A DNA stretch of 37,675 bases from an uncultured Flavobacteriaceae bacterium (lineage in GTDB: Bacteria > Bacteroidota > Bacteroidia > Flavobacteriales > Flavobacteriaceae), in NCBI GenBank assembly GCA_905479625.1, contig CAJQNF010000132.1, forward strand, positions 1 through 37,675, given 5' to 3'. Both the position numbers and the translations under genes were made by a program. The notes beneath the pieces were generated by a model. That model ran no database searches. It was not told the origin of the DNA and was given only the letters and a program-made list of their open reading frames with translations. Shown piece by piece: positions 1 to 37,675 of this stretch (the stretch's first letter is position 1; every line of letters starts with the position of its first letter).

Positions 1-702
1 CCTTTTGTCTAAACCTGCATATTGCAGCATCAGTGGCGCTTTGATCTGATCGATATTTTCTTTAGGTTGGCCTCCGTAAAAAGGAACAGCTGCAGACAAA
101 GAAGATAGGTTAACCGCCATCATATTCGAAATCCACCCGCCGAAGCAGAAACCGACAACCCCTACTTTTCCATTGCAGTCAGGATGTGCCTTAAGATATT
201 CAAAAGCAGCCATAAAATCTTCCAGCATTTCATTTCTATCGCGTTTTCTTTGTAATTCTCTTCCATCATCATCATTTCCCGGATAACCCCCAAGTGGACT
301 GAGGGCATCTGGCGCAATCGTAATAAAACCTTCCAGGGCTGCAATTCTTGCTGTGTCTTCGATATAAGGATTAAGCCCTCTGTTTTCATGTACTACAACG
401 ATTCCTCCCAATTTCCCTTTTGTTTTAGCAGGCTTCGACAATAAGGCTTTGATACTGCCACCACCTTTGGCGGAATCATAATTGATATAGTCAGATTCCA
501 GTCTTGGATCATTGGATTGTACTTGAATGGAGTTGATATAGTCCGGCATCATAAAGCTCATTAAAGACGAAACTGTTAAACCTCCAACGGCATACGTGGA
601 TAACTTTTTTACAAAGTCGCGTCTTTGAATTTTGTTATGGGCATAGTCATCGTATAGATCGAATACTTCTTGCTTCAAATCATCTTTCTTGAGTTTTTTC
701 AT
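1..702 (-). CDS. Dienelactone hydrolase family protein, Tat-exported (3' end outside window)
   Basis: An alpha/beta-hydrolase of the dienelactone hydrolase family, which hydrolyses ester or lactone bonds; the true substrate is unknown. The 234 visible residues start at the ATG at 702 and run off the window. Around residues 26-50 is a twin-arginine signal (QRRDFVKKLS followed by a hydrophobic stretch ending near SLMSFMMPDY), so export of the folded enzyme is predicted. The signal is preceded by about 25 charged residues, a common layout in Bacteroidota Tat substrates. The nucleophile elbow GFCFGG carries the family's cysteine instead of serine. The catalytic aspartate is probably the one in AGLDKR at the window edge; the histidine lies beyond it. 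The 215 bases to the divergent phosphoesterase gene must hold both promoters, but I find no clean promoter match there. Confidence 0.85.
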   Translation of the reverse strand, partial: MKKLKKDDLKQEVFDLYDDYAHNKIQRRDFVKKLSTYAVGGLTVSSLMSFMMPDYINSIQVQSNDPRLESDYINYDSAKGGGSIKALLSKPAKTKGKLGGIVVVHENRGLNPYIEDTARIAALEGFITIAPDALSPLGGYPGNDDDGRELQRKRDRNEMLEDFMAAFEYLKAHPDCNGKVGVVGFCFGGWISNMMAVNLSSLSAAVPFYGGQPKENIDQIKAPLMLQYAGLDKR

Positions 703-917
703 GTTGAGTCGTATTAATGTTAATTTTTGAATTGTTGATTTCTTGAGATAAAAAGAAATTAATCAGTTGTTTACAAGCGAGTTTCGTAAATATAAGAAAA
801 ATAACAATTGATTTATTTTATATAGTAATACGAGGGATACCAATCTGAGTGAAAGGAGTTGTTTTAAAGTCTGCTTGGTTTAAATAAAATGTATTATTTT
901 AAAAGATTAATTCGATT

Positions 918-1808
918 ATGGTTAACTCAATTCTAAATAAAGCTTTTAAAAACGCTAAGAAAGTATCATTTTCAAAAGATATAAAGCTCGTTTTTTTTAG
1001 TGATCTCCATAAGGGAGACAATAGCTATGCAGATGATTTTCGAAATAATATTAGGATTTATAGCCACGCATTGACAAGTTATTATGATGCGGGCTTTACA
1101 TATATTGAATTAGGAGATGGTATCGAACTATGGGAAAATAAGTCGTTCAGACCTATTTTTAAATCTTATAAGCCCATATTTGAGCTGCTCGAAAAATTTC
1201 ATAGACAAAAAAGACTTTTTCTTTTATGGGGTAACCATGACATGGAGTTTCGAGATCCAATCATGGTTGAAAAGGTGTTGCGAACTTTTTTTACACCAAA
1301 AAACATCAAAGACAAAGAAGCATTTTTTGACCTGGAATATTATGAAAGTTTATTGTTGGAATTTGAAAACTCTAATCGATCAATTTTTGCTATTCACGGG
1401 CACCAGGCGGATTATATGAATTATAGGCACTGGAAATTCAATAGGTTCTTTGTGCGATATTTTTGGAAATATATGCAAAAATGGTTTGGAATTCGCGATC
1501 CGACAAGTCCTGCAAAAAATTATAAAGAGTTGATAAAAGTTGAAAGGAAGCTGAGCCAATGGATCGTCAACAATAACCAACAAATGGTTATTTGCGGTCA
1601 TACGCATCGTCCTCGGTTTCCTGATCCCGGGGATATACCTTTGTTTAACGATGGTAGCTGTGTACATCCCAGTTCTGTTATAGGTATTGAAATAGAAAAT
1701 TTTCATATTTCATTGGTTAGATGGCATCAAGACTCGGCAGAAAAGTCAGATAAGAGGGTTTCAAAAACTATTTTGGAAGGCCCGGTGTCATTAGATAAGT
1801 ATCTCTAG
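918..1808 (+). CDS. Calcineurin-like metallophosphoesterase, LpxH/UDP-diacylglucosamine pyrophosphatase-like
   Basis: A 296-residue cytoplasmic phosphoesterase with the complete two-metal site of the calcineurin-like fold: FSDLHKGD (Asp29, His31), ELGDGIE (Asp67), WGNHDME (Asn106, His107), IHGHQADY (about residue 160) and CGHTHRPRF (about residue 227). The SDLHKGD and GHTHRPRF signatures resemble LpxH and related UDP-2,3-diacylglucosamine hydrolases of lipid A synthesis, but this protein is longer than classic LpxH (about 240 residues), so the substrate is uncertain. There is no signal peptide. The gene stands alone; its ATG at 918 follows an AT-rich leader and no Shine-Dalgarno sequence is visible. 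The next plus-strand signal is a terminator more than 200 bases downstream. Confidence 0.85.
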   Translation: MVNSILNKAFKNAKKVSFSKDIKLVFFSDLHKGDNSYADDFRNNIRIYSHALTSYYDAGFTYIELGDGIELWENKSFRPIFKSYKPIFELLEKFHRQKRLFLLWGNHDMEFRDPIMVEKVLRTFFTPKNIKDKEAFFDLEYYESLLLEFENSNRSIFAIHGHQADYMNYRHWKFNRFFVRYFWKYMQKWFGIRDPTSPAKNYKELIKVERKLSQWIVNNNQQMVICGHTHRPRFPDPGDIPLFNDGSCVHPSSVIGIEIENFHISLVRWHQDSAEKSDKRVSKTILEGPVSLDKYL

Positions 1809-1904
1809 GTTTTACGCAATGATAAGATACTGATCAAATTTAACTTTAAAATCAGACATGCTGTGTCGCCTTAAATACCTTAAATGATAGTTATCTTTGA
1901 GTAT

Positions 1905-2078
1905 TGGTTGATGAAACATAAAGTAAATAAGTTCACAAGTATGTGAGACCTTCCCTAAAAAGAAACATAAGCCAACAATAAGTACGACAGCAGTAAAGTA
2001 GATGAGCTAGGTTCTATTGGATCCGGAACGACTTAAAAAAGAAACACTCCCCTATATGCTAGCAGAGTGTTTTTTTTT
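1905..2078 (+). ncRNA. Candidate small RNA (or long 3' UTR)
   Basis: The box TATCTTTG at 1892-1899 fits the Bacteroidota -7 consensus TAnnTTTG and would start a transcript near 1905. A hairpin with a nine-T tract ends at 2078, giving an RNA of about 170 nt. A GTTC/GAAC mini-hairpin around GGATCC lies near 2020. No exact TTG -33 element sits at the right distance (TCG at 1866-1868 is the nearest), so the promoter is incomplete and the region may simply be the 3' UTR of the phosphoesterase gene. I recognise no known RNA family. Confidence 0.25.
2043..2078 (+). terminator. Intrinsic terminator
   Basis: Stem AACACTC (2043-2049) pairs with GAGTGTT (2065-2071) around a 15-base loop and is followed by T to position 2078. 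An A run lies just upstream, so it may also work weakly on the minus strand. It ends transcription from the phosphoesterase gene or from the candidate small RNA. Confidence 0.7.
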
Positions 2079-2157
2079 ACTCATTGTCTGATGTTTTTTT
2101 TGGTAGGATAAATCCTGAGTCCCTCCAAAATCAGCTTCAATTCAGTGTATAAGGGAT

Positions 2158-2799
2158 CTAAACAGATCTTCCTTCTTCAAAATTGACTTTTTCCATTAAT
2201 TTACCAGCTTCGGAATAGGTTTCAAATGTTCCGTCTTTTTTGTCATTTTTAAAATAACCGGAAATTTTAAGTTGGCCATTTTCATAATATTCTTGATAAG
2301 GTCCTTCTCTTTTATCATGACTCCAGGTTAAAGAAATTTTTAGTTTCCCATTCTCAAAATATTCTTCAACGGCCCCTTCTAGCTGACCATTTTCATAGTA
2401 GCCCTTTCTCCATGATTTGCCACTTCTATAGAAAGTTTGAAAATTCCCATCTTTTTCATTAAACAAGTATTGTGCCTTTACTTCAAGTTCGCCATCATCA
2501 TAGTATTTCTCATAAGGGCCATCTTTTTCGCCGTCTTTCCAAGTAATTTTTTGGTCAACTTGGCCATTCCGATAATATGTAGCACTTGGTCCATGCTCTA
2601 TTCCATTGAGCATCGTCCATTCACTTTTTAAAGTGCCATCCGTATAGTTTTCAAAGGCAACCCCTGTAAATTTATTATCGTCGAGCATAAATATACCATT
2701 ATCCAATTTGAAATTAGACTTTTCAACTCGAACCTCTTTTTGACAGCTTCCTGCGATCAATATAAGTCCAAAGGTTAAAACATATAAGATTCTTTTCAT
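2158..2799 (-). CDS. MORN-repeat (YwqK-type) lipoprotein
   Basis: A 213-residue lipoprotein: the signal peptide ends in a lipobox (IAGSC, Cys19), so the mature protein is lipid-anchored in the envelope. The rest is a tandem array of MORN-like units of roughly 22-24 residues with the pattern DGxYxxYYxNGQLxxxxxYxxGxxDG; about seven can be counted (for example GPYEKYYDDGELE and GPYQEYYENGQLK). Databases often name such proteins 'YwqK family antitoxin', but no toxin partner is nearby and the label implies no function here. The gene is monocistronic, with its own clear promoter at 2851-2878, and converges on the phosphoesterase. Its role is unknown. Confidence 0.85.
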   Translation of the reverse strand: MKRILYVLTFGLILIAGSCQKEVRVEKSNFKLDNGIFMLDDNKFTGVAFENYTDGTLKSEWTMLNGIEHGPSATYYRNGQVDQKITWKDGEKDGPYEKYYDDGELEVKAQYLFNEKDGNFQTFYRSGKSWRKGYYENGQLEGAVEEYFENGKLKISLTWSHDKREGPYQEYYENGQLKISGYFKNDKKDGTFETYSEAGKLMEKVNFEEGRSV

Positions 2800-2850
2800 A
2801 TCCTGTAAATTTTATAATTAATAGAGTGATTTACACATCAAATTTCGATT

Positions 2851-2878
2851 CAAATGTAAATAATTCTGATTGATCCAA
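2851..2878 (-). promoter_or_regulatory. Bacteroidota-type promoter of the MORN lipoprotein gene
   Basis: Read on the minus strand: TTG (2878-2876), a 17-base spacer, then TACATTTG (2858-2851), an exact match to the Bacteroidota housekeeping consensus TTG / TAnnTTTG. Transcription would begin about 45 bases before the ATG at 2799. Confidence 0.7.
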
Positions 2879-2928
2879 GAGGTTTTTTAATTGAAAATTC
2901 CTTTCGTTTAGTCTAAAATTATTTGATA

Positions 2929-2953
2929 AAAAGCGATGGGCTTTAAAGCTTTT
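2929..2953 (-). terminator. Weak hairpin after the dipeptidase gene
   Basis: On the minus strand, AAAAGC and GCTTTT pair across a 13-base loop just downstream of the M19 dipeptidase stop. The stem is short and the T run is brief, so this is a weak candidate for the end of the D-amino acid operon. Confidence 0.3.
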
Positions 2954-2975
2954 ATTTTTTTACTGTAATAGGCAA

Positions 2976-4040
2976 TTACTTCCACGTTCTTTGTAAAAAT
3001 GAAATAAAATTCTTGTGCATAATATTTTCAATATCACTTTGTGAATACCCCTTTTTCTTTAATTTTTCCGGAATACTTTGCAGGTCTGCGATCGTATCCA
3101 GATCAGCAGGGCTTTGCTCTTTGCCAAAAGCGCCATCCAGATCAGTGCCAATACCAACATGTTCCGCGTTGCCTGCAAGTTGACAAATGTGATCAATATT
3201 ATTGACCATAAGGTCAAGCGTTACGCCCATAGATTCAGGTGTTGAAGTTCCTCTTACCCAATTTGGTACCATCATCCAGGCATCGAGTGCAATCCCAATC
3301 ACTGCTTTTCGATCGATAAGTTCTGTTATTTGCTCATCCGCAAACTGCCTGTTGTGGTTGACAAATTTTCTGCAATTGTTGTGGCTGGCCCAAACTGGTC
3401 CGTCATATACCTTCATAGTTTCCCAAAAACTCTGGTCGCAGAGATGCGTGGCATCAAGGATAAGACCTAATGAAGCTATTTTTTTTAATAGCTCTTTTCC
3501 TTTATGGCCAATACCGCCAACGGAATCGGTACCATGCGCATAGGTACCAGGACCATAATGAGCGGGTCCGATGGCACGCAAGCCTTGTTCCCATGCTCGC
3601 TCCAGATGATCTATGGTTACTATTGAATCAGCCCCCTCCAAACTTAAAATATACCCAATTGGGCTGTCTGGTTTTGGATCTTTCCATAAGTCCAAATGCT
3701 TTTTGAGGTCTTTTCGATTGCAAATAGATGTCAAATGACCTTCTCTTTCCATCTCTTTATACCAGGCCAATTGACCCTGGGTCTGAGCCCAAGCTTGCTC
3801 TGGTGAATTCCAACCGGGAAGCGTGCTGCTCTTTTTTACATAGCGTGCGATTTGGGTGGCAACACATAATCCTATGTTACCTTTGCGCATCGCTTCAAAT
3901 GATACCGTATTTTTCCCCCTGTCAGGTTTGTCATTCATCCCTTTCTCGCTTTTCCTTAGGTCTTCAACCGTCCAGCGGAGGTCTCTATTCCATTCTAAAG
4001 CGTTCATGGAAAGATCAAGATGTGCATCGAAGATCAGCAT
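2976..4040 (-). CDS. Dipeptidase, peptidase family M19 (membrane/renal dipeptidase type)
   Basis: A 354-residue zinc dipeptidase of the amidohydrolase fold. Metal ligands of the family are all visible: DAHLDL (His7, Asp9), SLEGADS (bridging Glu135), DATHLCD (His199), ASHNNCR (His220) and GTDLDGAFG (Asp near residue 298). Known M19 enzymes hydrolyse dipeptides and accept a D-residue at the C-terminal position. No signal peptide is seen, so it should act in the cytoplasm on imported dipeptides. It is the last gene of a minus-strand operon, three bases after the lipoprotein gene, with a D-amino acid-type PLP enzyme and a permease upstream. That context suggests it releases D-amino acids from L-D dipeptides such as peptidoglycan fragments; the substrate is an inference. 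Confidence 0.9.
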   Translation of the reverse strand: MLIFDAHLDLSMNALEWNRDLRWTVEDLRKSEKGMNDKPDRGKNTVSFEAMRKGNIGLCVATQIARYVKKSSTLPGWNSPEQAWAQTQGQLAWYKEMEREGHLTSICNRKDLKKHLDLWKDPKPDSPIGYILSLEGADSIVTIDHLERAWEQGLRAIGPAHYGPGTYAHGTDSVGGIGHKGKELLKKIASLGLILDATHLCDQSFWETMKVYDGPVWASHNNCRKFVNHNRQFADEQITELIDRKAVIGIALDAWMMVPNWVRGTSTPESMGVTLDLMVNNIDHICQLAGNAEHVGIGTDLDGAFGKEQSPADLDTIADLQSIPEKLKKKGYSQSDIENIMHKNFISFLQRTWK

Positions 4041-4043
4041 CGT

Positions 4044-4508
4044 TTAATTTTTAGGGTTAATTCTAATGTACTTCTCTAGTATATATCGATCCAGTCCGGC
4101 AGCCTCAATTTTCTCATGGCCTTGCTGGATAAGTGAATCTCCTTTGATTTCCACCTTAAACGGGAATACATGTCCTCTGTAATCAGGAGCATTTATAAAA
4201 TCAAGCGTTTCGGCATAGTCCGAACCGTTCAAAGTATAGGTGCCGGCTCCTCCCATAAAATTTTCACTTGTGCCTCTTTCTTGATTAAAAAAGGCAAAAT
4301 GACTGCCATTGATAATTTTGATGAAATCGGTTTTGCTGAGGTCTTTAATTTGAATAGAATCGTTTTCATTAATGTCAGCGTATACGAGTTTCCAGGAGCC
4401 TTCTATAGAATTTTTTGCTGAATTTACTGGAGACTCGGGCGAAGTGACGTCTTTGGTGCAGCTCACTATTAAAATAAGAGTAAATATTTGAATAATAGTT
4501 GTTTTCAT
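4044..4508 (-). CDS. Small lipoprotein, lipocalin-like
   Basis: A 154-residue lipoprotein. The signal peptide ends in a lipobox (LIVSC, Cys17), followed by a Ser/Pro/Asn linker. The body, from about residue 35 (IEGSWKLV), alternates short predicted beta strands and has the GxW start typical of lipocalin-like domains in Bacteroidota. The family call is tentative. The gene sits inside the D-amino acid operon, 25 bases after the PLP enzyme gene and 3 bases before the dipeptidase gene. A periplasmic ligand-binding or housekeeping role for this pathway is possible but unproven. Confidence 0.75.
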   Translation of the reverse strand: MKTTIIQIFTLILIVSCTKDVTSPESPVNSAKNSIEGSWKLVYADINENDSIQIKDLSKTDFIKIINGSHFAFFNQERGTSENFMGGAGTYTLNGSDYAETLDFINAPDYRGHVFPFKVEIKGDSLIQQGHEKIEAAGLDRYILEKYIRINPKN

Positions 4509-4533
4509 AATGTTATATTTAGTATTTATTTAA

Positions 4534-5634
4534 CTAATGATCTCGTGCTGAAACACTCCAGAAACCTGTTACTTTTTGATCTTCAACGGTATGAACTCGA
4601 GGGTATTTTGATACGGTCGGGCAGATATGAATGGGAATAGCATAGCAAATATCACCAACCTTATAAGCGTCACTTTTATTGCATTTTACTACCAAATGCT
4701 CTTCACTTTGCGAGATCTGCTCAAAGTCATGATCTCCTAAAAATTTGACCCTGGGAAGCTTCATTTCAGAAGCCACAGATTTGTGTCCCAGATCAAAGCA
4801 TAGCAAATCTTTGTCAGGTTTGCTGATAATTCTTGTGAGGAGAACAGCTGCGGGAAGAAATTCGAGGTCCTTATACTGACTTCCGTATCCCTCATCCCAT
4901 AGTAATGGCGTGCCAGGGCTTAATTCTACCCTTTTTCTTTTTTTGTGGATAGGAAACGTGGGGGTGCCGCCTGCTACAATCGTTGGTACAGGGTAGCCTT
5001 CTGATTCAAGTGCTGTTTTTAATTCGATGACCGGTTTAAAATCGGTATCGCATTCAATGGCTCTTTCATCCGGATCAGAAGTGTGAATATGTCCATCATA
5101 AACGTGCAGGCCTTTTAAATTAAGTAAAGGTTCCCTGTGAATTGATTTATAAAGAGTTTCAGCGGCTTTATCTGGTTTTATACCGGTTCTGTTCATCCCG
5201 TTATTGATGTCTAGCCATACATCTATAATTAAGTTTTTAGCGAGAGCAACTTCCTTGAATTCAGTGAGAGATTGATCATTGTCAATTAGTGTTGAAAACT
5301 TTGTTTTTGGATAGGTTTCGATCAAGTGAGTAAAGTTCCCAAGATGAACTGAAACGGGTTGCATGGCTAGTAGTACATCTACTGCGGCTGACTGGGCCAA
5401 AAGTTCCGCTTCAGCTAGGGTTGCACATTTGAACTTCAGAATACCCAATTGCAGCTGTATCTGGATGATTTCTGCCATTTTGTGGGTTTTAATATGGGGT
5501 CTGAGCCTATCAGGATCTTTTGCTATTTGCAGCATGAGCTCAGCATTGTGCTGTATCCTTTGTGGGTAAACAAGTAGAGCTGGGCTTGAAACCATGTTGG
5601 TTTCAGTTAATTCATACCAATGATAATCTTTCAT
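4534..5634 (-). CDS. D-threonine aldolase / D-serine dehydratase-like PLP enzyme
   Basis: A 366-residue fold-type III PLP enzyme: an alanine racemase-like N-terminal barrel plus a C-terminal metal-binding domain. RPHIKTHK holds the PLP lysine (Lys49). Near the C-terminus HICPT (His336, Cys338) matches the position of the divalent metal site. In characterised relatives a His/Cys pair binds zinc in the D-serine dehydratase branch, whereas D-threonine aldolases use His/Asp. The His-x-Cys pair therefore leans toward dehydration of D-serine (or D-threonine) to pyruvate (or 2-oxobutyrate) and ammonia. RidA, which clears the enamine released by such dehydratases, is encoded 7 bases upstream and supports this. 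The exact substrate is inferred. Confidence 0.85.
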   Translation of the reverse strand: MKDYHWYELTETNMVSSPALLVYPQRIQHNAELMLQIAKDPDRLRPHIKTHKMAEIIQIQLQLGILKFKCATLAEAELLAQSAAVDVLLAMQPVSVHLGNFTHLIETYPKTKFSTLIDNDQSLTEFKEVALAKNLIIDVWLDINNGMNRTGIKPDKAAETLYKSIHREPLLNLKGLHVYDGHIHTSDPDERAIECDTDFKPVIELKTALESEGYPVPTIVAGGTPTFPIHKKRKRVELSPGTPLLWDEGYGSQYKDLEFLPAAVLLTRIISKPDKDLLCFDLGHKSVASEMKLPRVKFLGDHDFEQISQSEEHLVVKCNKSDAYKVGDICYAIPIHICPTVSKYPRVHTVEDQKVTGFWSVSARDH

Positions 5635-5641
5635 AATATGT

Positions 5642-6106
5642 TTAGTACAGTTCGAACATGGCTTCTACTTCAACAGGAATTCCATCGGGTAGCATCATAC
5701 CAACAGCACTGCGGGCTCCAATACCATATTCCTTTCCAAACACTTCCGCCATTAATTCACTAAAGCCGTTCATAACAAGTGGCTGGCGTTGAAAATCAGG
5801 GGTGCAATTCACCATGCCAAATACTTTTACAATTCTTTTCACTTTGTCAATGTCGCCAAAATGAGTCAGGATCGTAGACAGCATGGTAAGGCCAACTTGT
5901 CTTGCAGCTTTGTAGCCTTCTTCCTGGTTTAAATTCTCTCCAACGCGACCTTGCATCAGAGAGCCATCAAAATTAACCGGTGCCTGACCGGACACATATA
6001 AAAAATTGTCAACTACCAGAATCGGTCGATATACGCCAGCTGGTTTAGGTGCAGGAGGGAATTGTAAATTGAGTTCTTTAATTCTTTCAGATACTAATTT
6101 GCTCAT
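5642..6106 (-). CDS. RidA family protein (enamine/imine deaminase)
   Basis: A 154-residue member of the RidA/YjgF/YER057c superfamily, of the slightly longer subtype (about 150 residues versus 128 for E. coli RidA). The key arginine that holds the substrate carboxylate is present in GARSAVG (Arg132), and the C-terminal VEVEAMFELY closes the chorismate mutase-like fold. RidA hydrolyses reactive 2-aminoacrylate and similar enamines made by PLP dehydratases. Its position between the permease gene (12-base gap) and the PLP dehydratase-like gene (7-base gap) fits that role exactly. Confidence 0.88.
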   Translation of the reverse strand: MSKLVSERIKELNLQFPPAPKPAGVYRPILVVDNFLYVSGQAPVNFDGSLMQGRVGENLNQEEGYKAARQVGLTMLSTILTHFGDIDKVKRIVKVFGMVNCTPDFQRQPLVMNGFSELMAEVFGKEYGIGARSAVGMMLPDGIPVEVEAMFELY

Positions 6107-6118
6107 GAGATTTTGGTT

Positions 6119-7435
6119 TTATACAAAGAGGTTTAAAATAAGCACACCCGATATACCAATGATGCCTACCATGGTTTCCATGACAGTCCAGGTGCGAAGT
6201 GTTTCTTTTACAGACAGGTTAAAATATTCTTTAAATAACCAGAAACCTCCATCATTTACGTGAGAAAGCATCAGGCTTCCTGATCCTATGGCAAGGACCA
6301 TCAACTCTGGTTTTACACCGGTTCCTGAAACCAAAGGTAAAACGATCCCGGCTGCTGTGAGCCCTGCTACAGTAGCTGAGCCAATGCATACCCTAAGTAT
6401 GGTGGCGATCAACCAACCTAAAAGCAGTGGTGAAATACTTGAATCTCTAAGTAAATCGCCTAAATAGTCACTCACACCACTGTCAACAAGAATTTGTTTA
6501 AGACCACCGGCTCCAGCGATAATTAAGAGCACCATGGTTATACTTGAAACAGAGGTGGCGACAGAGCCCATCACTTCAGGCATTTTCTTGCCTCGTGACA
6601 GTCCCAGTGTGTAAATAGCTACTAATACTGATATCAGCATGGCCATGACAGGGTTTCCTATAAAAATGATCAGATTTCTAAGTGGAAAACCAGAAGGTAA
6701 TATATAATCTAGCACCGTAGAAAGTCCAATTAGGATCACCGGTAGCAGTGCGGTAAAAATACTGACCCCCATTTTTGGCATTTCCTCATCAGTGAGAATT
6801 ACAGGGTTGTAGAATTCGGGAAGGGGAGTGGCTACTACGTTCTTGATCGTCCTTGAAAAAAGAGGACCGGCTATAACAATGGCTGGTATCGCTACAATGA
6901 TGCCGTATAGCATGGTTTTCCCTATACTGGCATCAAACATGCCTGTTATGGCTGTTGGTGCCGGATGAGGTGGTAAAAAGCCATGTGTTACTGATAAGGA
7001 GGTGAGCATTGGCAGTCCGACATAGATCAAGGGGAGGTTTGTTGCTGCTGCGACTGTAAAAACCAAAGGAATCAGGATCACAAAGCCAACAGTATAAAAC
7101 ATCGGGATGCCGACAATGAAACCGGCCAGAACCACTGCCCATTGAATATACTTAACCCCAAAGCTATCTACCAGCTTAGTTGTTATGCGTTGTGCGGCAC
7201 CGCTATCTGCAACCAGTTTGCCAAGCATCGCGCCCAAGCCTAGAATCAATACAAGGAAACCAAGAGTGTTGCCTATGCCGGTTTGGATAGATTGGATGAC
7301 GCTATTGAGTTCCATTCCTTGCAGAATCCCTACAAGAAGGCAAACGATGATGAACGAAAGAAAGGCGTTTAATTTAAATACTGCTATTAATAAGAAAAGT
7401 AAGATGATTCCCAGCAGAACAATTAGTAGTGGCAT
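6119..7435 (-). CDS. GntP-family permease (gluconate / D-serine transporter type)
   Basis: An inner-membrane proton symporter of the GntP family, whose known substrates include gluconate, fructuronate and D-serine (DsdX). Family stretches are clear: GAMLGKLVADSGAAQRI, SVTHGFLPPHPAPTAI, GSATVAGLTAAGI and HVNDGGFWLFKEYF. I start it at the ATG at 7435, which gives 438 residues, a typical GntP length, beginning MPLLIVLLG as in E. coli GntT. An in-frame ATG at 7546 would add 37 residues including an extra hydrophobic segment. As first gene of an operon with a D-serine dehydratase-like enzyme and RidA, a D-amino or D-hydroxy acid is a more likely substrate than gluconate; this is inference. Confidence 0.88.
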   Translation of the reverse strand: MPLLIVLLGIILLFLLIAVFKLNAFLSFIIVCLLVGILQGMELNSVIQSIQTGIGNTLGFLVLILGLGAMLGKLVADSGAAQRITTKLVDSFGVKYIQWAVVLAGFIVGIPMFYTVGFVILIPLVFTVAAATNLPLIYVGLPMLTSLSVTHGFLPPHPAPTAITGMFDASIGKTMLYGIIVAIPAIVIAGPLFSRTIKNVVATPLPEFYNPVILTDEEMPKMGVSIFTALLPVILIGLSTVLDYILPSGFPLRNLIIFIGNPVMAMLISVLVAIYTLGLSRGKKMPEVMGSVATSVSSITMVLLIIAGAGGLKQILVDSGVSDYLGDLLRDSSISPLLLGWLIATILRVCIGSATVAGLTAAGIVLPLVSGTGVKPELMVLAIGSGSLMLSHVNDGGFWLFKEYFNLSVKETLRTWTVMETMVGIIGISGVLILNLFV

Positions 7436-7922
7436 ATAAGCAGTTTTAAGAATTGGAATTGATAAAGCTAAAATAAAAATTAAAATCAAGGAAGAGGATA
7501 TATCTAGACAGAAGGATAAAACTTGTCGACTAATAGCATGATTCATATCGCTTGAAAAGGTGATTTTATTTCTGGATAGTTAGGTCAAAATTTGAGTGAT
7601 AAAAGCCGAATATTTTATCTTATAATGCGCTAAAATCCATTTTGAACAGAATTTTAACAAGATCATTAACTATGCTAATTTAAAGCTTTAGATAGGCTAC
7701 ATGAATGCATGATTATCAACACTTAATATGCTAACTATAGGGAATATCTATGACAGAAATAAAGCGATTTTATCACTTATTCACTTCATAAATTAGGGAG
7801 ATTTCCGTGTATTTTCGAAACCTATTAAAAGTAGGCAAGACAGGTATTTTCTGAAAGGGAAAATTGGGATGGTTTTTGGCTAAAGTATGAATTCAAAAAC
7901 TGCTTAAAAACGTTTATGTTTA
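7436..7922. other. Intergenic / leader region upstream of the D-amino acid operon
   Basis: AT-rich stretch between the permease start and the end of the HAD phosphatase gene. It must hold the promoter of the minus-strand permease operon, but I find no exact TTG / TAnnTTTG pair on that strand. Part of it (to 7546) could be coding if the permease uses the upstream ATG. No hairpin terminator is evident after the HAD gene. Short inverted repeats such as CCTA/TAGG near 7820-7835 are too small to interpret. Confidence 0.5.
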
Positions 7923-8543
7923 CTAGAGAAGTCTTAGCTGCTTAAGGTCCGACTTTAATTGAATGGGGTCTATGAATCGTAAAGCATTGATATTCATATC
8001 TTTTGCTGCGTTTACATTGTCAATACTGTCGTCAATAAAGAGGCATCTTTCGGGTGAAAGGTCATATCTCTCGAGCGTTGTTTTGTAGATTTTTGAGTAG
8101 GGTTTTCTTGTTTTTTCTTCGCCTGATACCACAATGCCTTCGAACTGTTGTAAGAAGCTAAATCGCTGTTTAGCTATAGGGAAAGTCTGGATGCTCCAAT
8201 TGGTTAATGCATAAAGTTTTACTTCGTTTAATCTATGTAAAGAATTTAAAATCAATACAGTGTCATGAATTTCGCCTTTAATCATTTCCTCCCATCTATC
8301 ATAAAATGCGGAGATTTCTTTTTTGTATTCAGGGTAGTCATTTACCAACAATTGAGTGGCATCTTCAAAGGTTCTTCCTGCATCCTGTTCCATGTTCCAG
8401 TCAGGTGTACAAACTGTAGATAGGAACCAATTCATTTTTTCCGGGTCATCTTTAAAGATCTTGGCATATAAGTATTCCGGATTCCAGTCAATAAGAACCC
8501 CACCTAGATCAAAAATAACTGTATCAATTTTAGAATTTCCCAT
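7923..8543 (-). CDS. HAD-superfamily phosphatase (YihX-like, subfamily IA)
   Basis: A 206-residue cytoplasmic phosphatase. Motif I is FDLGGV (nucleophile Asp12), where the usual second aspartate is glycine, as also found in the E. coli sugar phosphatase YihX (DLGNV). Motif II is ALTNW (Thr114, Asn115), motif III the lysine in TRKPYS (Lys147) and motif IV FIDDSIDN (Asp171, Asp172). The helical cap lies between motifs I and II. Substrate is probably a small phosphorylated metabolite. The start lies 2 bases after the prfB stop, so the two genes are co-transcribed. Confidence 0.85.
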   Translation of the reverse strand: MGNSKIDTVIFDLGGVLIDWNPEYLYAKIFKDDPEKMNWFLSTVCTPDWNMEQDAGRTFEDATQLLVNDYPEYKKEISAFYDRWEEMIKGEIHDTVLILNSLHRLNEVKLYALTNWSIQTFPIAKQRFSFLQQFEGIVVSGEEKTRKPYSKIYKTTLERYDLSPERCLFIDDSIDNVNAAKDMNINALRFIDPIQLKSDLKQLRLL

Positions 8544-8545
8544 TG

Positions 8546-9655
8546 TTAAAGTTCATTTTTTGAATTGGTCTTGTCAGAATTTTCCATTAAAAAAGCCTTG
8601 ATAAAGTTATCAATGTCTCCATTCAACACGGCATCCACATTACCTGTTTCTTCTCCAGTACGCACATCTTTAACCAATTTATAAGGATGCATCACATAAT
8701 TCCGGATCTGCGAACCAAAATCGATCTTCATTTTACCCGCTTCTATACTATCACGTTTTTCTCGCTGTTTCTGAAGTTCTATTTCATAGAGTTGTGATTT
8801 CAACATCTGCATGGCTTTTTCCCTGTTTTCAAGCTGAGAACGAGTTTCAGAGTTAACCACCATAATGCCTGAAGGTTTGTGACGAAGTATTGCTTTGGTT
8901 TCAACTTTATTCACATTCTGTCCACCTGCACCCCCTGATCGCGCAAAGTCCCAGGTGATATCGGCTGGATTGATCTCGATCTCTATGGTGTCGTCCGCTA
9001 AAGGATAGACATACACCGAAGCAAAAGAGGTGTGCCTTTTTGCATTACTGTCAAAAGGCGATATCCTCACAAGTCTGTGCACCCCATTTTCTCCTTTTAA
9101 ATAGCCAAAAGCATATTCGCCATCAATTTCGAGCGTCACTGTTTTAATTCCTGCAACATCTCCCTCTTGATAATTGAGTTCTTTTATCTTAAAACCCTGC
9201 TTTTCACTCCACATCATGTACATCCGCATCAGCATCTGTGCCCAGTCACAACTTTCTGTACCACCGGCGCCCGCCGTGATTTGAAGAACTGCACTCAGAC
9301 TGTCTCCTTCCTCAGAAAGCATATTTTTAAATTCAAGAGATTCCAGTAAATTAATTGTTTTGATGTATTGGTCTGTAACGTCCTGATCTGAGGCTTCGTC
9401 TTCTTTATAAAAATCAAATAAAACGTTTAAATCTTCTCCATCTGATTTTACCTGATTGTAGTCTTTAACCCATTTCTTTTTACCTCTCAGGATTTTCATG
9501 ACCTTTTCCGCTTCCCTAGAATTGTTCCAAAAATCCGGATTAGAAGCCTTTTCCTCTTCATTTGAGATCTCGATTAGTTTTTTATCAATGTCAAGATAAC
9601 CTCTTAAGTTATCTATGCGTTGCATGATGTCTTTTATTTGATCAGATGTAACCAT
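8546..9655 (-). CDS. prfB: Peptide chain release factor 2 (RF2), frameshift-free
   Basis: A 369-residue class I release factor that recognises UGA and UAA stops. The RF2-specific stop-reading tripeptide SPF is at residues 199-201 and the catalytic GGQ at 244-246 ([11 protein letters not shown]). In most bacteria prfB needs a programmed +1 frameshift at a CUU-UGA-C site just after the LRGYL peptide. Here LRGYLDID is read continuously: codons 21-22 at 9595-9590 are CTT GAC, so the in-frame UGA is absent and autoregulation by that route is not possible. The gene leads a two-gene unit with the HAD phosphatase and is divergent from the metalloprotease gene. Confidence 0.97.
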
Positions 9656-9742
9656 GTGGCAAAAATAAACTAAAAAATGAGACTATGAATTTTAATGAAA
9701 TTGAAATTTTCGTCTTATTTTTATGCACTTAGCAAAAAATCA

Positions 9743-12142
9743 ATGATCATGACCAAACTTCTAATTCCTTTACTATTCCTTATCTTTTTTCAACCTTTAC
9801 ATGCTCAGTTTTTATCTGATAATCATAATGTTACACAACAAAAAGGCTTGTTTAATTTTCACTATGACCAGAAAGAAGACAAGGTTTTTTTGGAGGTGAA
9901 AGATCTTGATCAGGAATTTCTATATGTGAACGCCTTATCTGAGGGCCTGGGGTCTAACGACATAGGCTTGGATCGTGGACAATTAGGGGGAGGTGTTGTC
10001 GTTTTTTTTCAAAGGGCAGGCAATAAATTGCTGCTTATTCAGCCGAATCAACGTTACCGTGCTTTAACAGAAAATGAAAAAGAGAAAAATTCCATCGAGG
10101 AGGCTTTCGCCAAGTCTGTTTTATTCGGATTTGAAATCCAGGAAGAAAAAGGCGGTATTTTACTGATCGATATTACTGATTTCCTGATTCGGGATGCTCA
10201 TGGGGTTGCGGAAAAATTAAAGAGAGCTGATCAAGGTAGTTATAGCTTGAACAAAAGCCGGAGTGCCATGCATATGCAAAGAACAAAGGCTTTTCCGAAG
10301 AATGTTGAGTTTGATGCTATTTTGACATTTACGGGCCAGGCAAAAGGAAGAGAAATTTACAGTGTGAGTCCTGATGCAGGGTCTGTTTCTGTGCATCAAC
10401 ATCATTCTTTTGTTGCACTTCCGGACGAAGGCTTTAAACCAAGAGTTTTTGATGCTCGGTCTGGAGGCTATCCAATGAGTTATATGGATTATGCCACTCC
10501 GGTGAACGAGCCTATAGTAAAAAAATTCATTTACAAACATAGACTAGAGAAAAAAGACCCAAGTGCTGCAGTAAGTGAAGCCAAGGAGCCGATTATTTAT
10601 TATTTGGATCCCGGAACACCCGAGCCAGTGCGTTCAGCATTATTGGAAGGCGCCTCTTGGTGGAATCAGGCTTTTGAGGCTGCAGGTTATTTAAATGCAT
10701 TTCAAGTGAAAATCTTACCGGATGACGCAGATCCTTTGGACTTGAGATATAATGTAATCCAATGGGTGCACAGGTCAACCAGAGGGTGGAGTTATGGGAG
10801 TAGTATATCAGATCCCAGAACAGGTGAGATCATTAAAGGACACGTTAGCTTAGGTTCTTTGCGGATCAGGCAAGATTTTTTAATAGCACAAGGGCTGCAG
10901 GCACCTTATGCAAATGATGAGACAAATGATCAATTTGCGATGGAAATGGCCTTGGCCAGAATACGACAGTTGTCTGCTCATGAAGTTGGGCATACACTGG
11001 GATTTACCCATAATTTTGCGGCAAGTACCCAGAACAGAGCTTCTGTAATGGATTATCCTCACCCTTTGATAAAAGTTGCAGGTGATCGACTTGACTTTTC
11101 AAATGCGTATGCGACAGGAATTGGAGATTGGGATAAAATTACGGTAACCTATGCTTACGGGGAGTTTCCAGAGAATGAAGCTGAAAATTTACAGCGGATT
11201 CTAGATGATGCCGACAGCAAAGGATTCAGGTACATTTCTGATAGTGACGCAAGAGCATCGGGAGGTGCACATGCCTACGCTCATCTCTGGGACAATGGAA
11301 ATGATATTGTTAAGGAACTGGATAATGTTCTGGAGGTTCGAAAATTCTCCATGGACAGATTTTCTTTGGATAATATTAAAAAGGATGATGCCTATACCAG
11401 TCTGGAAGATGTTTTTGTTCCGCTGTATTTTTATCACAGGTACCAAACGGAGGCTGTCAGTAAAATAATTGGTGGATTGGACTATACCTATGCTGTCAAG
11501 GGAGATGCTTCGCTTGTTGTCAAGCAATTAGATCCGAAAGAACAAAGAAGGGCACTAAACACCTTGATGAAAACCGTGGATGTACAAACGTTAAAAATTC
11601 CATCTCAGGTGCTCGAACTCTTTCCGCCACGAGCCATAGGTTATAGCAGATCAAGAGAATCATTTAAAAGTAAATTAGGCGTCGCTTTTGATCCTTTTGG
11701 TGCAGCCGCTACAGCGTCAGATGTAACCTTCTCTTTTATTCTCCACCCGGAAAGGGCTTCAAGGTTAATTGCAAATAAAAGCATGAATGATGAGCAATTA
11801 GGTCTCAACGAAGTATTTGATGTGCTTTTTGAGCATTCGTTTAAAAAGACACATAAGAACCTTCAGGATTCGGAATTACAGCAAGTGATCAATGAACAGT
11901 TGTTACATAATATTTTTCGCTTATTAGTGAGTGATCAGGTCTATCCCCAGGTAAAAGCAATTGGATTTAAAAAATTAAAAGAGCTGGTTAGTTACCTCGA
12001 GAACCACAAATCCAAAGAAACTCAAAAAGAGATGGATGCTTATTGGGCCGAAACAATTCGAAAATTTATAAAGGACCCATCTATTGAATACACCAAAGTG
12101 GCGCCAAAAATTCCAGATGGTTCTCCAATAGGCATGCACTAA
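9743..12142 (+). CDS. Exported zinc metalloprotease (DUF5117/DUF4953 type)
   Basis: A large exported metallopeptidase. The signal peptide TKLLIPLLFLIFFQPLHAQ is followed by about 380 residues of DUF5118/DUF5117-like beta-rich sequence. A metzincin-like active site follows: HEVGHTLGFTH (zinc ligands two His plus a third His, catalytic Glu), with a methionine turn SVMDYP about 13 residues later. About 360 residues of uncharacterised C-terminus remain. I choose the ATG at 9743 (or 9749) because it puts the signal peptide at the N-terminus; an upstream ATG at 9695 would add 16 residues and leave only 39 bases to divergent prfB. It heads an operon for peptide and amino acid breakdown and probably degrades extracellular or periplasmic protein. 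Confidence 0.88.
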   Translation: MIMTKLLIPLLFLIFFQPLHAQFLSDNHNVTQQKGLFNFHYDQKEDKVFLEVKDLDQEFLYVNALSEGLGSNDIGLDRGQLGGGVVVFFQRAGNKLLLIQPNQRYRALTENEKEKNSIEEAFAKSVLFGFEIQEEKGGILLIDITDFLIRDAHGVAEKLKRADQGSYSLNKSRSAMHMQRTKAFPKNVEFDAILTFTGQAKGREIYSVSPDAGSVSVHQHHSFVALPDEGFKPRVFDARSGGYPMSYMDYATPVNEPIVKKFIYKHRLEKKDPSAAVSEAKEPIIYYLDPGTPEPVRSALLEGASWWNQAFEAAGYLNAFQVKILPDDADPLDLRYNVIQWVHRSTRGWSYGSSISDPRTGEIIKGHVSLGSLRIRQDFLIAQGLQAPYANDETNDQFAMEMALARIRQLSAHEVGHTLGFTHNFAASTQNRASVMDYPHPLIKVAGDRLDFSNAYATGIGDWDKITVTYAYGEFPENEAENLQRILDDADSKGFRYISDSDARASGGAHAYAHLWDNGNDIVKELDNVLEVRKFSMDRFSLDNIKKDDAYTSLEDVFVPLYFYHRYQTEAVSKIIGGLDYTYAVKGDASLVVKQLDPKEQRRALNTLMKTVDVQTLKIPSQVLELFPPRAIGYSRSRESFKSKLGVAFDPFGAAATASDVTFSFILHPERASRLIANKSMNDEQLGLNEVFDVLFEHSFKKTHKNLQDSELQQVINEQLLHNIFRLLVSDQVYPQVKAIGFKKLKELVSYLENHKSKETQKEMDAYWAETIRKFIKDPSIEYTKVAPKIPDGSPIGMH

Positions 12143-12154
12143 TTTTTAGCTATT

Positions 12155-13378
12155 ATGAAAAAATGGTTTTCACAATTTGGTCCTGCAACACTTATAGCAG
12201 CTGCATTTATCGGTCCTGGTACCGTGACGCTTTGCAGTATTGCGGGAGTTAATTTTGGATATCATTTACTATGGGCGATGCTTCTGTCGATAGGCGCTAC
12301 CATTGTTTTACAGGAAATGTCTGCTCGACTCGGTCTGATCAGTCAAAAAGGATTATCGGAAGTTTTACGTCAGGAAATAAAACAACCCCTGATGAGAACC
12401 GGGGCCATTATTTTGGTGCTATCTGCCATTATCATAGGAAATGCGGCCTATGAAGCAGGGAATATAAGTGGAGGTGTTTTGGGCTTGTCGGCCATTTTCC
12501 CGAATAATAAACTCAGTTTTCTAGACTGGGAGATCAATATATTGAGCCTGATTCTAGGAGCTATGGCTTTCGGTATATTGTATAATGGAAGTTATAAGGT
12601 TTTGGAAAGAAGCCTTATTGGACTTGTGTTTTTGATGAGCATTTCTTTTTTAGTGACTGCGTTTATGACAAGACCTGATCTTGAGGCGGTTTTTAAGGGG
12701 CTTTTTATCCCTTCTATTCCTGAAAATGGCTTATTGACCATTGTTGGACTTATTGGAACTACAGTGGTCCCTTACAACCTTTTTTTGCATGCCTCAATTG
12801 TAAAGGAAAAGTGGAAAGATCCAGCAGATTTAAAGTTTGTTGTAAAAGATACTATCATTGCCATTGTCGTAGGAGGAATGGTGTCACTTGCCATTATTAT
12901 ATCTGCAGCAGGCTCTCAGCTCAGCGAGATTCAAAATGCAGCGGACCTTGCTGAAGGATTGGTTCCGCTATATGGAGCTTCAGCCAAATATTTTATGGCC
13001 TTGGGTCTTTTTGCCTCTGGAATTACTTCAGCAATTACTGCCCCATTAGCTGCGGCATATGTGGCAAAAGGAATATTTGGGTGGAAAGAAGGGATGAAAT
13101 CAAAAAAAATGAGGTCAGTATGGATGTTTATTCTTTTTTTAGGGGTTCTATTTTCGTCTTTGAACATTAAATCCATTGAGATCATTAAGTTTGCTCAGGT
13201 TACAAATGGCATCTTATTACCTGTTATTAGCGGTTTTCTTTTATGGGTTATGAATAAAAGAAGCGTTTTAGGAAGTTACGTCAATAACCGGACTCAAAAT
13301 ATTTTTGGATTTATTATCTTAGGCGTGGCTATATTTCTTGGTGCGAAGAGTATTTGGAAAGTGTTTTATACGATGTAA
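12155..13378 (+). CDS. NRAMP-fold transporter lacking the canonical metal site (5-oxoprolinase-associated)
   Basis: A 407-residue inner-membrane protein with about 11 hydrophobic segments and overall NRAMP similarity. True NRAMP metal transporters bind Mn/Fe with DPGN in TM1 and a methionine in the MPH motif of TM6. Here TM1 reads IGPGTVT (Gly20 and Thr23 replace Asp and Asn) and TM6 reads TTVVPYN (Val205 and Tyr207 replace Met and His). Metal transport is therefore doubtful. The gene starts 12 bases after the protease gene and ends 2 bases before pxpA. B. subtilis also has an NRAMP-like gene, ycsG, beside its pxpA homologue ycsF. A transporter for 5-oxoproline or another amino acid derivative is a reasonable inference, not a demonstrated function. 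Confidence 0.85.
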   Translation: MKKWFSQFGPATLIAAAFIGPGTVTLCSIAGVNFGYHLLWAMLLSIGATIVLQEMSARLGLISQKGLSEVLRQEIKQPLMRTGAIILVLSAIIIGNAAYEAGNISGGVLGLSAIFPNNKLSFLDWEINILSLILGAMAFGILYNGSYKVLERSLIGLVFLMSISFLVTAFMTRPDLEAVFKGLFIPSIPENGLLTIVGLIGTTVVPYNLFLHASIVKEKWKDPADLKFVVKDTIIAIVVGGMVSLAIIISAAGSQLSEIQNAADLAEGLVPLYGASAKYFMALGLFASGITSAITAPLAAAYVAKGIFGWKEGMKSKKMRSVWMFILFLGVLFSSLNIKSIEIIKFAQVTNGILLPVISGFLLWVMNKRSVLGSYVNNRTQNIFGFIILGVAIFLGAKSIWKVFYTM

Positions 13379-13380
13379 GT

Positions 13381-14094
13381 ATGGATATTAATTGTGATTT
13401 GGGCGAAGGAATTGGTAATGATCATGTGATCATGCCTTACCTGGGTTCCTGTAATATTGTCTGTGGAGGACATACAGGAGATATAGACAGTATGAGAAGT
13501 ACGGTTCGATTGGCTAAAGAACATGGTGTTAAAATCGGTGCGCATCCTTCTTTTTTTGATCGAGAAAATTTTGGAAGGAAAGAGATAGAAGTTCCAAGAG
13601 AATTATTGAAAAGTCAATTGATAGCGCAAATATCGAGTCTCAAAGAAATTGCAACATCATTTGGGGTGAACCTTCATCATGTTAAACCGCATGGAGCACT
13701 TTACAATTTGGCTGCAAAATCAGTTGATATGGCAGAATTGATCATTGATGTAATGAAAAACCTTGACGATAACATCTTCCTGTATGTACCATTTAATTCA
13801 GTGATTGAAAGTGTAGCGAAAAAGAGAGGCGTTTCCAGTTGTGTTGAAGCTTTTGCCGATCGAAATTACAATGATGATTTCACACTAGTTTCAAGAGCGG
13901 AGCCATATGCAGTGATCAATGATCCGAAAGAAATTAAGCTAAGGATAGATGAGATGATCAGGCAGCAGGCGATAACATCCATCAATGGGATAAAAAAGAA
14001 AGCTGACATACAGACGATTTGCCTGCATGGCGATCATCCGAATGCGGTTCAGATAGCGAAGTTATTATATAATTTTAAAGACCAAATCAATTGA
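13381..14094 (+). CDS. pxpA: 5-oxoprolinase subunit PxpA (LamB/YcsF family)
   Basis: A 237-residue subunit of the ATP-dependent bacterial 5-oxoprolinase, which opens pyroglutamate to L-glutamate. The family signature is plain: DINCDLGEG at the N-terminus, CGGHTGD (residues 28-34), IGAHPSFFD (52-60), FGR (64-66) and VKPHGALYN. I start at the ATG at 13381, 2 bases after the transporter stop, because MDINCDLGEG is the usual N-terminus; an in-frame ATG at 13354 would overlap the transporter gene. pxpB follows with a 4-base overlap. Confidence 0.95.
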   Translation: MDINCDLGEGIGNDHVIMPYLGSCNIVCGGHTGDIDSMRSTVRLAKEHGVKIGAHPSFFDRENFGRKEIEVPRELLKSQLIAQISSLKEIATSFGVNLHHVKPHGALYNLAAKSVDMAELIIDVMKNLDDNIFLYVPFNSVIESVAKKRGVSSCVEAFADRNYNDDFTLVSRAEPYAVINDPKEIKLRIDEMIRQQAITSINGIKKKADIQTICLHGDHPNAVQIAKLLYNFKDQIN

Positions 14095-14822
14095 ATTTAT
14101 ATAAATTGACATATAAGCCATTAGGAAGTATTGCGGTACTTATTCAATGGCCAAAAAAGATTGAAAAAGATATTTTAAAAAATATCAGCCTTTTCAGGCA
14201 CAAGATCCAAGTGGATATGGGTGAATATGTGTTGGAAACAGTTCCCGCGTATAATTCCCTGACCGTTTTTTTCGATACGGCCAGAATCAAATACTCTGGC
14301 GTGGTGTCTGATCTTAAAGAGATTTATGCCTCTAAAGATCAAAAACTGCTTACTGCAAATAAATTATGGAAGATCCCGGTATGCTACGAAGATGAGTTTG
14401 GATTGGACCTGGGTTTATTGGCAAAGGCCAAAAAACTGACAAAGAAAAAAATTATAGCCCTTCACAGCGAACCTCTGTATGATGTTTATTTTATTGGATT
14501 TTTACCCGGATTTCTTTACTTAGGAGGATTGGCAGAATCGCTGGAATATCCAAGAAAAGATAGGCCCAGGATGAATATTAGAAAAGGAGACGTGGCATTG
14601 GCCGGAAATCAAACCGGTATTTATCCAACAGGAAGCCCTGGAGGCTGGAATATTATTGGAAATTCTCCTTTGCGTTTTTTTAATGTGGATGTGTTTCCGC
14701 CTTGTTTTGCCGTGGCCGGAGATAAGGTGAAATTTGTGCCTGTTGACAAATTGAAATATGAAGCGATCAAGAAAGAAGTCGAGGCTGGTATTTACAAAAT
14801 AGAAAGTGAGATTTATGGATAA
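14091..14822 (+). CDS. pxpB: 5-oxoprolinase subunit PxpB (KipI / allophanate hydrolase subunit 1 family)
   Basis: A 243-residue PxpB subunit, somewhat longer than E. coli YbgJ (218). Family motifs: LHSEPLYDVYFIGFLPGF, YLGGL, TPRR-like YPRKDRPR, and NQTGIYPTGSPGGWNIIG. It starts at TTG 14091-14093, overlapping the pxpA stop as TTGA; the next in-frame ATG would remove the conserved N-terminal domain, so TTG is the credible start. With PxpC it forms the part that, together with PxpA, hydrolyses 5-oxoproline using ATP. Its stop overlaps the start of pxpC. Confidence 0.93.
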   Translation: MNLYKLTYKPLGSIAVLIQWPKKIEKDILKNISLFRHKIQVDMGEYVLETVPAYNSLTVFFDTARIKYSGVVSDLKEIYASKDQKLLTANKLWKIPVCYEDEFGLDLGLLAKAKKLTKKKIIALHSEPLYDVYFIGFLPGFLYLGGLAESLEYPRKDRPRMNIRKGDVALAGNQTGIYPTGSPGGWNIIGNSPLRFFNVDVFPPCFAVAGDKVKFVPVDKLKYEAIKKEVEAGIYKIESEIYG

Positions 14823-15717
14823 CAATATATTGATATTAGCAGAAGGGATGCATTCTTCTATCCAGGATCTGGGAAGGAAAGGATATCGTTCTTTTGGGGT
14901 GCCTATATCAGGGGCCATGGATAAGTACAGCGCCATTTTGGCCAACAAGTTGCTGAATAACGAGGAAAATTTACCTGTACTTGAGATGACCATGATCGGG
15001 CCTAAAATCATGTTTGAAGATCATTCGCTAATTGTGCTGACAGGAGCAGATATATCGCCGGAAATTAATGGATCTCCAATCAAGATGAACCAGGTTTATG
15101 AGGTCAAAACAAGTGACGTATTGAGTTTTGGCTCACTTTTAAGTGGGGTACGTTCTTATCTTGGCGTCAAGGGCGGATTTTTAACAGAGAATAAATTAAA
15201 AAGCTATTCTTATTATCAGGGAATCACATCACAGAAAAGTATTCAAAAGGGCGATCGCTTGAAGATTGCGTCCTACGATAATAATTTGAAGATGACCTCT
15301 TCTAAGATAAAGGTGAAAAGTTCACATTTTGATGTCAGTAAGCTGGAGGTGACCAAAGGCCCTGAATTTAATCGACTAACAAAGAAGCATCGTGAACTAC
15401 TGTTTTCAAAACGATTTAAGATCGGGGGCATGAACAACAGGATGGGATATCAGATAAAAAATATATTTCCAAAGTTGAAAGATGCAGAGATCATAACTTC
15501 CACTACAATTCCAGGAACAGTGCAACTTACCCCTTCAGGCACCTTGATCATTTTAATGCGGGATTGCCCAACAACGGGTGGGTATCCCAGGATTTTACAA
15601 TTAACCGATATAGCCATCAATCAATTAGCTCAAAAAAAAGAGAATGATGTTTTTAAATTCGATCTGGAAAGCAGTTTCGATTTTCTTGGCCGATTGGTAA
15701 GCCGCTTTAAAGAGTGA
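14815..15717 (+). CDS. pxpC: 5-oxoprolinase subunit PxpC (KipA / biotin-dependent carboxyltransferase-like)
   Basis: A 300-residue PxpC subunit. Motifs: SIQDLGRKGYRSFGVPISGAMD at the N-terminus, LTGADISPEING, YLGVKGGF, a central GGMNNRMGYQ and the C-terminal CPTTGGYPRI. I start at the ATG at 14815 inside the end of pxpB (8-base overlap); a GTG at 14806 in the same frame is also possible. The overlapping arrangement of pxpA, pxpB and pxpC points to co-ordinated expression of one enzyme complex. Confidence 0.94.
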   Translation: MDNNILILAEGMHSSIQDLGRKGYRSFGVPISGAMDKYSAILANKLLNNEENLPVLEMTMIGPKIMFEDHSLIVLTGADISPEINGSPIKMNQVYEVKTSDVLSFGSLLSGVRSYLGVKGGFLTENKLKSYSYYQGITSQKSIQKGDRLKIASYDNNLKMTSSKIKVKSSHFDVSKLEVTKGPEFNRLTKKHRELLFSKRFKIGGMNNRMGYQIKNIFPKLKDAEIITSTTIPGTVQLTPSGTLIILMRDCPTTGGYPRILQLTDIAINQLAQKKENDVFKFDLESSFDFLGRLVSRFKE

Positions 15718-15733
15718 TGTCAAAAATAAAAAT

Positions 15734-16762
15734 ATGATCAAACAAGAGATTAATCTTATAAGTGATACCATCACACGCCCCACACCAGAGATGCTGGATT
15801 TTATGACGAAAGCAAAAGTGGGAGATGATGTCTTTAATGCAGATCCGACAGTTATTGAATTACAACAGAAAATTGCGACACTTTTCGGAATGGAGGCAGC
15901 ACTATTCTTTCCTTCAGGTACAATGGCAAATCAAACTGCGATTAAGTTACATACGCAACCTGCGGAGCAAATAATTTGTGATAAATGGTCACATGTTTAT
16001 AATTATGAAAGTGGTGGCGCCTCTTTTCATTCGGGTGTTTCCTGTAAGCTTATTGATGGTCACAGAGGGATGTTTAAGGCCGAACAGCTCAGTGAGCACA
16101 TTAATGATCCAGAACAATATTATTTGCCGCTTTCAAGCCTTGTAGTAGTGGAAAACACGACCAATAAAGGAGGCGGGGCCTGTTGGGATTACACTGAATT
16201 AGAGAAAATCCAAAAGATTTGTACAGAACGGGGGCTTTCTTATCATTTGGATGGTGCGCGTTTGTTTAATGCATTGGTAGCGAAAAATGAAGCGCCAAAA
16301 CAATATGGTAAATTATTTGACTCAATATCAATTTGCTTATCGAAAGGTTTAGGCGCACCTATAGGGTCTTTGCTTTTGTCATCTGAAGAAAATATCCATA
16401 ACGCGATACGCATCCGAAAACTTTTTGGAGGAGGTATGCGACAGGTGGGCTATCTTGCAGCCGCAGGGATTTATGCACTTGACCATCATGTAGACAGATT
16501 GGAAGAAGATCATCAACGTGCGAAAATACTGGGTGAGTCATTAATGGCTTCGGATTGGGTAGAAAAAGTAGAACCTATTGAGACGAATATCATCATATTT
16601 AAATTACATAAAAATCTTGATGAACAGTTATTCTTAACGGAATTAGAAAAGGAAAACATAAAATTAATTTCGATGGGTGAAGGAAAATTGAGAATTGTCA
16701 CCCACCTGGACTTCACAGATGAAATGCTGTCAAAAGTTTTGGAAGTGCTTAAAAAAACATAA
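15734..16762 (+). CDS. ltaE: Low-specificity L-threonine aldolase
   Basis: A 342-residue fold-type I PLP enzyme that splits L-threonine or L-allo-threonine to glycine and acetaldehyde. Family features: VGDDVFNADPTV, PSGTMANQ (phosphate-binding loop), HVYNYE (ring-stacking His87), HLDGARLFNA (Asp173 and Arg176) and CLSKGLGAPIGS with the PLP lysine Lys204. It starts 16 bases after pxpC and is followed 9 bases later by an exported peptidase gene, so it is part of the same peptide-breakdown operon. L-threonine fits the neighbours better than a D-substrate. Confidence 0.93.
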   Translation: MIKQEINLISDTITRPTPEMLDFMTKAKVGDDVFNADPTVIELQQKIATLFGMEAALFFPSGTMANQTAIKLHTQPAEQIICDKWSHVYNYESGGASFHSGVSCKLIDGHRGMFKAEQLSEHINDPEQYYLPLSSLVVVENTTNKGGGACWDYTELEKIQKICTERGLSYHLDGARLFNALVAKNEAPKQYGKLFDSISICLSKGLGAPIGSLLLSSEENIHNAIRIRKLFGGGMRQVGYLAAAGIYALDHHVDRLEEDHQRAKILGESLMASDWVEKVEPIETNIIIFKLHKNLDEQLFLTELEKENIKLISMGEGKLRIVTHLDFTDEMLSKVLEVLKKT

Positions 16763-16771
16763 AAACTAATT

Positions 16772-18118
16772 ATGAAAAATTATTTATTGACGTTGTTGCT
16801 GATAGTAAGTTCATCCGTTGTTGGTCAAACCCAAGTTTCAGAGATGCTAACTGAGATCGCGGAAGCTCCTTCTGCAGAAAGGATAGAAAAAGATATTAAT
16901 AAGCTAGTTGATTTTGGAACGCGTCATACATTGTCTGATACGGTATCAGAAACAAGGGGTATTGGGGCAGCCCGACGCTGGATCAAAGGGGAGTTCGACC
17001 GAATTTCAGAAGCATGTAAAGGATGCCTTGAAGTTCAATATCAGTCAACGCTTGAACCAAAAAATGAGAGAAGAATTATAAAGGATACCTATATAGTCAA
17101 CGTGATGGCGATTCAAAGAGGTACGGTTTATCCGAATAGTTATGTGATCATGTCGGGTGATATTGATTCCAGGGTTTCTGACCCCAATAATTTTACAGAC
17201 GACTCTCCGGGTGCCAATGATAATGCATCGGGTATGGCCGGAACTATCGAAGCAGCAAGGGTTTTGTCAAAATATCAGTTTCCGGTGTCCATCATATATG
17301 TGGGGTTATCGGGGGAGGAGCAAGGATTATTTGGGGGTAAACATCTGGCCCAAAAAGCGAAAAAAGAAGGATGGGATATTATTGGCGTGATTAATAATGA
17401 CATGATTGGTAATTATCATGGAATTGATGGGGTCGTTGATAATACGACCTTTAGAGTTTTTTCTGAAGCCATTTCTATGAGTTTAACAGAAAAAGAAAGA
17501 AGGGCGATGAGGTTTTATGGGGGTGAAGTTGATGGACCTTCAAGACAGTTGGCCAGATATATCGATAAAGTAACCGACGAATATATGACTAACCTTGACG
17601 CAATTATGATTTACAGACTGGACAGGTTTGGAAGAGGAGGTCATCACAGACCTTTTAACGACGAGGGTTTTACAGGTGTTCGGATCATGGAAACGCATGA
17701 GAATTACAATAGACAGCATCAGGATATAAGAGAAGAAAACGGGATTAGTTATGGAGATGTGATAGAAGGCGTTGATTTTGACTATGCTGCTAAATTAACT
17801 GCAGTAAATGCATTAACACTGGCTTCTTTAGCCTCTGCTCCCGAAGCGCCAAAAAATGTCAGTATTGGAGGTGCTGTAGAAGCTTCCGCAAGATTGCAAT
17901 GGGATAAAAGTGATGATAAGGGACTCTTAGGCTATAAAGTTTATTGGAGGAAAACAACTTCTTCTCAATGGGAGTCTAGCCGTTTTATTGGGAAAAAGAA
18001 TAGCTATGTATTTAAGAATTTGGTGATTGATAACTATCTTTTTGGCGTCGCCAGTGTTGGTGAAAATGGTGCAGAAAGTTTGATCGCATTTCCATACAAA
18101 CTGATTCCAAGAAATTGA
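16772..18118 (+). CDS. Exported M28-family peptidase with C-terminal fibronectin III-like domain
   Basis: A 448-residue exported peptidase: signal peptide to about residue 19 (ending VVGQ), M28 zinc peptidase domain (about 40-350) and a fibronectin type III-like domain (about 358-440, starting APKNVSIGG). Visible M28 residues are GANDNASG (bridging Asp150), LSGEEQGLFG (Glu182/Glu183), NNDMIGN (Asp210) and ETHENYN (His309). The first zinc ligand, normally His in a GHxDS motif, is Asp130 in SGDIDSR. This may alter metal use or activity. Known M28 enzymes are mostly aminopeptidases. The position after the threonine aldolase gene (9 bases) suggests trimming of peptides made by the operon's large protease. 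Confidence 0.87.
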   Translation: MKNYLLTLLLIVSSSVVGQTQVSEMLTEIAEAPSAERIEKDINKLVDFGTRHTLSDTVSETRGIGAARRWIKGEFDRISEACKGCLEVQYQSTLEPKNERRIIKDTYIVNVMAIQRGTVYPNSYVIMSGDIDSRVSDPNNFTDDSPGANDNASGMAGTIEAARVLSKYQFPVSIIYVGLSGEEQGLFGGKHLAQKAKKEGWDIIGVINNDMIGNYHGIDGVVDNTTFRVFSEAISMSLTEKERRAMRFYGGEVDGPSRQLARYIDKVTDEYMTNLDAIMIYRLDRFGRGGHHRPFNDEGFTGVRIMETHENYNRQHQDIREENGISYGDVIEGVDFDYAAKLTAVNALTLASLASAPEAPKNVSIGGAVEASARLQWDKSDDKGLLGYKVYWRKTTSSQWESSRFIGKKNSYVFKNLVIDNYLFGVASVGENGAESLIAFPYKLIPRN

Positions 18119-18178
18119 TTTTATCTAAACTGTAATGAAGAAAGATCTTAAACGTCCTACTACAACAAAACAGTCATT

Positions 18179-18799
18179 ATGAAATTAACTAAGTCATTTT
18201 TATATATTATTATATTTTTTACAACGATTTCAATATCAGCCCAACAAAATAAAAAAACAATGAAAGATAATCTTGCAATCGCTACGTTCGGAAACGGATG
18301 TTTTTGGTGTACTGAAGCCATATTTCAGCAACTTAAAGGTGTTGAAACAGTGCTTTCCGGTTATACCGGTGGTCAAGTAAAGAACCCAACTTATAAGGAA
18401 GTTTGCACGGGAACTACAGGACATGCTGAAGTTATTCAGATTACTTATGATCCTTCAGTGATCTCCTACAGAGAATTACTCGATGTGTTTTTCTATACGC
18501 ATGATCCAACAACGCTGAATCGTCAAGGGGCCGACGTTGGCACTCAATACAGATCCGCTATCTTTTTTCACGATAAAGAGCAGGAGTCAGATGCAAAAAC
18601 CATCATAGCGCAATTAACATCAGAAGGTGTTTATGCAGACCCTATTGTGACCGAAGTATCCCCAATAGGTGTATATTATCCGGCTGAAGATTACCATAGA
18701 AATTATTACATTAACAATAAGAATCAAGGTTATTGTAGAGCCGTTATCAATCCTAAATTGGACAAGTTCATGAAGAAATACGCTTCCAAAACTAAATAA
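18179..18799 (+). CDS. msrA: Exported peptide methionine sulfoxide reductase A
   Basis: A 206-residue MsrA that reduces methionine-S-sulfoxide in proteins. The active site GNGCFWCTEA has catalytic Cys41; a resolving cysteine is probably Cys186 in NQGYCRAV. Other family stretches are GYTGG, THDPT, GTQYRS and EDYHRNYY. Residues 1-21 (hydrophobic, ending SISAQ) form a signal peptide, so this copy acts in the periplasm or outside the cell; an internal Met28 would give a cytoplasmic form. It lies 60 bases after the M28 peptidase gene and is probably the last gene of the operon. Repair of oxidised exported proteins is the likely role. Confidence 0.94.
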   Translation: MKLTKSFLYIIIFFTTISISAQQNKKTMKDNLAIATFGNGCFWCTEAIFQQLKGVETVLSGYTGGQVKNPTYKEVCTGTTGHAEVIQITYDPSVISYRELLDVFFYTHDPTTLNRQGADVGTQYRSAIFFHDKEQESDAKTIIAQLTSEGVYADPIVTEVSPIGVYYPAEDYHRNYYINNKNQGYCRAVINPKLDKFMKKYASKTK

Positions 18800-18834
18800 T
18801 GGTATTTAGAAGCATTGATTTGTAAAACAAATGT

Positions 18835-20196
18835 TTAGATCGTCATTGAAAAGATCCTGGTTTCGGGCTTATTATTGATAAGCCTGAGGTCAAAAGCCAT
18901 ACAAACATTTCTAACAAACATGCGTCCTTTTTCCTTGACGATTAACTTGTTTCCTGAAATTTCTATAAGACCATCATCAAAGATCTCTTTTAATCTTTCC
19001 AGAATACCTGTTTTGGTATCCTCATCGAGATCCAAGTTCCATTCTGTTTCAAGATTGCACATTAAATTAAGAATGTGTTTTCTGATGATAAGGTCATTTT
19101 CACTGAGTAAATGGCCCCTGAAGATCGGAATGATGCCTTTATTTACCTTTTCAGTATAGTCTTCTACTGTTTTTTCGTTTTGCGCAAAGGCATACCAGGA
19201 ATCACTTATCGAAGACATACCCAAACCAATCATCAATTCGGTCTTACCGGCAGTGTAACCCATAAAGTTTCTATGTAATCTCTTGGATTCCATGGCTTTA
19301 TACAGTGAGTCGGTAGGTAAAGCAAAATGGTCCATACCGATTTCAATATAACCTGCGTCAAAGAAAAGTTGTTTTCCTAGTTCATATAAATGACGTTTTT
19401 CTTTATCCTTAGGAAGATCGCTATCTTCAAATCCGCGTTGACCAACTCCTTTGATCCATGGCACATGAGCATAGCTGTAATAGGCAATTCGATCCGGTTT
19501 AAGCGCTATCGTGTTCTTAATGGTGTTTCTGATGCTTTGTTCTGTTTGAAAGGGAAGACCGAAAACCAGATCATGACTGATAGAAGTATAGCCTACCTTT
19601 TGTGACAGTTTATGGATTTTTTCAATTTGCTCAAAACTTTGAATTCGATTGATGGCTTTCTGAACAACAGGATCATAGTCCTGAATACCAAAACTGTTTC
19701 TTCTTGAGCCCAGGTCATATAAAGTTTGTAACTGGTCTTCAGAGGTATGGTTTGGGTGTGCTTCATAGCTTAATTCAAACTCCTCGAATTTCTCGGCCCT
19801 TTTAAAAATACCGTCAATTAATTTTTTTAGATTTTCAGAAGAAAAGAAAGTCGGCGTACCTCCACCTAAATGAATCTCTCTTATTTTTGGTTTATCAACC
19901 AAAAGATCACAATAGAGGTCCCACTCTTTGAGTACAGTTTCAATATATGGCTGCTCAACACTGTGTCTTTTTGTAATTCTTTTATGACAAGCACAAAAGG
20001 TGCACAGGTTTTCACAAAAAGGTAAATGAACGTATAAACTGATCCCTTCCTGGTCATTACTTTCCTTAAAAGCTTTAACTGTAGAATCCTTCCAGTGTTC
20101 CATAGAGATTCCCTCTTTGTCCCAAAAAGGCACCGTTGGGTAACTCGTATATCTGGGTCCTGGTATATTGTATTTTTGGATGAGTTCCTTGTTCAT
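18835..20196 (-). CDS. hemN: Oxygen-independent coproporphyrinogen III oxidase (radical SAM)
   Basis: A 453-residue radical SAM enzyme that decarboxylates two propionates of coproporphyrinogen III to give protoporphyrinogen IX without oxygen. The cluster motif CENLCTFCAC gives Cys61, Cys65 and Cys68, with the further Cys70 typical of HemN. Other hallmarks are the N-terminal PGPRYTSYPTVPFW, HLGGGTPTF, and the C-terminal MGYTAGKT and MSSISDSW. The full-length form with the HemN C-terminal domain separates it from HemW-like proteins. It is the last gene of the minus-strand haem operon, 26 bases after hemE, and converges on msrA. Confidence 0.95.
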   Translation of the reverse strand: MNKELIQKYNIPGPRYTSYPTVPFWDKEGISMEHWKDSTVKAFKESNDQEGISLYVHLPFCENLCTFCACHKRITKRHSVEQPYIETVLKEWDLYCDLLVDKPKIREIHLGGGTPTFFSSENLKKLIDGIFKRAEKFEEFELSYEAHPNHTSEDQLQTLYDLGSRRNSFGIQDYDPVVQKAINRIQSFEQIEKIHKLSQKVGYTSISHDLVFGLPFQTEQSIRNTIKNTIALKPDRIAYYSYAHVPWIKGVGQRGFEDSDLPKDKEKRHLYELGKQLFFDAGYIEIGMDHFALPTDSLYKAMESKRLHRNFMGYTAGKTELMIGLGMSSISDSWYAFAQNEKTVEDYTEKVNKGIIPIFRGHLLSENDLIIRKHILNLMCNLETEWNLDLDEDTKTGILERLKEIFDDGLIEISGNKLIVKEKGRMFVRNVCMAFDLRLINNKPETRIFSMTI

Positions 20197-20222
20197 TTTT
20201 TTCTTTCTTTCATTAAAGGCGA

Positions 20223-21248
20223 TTAGGCCCCATATTCTTTTACAGCGTCAATAAAGGCCTTTGCATTGTCTACTGGGATATTGGGTAAAATACCGTGTCC
20301 TAAATTTACAATGTATTTGTCTTTACCAAACTCGTTGATCATGTTGGTTACTAACTTCTTGATTTCGCCCGGAGGAGATAATAATCTTGAAGGATCCATA
20401 TTTCCTTGTAAAGTAACACTATTATTTGTTAGTGCCCGGGCTGTTTTAGGACTAACGGTCCAGTCAACACCTAAAGCAGAGACTTTTGATTGCGACATTT
20501 TCTCCAAAGCAAACCAGCATCCTTTACCAAAAGCAATGACAGGTGCTTCTTGGTGCAGAGCGTCTATGATCTGTTGGATATACTTCCAGGAAAATTCCTG
20601 ATAATCAACCGGAGATAACATACCTCCCCAAGAATCAAAAATCTGAACGGCGTCAACTCCTGCTTTGACTTTTGCTCTTAAATAGGCAATAGTTGTATCA
20701 GTGATTTTTTGAAGTAATTGATGCGCCGCTATAGGTTGTGTAAAACAAAACTCTTTGGCTTTGTCAAATGATTTGGAGCCTTGTCCTTGAACACAGTAAC
20801 AAAACACGGTCCAAGGGGAGCCGGCAAAACCTATCAAAGGGATCTCATCATTAAGCATTTCCTTGGTCATTTTGATGGCATCCATAACATAGCCCAATTC
20901 TTCATGGATGTCAGGAATGATTGTCTGATCAACATCTTTCTGTGACCTGATAGGATTTGGTAGATAAGGGCCAAGACCTTCCTTCATTTCAAAGGGAATG
21001 TTCATCGCCTGAGGCACCACAAGTATATCAGAAAAGAGAATAGCTGCATCCATGCCATATCTTCGGATGGGTTGAACCGTAATTTCCGAAGCAAGTTCAG
21101 GGGTTCTGCAACGCGTAAAAAAATCGTATTTTTCTCTTATCGCAATAAATTCAGGTAAATACCTACCTGCCTGACGCATCATCCAAACCGGAGGTCTTGA
21201 CACGGTTTCGCCTCTTAAGGCCTTTAGATATAAATCGTTTTTGATCAT
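20223..21248 (-). CDS. hemE: Uroporphyrinogen decarboxylase
   Basis: A 341-residue enzyme that removes four carboxyl groups from uroporphyrinogen III to make coproporphyrinogen III. Signatures: [16 protein letters not shown] (substrate-binding arginines), LFSDIL (catalytic-site Asp74), GFAGSPWT, and C-terminal GNMDPSRL and NLGHGILP. I start at the ATG at 21248, giving the usual [14 protein letters not shown] start; an in-frame ATG at 21395 would add 49 residues overlapping hemL. The gene follows hemL by 44 bases and precedes hemN. Confidence 0.96.
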
Positions 21249-21292
21249 AATTTTAATACGGTATATGCGAACAATACTTATAGTTCGGTATC

Positions 21293-22594
21293 TTATTTTA
21301 TTTTTTGTTTTTCCGCTACTTTGGCCATAGAAAAGTCGATCGCATTCTCGATCTTTTTCATGTCTTTTTTGTCTAAGGCCGATGAAAGAAACCAAGCTTC
21401 AAATTGAGATGGCGGCAAAAACACACCATGTTCCATCATTTGCCAGAAAAATACTTTAAAACTTTCTGTGTTACTTGATTGAGCAGATTTAAAATCTGTT
21501 ACTTCCTGACTTGTAAAAAATGGATTGATCATTGACCCAAAATGATTTACCTTCAGATCAACGCCATACTTTTCAGCTGATGAAAGAAGCATATCCTTGA
21601 TTTTTGTCGCTTTTTTATGAAATGACTTATAAGGTTTTTGTTTTTTGAGTTGTTTTAACGTTGCTATTCCGCTGGCCATGGCAATCGGATTACCAGAAAG
21701 TGTTCCTGCCTGATACATATCCCCTAAAGGAGCTACCATTTCCATAATTTCATTCCTTGCGCCATAGGCACCAACCGGAAATCCTCCTCCGATTACTTTT
21801 CCCAGACAGGTAATATCAGCTTCGACTCCCAATAATTCCTGAGCTCCACCAAATTTTGACCTAAATCCTGTCATTACTTCGTCCATGATCAATAAGATTC
21901 CTTTTTCAAGGGTCAATGCTCTTAGTTGTTGGAGAAATTCCTGACTAGGTTCTATCACGCCCATATTTCCGGCAATCGGTTCAATAATGACTGCTGCAAT
22001 ATCATCATGTGTGTCAAAATGCTGGGTGACACTTTCAATGTTATTATATTCTGCAATAAGGGTGTTTTTTACAGCGTCATCCGGAACACCTTTACTGCCA
22101 GGCAGACTCAAAGTGGCTAACCCTGATCCGGCAGCTACAAGCAAAGCATCTGAATGACCATGATAACAGCCCGAAAACTTGATAATCTTGTTATGGCCGG
22201 TATAAGCTCTTGCTAATCTGATCGCACTGAGAACTGCTTCTGTACCTGAACTGACAAAGCGAACCTTATCCATTCCGGGAAAGGCATCACAAACCATTTT
22301 GGCTAATTTGATCTCTTTATTTGTTGACGCACCAAAAGTGTAGCCTTTTTTCAAGGCTTTTTTTATGGATCTTTCAACGTTTTTATGGCGATGACCCAAG
22401 ATCATCGGTCCGTAGGAAAGAACCAGATCTATATATTCGTTACCATCCACATCAAAGATCTTACTGCCTTTTGCGTGGTCGATAAACACAGGGACGCCAC
22501 CCACAGATTTAAAGGCTCTTACCGGAGAATTAACAGCACCAACAAGGTTTTTTTGTCCTTTATTAAACAGTGTTGTGGAATTATCTAATTTCAT
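21293..22594 (-). CDS. hemL: Glutamate-1-semialdehyde 2,1-aminomutase
   Basis: A 433-residue PLP aminomutase that turns glutamate-1-semialdehyde into 5-aminolevulinate, the second step of the C5 pathway. Motifs: [45 protein letters not shown] and the PLP lysine Lys266 in [16 protein letters not shown]. It lies 27 bases after hemB and is co-transcribed with the haem operon. Confidence 0.97.
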
Positions 22595-22621
22595 TTCTTG
22601 TTTTTTTTATCCTTTAATCAA

Positions 22622-23590
22622 CTATTTTTTCAATAGAAATTTTGCTACATCTTTGGCAAAGTAGGTGATGATCATATCAGCTCCTGCTCTTTTCATAGAC
22701 AGTAAGCTTTCCATCATTACTTTCTCTTCATCTATCCATCCTTTTTCACCTGCAGCTTTGATCATGGCATATTCTCCACTTACATTATAACAGGCAACCG
22801 GGCGGTCAAAATTATTTTTCACATCTCTGATGATATCGAGATAGGACAGTGCAGGTTTTACCATCAAGATATCTGCGCCTTCCTGATCATCAAAATTTGC
22901 CTCTCTCAGTGCTTCGTCACGATTTGACGGGTCCATTTGATACGTTCTTCGATCGCCAAAGCTAGGTGTGGAATCTGCAGCATCTCTAAAAGGCCCATAA
23001 AAGGCAGACGCGTATTTAACAGCATATGACATCACCGGAAGATTAGGAAATCCTGTTTGGTCCAATGCCTCGCGTATGGCTGCGATCATTCCATCCATCA
23101 TCCCTGAAGGCGCAACCATGTCTGCCCCTGCTTTAGCATGAGATATCACCTGCTTGGCAATATTCACGAGGGTAGTATCATTATCAACATCATTGTCATG
23201 GATAACCCCACAATGACCATGGCTGGTATATTCGCAAAAACAAACGTCTGTAATTACATATAATTGGGGGTATTCTTTCTTGATAAAGCGAATGGCTTGT
23301 TGAATAATACCCTGATCATTCCATGTTTCAGAGCCAACCTCATCTTTTGAACTCGGGATACCAAAAAGTAGCACTGCTGGAATATCTAATTGACTGATCT
23401 CATCAAGCTCCTTAGAAACGGTGTCTAATGAGAATCTTTTAATACCGGGCATTGAAACGATTTCAGTCTCAATACCTTGTCCTTCTTCAATAAAAATAGG
23501 ATATATAAGGTCGTTGAGTTGAAGACTATTTTCTCTTACCAGTCTTCTGATGTTCTCGGTTCGTCTAAGTCGCCTTGTTCTGTTCATCAT
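22622..23590 (-). CDS. hemB: Porphobilinogen synthase (5-aminolevulinate dehydratase)
   Basis: A 322-residue enzyme that condenses two 5-aminolevulinates to porphobilinogen. The zinc-type cysteine triad is present: Cys117, Cys119 and Cys127 in [14 protein letters not shown]. The two Schiff-base lysines are Lys192 ([14 protein letters not shown]) and Lys245 ([11 protein letters not shown]). Start at 23590, with a second Met immediately after. It follows hemCD by 7 bases. Confidence 0.97.
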
Positions 23591-23597
23591 GATTGGT

Positions 23598-25178
23598 TTA
23601 TTTTATAAAATAAGCATTGACAGAATTCAGCACGCTTTCAACTGAAGGAAGTTTGGCTTCCACCACTGTTTTAAAATGCTTTTGGGCTTCTTTTGCAGTT
23701 GTTCCTCCAATGCAAAATGCAACCTCTTGATCGATACTGTTTTTACTGAGAAAGCTTTCTATACCGGATGGACTAAAAAAGAGAAGACCATCGTAATTTT
23801 TTATGAGTTCGTTTGGACTTAATATTGTTTGATATGCAACCACTTCGTTTACAATAATACCTTTATTGTCAAGGATATCAGGTAATTCATCCCTTCTTTT
23901 ATTACCACAGAAGTAGGTTACTTCTTCATTTTTGATTTGCGCTGCCAAATAATTTGCCAGATTACCTGCTGAATTCTCTACATGAGTTACTTTTCCTATA
24001 TTTTTTTCTATCAAACGCTTGGTTCGTCTACCTACGCAGTATATATGTTCAAAATTAAGTTCTGAGCCCATAAAACTGTCAGAAACCGCTTCCACCGCAT
24101 TTTGACTCGTAAAGATGACATGTTTTATAGGTTGCTTAACTACAGCGGGTTTTATTCGGTTGTATCTGATCGTGATAAAATCACTCATATCAGTTCCGAT
24201 GCGCTGATTTAGCCCACTTTTCTGTCCAATGGATAAATGTTTTGTGGAAAAAATATTGATCTCTTTTTCAACTTCTCCTTCCTTTCTCATCAGCTTTTTC
24301 CCTCCTTTATCCAAGATATAAGAAGCGGCAAACTGTGCAATATCGGTTGTATGATTTACAGGAACAGTTTTTGAAAATTCAACTTTTTGCTTCCCATCAG
24401 TACTGAACAAGGCACCTTTGAATTTGAGTTCTTCATCAATGATCATGGCCAAAGCACCTATGGGAGCTGAACAACCACCTTCCAGTTTATTGAGAAATTC
24501 TCGTTCTATCCCTACACAAAGTTCCGTTTCCTTATCATTAAGTTCTGATAATATACCAAGTAATTCTTTGTCCTGGTCAAGGGCTGCAATCATTACGGCA
24601 CCTTGAGCAGGGGCAGGTATCATCCAATCCAGTTTTAGCACATTGTCTGGTAAAATCCCTATTCGTTTAAGTCCTGCCAAAGCGAAAATAGCTCCGTTCC
24701 AGTCATTTTCCTTTAATTTTCTTATTCGGGTGTTGACATTACCTCTTAAATCAGTTATTTCGTGGTGAGGAAAACGATATAACCATTGTGCTTTTCGTCT
24801 TAAACTTCCTGTGGCAATTAGGGCTGTTTTTTGTGTGAAAAAATCTTCATTGTCTTTTAGCACAAGTATATCATGGTGAACCCCTCTTTTTAAAACTGCT
24901 GCCTGCACGATGCCTTTGGGTAAGACAGTCGGAACATCTTTTAAAGAATGAACTGCGATATCTATTCTATCATTTAAAAGAGCAACATCAAGATTTTTGG
25001 TAAAAACTCCAGTAGTCCCTAGTTCGTAAAGTGGTTTGTTCAGTACCTCATCACCGATAGAATCTATCTTAACAATCTCCGTTTCATGTCCTAGATATTC
25101 CAGTTGACTAGAGACAGTATTTGCCTGCCAAAGTGCCAATTCACTGGACCTGGTTCCAATTCTAATAGTTTTATTCAT
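23598..25178 (-). CDS. hemCD: Fused hydroxymethylbilane synthase / uroporphyrinogen-III synthase
   Basis: A 526-residue bifunctional protein. Residues 1 to about 300 are Hem[15 protein letters not shown] at the start, catalytic Asp81 in AVHSLKDVP, dipyrromethane cofactor Cys236 in [10 protein letters not shown]. Residues from about 310 to the end are HemD ([33 protein letters not shown]). HemC polymerises four porphobilinogens into the unstable hydroxymethylbilane and HemD closes it to uroporphyrinogen III, so fusion could allow direct hand-over. The reading frame is open throughout with no sign of a frameshift. Free-standing genes are the norm in many bacteria. It starts 1 base after the hemA stop. 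Confidence 0.93.
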
Positions 25179-25179
25179 A

Positions 25180-26445
25180 TTAATTTTCTGTAGGCTCTAA
25201 GTTAAATACGTCTTTCATTACTTTGATACTTTGGTTAGCCTGAGTATTTTCAGACTTCAAATGCATAGCAAACTTTGATACAATCTTGTTGATCATTTGT
25301 GACGTAATGTCATCAACAAGTTCAGTGTTTACGTCTTCATGCTTTTTTGAATGTAAAGAAATAGCATCTTGCTGGATCAATTCCAGAGACTTTTTAAGAG
25401 AATTTATGGCGGGAGTACTTCTTCTGAAATTCAGCCATTCGTAAAATTCAGATTTATATTTATCGATAATTTCTTCCACTAATGGAATTTGTTTTTTTCT
25501 TTCTTCAAGCGTCTCCTTTGTCTTCTTTGACAAGACATCTACATCAATTATGTTGATGTTTTCTTTCTTATTAATTTCAGGATCCGCATTCCTTGGTATG
25601 GAAAGATCAATAATCAATTGGTCTTTTTCATTGGAAACCATGTTAGGAGTTACTGTTGGGTTTGAAGCTCCCGTTGCAACGATCACAATGTCTGACGCTT
25701 TGATTTGCTTGGCGAGATCCATATGCCCAGCTTTTTCCACTTGAATCTCACTCGCCAATACTTCAGCAACACTTTCCGTACGATTCATGATCGTGATAGC
25801 ATGAGAATTGAGGTATTTTGCACAGCTTCTGGCAGTGCTTTGCCCTATATCACCAAGGCCATAAACCAGGATATTTTTCGGATCTTTTTTGCTGTAATTA
25901 TCTTTTATATATTGAATAGCTGCATAAGAAACAGTGGTTGTTCCTGAGCTGATGCTCGTTCTGTTTTTGGTTTCCTTGCTTGCGTGAAGTGCCACATTGA
26001 ATAATCTTTCGAGATAAGAATTTACCGTATCAGCTTCTTTGGCCAGATTGAAAGCATCTTTCAATTGCCCTACGATTTCATAATCACCAAGGATCTGGCT
26101 TTCAATTCCGGTAGCAATTCGAATAACATGTTCTGCAGCATCACTATTTTTATATACATAGGAAACTTTGGCAAACTCTTCAACTGTGCCTTTTGAATAT
26201 TTACATAGTAAAGAGATCAATTGGAAAGGGTGCTTTGCAAACCCCATGATCTCAATTCGATTACAAGTGGATAAAATGACAACACTTTTAATATTTATTC
26301 TTCTCGCTTCGGATAATAATTGCTTTTGATTTTCTTTGCTTAAACTAAAATTACTTCTGGTGACAACGTCAGCCTTTTGGTAATTTAAGCCTATTACATA
26401 GAACTTTTTGCAATCTGAATTTTTTGTCATATCAGGATGATTCAT
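25180..26445 (-). CDS. hemA: Glutamyl-tRNA reductase
   Basis: A 421-residue NADPH-dependent enzyme that reduces glutamyl-tRNA to glutamate-1-semialdehyde, the committed step of the C5 pathway. The nucleophile Cys61 lies in ILSTCNRIEI; GIESQILGDYEIVGQLK, the NADP-binding VYGLGDIGQS and the C-terminal dimerisation helix complete the family pattern. Start is the ATG at 26445 (a second Met is at residue 6). First gene of the minus-strand haem operon, with a promoter-like box at 26487-26494. Confidence 0.96.
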   Translation of the reverse strand: MNHPDMTKNSDCKKFYVIGLNYQKADVVTRSNFSLSKENQKQLLSEARRINIKSVVILSTCNRIEIMGFAKHPFQLISLLCKYSKGTVEEFAKVSYVYKNSDAAEHVIRIATGIESQILGDYEIVGQLKDAFNLAKEADTVNSYLERLFNVALHASKETKNRTSISSGTTTVSYAAIQYIKDNYSKKDPKNILVYGLGDIGQSTARSCAKYLNSHAITIMNRTESVAEVLASEIQVEKAGHMDLAKQIKASDIVIVATGASNPTVTPNMVSNEKDQLIIDLSIPRNADPEINKKENINIIDVDVLSKKTKETLEERKKQIPLVEEIIDKYKSEFYEWLNFRRSTPAINSLKKSLELIQQDAISLHSKKHEDVNTELVDDITSQMINKIVSKFAMHLKSENTQANQSIKVMKDVFNLEPTEN

Positions 26446-26784
26446 TGAATTCGTGGTTTCTAATCTTTTCGTTCAGTATTGAAAACCAAAATTACGCTAC
26501 AAGAATTTTTTAAACCATGATTTTTGTCACATCTGTAAAGTGTCTGTTTTTTGAAAATAAAACACTGAAGAATACAATAAACATAGGTAGTTTCATAAAT
26601 AAATAAAAAAACACGTTTCGCAAAAATAGATAGATAGCTTCGGAAAAGATGTCGTTTGAAATAAAAAAAATAACGATAAAAGAATTATTGCACCTGTTTA
26701 AAAAAAACGAAAAGCTATTCAGTTCCAAGATTGAAAACTATTATATTTACCCTTTTATTATATTAAAATTAAACGAACTGTAAT
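26446..26784. other. Divergent control region between hemA and hemH
   Basis: AT-rich 339-base region between the two arms of the haem locus. It holds the hemA promoter candidate (26487-26494). A partial -7 match (TATATTTA near 26740-26747) lies upstream of hemH but has no TTG at the right distance. A 72-codon minus-strand ORF (26510-26728) is rejected as chance. No regulator gene is present here. Confidence 0.5.
26487..26494 (-). promoter_or_regulatory. Promoter -7 box of the hemA operon
   Basis: On the minus strand TAATTTTG exactly fits TAnnTTTG and would start transcription about 35 bases before the hemA ATG. The -33 element is imperfect (TTT instead of TTG, 17 bases upstream). Confidence 0.5.
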
Positions 26785-27804
26785 TTGGGAAAGAAAGGTG
26801 TTTTATTGGTGAATTTGGGATCTCCGGATAGTACTGAGGTTAAGGACGTTAGACGTTATCTGGATGAATTTTTAATGGATGAACGGGTTATTGATATTCC
26901 TTATTGGAAACGATTTTTACTCATTAAAGGTATTATTTTGAATGTGCGACCAAAGAAATCTGCTGCGGCATATAAAAAGATTTGGTGGGAAGAAGGATCT
27001 CCTTTGATCGTTATTTCTGAAAGATTCTCAGAAAAGGTCAAGAAGAAAATTGATATACCGGTGGCCTTAGGAATGAGGTACGGGTCAATGAGTATCGAAA
27101 AGGCCTTGCGCGAATTGGAGGCTCAAAATGTAACAGATGTCTATTTGATTCCGTTATATCCGCATTTCGCGATGTCTTCCTTTGAAACGGTTGTTGAAAA
27201 GACAAAAGATTTACTGGCCTCCTCCTTTAAAGGAATGAAAATGGATGTGTTGGCTCCCTTTTATAACAACCCTGAATACATCAAGGTGATGAGTCAGCAC
27301 TTACAGAAAGAACTGGAAGGGTTTGATTATGATCATATATTATTCTCATATCACGGTATTCCTGAAAGACATATTTTCAAAGGAGACACTACAGGAACAC
27401 ACTGCAAACTGGACGGGTCTTGCTGTGAAACAAAATCTGTGGCACATGAAACCTGTTACAGACATCAGTGTTTTGAAACTACAAAAGGTATCGTAAAGGA
27501 GTTGGGACTGGAAGAAGGGAAGTATAGAAATTCTTTTCAATCGAGATTATTAAAGGATCCTTGGTTAAAGCCCTATACAGATTTTGAATTAGAAGCCATG
27601 CCAGAACAGGGAATAAAGAAACTGGCAGTTATTACGCCAGCCTTTGTAGCCGATTGTTTAGAAACGCTGGAAGAGATTGCTATGGAAGGTAAAGAGGAGT
27701 TCCTTGCCTTTGGTGGAGAAGAGTTCAGGCACATCAGTTGTTTAAATGAGGATGATGCGTGGGTGGATGTTATGGTACAGTGGATTAATAATTGGAATTC
27801 ATAA
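26785..27804 (+). CDS. hemH: Ferrochelatase
   Basis: A 339-residue ferrochelatase that inserts ferrous iron into protoporphyrin IX. Motifs: KGVLLVNLGSPDS at the N-terminus, LDEFLMDERVIDIP, the catalytic His190 in FSYHGIPERH, and CLETLEE (acidic metal-path residues). A cysteine-rich stretch at 207-229 (CKLDGSCCE, CYRHQC) may be a cluster or metal site. The gene starts at TTG 26785: an in-frame stop lies 5 codons upstream and no ATG or GTG falls between, while GKKGVLLVNLGSPDS is the normal N-terminus. hemJ follows 10 bases later. Confidence 0.96.
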   Translation: MGKKGVLLVNLGSPDSTEVKDVRRYLDEFLMDERVIDIPYWKRFLLIKGIILNVRPKKSAAAYKKIWWEEGSPLIVISERFSEKVKKKIDIPVALGMRYGSMSIEKALRELEAQNVTDVYLIPLYPHFAMSSFETVVEKTKDLLASSFKGMKMDVLAPFYNNPEYIKVMSQHLQKELEGFDYDHILFSYHGIPERHIFKGDTTGTHCKLDGSCCETKSVAHETCYRHQCFETTKGIVKELGLEEGKYRNSFQSRLLKDPWLKPYTDFELEAMPEQGIKKLAVITPAFVADCLETLEEIAMEGKEEFLAFGGEEFRHISCLNEDDAWVDVMVQWINNWNS

Positions 27805-27814
27805 CCAATAACTA

Positions 27815-28363
27815 ATGACTTATTTATACATTAAATCGCTGCATATTATTTTTGTGACCACTTGGTTTGCTGGTTTGTTTTATATTATTAGGTTATTTAT
27901 TTACTACAAAGAGGCAGAAGAAAAAGAAGAGCCCAGCCAATCAATTCTGAAAAAACAATATGCTTTAATGAGTAAAAGGTTGTGGTATATCATCACCTGG
28001 CCTTCGGCTGTTCTGGCCACTATTTTTGCGGCTTGGCTTTTGATACTTCAACCATTTTGGCTCGAAGCCAACTGGATGGTGATTAAATTGATCTTTGTAG
28101 CGATGCTTTTTGGGTATCATTGGTCTTGTCAGGTCATGTATAACCAAATTTCAAAAGGCTATCTTAATTATTCTTCTTATGCTTTAAGAATATGGAATGA
28201 AGTCGCTACCATCATTCTTTTTGCCTGTGTATTTCTTGTCGTGCTGAAAACAACACTGGGTTGGATTTTTGGAGTTGTAGGAATTGTTGGAGTGTCTGTA
28301 TTGCTGATGCTGGGGATAAAGCTATATAAACAAGTCCGGTCTAAAAGAAGCTGGGATAACTAA
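27815..28363 (+). CDS. hemJ: HemJ-type protoporphyrinogen IX oxidase
   Basis: A 182-residue membrane protein with four to five hydrophobic segments. Hallmarks of HemJ: KSLHIIFVTTWFAGLFY (His10) followed by RLF (Arg26), the lysine in WMVIKLIFV (Lys91), and LRIWNE (Arg125, Asn128, Glu129). HemJ oxidises protoporphyrinogen IX to protoporphyrin IX, the substrate of HemH encoded immediately upstream. With it the window holds every haem step from glutamyl-tRNA onward. Confidence 0.92.
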   Translation: MTYLYIKSLHIIFVTTWFAGLFYIIRLFIYYKEAEEKEEPSQSILKKQYALMSKRLWYIITWPSAVLATIFAAWLLILQPFWLEANWMVIKLIFVAMLFGYHWSCQVMYNQISKGYLNYSSYALRIWNEVATIILFACVFLVVLKTTLGWIFGVVGIVGVSVLLMLGIKLYKQVRSKRSWDN

Positions 28364-28372
28364 GAACTCGGG

Positions 28373-28639
28373 ATGAACACATTAAGTAAAAAACAAAAAT
28401 TATTTATAGGTGTTTTATTTGACCTGATTGGAATGATTTCTTATGTTTTTCCTTTAACAGATATTGTGTGGGCACCACTTTCAGCCTACTTGATGATTAA
28501 TTTATATAAGGGTAATGTAGGAAAAGTCGGAGGGCTTATATCATTTTTGGAAGAGGCGATACCTGGTCTTGACTTCTTTCCATCCTTCACGCTTACCTGG
28601 CTTTATGTATATCTTATTAACCCTGGAAAAACTACTTAA
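28373..28639 (+). CDS. Small membrane protein of unknown function
   Basis: An 88-residue protein with two or three hydrophobic segments (about 10-27, 31-45 and 70-82) and a conserved-looking FDLIGMISYVFP and EEAIPGLDFFPSFTL. I do not recognise the family. It begins 9 bases after hemJ and is probably co-transcribed with hemH and hemJ. Its last 8 bases overlap the convergent DUF6787-like gene. The FDLIGM...PLTD pattern resembles small uncharacterised membrane proteins of Bacteroidota. Confidence 0.7.
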   Translation: MNTLSKKQKLFIGVLFDLIGMISYVFPLTDIVWAPLSAYLMINLYKGNVGKVGGLISFLEEAIPGLDFFPSFTLTWLYVYLINPGKTT

Positions 28640-28937
28640 AAAATCGGCCAAACCCCATTCTTTGCAGCATCTTTTTTTCAAAATCCCAGAAAAATTTGAA
28701 TTGTCCAAAGAGCCATCCTACTAATGGAAGGGTAATCTGATAGATTGGAAAAATTAACAAAATTCTTAAAAAAATATACAAAACATAGGGTTTTGTAGTT
28801 TCTGAATCCAACCCAAAGAAGCTGGTAATAGGACCTGCCACCCAAGCTGCAAAAGAGCCATTAATTGCAAATACGACCAAAATAGCAACGATCTGCCAGT
28901 TTGAACTTATTCCCCATCGTTCTTTCAATTTCTCCAT
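28632..28937 (-). CDS. DUF6787-like small membrane protein
   Basis: A 101-residue membrane protein starting at the ATG at 28937 (MEKLKERWGISSNWQ); an in-frame upstream ATG at 28985 would add 16 residues. Two hydrophobic segments (about 15-45 and 55-80) and a conserved C-terminal FWDFEKKMLQRMGFGRF are typical of a Flavobacteriia family listed as DUF6787. Function unknown. Its end overlaps the convergent small membrane protein gene by 8 bases. Confidence 0.75.
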   Translation of the reverse strand: MEKLKERWGISSNWQIVAILVVFAINGSFAAWVAGPITSFFGLDSETTKPYVLYIFLRILLIFPIYQITLPLVGWLFGQFKFFWDFEKKMLQRMGFGRFFK

Positions 28938-29029
28938 TAAGTTTCTAATTTTCGGCAAATGTAAGTATAATATGGAAATGAACAAATTCTGAATATAATT
29001 TAACCATGTGTGAATCGCGGGAATAATGG

Positions 29030-29058
29030 TTGTCGATGGTCAAAGACAAGTATTTTTT
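29030..29058 (+). promoter_or_regulatory. Promoter of the dicarboxylate symporter gene
   Basis: TTG (29030-29032), 18-base spacer, TATTTTTT (29051-29058), one mismatch from TAnnTTTG. Transcription would begin near 29064. The GTG at 29010 would then lie outside the transcript, which supports the ATG at 29088 as the start. Confidence 0.5.
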
Positions 29059-29087
29059 TTAGTATCTTCCCGCAAATTATAAGGGAC

Positions 29088-30392
29088 ATGAAGAATTTAG
29101 CTTTGCACTGGAAAATTTTATTGGGAATGGTACTTGGGGTCGCCTTTGGGTTTCTGATGGTTAGTTTTTCAGGAGGTAAGGAGGTTGTCTTAGACTGGGT
29201 CAAACCCTTTGGAACCATTTTTATAAATGCTTTAAAGTTGATTGCAGTGCCTTTGATTTTAGGTTCATTAATCTCAGGAGTATCTGATTTAAAGGATATC
29301 TCTAAGTTATCTAAAATGGGAGGGAAGACAGTTTTGATCTATTTGATGACAACTATATTAGCCGTAAGTATTGGGCTGGTTTTGGTCAATAGTATTCAAC
29401 CGGGTGATTCAATATCCGAAGAGACAAGAACAGAATTGGTATCTAATTATTCTCAAAGCACGCAAAAATATAAAGAAGAAGCAGCGAACCAACAAAATAA
29501 TGGCCCTTTGCAGGCACTGGTCGATCTGGTTCCTGACAATATTATTGGAGCTTCTTCTCAGAATAAGAATATGTTGCAGGTGATCTTTTTCGCCATTTTT
29601 TTCGGAGTAGGGCTCATTCTGCTCCCGGAGGAGAAGGCAAAGCCTGTTAAAGATTTTTTCGCGAGTTTTAATGAAGTGATCCTAAAGATGATCGACCTGA
29701 TTATGCTAGCTGCTCCATATGGTGTATTTGCCTTATTGGCAGCCTTGATCGTAGAGTCTCCAAGCGCAGATCTCTTTAAGGCCTTGGGTTGGTATGCATT
29801 AACTGTTGTTTTAGGACTGTCCTTAATGATTGTTTTATATACTATTTTAGTCTTGATTTTTACTGGTAAAAAACCAAAAGAATTTTTACAGGGTATATCT
29901 CCAGCCCAATTATTGGCTTTTTCAACAAGTTCAAGTGCGGCAACATTGCCCGTAACTATGGAGAGAGTTCATGAGCATTTAGGAGTGGATGAAGAGGTGT
30001 CGAGTTTTGTTTTGCCGATCGGAGCTACCATTAATATGGATGGTACGAGTTTGTATCAGGCAGTAGCCGCCGTATTTATAGCACAGGCCTTTGGTATGGA
30101 CCTTTCACTGGGAGTTCAGTTGGGAATTGTCGCTACAGCAACTTTGGCCAGTATTGGATCTGCTGCTGTTCCGGGAGCTGGTATGGTGATGTTAGTGATT
30201 GTTTTGGCACAAGCAGGAATTCCTGAAGCCGGATTGGCCCTTATTTTTGCTGTGGACAGACCGTTGGATATGTGCAGAACAGTAGTGAATGTAACTGGTG
30301 ATGCTACCGTTTCCATGTTGGTTGCAAAATCAGAAGGGAAACTGGGAACACCAAAAGTGCATGACTGGAATGATGACTATAAAAAAGTATAA
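29088..30392 (+). CDS. Dicarboxylate/amino acid:cation symporter (DAACS family)
   Basis: A 434-residue inner-membrane symporter of the glutamate transporter fold. Diagnostic parts: serine-rich hairpin FSTSSSAATLPVT, GATINMDGTSLYQ (cation site) and the substrate helix LDMCRTVVNVTGD. The arginine in the last motif is the residue that binds the side-chain carboxylate, pointing to glutamate, aspartate or C4-dicarboxylates driven by sodium or protons. I start at the ATG at 29088, preceded by AAGG; a GTG at 29010 would add 26 residues. The gene stands alone between a promoter and a strong bidirectional terminator. Confidence 0.93.
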   Translation: MKNLALHWKILLGMVLGVAFGFLMVSFSGGKEVVLDWVKPFGTIFINALKLIAVPLILGSLISGVSDLKDISKLSKMGGKTVLIYLMTTILAVSIGLVLVNSIQPGDSISEETRTELVSNYSQSTQKYKEEAANQQNNGPLQALVDLVPDNIIGASSQNKNMLQVIFFAIFFGVGLILLPEEKAKPVKDFFASFNEVILKMIDLIMLAAPYGVFALLAALIVESPSADLFKALGWYALTVVLGLSLMIVLYTILVLIFTGKKPKEFLQGISPAQLLAFSTSSSAATLPVTMERVHEHLGVDEEVSSFVLPIGATINMDGTSLYQAVAAVFIAQAFGMDLSLGVQLGIVATATLASIGSAAVPGAGMVMLVIVLAQAGIPEAGLALIFAVDRPLDMCRTVVNVTGDATVSMLVAKSEGKLGTPKVHDWNDDYKKV

Positions 30393-30420
30393 TTTATTTT
30401 CCGGATGATTATAAAATAAA

Positions 30421-30446
30421 AAAGTGGCCTAAGCCACTTTTTTTTT
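30421..30446. terminator. Bidirectional intrinsic terminator
   Basis: Perfect 8-bp stem AAAGTGGC / GCCACTTT with loop CTAA, flanked by an A run on the left and a T run on the right. It serves both convergent genes, the symporter (plus) and fabH (minus). Confidence 0.9.
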
Positions 30447-30453
30447 CAATTTA

Positions 30454-31458
30454 TTACCAGCGTATCAGAACGCTACCCCAGGTAAATCCGCTTCCAAAAG
30501 CCGCAAGCAGTACAATGTCATTTTCCTTGACCTTGCCTTTTTCCCAAGCTTCGCTCAAAGCGATCACAATGGAGGCAGCTGTCGTGTTTCCGTAATTCAT
30601 GATATTGTTATACACCTGTTCATCTTTGAGTTTAAATTTCTGCTGAATGAATTGCGAGATCCTTAAATTAGCCTGGTGAGGAATAAAAAGATCAATATCA
30701 TTAGGTCCCATATTATTGGCTGTCAGGGCCTCCATGATGACTTCGCTAAATCTCACAACTGCATTTTTAAATACAAAGGTTCCATCCATATAAGGGAAAT
30801 ATGAAATATCTTCTTCTTCCGAAGCCAGTATTTCAGGAACCCAGTGTTTTATGCTAGGGGATTCCACAATGAGTTTGTCTGCATATTTTCCCTGACTATG
30901 CAGATGAGAGGACAAAATACCCTTTAAATTATCTTCAGTTCTTGAAAGTACGCAGGCTCCTGCGCCGTCTCCGAAAATCACTGAAACCCCTCTACCTCTT
31001 GTCGTTTTATCTAATCCGTTACTATGGTATTCCGATCCGATGACAAGGATATTTTTATACATTCCGGTTTTGATAAATTGATCTGCCGTTGAAAGGGCAT
31101 AGACAAAACCCGAACACTGATTACGCACATCTAAAGCACCCACCGTATCCATTTCAAGCATTTCCTGTATCTGTACGCCACAACCCGGAAAATAAAAATC
31201 AGGGCTTAAGGTAGCAAATACGATAAAGTCTATATCATCTTTGGTCAACCCAGATCTTTCAATGGCTTTTTCGGCGGCTTTGGCGCCCATAGTGGCAGAA
31301 GTCTCATCACTACCTTCTTTGATCCAATGCCTTTGTTTGATACCAGTTCTTTCCTGAATCCATTCGTCATTGGTATCCATGATTTTTGACAATTCATCAT
31401 TTGTAACAATGTTGTCAGGTACATAAAAGCCAAGACCCGTAATTTTTGAATTATACAT
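30454..31458 (-). CDS. fabH: 3-oxoacyl-ACP synthase III (KAS III)
   Basis: A 334-residue thiolase-fold condensing enzyme that starts fatty acid chains from acyl-CoA and malonyl-ACP. The Cys-His-Asn triad is visible: Cys115 in RNQCSGFVYAL, His in FIPHQANLRI (about 255) and Asn in NYGNTTAAS (about 288). DEWIQERTGIKQRH is the usual N-terminal FabH signature. Flavobacteria usually carry more than one FabH-like gene, so this copy may be the housekeeping enzyme or a paralogue for branched primers. It stands alone. Confidence 0.9.
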   Translation of the reverse strand: MYNSKITGLGFYVPDNIVTNDELSKIMDTNDEWIQERTGIKQRHWIKEGSDETSATMGAKAAEKAIERSGLTKDDIDFIVFATLSPDFYFPGCGVQIQEMLEMDTVGALDVRNQCSGFVYALSTADQFIKTGMYKNILVIGSEYHSNGLDKTTRGRGVSVIFGDGAGACVLSRTEDNLKGILSSHLHSQGKYADKLIVESPSIKHWVPEILASEEEDISYFPYMDGTFVFKNAVVRFSEVIMEALTANNMGPNDIDLFIPHQANLRISQFIQQKFKLKDEQVYNNIMNYGNTTAASIVIALSEAWEKGKVKENDIVLLAAFGSGFTWGSVLIRW

Positions 31459-31567
31459 AAGGGTATATTATTTAGTTATCGTCTAGTTCTTTGAAAATGA
31501 AGTCTTACATATATTGGTCCCATAACCAATCAGAAAAGTTAATTCCTTATAGAAGTGCTCCAATAAA

Positions 31568-31575
31568 CAAAGATA
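31568..31575 (-). promoter_or_regulatory. Possible -7 box for fabH
   Basis: Minus-strand TATCTTTG exactly fits TAnnTTTG, about 100 bases before the fabH ATG. No TTG lies at the expected distance, so support is partial. I find no matching box for htpG on the plus strand in the same 263-base region. Confidence 0.3.
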
Positions 31576-31721
31576 CATATTTCAGTGGATTTTCTTCCAT
31601 CCTGTAAAGTGCTATGAGCTAACGTTGGTAAAAGAAATGGTGTCATCTTGTCATGATAGCTCTTTTGGTATCTGTTTTGATTATGCAAGGTGTACATATT
31701 AAAATTATAAATAGAATAATT

Positions 31722-33635
31722 ATGGCAAAAGGAAAAATTAATGTAGCTGTTGAGAATATATTTCCGTTGATAAAACGTTTTTTATATTCTGATCATGAGA
31801 TCTTTTTAAGAGAACTTATTTCGAATGCAACAGATGCGACTTTAAAGTTAAAACACCTGTCATCTATAGGTGAGTTCAAAGGAAATTTAGACGACGTAAA
31901 GCTTGAAATCAAAATTGATAAGGAAGGTAAAAAGCTTCATATCATTGATCAGGGAATCGGGATGTCTCAAGATGAGGTGAAAAAGTACATCAACGATATC
32001 GCTTTTTCGGGAGCGGAAGAATTCCTTGATAAGTTTAAGGATGAAAAGAATGATTCAGGTATTATTGGACATTTTGGATTGGGCTTCTATTCTGCGTTTA
32101 TGGTTGCCAAAGAGGTTGAGATCTATAGTAAATCATATAGAGAGGATGAGGATGCAGCCCATTGGGTTTGTGATGGTTCACCTGAATACACCTTAAAAAA
32201 GGCTAAAAAAGAAGAGAGGGGTACTGAAATTATCCTTCATATTGATGATGATTCACTGGAGTTTTTGGAAGAAAGCAGGATCAATGAATTATTGAGTAAA
32301 TACAACAAGTTTATGCCGGTTCCTATCAAATTTGGAACTGAAGAAGTAGCAGATCCTGAACATGAGCCACAAACCATAAAGGATGCAGAAGGCAAGGAAA
32401 CCAAAGAGCCTCAAAAAATGATCACTGTGGACAGGATCATTAATAATCCTAATCCAGCCTGGACAAAACAACCTAGTGAACTAACGGATGAGGAATATAA
32501 GAGCTTTTATAGAGAGTTGTATCCAATGCAATTTGAAGAGCCTTTATTTCATATTCATCTAAATGTGGATTATCCCTTTAACCTGACAGGTATATTGTAT
32601 TTCCCTAAGTTGAGCACCAATATGGACGTTCAAAAGGATAAAATTCAATTGTATCAGAATCAAGTGTTTGTGACTGATAATGTTGAGGGTATTGTGCCTG
32701 ATTTCTTACAAATGTTGAGAGGGGTCATCGATTCACCGGATATTCCATTAAATGTCTCAAGAAGTTATTTACAAGCCGACGGTGCTGTTAAGAAAATTGC
32801 TTCTTATATCACTAAAAAAGTGGCTGATAAATTGAGTTCTTTGTTTAAAAACGACAGAGAAGGCTTTGAGAAAAAATGGAATGATATCAAGATCGTTATC
32901 GAATATGGTATGTTATCAGAGCCTAAATTCTTTGAAAAAGCTCAAAAATTCGCATTGTTTCCAACAACAAAAGAGGCTTATGTTACTTTTGAGGAATTGC
33001 AAGAGAAAACAAAGGCAGCTCAGACTGATAAAGATGGAAACCTTGTTGTTTTATATGCTAATGATACAGAAGCGCAACATAGCTTTATAGAAGAAGCTGA
33101 AGCCAAAGGTTATGAGGTGATTATTTTGGATTCTCCGATTATTTCACATTTGATTCAAAAATTAGAATCAGAAAATGAAAAGGTGAAATTTGCCAGAGTT
33201 GATGCTGATTCGATTGATAAACTGATACAGAAAGAAGAAGATCAGATATCTAAGCTTTCAGAAGAAGATCAGCAGAAAATAAAAGGATATATTGAAGAAA
33301 TTGTGCCAAAAGAAAAGTATTCAGTACAACTTGAGGCAATGGATTCTAAATCAAACCCTTTTATCATTACCCAACCTGAGTTTATGAGAAGGATGAAGGA
33401 AATGCAGCAAACCGGCGGCGGTGGCGGTATGATGGGAATGGGTGGATTTCCAGAGATGTATAATCTTGTCGTGAATACCAATAGTGATCTTATGCAAAAG
33501 ATCCTAAAGGCAAAAGGTAAAAGAACTGAATACATTAATCAGGCGCTTGACCTTGCCAGGTTGTCACAGAATTTGTTACAAGGAAAAGAAATGACAGATT
33601 TTATCAAACGTAGTTACGAATTGATGAATAATTAA
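31722..33635 (+). CDS. htpG: HSP90-family molecular chaperone
   Basis: A 637-residue ATP-dependent chaperone. The ATP pocket is intact: LRELISNATDA, IDQGIGMSQDE, and GHFGLGFYSAF. The middle domain has the catalytic arginine in LNVSRSYLQAD; the C-terminal dimerisation domain is interrupted by a Gly/Met-rich stretch (TGGGGGMMGMGG), known in Bacteroidota HtpG. I start at the ATG at 31722 (MAKGKINVAVENIFPL); an in-frame ATG at 31653 would add 23 unusual residues. No heat-shock operator (CIRCE) is seen upstream. It ends at a strong terminator. Confidence 0.96.
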   Translation: MAKGKINVAVENIFPLIKRFLYSDHEIFLRELISNATDATLKLKHLSSIGEFKGNLDDVKLEIKIDKEGKKLHIIDQGIGMSQDEVKKYINDIAFSGAEEFLDKFKDEKNDSGIIGHFGLGFYSAFMVAKEVEIYSKSYREDEDAAHWVCDGSPEYTLKKAKKEERGTEIILHIDDDSLEFLEESRINELLSKYNKFMPVPIKFGTEEVADPEHEPQTIKDAEGKETKEPQKMITVDRIINNPNPAWTKQPSELTDEEYKSFYRELYPMQFEEPLFHIHLNVDYPFNLTGILYFPKLSTNMDVQKDKIQLYQNQVFVTDNVEGIVPDFLQMLRGVIDSPDIPLNVSRSYLQADGAVKKIASYITKKVADKLSSLFKNDREGFEKKWNDIKIVIEYGMLSEPKFFEKAQKFALFPTTKEAYVTFEELQEKTKAAQTDKDGNLVVLYANDTEAQHSFIEEAEAKGYEVIILDSPIISHLIQKLESENEKVKFARVDADSIDKLIQKEEDQISKLSEEDQQKIKGYIEEIVPKEKYSVQLEAMDSKSNPFIITQPEFMRRMKEMQQTGGGGGMMGMGGFPEMYNLVVNTNSDLMQKILKAKGKRTEYINQALDLARLSQNLLQGKEMTDFIKRSYELMNN

Positions 33636-33658
33636 AAAAGGATCATTTTTAGTAAATC

Positions 33659-33692
33659 AAAACCATTCGCCTTTTGGCGAATGGTTTTTTTT
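33659..33692 (+). terminator. Intrinsic terminator of htpG
   Basis: Perfect 13-bp stem AAAACCATTCGCC (33659-33671) / GGCGAATGGTTTT (33676-33688) around a TTTT loop, continuing into T to 33692. Confidence 0.92.
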
Positions 33693-33700
33693 GTGGTTAT

Positions 33701-33805
33701 GAGGTGATGGGAGGTGAGGGCTTCACGGCTGAGGTGCTCACATCCGAGGTGATGGGAGCTGAGGTGCTCACAACCGAGGTGATGGGAGGTGAGGGGTTCA
33801 CGTCC
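33701..33805. repeat. 15-bp tandem repeat (minisatellite), seven units
   Basis: Seven units of exactly 15 bases, each beginning GAGG. Two unit types alternate: type A GAGGTGATGGGAGGT (units 1, 4, 6) and type B GAGGTGCTCACATCC-like (units 2, 3, 5, 7), in the order A B B A B A B. The GC content is far above the surroundings. The array lies between the htpG terminator and the terminator of the VanX-like gene, outside any gene I can support. Confidence 0.85.
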
Positions 33806-33860
33806 CATGCCCTGAGGACTTAACCTTCAGAAAAAGTATAGAGATAGGTTGATGTAAAAC

Positions 33861-33897
33861 AAAAAAAAATCCGATTGAATAAATTCATTCGGATTTT
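33861..33897 (-). terminator. Intrinsic terminator of the VanX-like gene
   Basis: Stem AAAATCCGA (33866-33874) / TCGGATTTT (33889-33897), with further inner pairing after one mismatch. On the minus strand it is followed by nine T residues (an A run at 33861-33869 on the plus strand). Confidence 0.88.
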
Positions 33898-33923
33898 AAT
33901 TTTTTATGATATCAAATACATGA

Positions 33924-34625
33924 TTATTCAACTGGAAAGTCAAAATATGTAGTTGGAAATGGTTCGTTTTCTAAGGTAAAATGCCACCACTCTTTAGGGT
34001 TGGACTTCCATCCGTGTTTTTCCATTCTTCTTTTCAATAACATTCTAAGAGAGTGTTGGTTTTTGGTTATAGTTTCAGTGTGGGTAGGGCTAGACACTTC
34101 ATCAAAAAGATCATAAGGACTTCCCATATTAAGAATCTGTTTGGTTTTTAAAGAAACAATCGTAAGATCCACTGTACTCCCTCTGCTGTGACCAGATTTT
34201 ACTGAAATATAGCCTTTTGCAAACAAATCCTTTTTGTCAATATTTGGATAGAACTGTAATTTCATTGTCGTATCCGACTCATCTTCTGCCCATTTGACAA
34301 AGTGTTCAGTGGCACTTTGAGGTCGATAGGCGTCATATATAAGTAATCCGAATCCAAGTCTTTCTAATTCGTCTTGAACTTTTTTTAGCGCATATGCTGC
34401 ATCTTTTGTAAGTAATGCCTTTGGGGAGTTGTAGCCTTGTATAGGTTGCCCGACAAAATTATTATCTCCATAATATCTTAAATCCGACCTAAGATTAGGC
34501 ATGATCTCTTTTAAGTCGATAAAATCTTCTTTTGAAGGTGGCCCTGTAGAAGTTCCAATACTTAAAGTTGAAAAACTCAGAAGCGTAAATACGACGATAC
34601 TTTTAAAAACTATATTCAATTTCAT
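33924..34625 (-). CDS. D-alanyl-D-alanine dipeptidase (VanX/DdpX type, family M15D)
   Basis: A 233-residue exported zinc dipeptidase that splits D-Ala-D-Ala. All VanX key residues can be aligned: Arg101 in YDAYRPQS, zinc ligands His146 and Asp153 in SGHSRGSTVDLT, catalytic Glu212 and zinc ligand His215 in KEWWHF. I start at the ATG at 34625 because MKLNIVFKSIVVFTLLSFS then forms the signal peptide; an ATG at 34703 would put 26 charged residues in front. No vanH, vanA or two-component genes are near, so a role in peptidoglycan dipeptide recycling or nutrition is more likely than glycopeptide resistance. It is monocistronic with a strong terminator. Confidence 0.9.
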   Translation of the reverse strand: MKLNIVFKSIVVFTLLSFSTLSIGTSTGPPSKEDFIDLKEIMPNLRSDLRYYGDNNFVGQPIQGYNSPKALLTKDAAYALKKVQDELERLGFGLLIYDAYRPQSATEHFVKWAEDESDTTMKLQFYPNIDKKDLFAKGYISVKSGHSRGSTVDLTIVSLKTKQILNMGSPYDLFDEVSSPTHTETITKNQHSLRMLLKRRMEKHGWKSNPKEWWHFTLENEPFPTTYFDFPVE

Positions 34626-34974
34626 TGTTGCAATTGTTAAGAATGCTTGTTTAGAACGCACTTTTAAGCTTTTTAGTATTTTCCTATTATAGTTTTTTAA
34701 CATTTCAGTTTATGACATAAATAGAGGAAAGGATGTGGATGTTATATTTTATAGTGATTATCTTAATAAATTGACCTAAAAGATTAAGATTTATGATCTT
34801 AACTTTATTAATTAGTAAACTATTATATTTTGAATAACCTTGCCAGCTTCGGTCAAGAAGTTTGGACATTGTCTTTTTTGATCATAAACTCCCTTTACCT
34901 TTTTGTAGAATAGATTAGGGAAAAGAATATAAGTGCAGTGATAAACAAAACTTTGGTAAAATACCAGCTATTGA
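34626..34974. other. Intergenic region between nuclease and VanX-like genes
   Basis: AT-rich, no supportable gene (part is coding if the VanX-like gene starts at 34703). A palindrome TTAAGAT / ATCTTAA with a 5-base loop lies at 34784-34802; it may be a weak terminator for the nuclease transcript or an operator. No exact TAnnTTTG box is visible for the VanX-like gene. Confidence 0.4.
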
Positions 34975-35757
34975 TCAGCCAAATACCTCATTTAGGATCT
35001 TGGCCAGTCTAATGCCTGATTTTTGCAATTGAGATCTAACCAAATCCAAGTGATCATAGGAATAGCGGTAGCTTAATTTTTCATCCTGTTTTGCAGACTT
35101 GTATATTTTTTTTGCCAGAGCCTGTGATTCGTATGTCCAATCAAGAACAGAACCTTGAGCTATACTTTCAACTTGAGCATTCGACAATTTCTTTCTGTTG
35201 CTGCTTAATTCAGTATATGACATGTTGTAAAATTCAATCATCTCAGAGTCCCATACTCTGTGAAGATTTGATTTTTTATAGTGCCATAGAACTTTGATGT
35301 CATTGCCACCTTTGTCTTCACTTCTCCCTACATGCAAGGGCTGGTGAAGGTCGCCTACAAGGTGTACCAAAAATTTTAGATAAAAGACTTTGTCTGCCTG
35401 AGAAGCATTGGGGTCTTTTAGAATATTTATACAATATTCAATACCCATGACGATATCTCCATTTTTATCTTTTTTACTGTTTTCGTATTTAGTATCGAAT
35501 GGAAAATTCACAAAATGCCAGGTATAGTATTTGCTATACTTTTTGTCTGATTTTATTTCGTCTCCAAAGGTAGATACAAAGGCTAACCCTTGTCCTTGTA
35601 ACAAATCTTTTATCTGTTTTTGGGCTTTTTTACTTAAATGTTTTTCAGCAATTTCACCAATGGTTCGATGTCCGGTAACGCCCCAATCAGGTTCGTTAGC
35701 AAAAATAGTATGCTGGAAAATAGTTGTAATAACAAGTAAAAGGATAAGCTGCTTCAT
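34975..35757 (-). CDS. S1/P1-type nuclease
   Basis: A 260-residue exported zinc nuclease of the S1/P1 family, which cuts single-stranded nucleic acids and removes 3' phosphates. After a signal peptide ending near Ala20 come the metal ligands: Trp25 and His30 in DWGVTGHRTIGEIA, Asp in TFGDEI, His in TWHFVN, and the cluster HLVGDLHQPLHVG with a later LHRVWDSEM. Fungal and plant enzymes begin with the zinc-binding Trp itself; here four residues may precede it. Nutritional scavenging of phosphate or nucleosides is a likely role. It has its own promoter (35827-35858). Confidence 0.9.
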   Translation of the reverse strand: MKQLILLLVITTIFQHTIFANEPDWGVTGHRTIGEIAEKHLSKKAQKQIKDLLQGQGLAFVSTFGDEIKSDKKYSKYYTWHFVNFPFDTKYENSKKDKNGDIVMGIEYCINILKDPNASQADKVFYLKFLVHLVGDLHQPLHVGRSEDKGGNDIKVLWHYKKSNLHRVWDSEMIEFYNMSYTELSSNRKKLSNAQVESIAQGSVLDWTYESQALAKKIYKSAKQDEKLSYRYSYDHLDLVRSQLQKSGIRLAKILNEVFG

Positions 35758-35763
35758 AGTAGG

Positions 35764-35790
35764 TTTTTATACCCGCTAAAGGTATAAAAA
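35764..35790. repeat. Inverted repeat before the nuclease gene
   Basis: TTTTTATACC (35764-35773) and GGTATAAAAA (35781-35790) form a perfect 10-bp inverted repeat with a 7-base spacer, 6 bases upstream of the nuclease ATG on the minus strand. It lies in the leader RNA and could be a second hairpin, a translational control element or an operator. Confidence 0.6.
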
Positions 35791-35819
35791 AAAGAGGGTT
35801 TATATAAAATAAACCCTCT
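35785..35819 (-). terminator. Intrinsic terminator of the amt operon
   Basis: Stem AGAGGGTTTAT (35793-35803) / ATAAACCCTCT (35809-35819) with a 5-base loop. On the minus strand it is followed by a run of eight T. It lies 65 bases after the amt stop and inside the predicted leader of the nuclease gene. Confidence 0.88.
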
Positions 35820-35826
35820 CATTACA

Positions 35827-35858
35827 CAAATTTAATCTAATCAACGTATTTACGTCAA
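35827..35858 (-). promoter_or_regulatory. Promoter upstream of the nuclease gene
   Basis: On the minus strand: TTG (35858-35856), 21-base spacer, TAAATTTG (35834-35827), an exact fit to the Bacteroidota consensus. Transcription would begin near 35820, directly in front of the terminator hairpin. Confidence 0.5.
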
Positions 35859-35883
35859 GAGATCGATAAAATGGGACAAACTT

Positions 35884-37119
35884 TTAATGTTCATTCATCC
35901 TGAAGTCAGGATACGCATCCATTCCGTGTTCAAAACCATCCAATCCTTCTAGCTCTTCTTTTTCAGAGACTCTGATGCCTACTGTTTTCTTGAGCGTAAA
36001 TAGAATAATGAATGAAGACACAATACAGATGATTGCGTAGGAAGCAATTCCTACAAACTGGCTGATCAACTGATCTGCACCAGCTAAGTTTCCAAAGATC
36101 CCTACGGCCAATGTACCCCAAATACCACAGATAAGGTGCACCGCAATCGCTCCAACAGGATCATCTAATTTGATTTTATCAACAAAGGCTACTGCAAATA
36201 CAATGATAGCACCACCAATTCCACCGATCAAGATGGCATCAGTAGGTGACATTTGATCTGCACCGGCAGTTATGCTTACAAGGCCACCAAGAATACCATT
36301 TAAATACATGGTAAGATCAAGGTTTTTATACATGGCTGTAGAAACTAAGAAAGATACCACACCACCTGCAGCAGCGGCCAAACAAGTTGTCACTAAGGTA
36401 AGAGATGTTAATTCAGGATCAGCAGAAAGTACAGAACCTCCATTAAATCCGAACCATCCTAACCATAGGATCAAAACACCCGCAGTTGCTAATGGAATGT
36501 TGTGACCAGGAATCGCCATAGGCTTTCCGTCTTTGAATTTTCCAATACGCGCACCCAGTAACCAAACGGCAACCAAAGCAGCCCATCCACCTACAGAGTG
36601 CACCAGAGTAGATCCTGCAAAGTCGTAGAAAGGAGTTTCTCTCATATCTAAAAATCCACCACCCCATTTCCATGAACCGGCTAACGGATAAATGAATCCT
36701 ACATAGAGGATTACAAAGATCATAAAAGGAACAATTTTTATTCTTTCAGCTACTGCACCAGATACGATCGTAGCAGCGGTAGCAGCGAACATCCCTTGAA
36801 AAAGGAAATCTGTCCACCAAGTATAACCTCCATCTGCATAAGCTGCAGTCATACCTCCTTCAGGGGCTGTGATTCCAAATCCGGCGAATCCGAAAAATCC
36901 TGAAGAACCTTCAGCAAAGCCAGGATACATCAAATTGAAACCAACCAAACAGTAAAGCAACAGCCCTACAGTAATGATAAAAATATTTTTAAATAAAATG
37001 TTGATGGTGTTCTTTTGTCTTGTAAGGCCAATTTCAAGAAAAGCGAAGCCTAAGTGCATAAAGAAAACCAGGGCCGTACAGATCATCATCCATACATTAT
37101 TTATAGTAAGTAATTCCAT
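35884..37119 (-). CDS. amt: Ammonium transporter
   Basis: A 411-residue inner-membrane Amt/MEP/Rh channel with about eleven membrane segments. The twin histidines of the pore are in STLVHSVGGWAAL (about 172) and AVHLICGIWGT (about 325); GAVAERIKI and the FNGGS stretch are also typical. It admits ammonium under nitrogen limitation and is closed by an unmodified P-II protein. The P-II gene lies 30 bases upstream and a porin gene before that, so all three are probably one nitrogen-regulated transcript, ending at the hairpin at 35793-35819. Confidence 0.96.
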   Translation of the reverse strand: MELLTINNVWMMICTALVFFMHLGFAFLEIGLTRQKNTINILFKNIFIITVGLLLYCLVGFNLMYPGFAEGSSGFFGFAGFGITAPEGGMTAAYADGGYTWWTDFLFQGMFAATAATIVSGAVAERIKIVPFMIFVILYVGFIYPLAGSWKWGGGFLDMRETPFYDFAGSTLVHSVGGWAALVAVWLLGARIGKFKDGKPMAIPGHNIPLATAGVLILWLGWFGFNGGSVLSADPELTSLTLVTTCLAAAAGGVVSFLVSTAMYKNLDLTMYLNGILGGLVSITAGADQMSPTDAILIGGIGGAIIVFAVAFVDKIKLDDPVGAIAVHLICGIWGTLAVGIFGNLAGADQLISQFVGIASYAIICIVSSFIILFTLKKTVGIRVSEKEELEGLDGFEHGMDAYPDFRMNEH

Positions 37120-37149
37120 GTCTAAATTAAATTATTGGTTAGTTATGTT

Positions 37150-37485
37150 TTAAAGTGTTTCACCACCTTTTTCACCGGTTCTTATTCTATAGCACTCTGC
37201 GATATCCGAGACAAAGATCTTTCCGTCTCCGACTTCCCCTGTTGCGCCAGCATCGAGAATCGCCTTAATAGTAACATCTACGAAATCATCGTTGACAACG
37301 ATAGACAGATATCTTCTTTGAATGCTACTCGTACTGTACGATACACCTCTATAGACGTGACCTTCTTTTTCATTGCCACGACCTGTAGCGTCCCAATAGG
37401 AGAAGAAGTTTACTCCAACGTCATGCAACGCTTCTTTTACATCAGAATATTTTGATTTTCTGATAATTGCTTCGATTTTTTTCAT
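37150..37485 (-). CDS. P-II family nitrogen regulatory protein
   Basis: A 111-residue P-II signal protein. The N-terminus MKKIEAIIRKSKYSDVKEAL, the T-loop region GRGNEKEGHVYRGVSY with Tyr50 at the place of the uridylylated Tyr51, the B-loop TGEVGDGKIFV (ATP/ADP and 2-oxoglutarate site) and the C-terminal YRIRTGEKG all fit. The distal half of the T-loop (TSSIQRRYL) differs from the enterobacterial DFLPKVKIE, as in other Bacteroidota proteins of this type. It senses ATP/ADP and 2-oxoglutarate and gates the Amt channel encoded next door. Confidence 0.95.
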   Translation of the reverse strand: MKKIEAIIRKSKYSDVKEALHDVGVNFFSYWDATGRGNEKEGHVYRGVSYSTSSIQRRYLSIVVNDDFVDVTIKAILDAGATGEVGDGKIFVSDIAECYRIRTGEKGGETL

Positions 37486-37498
37486 AATAGATTATTGT

Positions 37499-37675
37499 TT
37501 AGAATTTGTATACTGCTGCTATAAGGAATGATGCCAAAGATCCTGTTGGTTCAAAATCATCGTTTAGAAAAGTGTCTTCACTAGTGGTATCAATTCTGAA
37601 TTCAGGAATGATCATTAGATCTCCTACTGCGTAGTTACCTGTTAAAGTAAATTCGAATGCATTTGCGTCTCCATC
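37499..37675 (-). CDS. Outer-membrane beta-barrel protein, C-terminal part (porin next to P-II/Amt)
   Basis: The last 58 residues of a protein whose start lies outside the window. Alternating strands (AFEFTLTGNYAVGDLMIIPEFRID) and a C-terminal AAVYKF with terminal phenylalanine are typical of outer-membrane beta barrels. In Bacteroidota a porin of the OmpL-like 'bbp2' type often precedes P-II and amt, and only 13 bases separate this stop from the P-II start. A role in letting ammonium or other nitrogen sources cross the outer membrane is inferred. Confidence 0.75.
   Translation of the reverse strand, partial: DGDANAFEFTLTGNYAVGDLMIIPEFRIDTTSEDTFLNDDFEPTGSLASFLIAAVYKF

Follow-up and report, generated by a model that had tools for sequence, protein, structure and literature searches.

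The transporter gene and its pxpABC neighbours

The window, a stretch of 37,675 nucleotides from an uncultured Flavobacteriaceae bacterium, carries on its forward strand a gene for a 407-residue GPGT-branch Nramp-related transporter (12155..13378; open reading frame call, Pfam, predicted model and PDB fold match). It is followed on the same strand by genes for 5-oxoprolinase subunit A (pxpA, PF03746; 13381..14094) and subunit B (pxpB, PF02682; 14091..14822), both assigned by Pfam and NCBIfam, and for a subunit C-like protein (pxpC, PF02626; 14806..15717). The transporter gene ends with TAA at 13376-13378 and pxpA begins with ATG at 13381, leaving a gap of 2 bases. The TTG start of pxpB at 14091 overlaps the pxpA stop at 14092-14094, and the pxpC start, either GTG at 14806 or ATG at 14815, overlaps the pxpB stop at 14820-14822. 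These coordinates bear out the close packing of the four genes described in the original prediction, that is, a transporter gene 2 bases before pxpA with pxpB and pxpC overlapping. Pfam detected the LamB_YcsF, CT_C_D and CT_A_B subunits in the order A, B, C; PxpA and PxpB reached their NCBIfam cut-offs, and PxpC fell below its own (TIGR00724, 217.1 versus 230.2).

The transporter matched the Pfam Nramp family (PF01566) with 306 bits and an E-value of 4.4e-91 (cut-off 29.8). It passed the NCBIfam equivalog NF037982, Nramp family divalent metal transporter (89.7 bits, cut-off 50), and did not pass the cut-offs of the NCBIfam MntH and nramp subfamily models. A predicted model (pLDDT 82.8) gave DraNramp (6d91) as the top PDB fold match, with a Z-score of 48.4 and an rmsd of 2.4 over 384 residues, and the 26 best VIA-align rows in the fold search were all Nramp-family entries, including EleNRMT, NRAT and the YcsG model. 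The window protein is thus predicted to have the Nramp variant of the LeuT fold. In the model, the first helix is broken between residues 18 and 21, and helix 6 between residues 203 and 206.

Metal-site residues and relationship to other Nramp-related proteins

HMMER alignment to DraNramp placed the window segment aafigpgtvt opposite aymdpgnfat, and ligttvvpyn opposite iigatvmphv. Because these segments pair, GPGT replaces DPGN in TM1 (G20-P21-G22-T23; 12212..12223), at the break in the first helix, and VPY replaces MPH in TM6 (V205-P206-Y207; 12767..12775), at the break in helix 6, so that an Nramp-like protein bearing both motifs is indeed encoded here, as had been proposed. The TM3 Glu conserved in metal transporters is replaced by N103 (12461..12463) in the alignment columns, the TM3 Asp column retains an acidic residue (E100), and a TM9 Arg column holds W323. 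In metal transporters these columns carry charged residues of the proton path, and they bear on the coupling ion of the window protein, two being changed and one still acidic. Alignment rows were sorted by TM1 motif, which makes the TM1 percentages true by construction; in the TM6 and TM3 columns, V205, Y207 and N103 were present in 113/113 window-type rows (most, not all, of them pxp-linked), and Met, His and Glu in 37/37 canonical rows. The N103 column was Asn not only in the YcsG group but across all four GPGT groups.

The idea that GPGT is an oddity of a single genome was rejected, since many loci and alignment rows share it, and the pxp-linked homologues that were read had GPGT or GPGF, none of them DPGN. 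Judged from the alignment, the window branch lacks the Nramp metal ligands, the TM1 Asp and Asn, TM6 Met and His, TM3 Glu and a TM9 Arg all being replaced. Canonical Nramp/MntH proteins (DraNramp, BfraNramp) share with it the fold over the full length and a Gln in TM10, but they differ in carrying DPGN for GPGT, MPH for VPY, Glu for Asn in TM3 and Arg for Trp in TM9, as well as in their gene neighbours. In the trees, the canonical DPGN rows formed a group of their own, at 100 or 100/100, with the window gene outside it and thus not among the metal transporters.

The window protein could instead have remained a divalent-metal importer whose site is altered, as has been claimed for Bacillus subtilis YcsG/MntG, supplying Mn or another metal during nitrogen handling or for a metal-needing oxoprolinase. 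The Nramp fold throughout, the pass against a model named for divalent metal transport and the retained E100 would all be in keeping with this, as would the window's genome, which is 84% complete and in which none of the three Nramp matches found was of the DPGN type. Another point in its favour is EleNRMT, a Mg importer, for which the available text of PMC12873925 reports that an altered site can carry a different metal. EleNRMT resembles the window type in being Nramp-related but outside the canonical group, in having Asn in TM10 and in lacking the TM6 His (it has Trp). However, EleNRMT has retained Asp in TM1 and a Glu in TM3, whereas the window type has neither, with G20 at the Asp position. 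A metal substrate is considered improbable.

The comparison with YcsG itself bears on the same question. In the available text of PMC10448178, YcsG is named a Mn importer: cell Mn rose on ycsG overexpression, the operon promoter was bound by MntR, and a strain lacking mntH, mntA and ycsG together proved unobtainable. YcsG, though of another branch, has G20, N103, Y207 and N351 in common with the window type, and these observations favour a metal. The same source states that YcsG was earlier annotated as a 5-oxoproline importer, and deletion of the Corynebacterium glutamicum homologue pxpT is reported, on the basis of growth assays, to abolish growth on 5-oxoproline, with rescue by a plasmid copy, while leaving growth on glucose normal (PMC13274462, available text), which argues against a metal.

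The YcsG/PxpT proteins, of which YcsG/MntG is placed in an Nramp-related 'G-motif 3' group in the available text of PMC12873925, share with the window type the Nramp fold, GPG in TM1, the absence of metal ligands, Asn in TM3, Tyr in TM6 and Asn in TM10. Their genes also lie in a pxp operon in the same direction as pxpA, and they are suspected or supported 5-oxoproline importers. They differ in having GPGF and GGY and no Q348, where the window type has GPGT, VPY and Q348, and in gene order, the YcsG type following and the window type preceding pxpA in the Bacteroidota sample. The original prediction had put the window gene and ycsG in one branch, and here the data contradict it: YcsG-type rows sat behind a very long branch with 100/100 support, and structural alignments gave only 20-21% identity between the window protein and YcsG (9a52_A). 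Orthology of the two was rejected on the same grounds. PxpT and YcsG are 50% identical (published figure), and YcsG shares 64% identity with a Bacteroidota member of its group (L038). Searching the PDB by sequence with a protein of the YcsG type gave no match at 1e-10, probably because the YcsG entry, which was recovered by the fold search, is an integrative model. In the careful tree, which is unrooted, the GPGT rows fell in the middle, with the YcsG group on one side and the metal/Mg transporters on the other, and with this intermediate position they may form a grade rather than a clade.

Linked cyclic-amide hydrolases of two kinds

A sample of 247 Bacteroidota genomes was searched with a window-type profile. 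Thirty window-type genes were found at E <= 8.2e-165, and 29 of these had a same-strand pxpA no more than 1.3 kb away, so the linkage is not due to chance. When all GPGT genes in this sample were considered, by a score threshold that was chosen after the list was seen and with two of the 54 (G008, G050) assigned by score alone, 29/54 lay within 1.3 kb of pxpA and 10/54 no further than 5 kb from hyuB, always on the same strand as the enzyme gene, and 15/54 were near neither. All 54 GPGT genomes, from 27 genera, encode pxpA (39) or hyuB (15), while the figure for the whole sample is 86/247, both counts ignoring kinship. A second genome sample added two GPGT genomes, both likewise with pxpA or hyuB. 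Among the named loci, which are the best 80 of 594 confirmed matches and hence those closest to the window, pxpA was downstream in 75, no pxpA was present within about 5 kb in four, and one sequence ends 51 bases past the gene. The original description of a branch without the metal site and locked to 5-oxoprolinase genes is supported by these counts together with the residues. Exceptions were seen: three loci (L203-L205) are nested among the pxp-linked genes in the tree yet are themselves unlinked, and the copies on plasmids of Natrononativus, Pseudoalteromonas and Qipengyuania had neither enzyme next door.

The enzyme partner is PxpABC in Bacteroidota, while haloarchaea and other Bacteroidota have HyuA/HyuB, or a fusion of the two, in its place. 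HyuA was directly downstream of the GPGT gene in 9/10 haloarchaeal records examined, and at one locus (L209) a fused 1288-residue Hydantoinase_A/B protein was encoded directly upstream. The GPGT branch thus has ATP-dependent cyclic-amide hydrolases of two kinds as partners, and these belong to different Pfam families. This finding is new, and the branch's link to a second kind of oxoprolinase/lactamase is stronger evidence than the window itself offers. The double linkage is also poorly explained, as is the 54/54 co-occurrence, by a metal importer. No paper in the literature searched contained both 'Nramp' and 'hydantoinase'.

At one haloarchaeal locus (L192), HyuA/HyuB came nearest to caprolactamase subunits in NCBIfam and to N-methylhydantoinase in the PDB; because the NCBIfam scores were below the cut-offs, no specific enzyme name is given. 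A gene annotated as Asp/Glu racemase, with a Pfam Amdase match, often follows at haloarchaeal loci. Among unlinked copies, one is followed by a gamma-glutamyltransferase gene (L097), another by an M28 peptidase gene (L213) and a third lies beside 2-oxoacid oxidoreductase genes (L206). One interpretation of all these neighbours is a broader or different pathway compound: glutamine, glutamate, a hydantoin, or a peptide of the pyroglutamyl or gamma-glutamyl type, for example. 5-Oxoproline would then be just one substrate among several, or a product formed internally. This is judged improbable, as PxpABC is a 5-oxoprolinase and lies nearest to the transporter gene in the pxp-linked part, and as the genetics from Campylobacter and Corynebacterium point to 5-oxoproline itself (PMC12795558, PMC13274462; available text).

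The Campylobacter data concern cj0552-4, of which the third gene encodes DUF2891; in preliminary work the mutant no longer grew on 5-oxoproline (PMC12795558, available text). The DUF969/DUF979 pair encoded by cj0552-3 resembles the window system in being a suspected 5-oxoproline transporter with an adjacent DUF2891 gene, and its protein families are unrelated to the window Nramp. In the phylum sample, DUF2891 was directly upstream of 6/30 window-type genes. In another set, 9 of the 10 upstream genes tested were DUF2891 and one was a TRAP permease, but these 10 of 16 listed were partly picked by length, so 6/30 is the unbiased rate. At another locus (L154) the upstream gene looked by eye like a DEAD-box helicase, not DUF2891. 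DUF2891 occurred in 10/79 Bacteroidota genomes (54 GPGT genomes and 25 with an oxoprolinase-type gene and neither Nramp type), nine of the ten being GPGT genomes; in two of those nine (G064, G158) it was not beside the Nramp gene, and it was not found in the window's genome. A search for DUF979, which in its control detected the family in 3/14 genomes and exceeded the cut-off in one, gave 0/79. On this DUF979 search, GPGT Nramp and the DUF969/DUF979 pair did not show complementary distributions, the 25 genomes with neither Nramp type also being without a DUF979 match.

Proposed function and implications

Because metal ligands have been lost and the gene travels with enzymes that open 5-oxoproline, import of 5-oxoproline is the most likely function, and the window gene probably encodes an importer of this compound or a close cyclic amide and not of a metal. 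That part of the original prediction fits the GPGT branch, though the idea had already been published in part for the YcsG/PxpT group (PMC10448178, PMC13274462; available text), YcsG and PxpT being reported as required for 5-oxoproline use; what is new is a separate GPGT branch alongside these distant cousins.

Substrate, direction of transport and pocket are what we infer from the gene order and residues. The window protein would be a LeuT-fold secondary importer, co-produced with PxpABC, the ATP-dependent 5-oxoprolinase, such that external 5-oxoproline (pyroglutamate) would be taken up and then opened to glutamate. In ApcT, AdiC and LeuT, backbone amides of the GxG motif hold the carboxylate of the substrate. 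By the alignment columns, backbone amides at the broken TM1 G-P-G-T may do likewise here, and the ring amide may be met by N103, Y207, Q348 and N351. GPGT relatives would also carry 5-oxoproline or, where HyuA/HyuB are the neighbours, either 5-oxoproline or another small cyclic amide, since the Hyu families include hydantoinases, caprolactamase and carboxylases.

It is conceivable, if rather doubtful, that the GPG proteins (the GPGT and YcsG groups) represent an old grade of organic-anion importers for 5-oxoproline-like cyclic amides, and that metal transport came later, when residues including G20, N103 and Y207 were replaced by Asp, Glu and His, respectively. In that case the pocket in which the Nramp metal site took shape would originally have accommodated a small carboxylate.

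In Bacteroidota, most Sec-exported proteins begin with pyroglutamate (PMC10653852, available text), and turnover of these proteins could plausibly supply 5-oxoproline outside the inner membrane. Public records, for example of haloarchaeal plasmids, annotate genes of this branch as 'Nramp family divalent metal transporter'. If 5-oxoproline import is correct, such genes would bring in an organic compound and the annotation misleads work on metal homeostasis, and the published conflict over YcsG as a Mn or a 5-oxoproline importer would gain independent evidence from a second branch. The branch also supplies testable proteins for the question of how one fold switched between metal ions and small organic acids as its cargo.

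Operon, fold and predicted substrate site of the window protein

The gene at 12155-13378 (+) encodes an Nramp-related GPGT protein of 407 residues that matched nearly the full Pfam Nramp model (306 bits). The pxpA gene starts at 13381, 2 bases past the Nramp stop, and is followed on the same strand by pxpB, which overlaps pxpA, and by pxpC, which overlaps pxpB, the arrangement described in the original prediction. PxpA and PxpB were supported by both Pfam and NCBIfam, and the pxpC product is PxpC-like by the same two sources. The window protein scored above the cut-off of the NCBIfam equivalog 'Nramp family divalent metal transporter' (89.7 versus 50), and this name counts in favour of a metal and against 5-oxoproline as substrate. 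The MntH and nramp subfamily models of NCBIfam were not reached (152.9 of 430 and 100.5 of 272.5, respectively).

An AlphaFold2 model of the window protein, built from 19 sequences (mean pLDDT 82.8), showed breaks at the sites of the TM1 and TM6 motifs: one in the first helix, between residues 18 and 21, and one in the sixth helix, between residues 203 and 206. A fold search with this model gave Nramp-family proteins as the top 26 matches (6d91: Z 48.4, rmsd 2.4 over 384 residues), followed by other transporters of the same fold, the first being AgcS, AdiC, KimA, CHT1 and ApcT. The common fold alone does not indicate the substrate.

The reported replacement of DPGN by GPGT and of MPH by VPY was borne out by a HMMER alignment to the metal transporter DraNramp, which paired G20-P21-G22-T23 with D-P-G-N and V205-P206-Y207 with M-P-H. 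The site was compared across 211 aligned sequences sorted by TM1 motif, so that the TM1 percentages arise by construction while other columns are unaffected. At the columns of DraNramp M230 and H232, M and H were present in 37/37 canonical rows, and 113/113 window-type rows had V and Y. These window-type rows, pxp-linked in most but not all cases, are the GPGT rows left once the haloarchaeal sub-group and two further ones are set aside. In the TM3 Glu column, every row had Asn, both in the YcsG group and in each of the four GPGT groups, and a TM9 Arg column was mostly Trp across the GPGT rows. Note, however, that the TM3 Asp column was mostly Glu (E100) in GPGT rows, which counts against a clean loss. 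Q348, which aligns with a canonical Gln, was retained in GPGT rows, whereas the YcsG group has Gly in this column; G20, N103, Y207 and N351 are common to both. In ApcT, AdiC and LeuT, the carboxylate is contacted by a GxG motif.

Around the operon, a DUF4953 met-zincin gene (9695-12142) ends 12 bases upstream of Nramp, and a gene for an M28 peptidase (16772-18118) is found past pxpC. Judged by eye, the two products each have Gln right after a likely signal peptide (compare the Bacteroidetes Q-rule). The same genome also encodes the Nramp-fold proteins L002 and L003 (TM1 IGTGSV and IGVSHL), neither with DPGN, and a canonical Nramp was not found in this assembly, which is 84% complete.

Two Nramp branches beside pxp genes

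Two Nramp types adjoin pxpA in the Bacteroidota sample, the window type (type I) before it and type II (GPGF, GGY) after it. Type II followed pxpA in six loci, five of them ordered B-C-A-Nramp and the sixth (L046/L092) A-Nramp, with the C gene ~5 kb away. The type II protein of L038 is 64% identical to YcsG, whereas the window protein shares 20-21%. A tree of 93 rows contained a GPGT group of 54 (SH-aLRT 93), a canonical group of 11 (100) and a type II group of 12 on a very long branch (100). A slower tree, limited to 66 of the rows, again separated the canonical and type II groups (each 100/100); its GPGT rows had type II on one side and the metal/Mg block (97/98) on the other and may therefore be a grade. 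The window type thus stands apart from the canonical metal transporters, as had been expected, while the idea that the window gene and ycsG form one branch was not upheld.

The pxp genes adjoined Nramp, in variable order, in all five type II plasmid loci opened (Deinococcus, Rhizobium, Klebsiella, Lactiplantibacillus and Paracoccus); in four of the five (L188-L191), a biotin carboxylase gene and one for a putative hydro-lyase are interspersed with the pxp genes or follow them. In the Bacteroidota sample, many of the canonical Nramp frames (L005-L034) run to 625-687 aa, far beyond Nramp domain length.

Linkage to two kinds of enzyme and to DUF2891

Among 247 Bacteroidota genomes, 30 window-type genes proper were found, 29 with pxpA within 1.3 kb; in the sole exception (G053) a gamma-glutamyltransferase gene comes next. 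In the best 80 of 594 confirmed matches, those closest to the window protein, pxpA was next in 75, absent within ~5 kb in four, and not visible at one cut locus. The nearest relatives on haloarchaeal plasmids (43-49% identity; 10 records opened of 23 listed) had HyuA directly downstream, then HyuB, in 9/10, one pair spanning the record start. The control genome of Haloferax volcanii gave profile matches for Nramp and HyuB, and none for PxpA. Several members of a Bacteroidota sub-branch with TM6 VPYN[IL]FLG have HyuA/HyuB or a fused form nearby; at L209 a fused protein of 1288 aa is encoded directly upstream of Nramp, the frames abutting. The two enzyme kinds, PxpABC and HyuA/HyuB, fall into different Pfam families and on that basis appear unrelated.

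Counting GPGT genes at E <= 4.3e-58, a threshold chosen after the list was seen, gave 54 genomes from 27 genera (the sequence was read for 52, while G008 and G050 were placed by their score), with pxpA in 39, hyuB in 15 and neither in none. Across all 247, pxpA was above cut-off in 51, hyuB in 35 and one of them in 86 (co-occurrence with GPGT: Fisher 3e-32, uncorrected for kinship). By position, 29 GPGT genes lay <=1.3 kb from pxpA, 10 <=5 kb from hyuB and 15 near neither, the last a point against the 5-oxoproline reading. All seven type II genomes carried an enzyme, six an adjacent pxpA and one hyuB, the latter with a TAA inside the Nramp match; 25 enzyme genomes lacked both Nramp types. A second set, 178 genomes from the class and in part the same ones as before, added GPGT genes in G317 (pxpA adjacent) and G247 (fused hyuB, other contig). 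It held pxpA in 15 genomes and hyuB in 15, of which only G247 had a GPGT gene, so the transporter is not predicted by hyuB alone.

As separate observations, pxpA and hyuB occurred together in 0/247 genomes, as if mutually exclusive. Three loci of another GPGT sub-branch (L206, L207 and L208; GPGTVLTC, VTYN or VAYN) adjoin 2-oxoacid:ferredoxin oxidoreductase-like genes, identified by Pfam at L206, and their genomes have hyuB on another contig.

DUF2891 (function unknown) is often encoded upstream of Nramp in Flavobacteriaceae. The upstream genes noted are those at L107, L112, L127, L146, L161, L166, L181, L184, L066 and L144; at named loci, DUF2891 was found in 9/10 upstream genes tested (of 16, selected partly by length). 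In 79 genomes (54 GPGT, 25 enzyme only), DUF2891 was present in 10, nine of them GPGT; it lay directly upstream of Nramp in six, and in G108 just upstream of a fused oxoprolinase-like gene that in turn precedes Nramp. It was not found in the window's own genome. According to PMC12795558, DUF2891 is the third gene of Campylobacter cj0552-4, behind DUF969 and DUF979, and a preliminary test found that the mutant no longer grew on 5-oxoproline; a table in PMC10040529 lists clusters for HyuB-type oxoprolinase, DUF969, DUF979 and DUF2891 with numbers close to one another. DUF2891 is therefore a companion of two different suspected 5-oxoproline transporters.

A probable role in 5-oxoproline uptake

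An Nramp-fold 5-oxoproline importer has already been proposed, with partial support, for the YcsG/PxpT group. In PMC13274462, C. glutamicum pxpT (product 50% identical to YcsG) was essential for growth on 5-oxoproline and a plasmid copy restored it; the readout was growth, not uptake, and metal transport was not excluded by the authors. Published Mn data for YcsG count against 5-oxoproline as the substrate of the window protein: PMC10448178 reports higher cell Mn on overexpression, MntR binding, a triple mutant that was not obtained and renaming to MntG, and holds that a polar effect was not ruled out in the earlier 5-oxoproline result (Niehaus 2017). PMC12873925 sorts Nramp-related proteins into groups, with MntG in 'G-motif 3', and calls those other than the groups of MntG and EleNRMT entirely uncharacterised. 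In open-licence literature, no report was found of the GPGT branch as such, of its linkage to another kind of enzyme besides PxpABC or of DUF2891 beside a Nramp.

The genes, their order, the lost ligands, the branch and the linkage are direct observations, and we infer the substrate, direction, pocket contacts and coupling ion. The most likely role of the window protein is 5-oxoproline uptake for PxpABC: 5-oxoproline would be imported by the window protein and then used by PxpABC.
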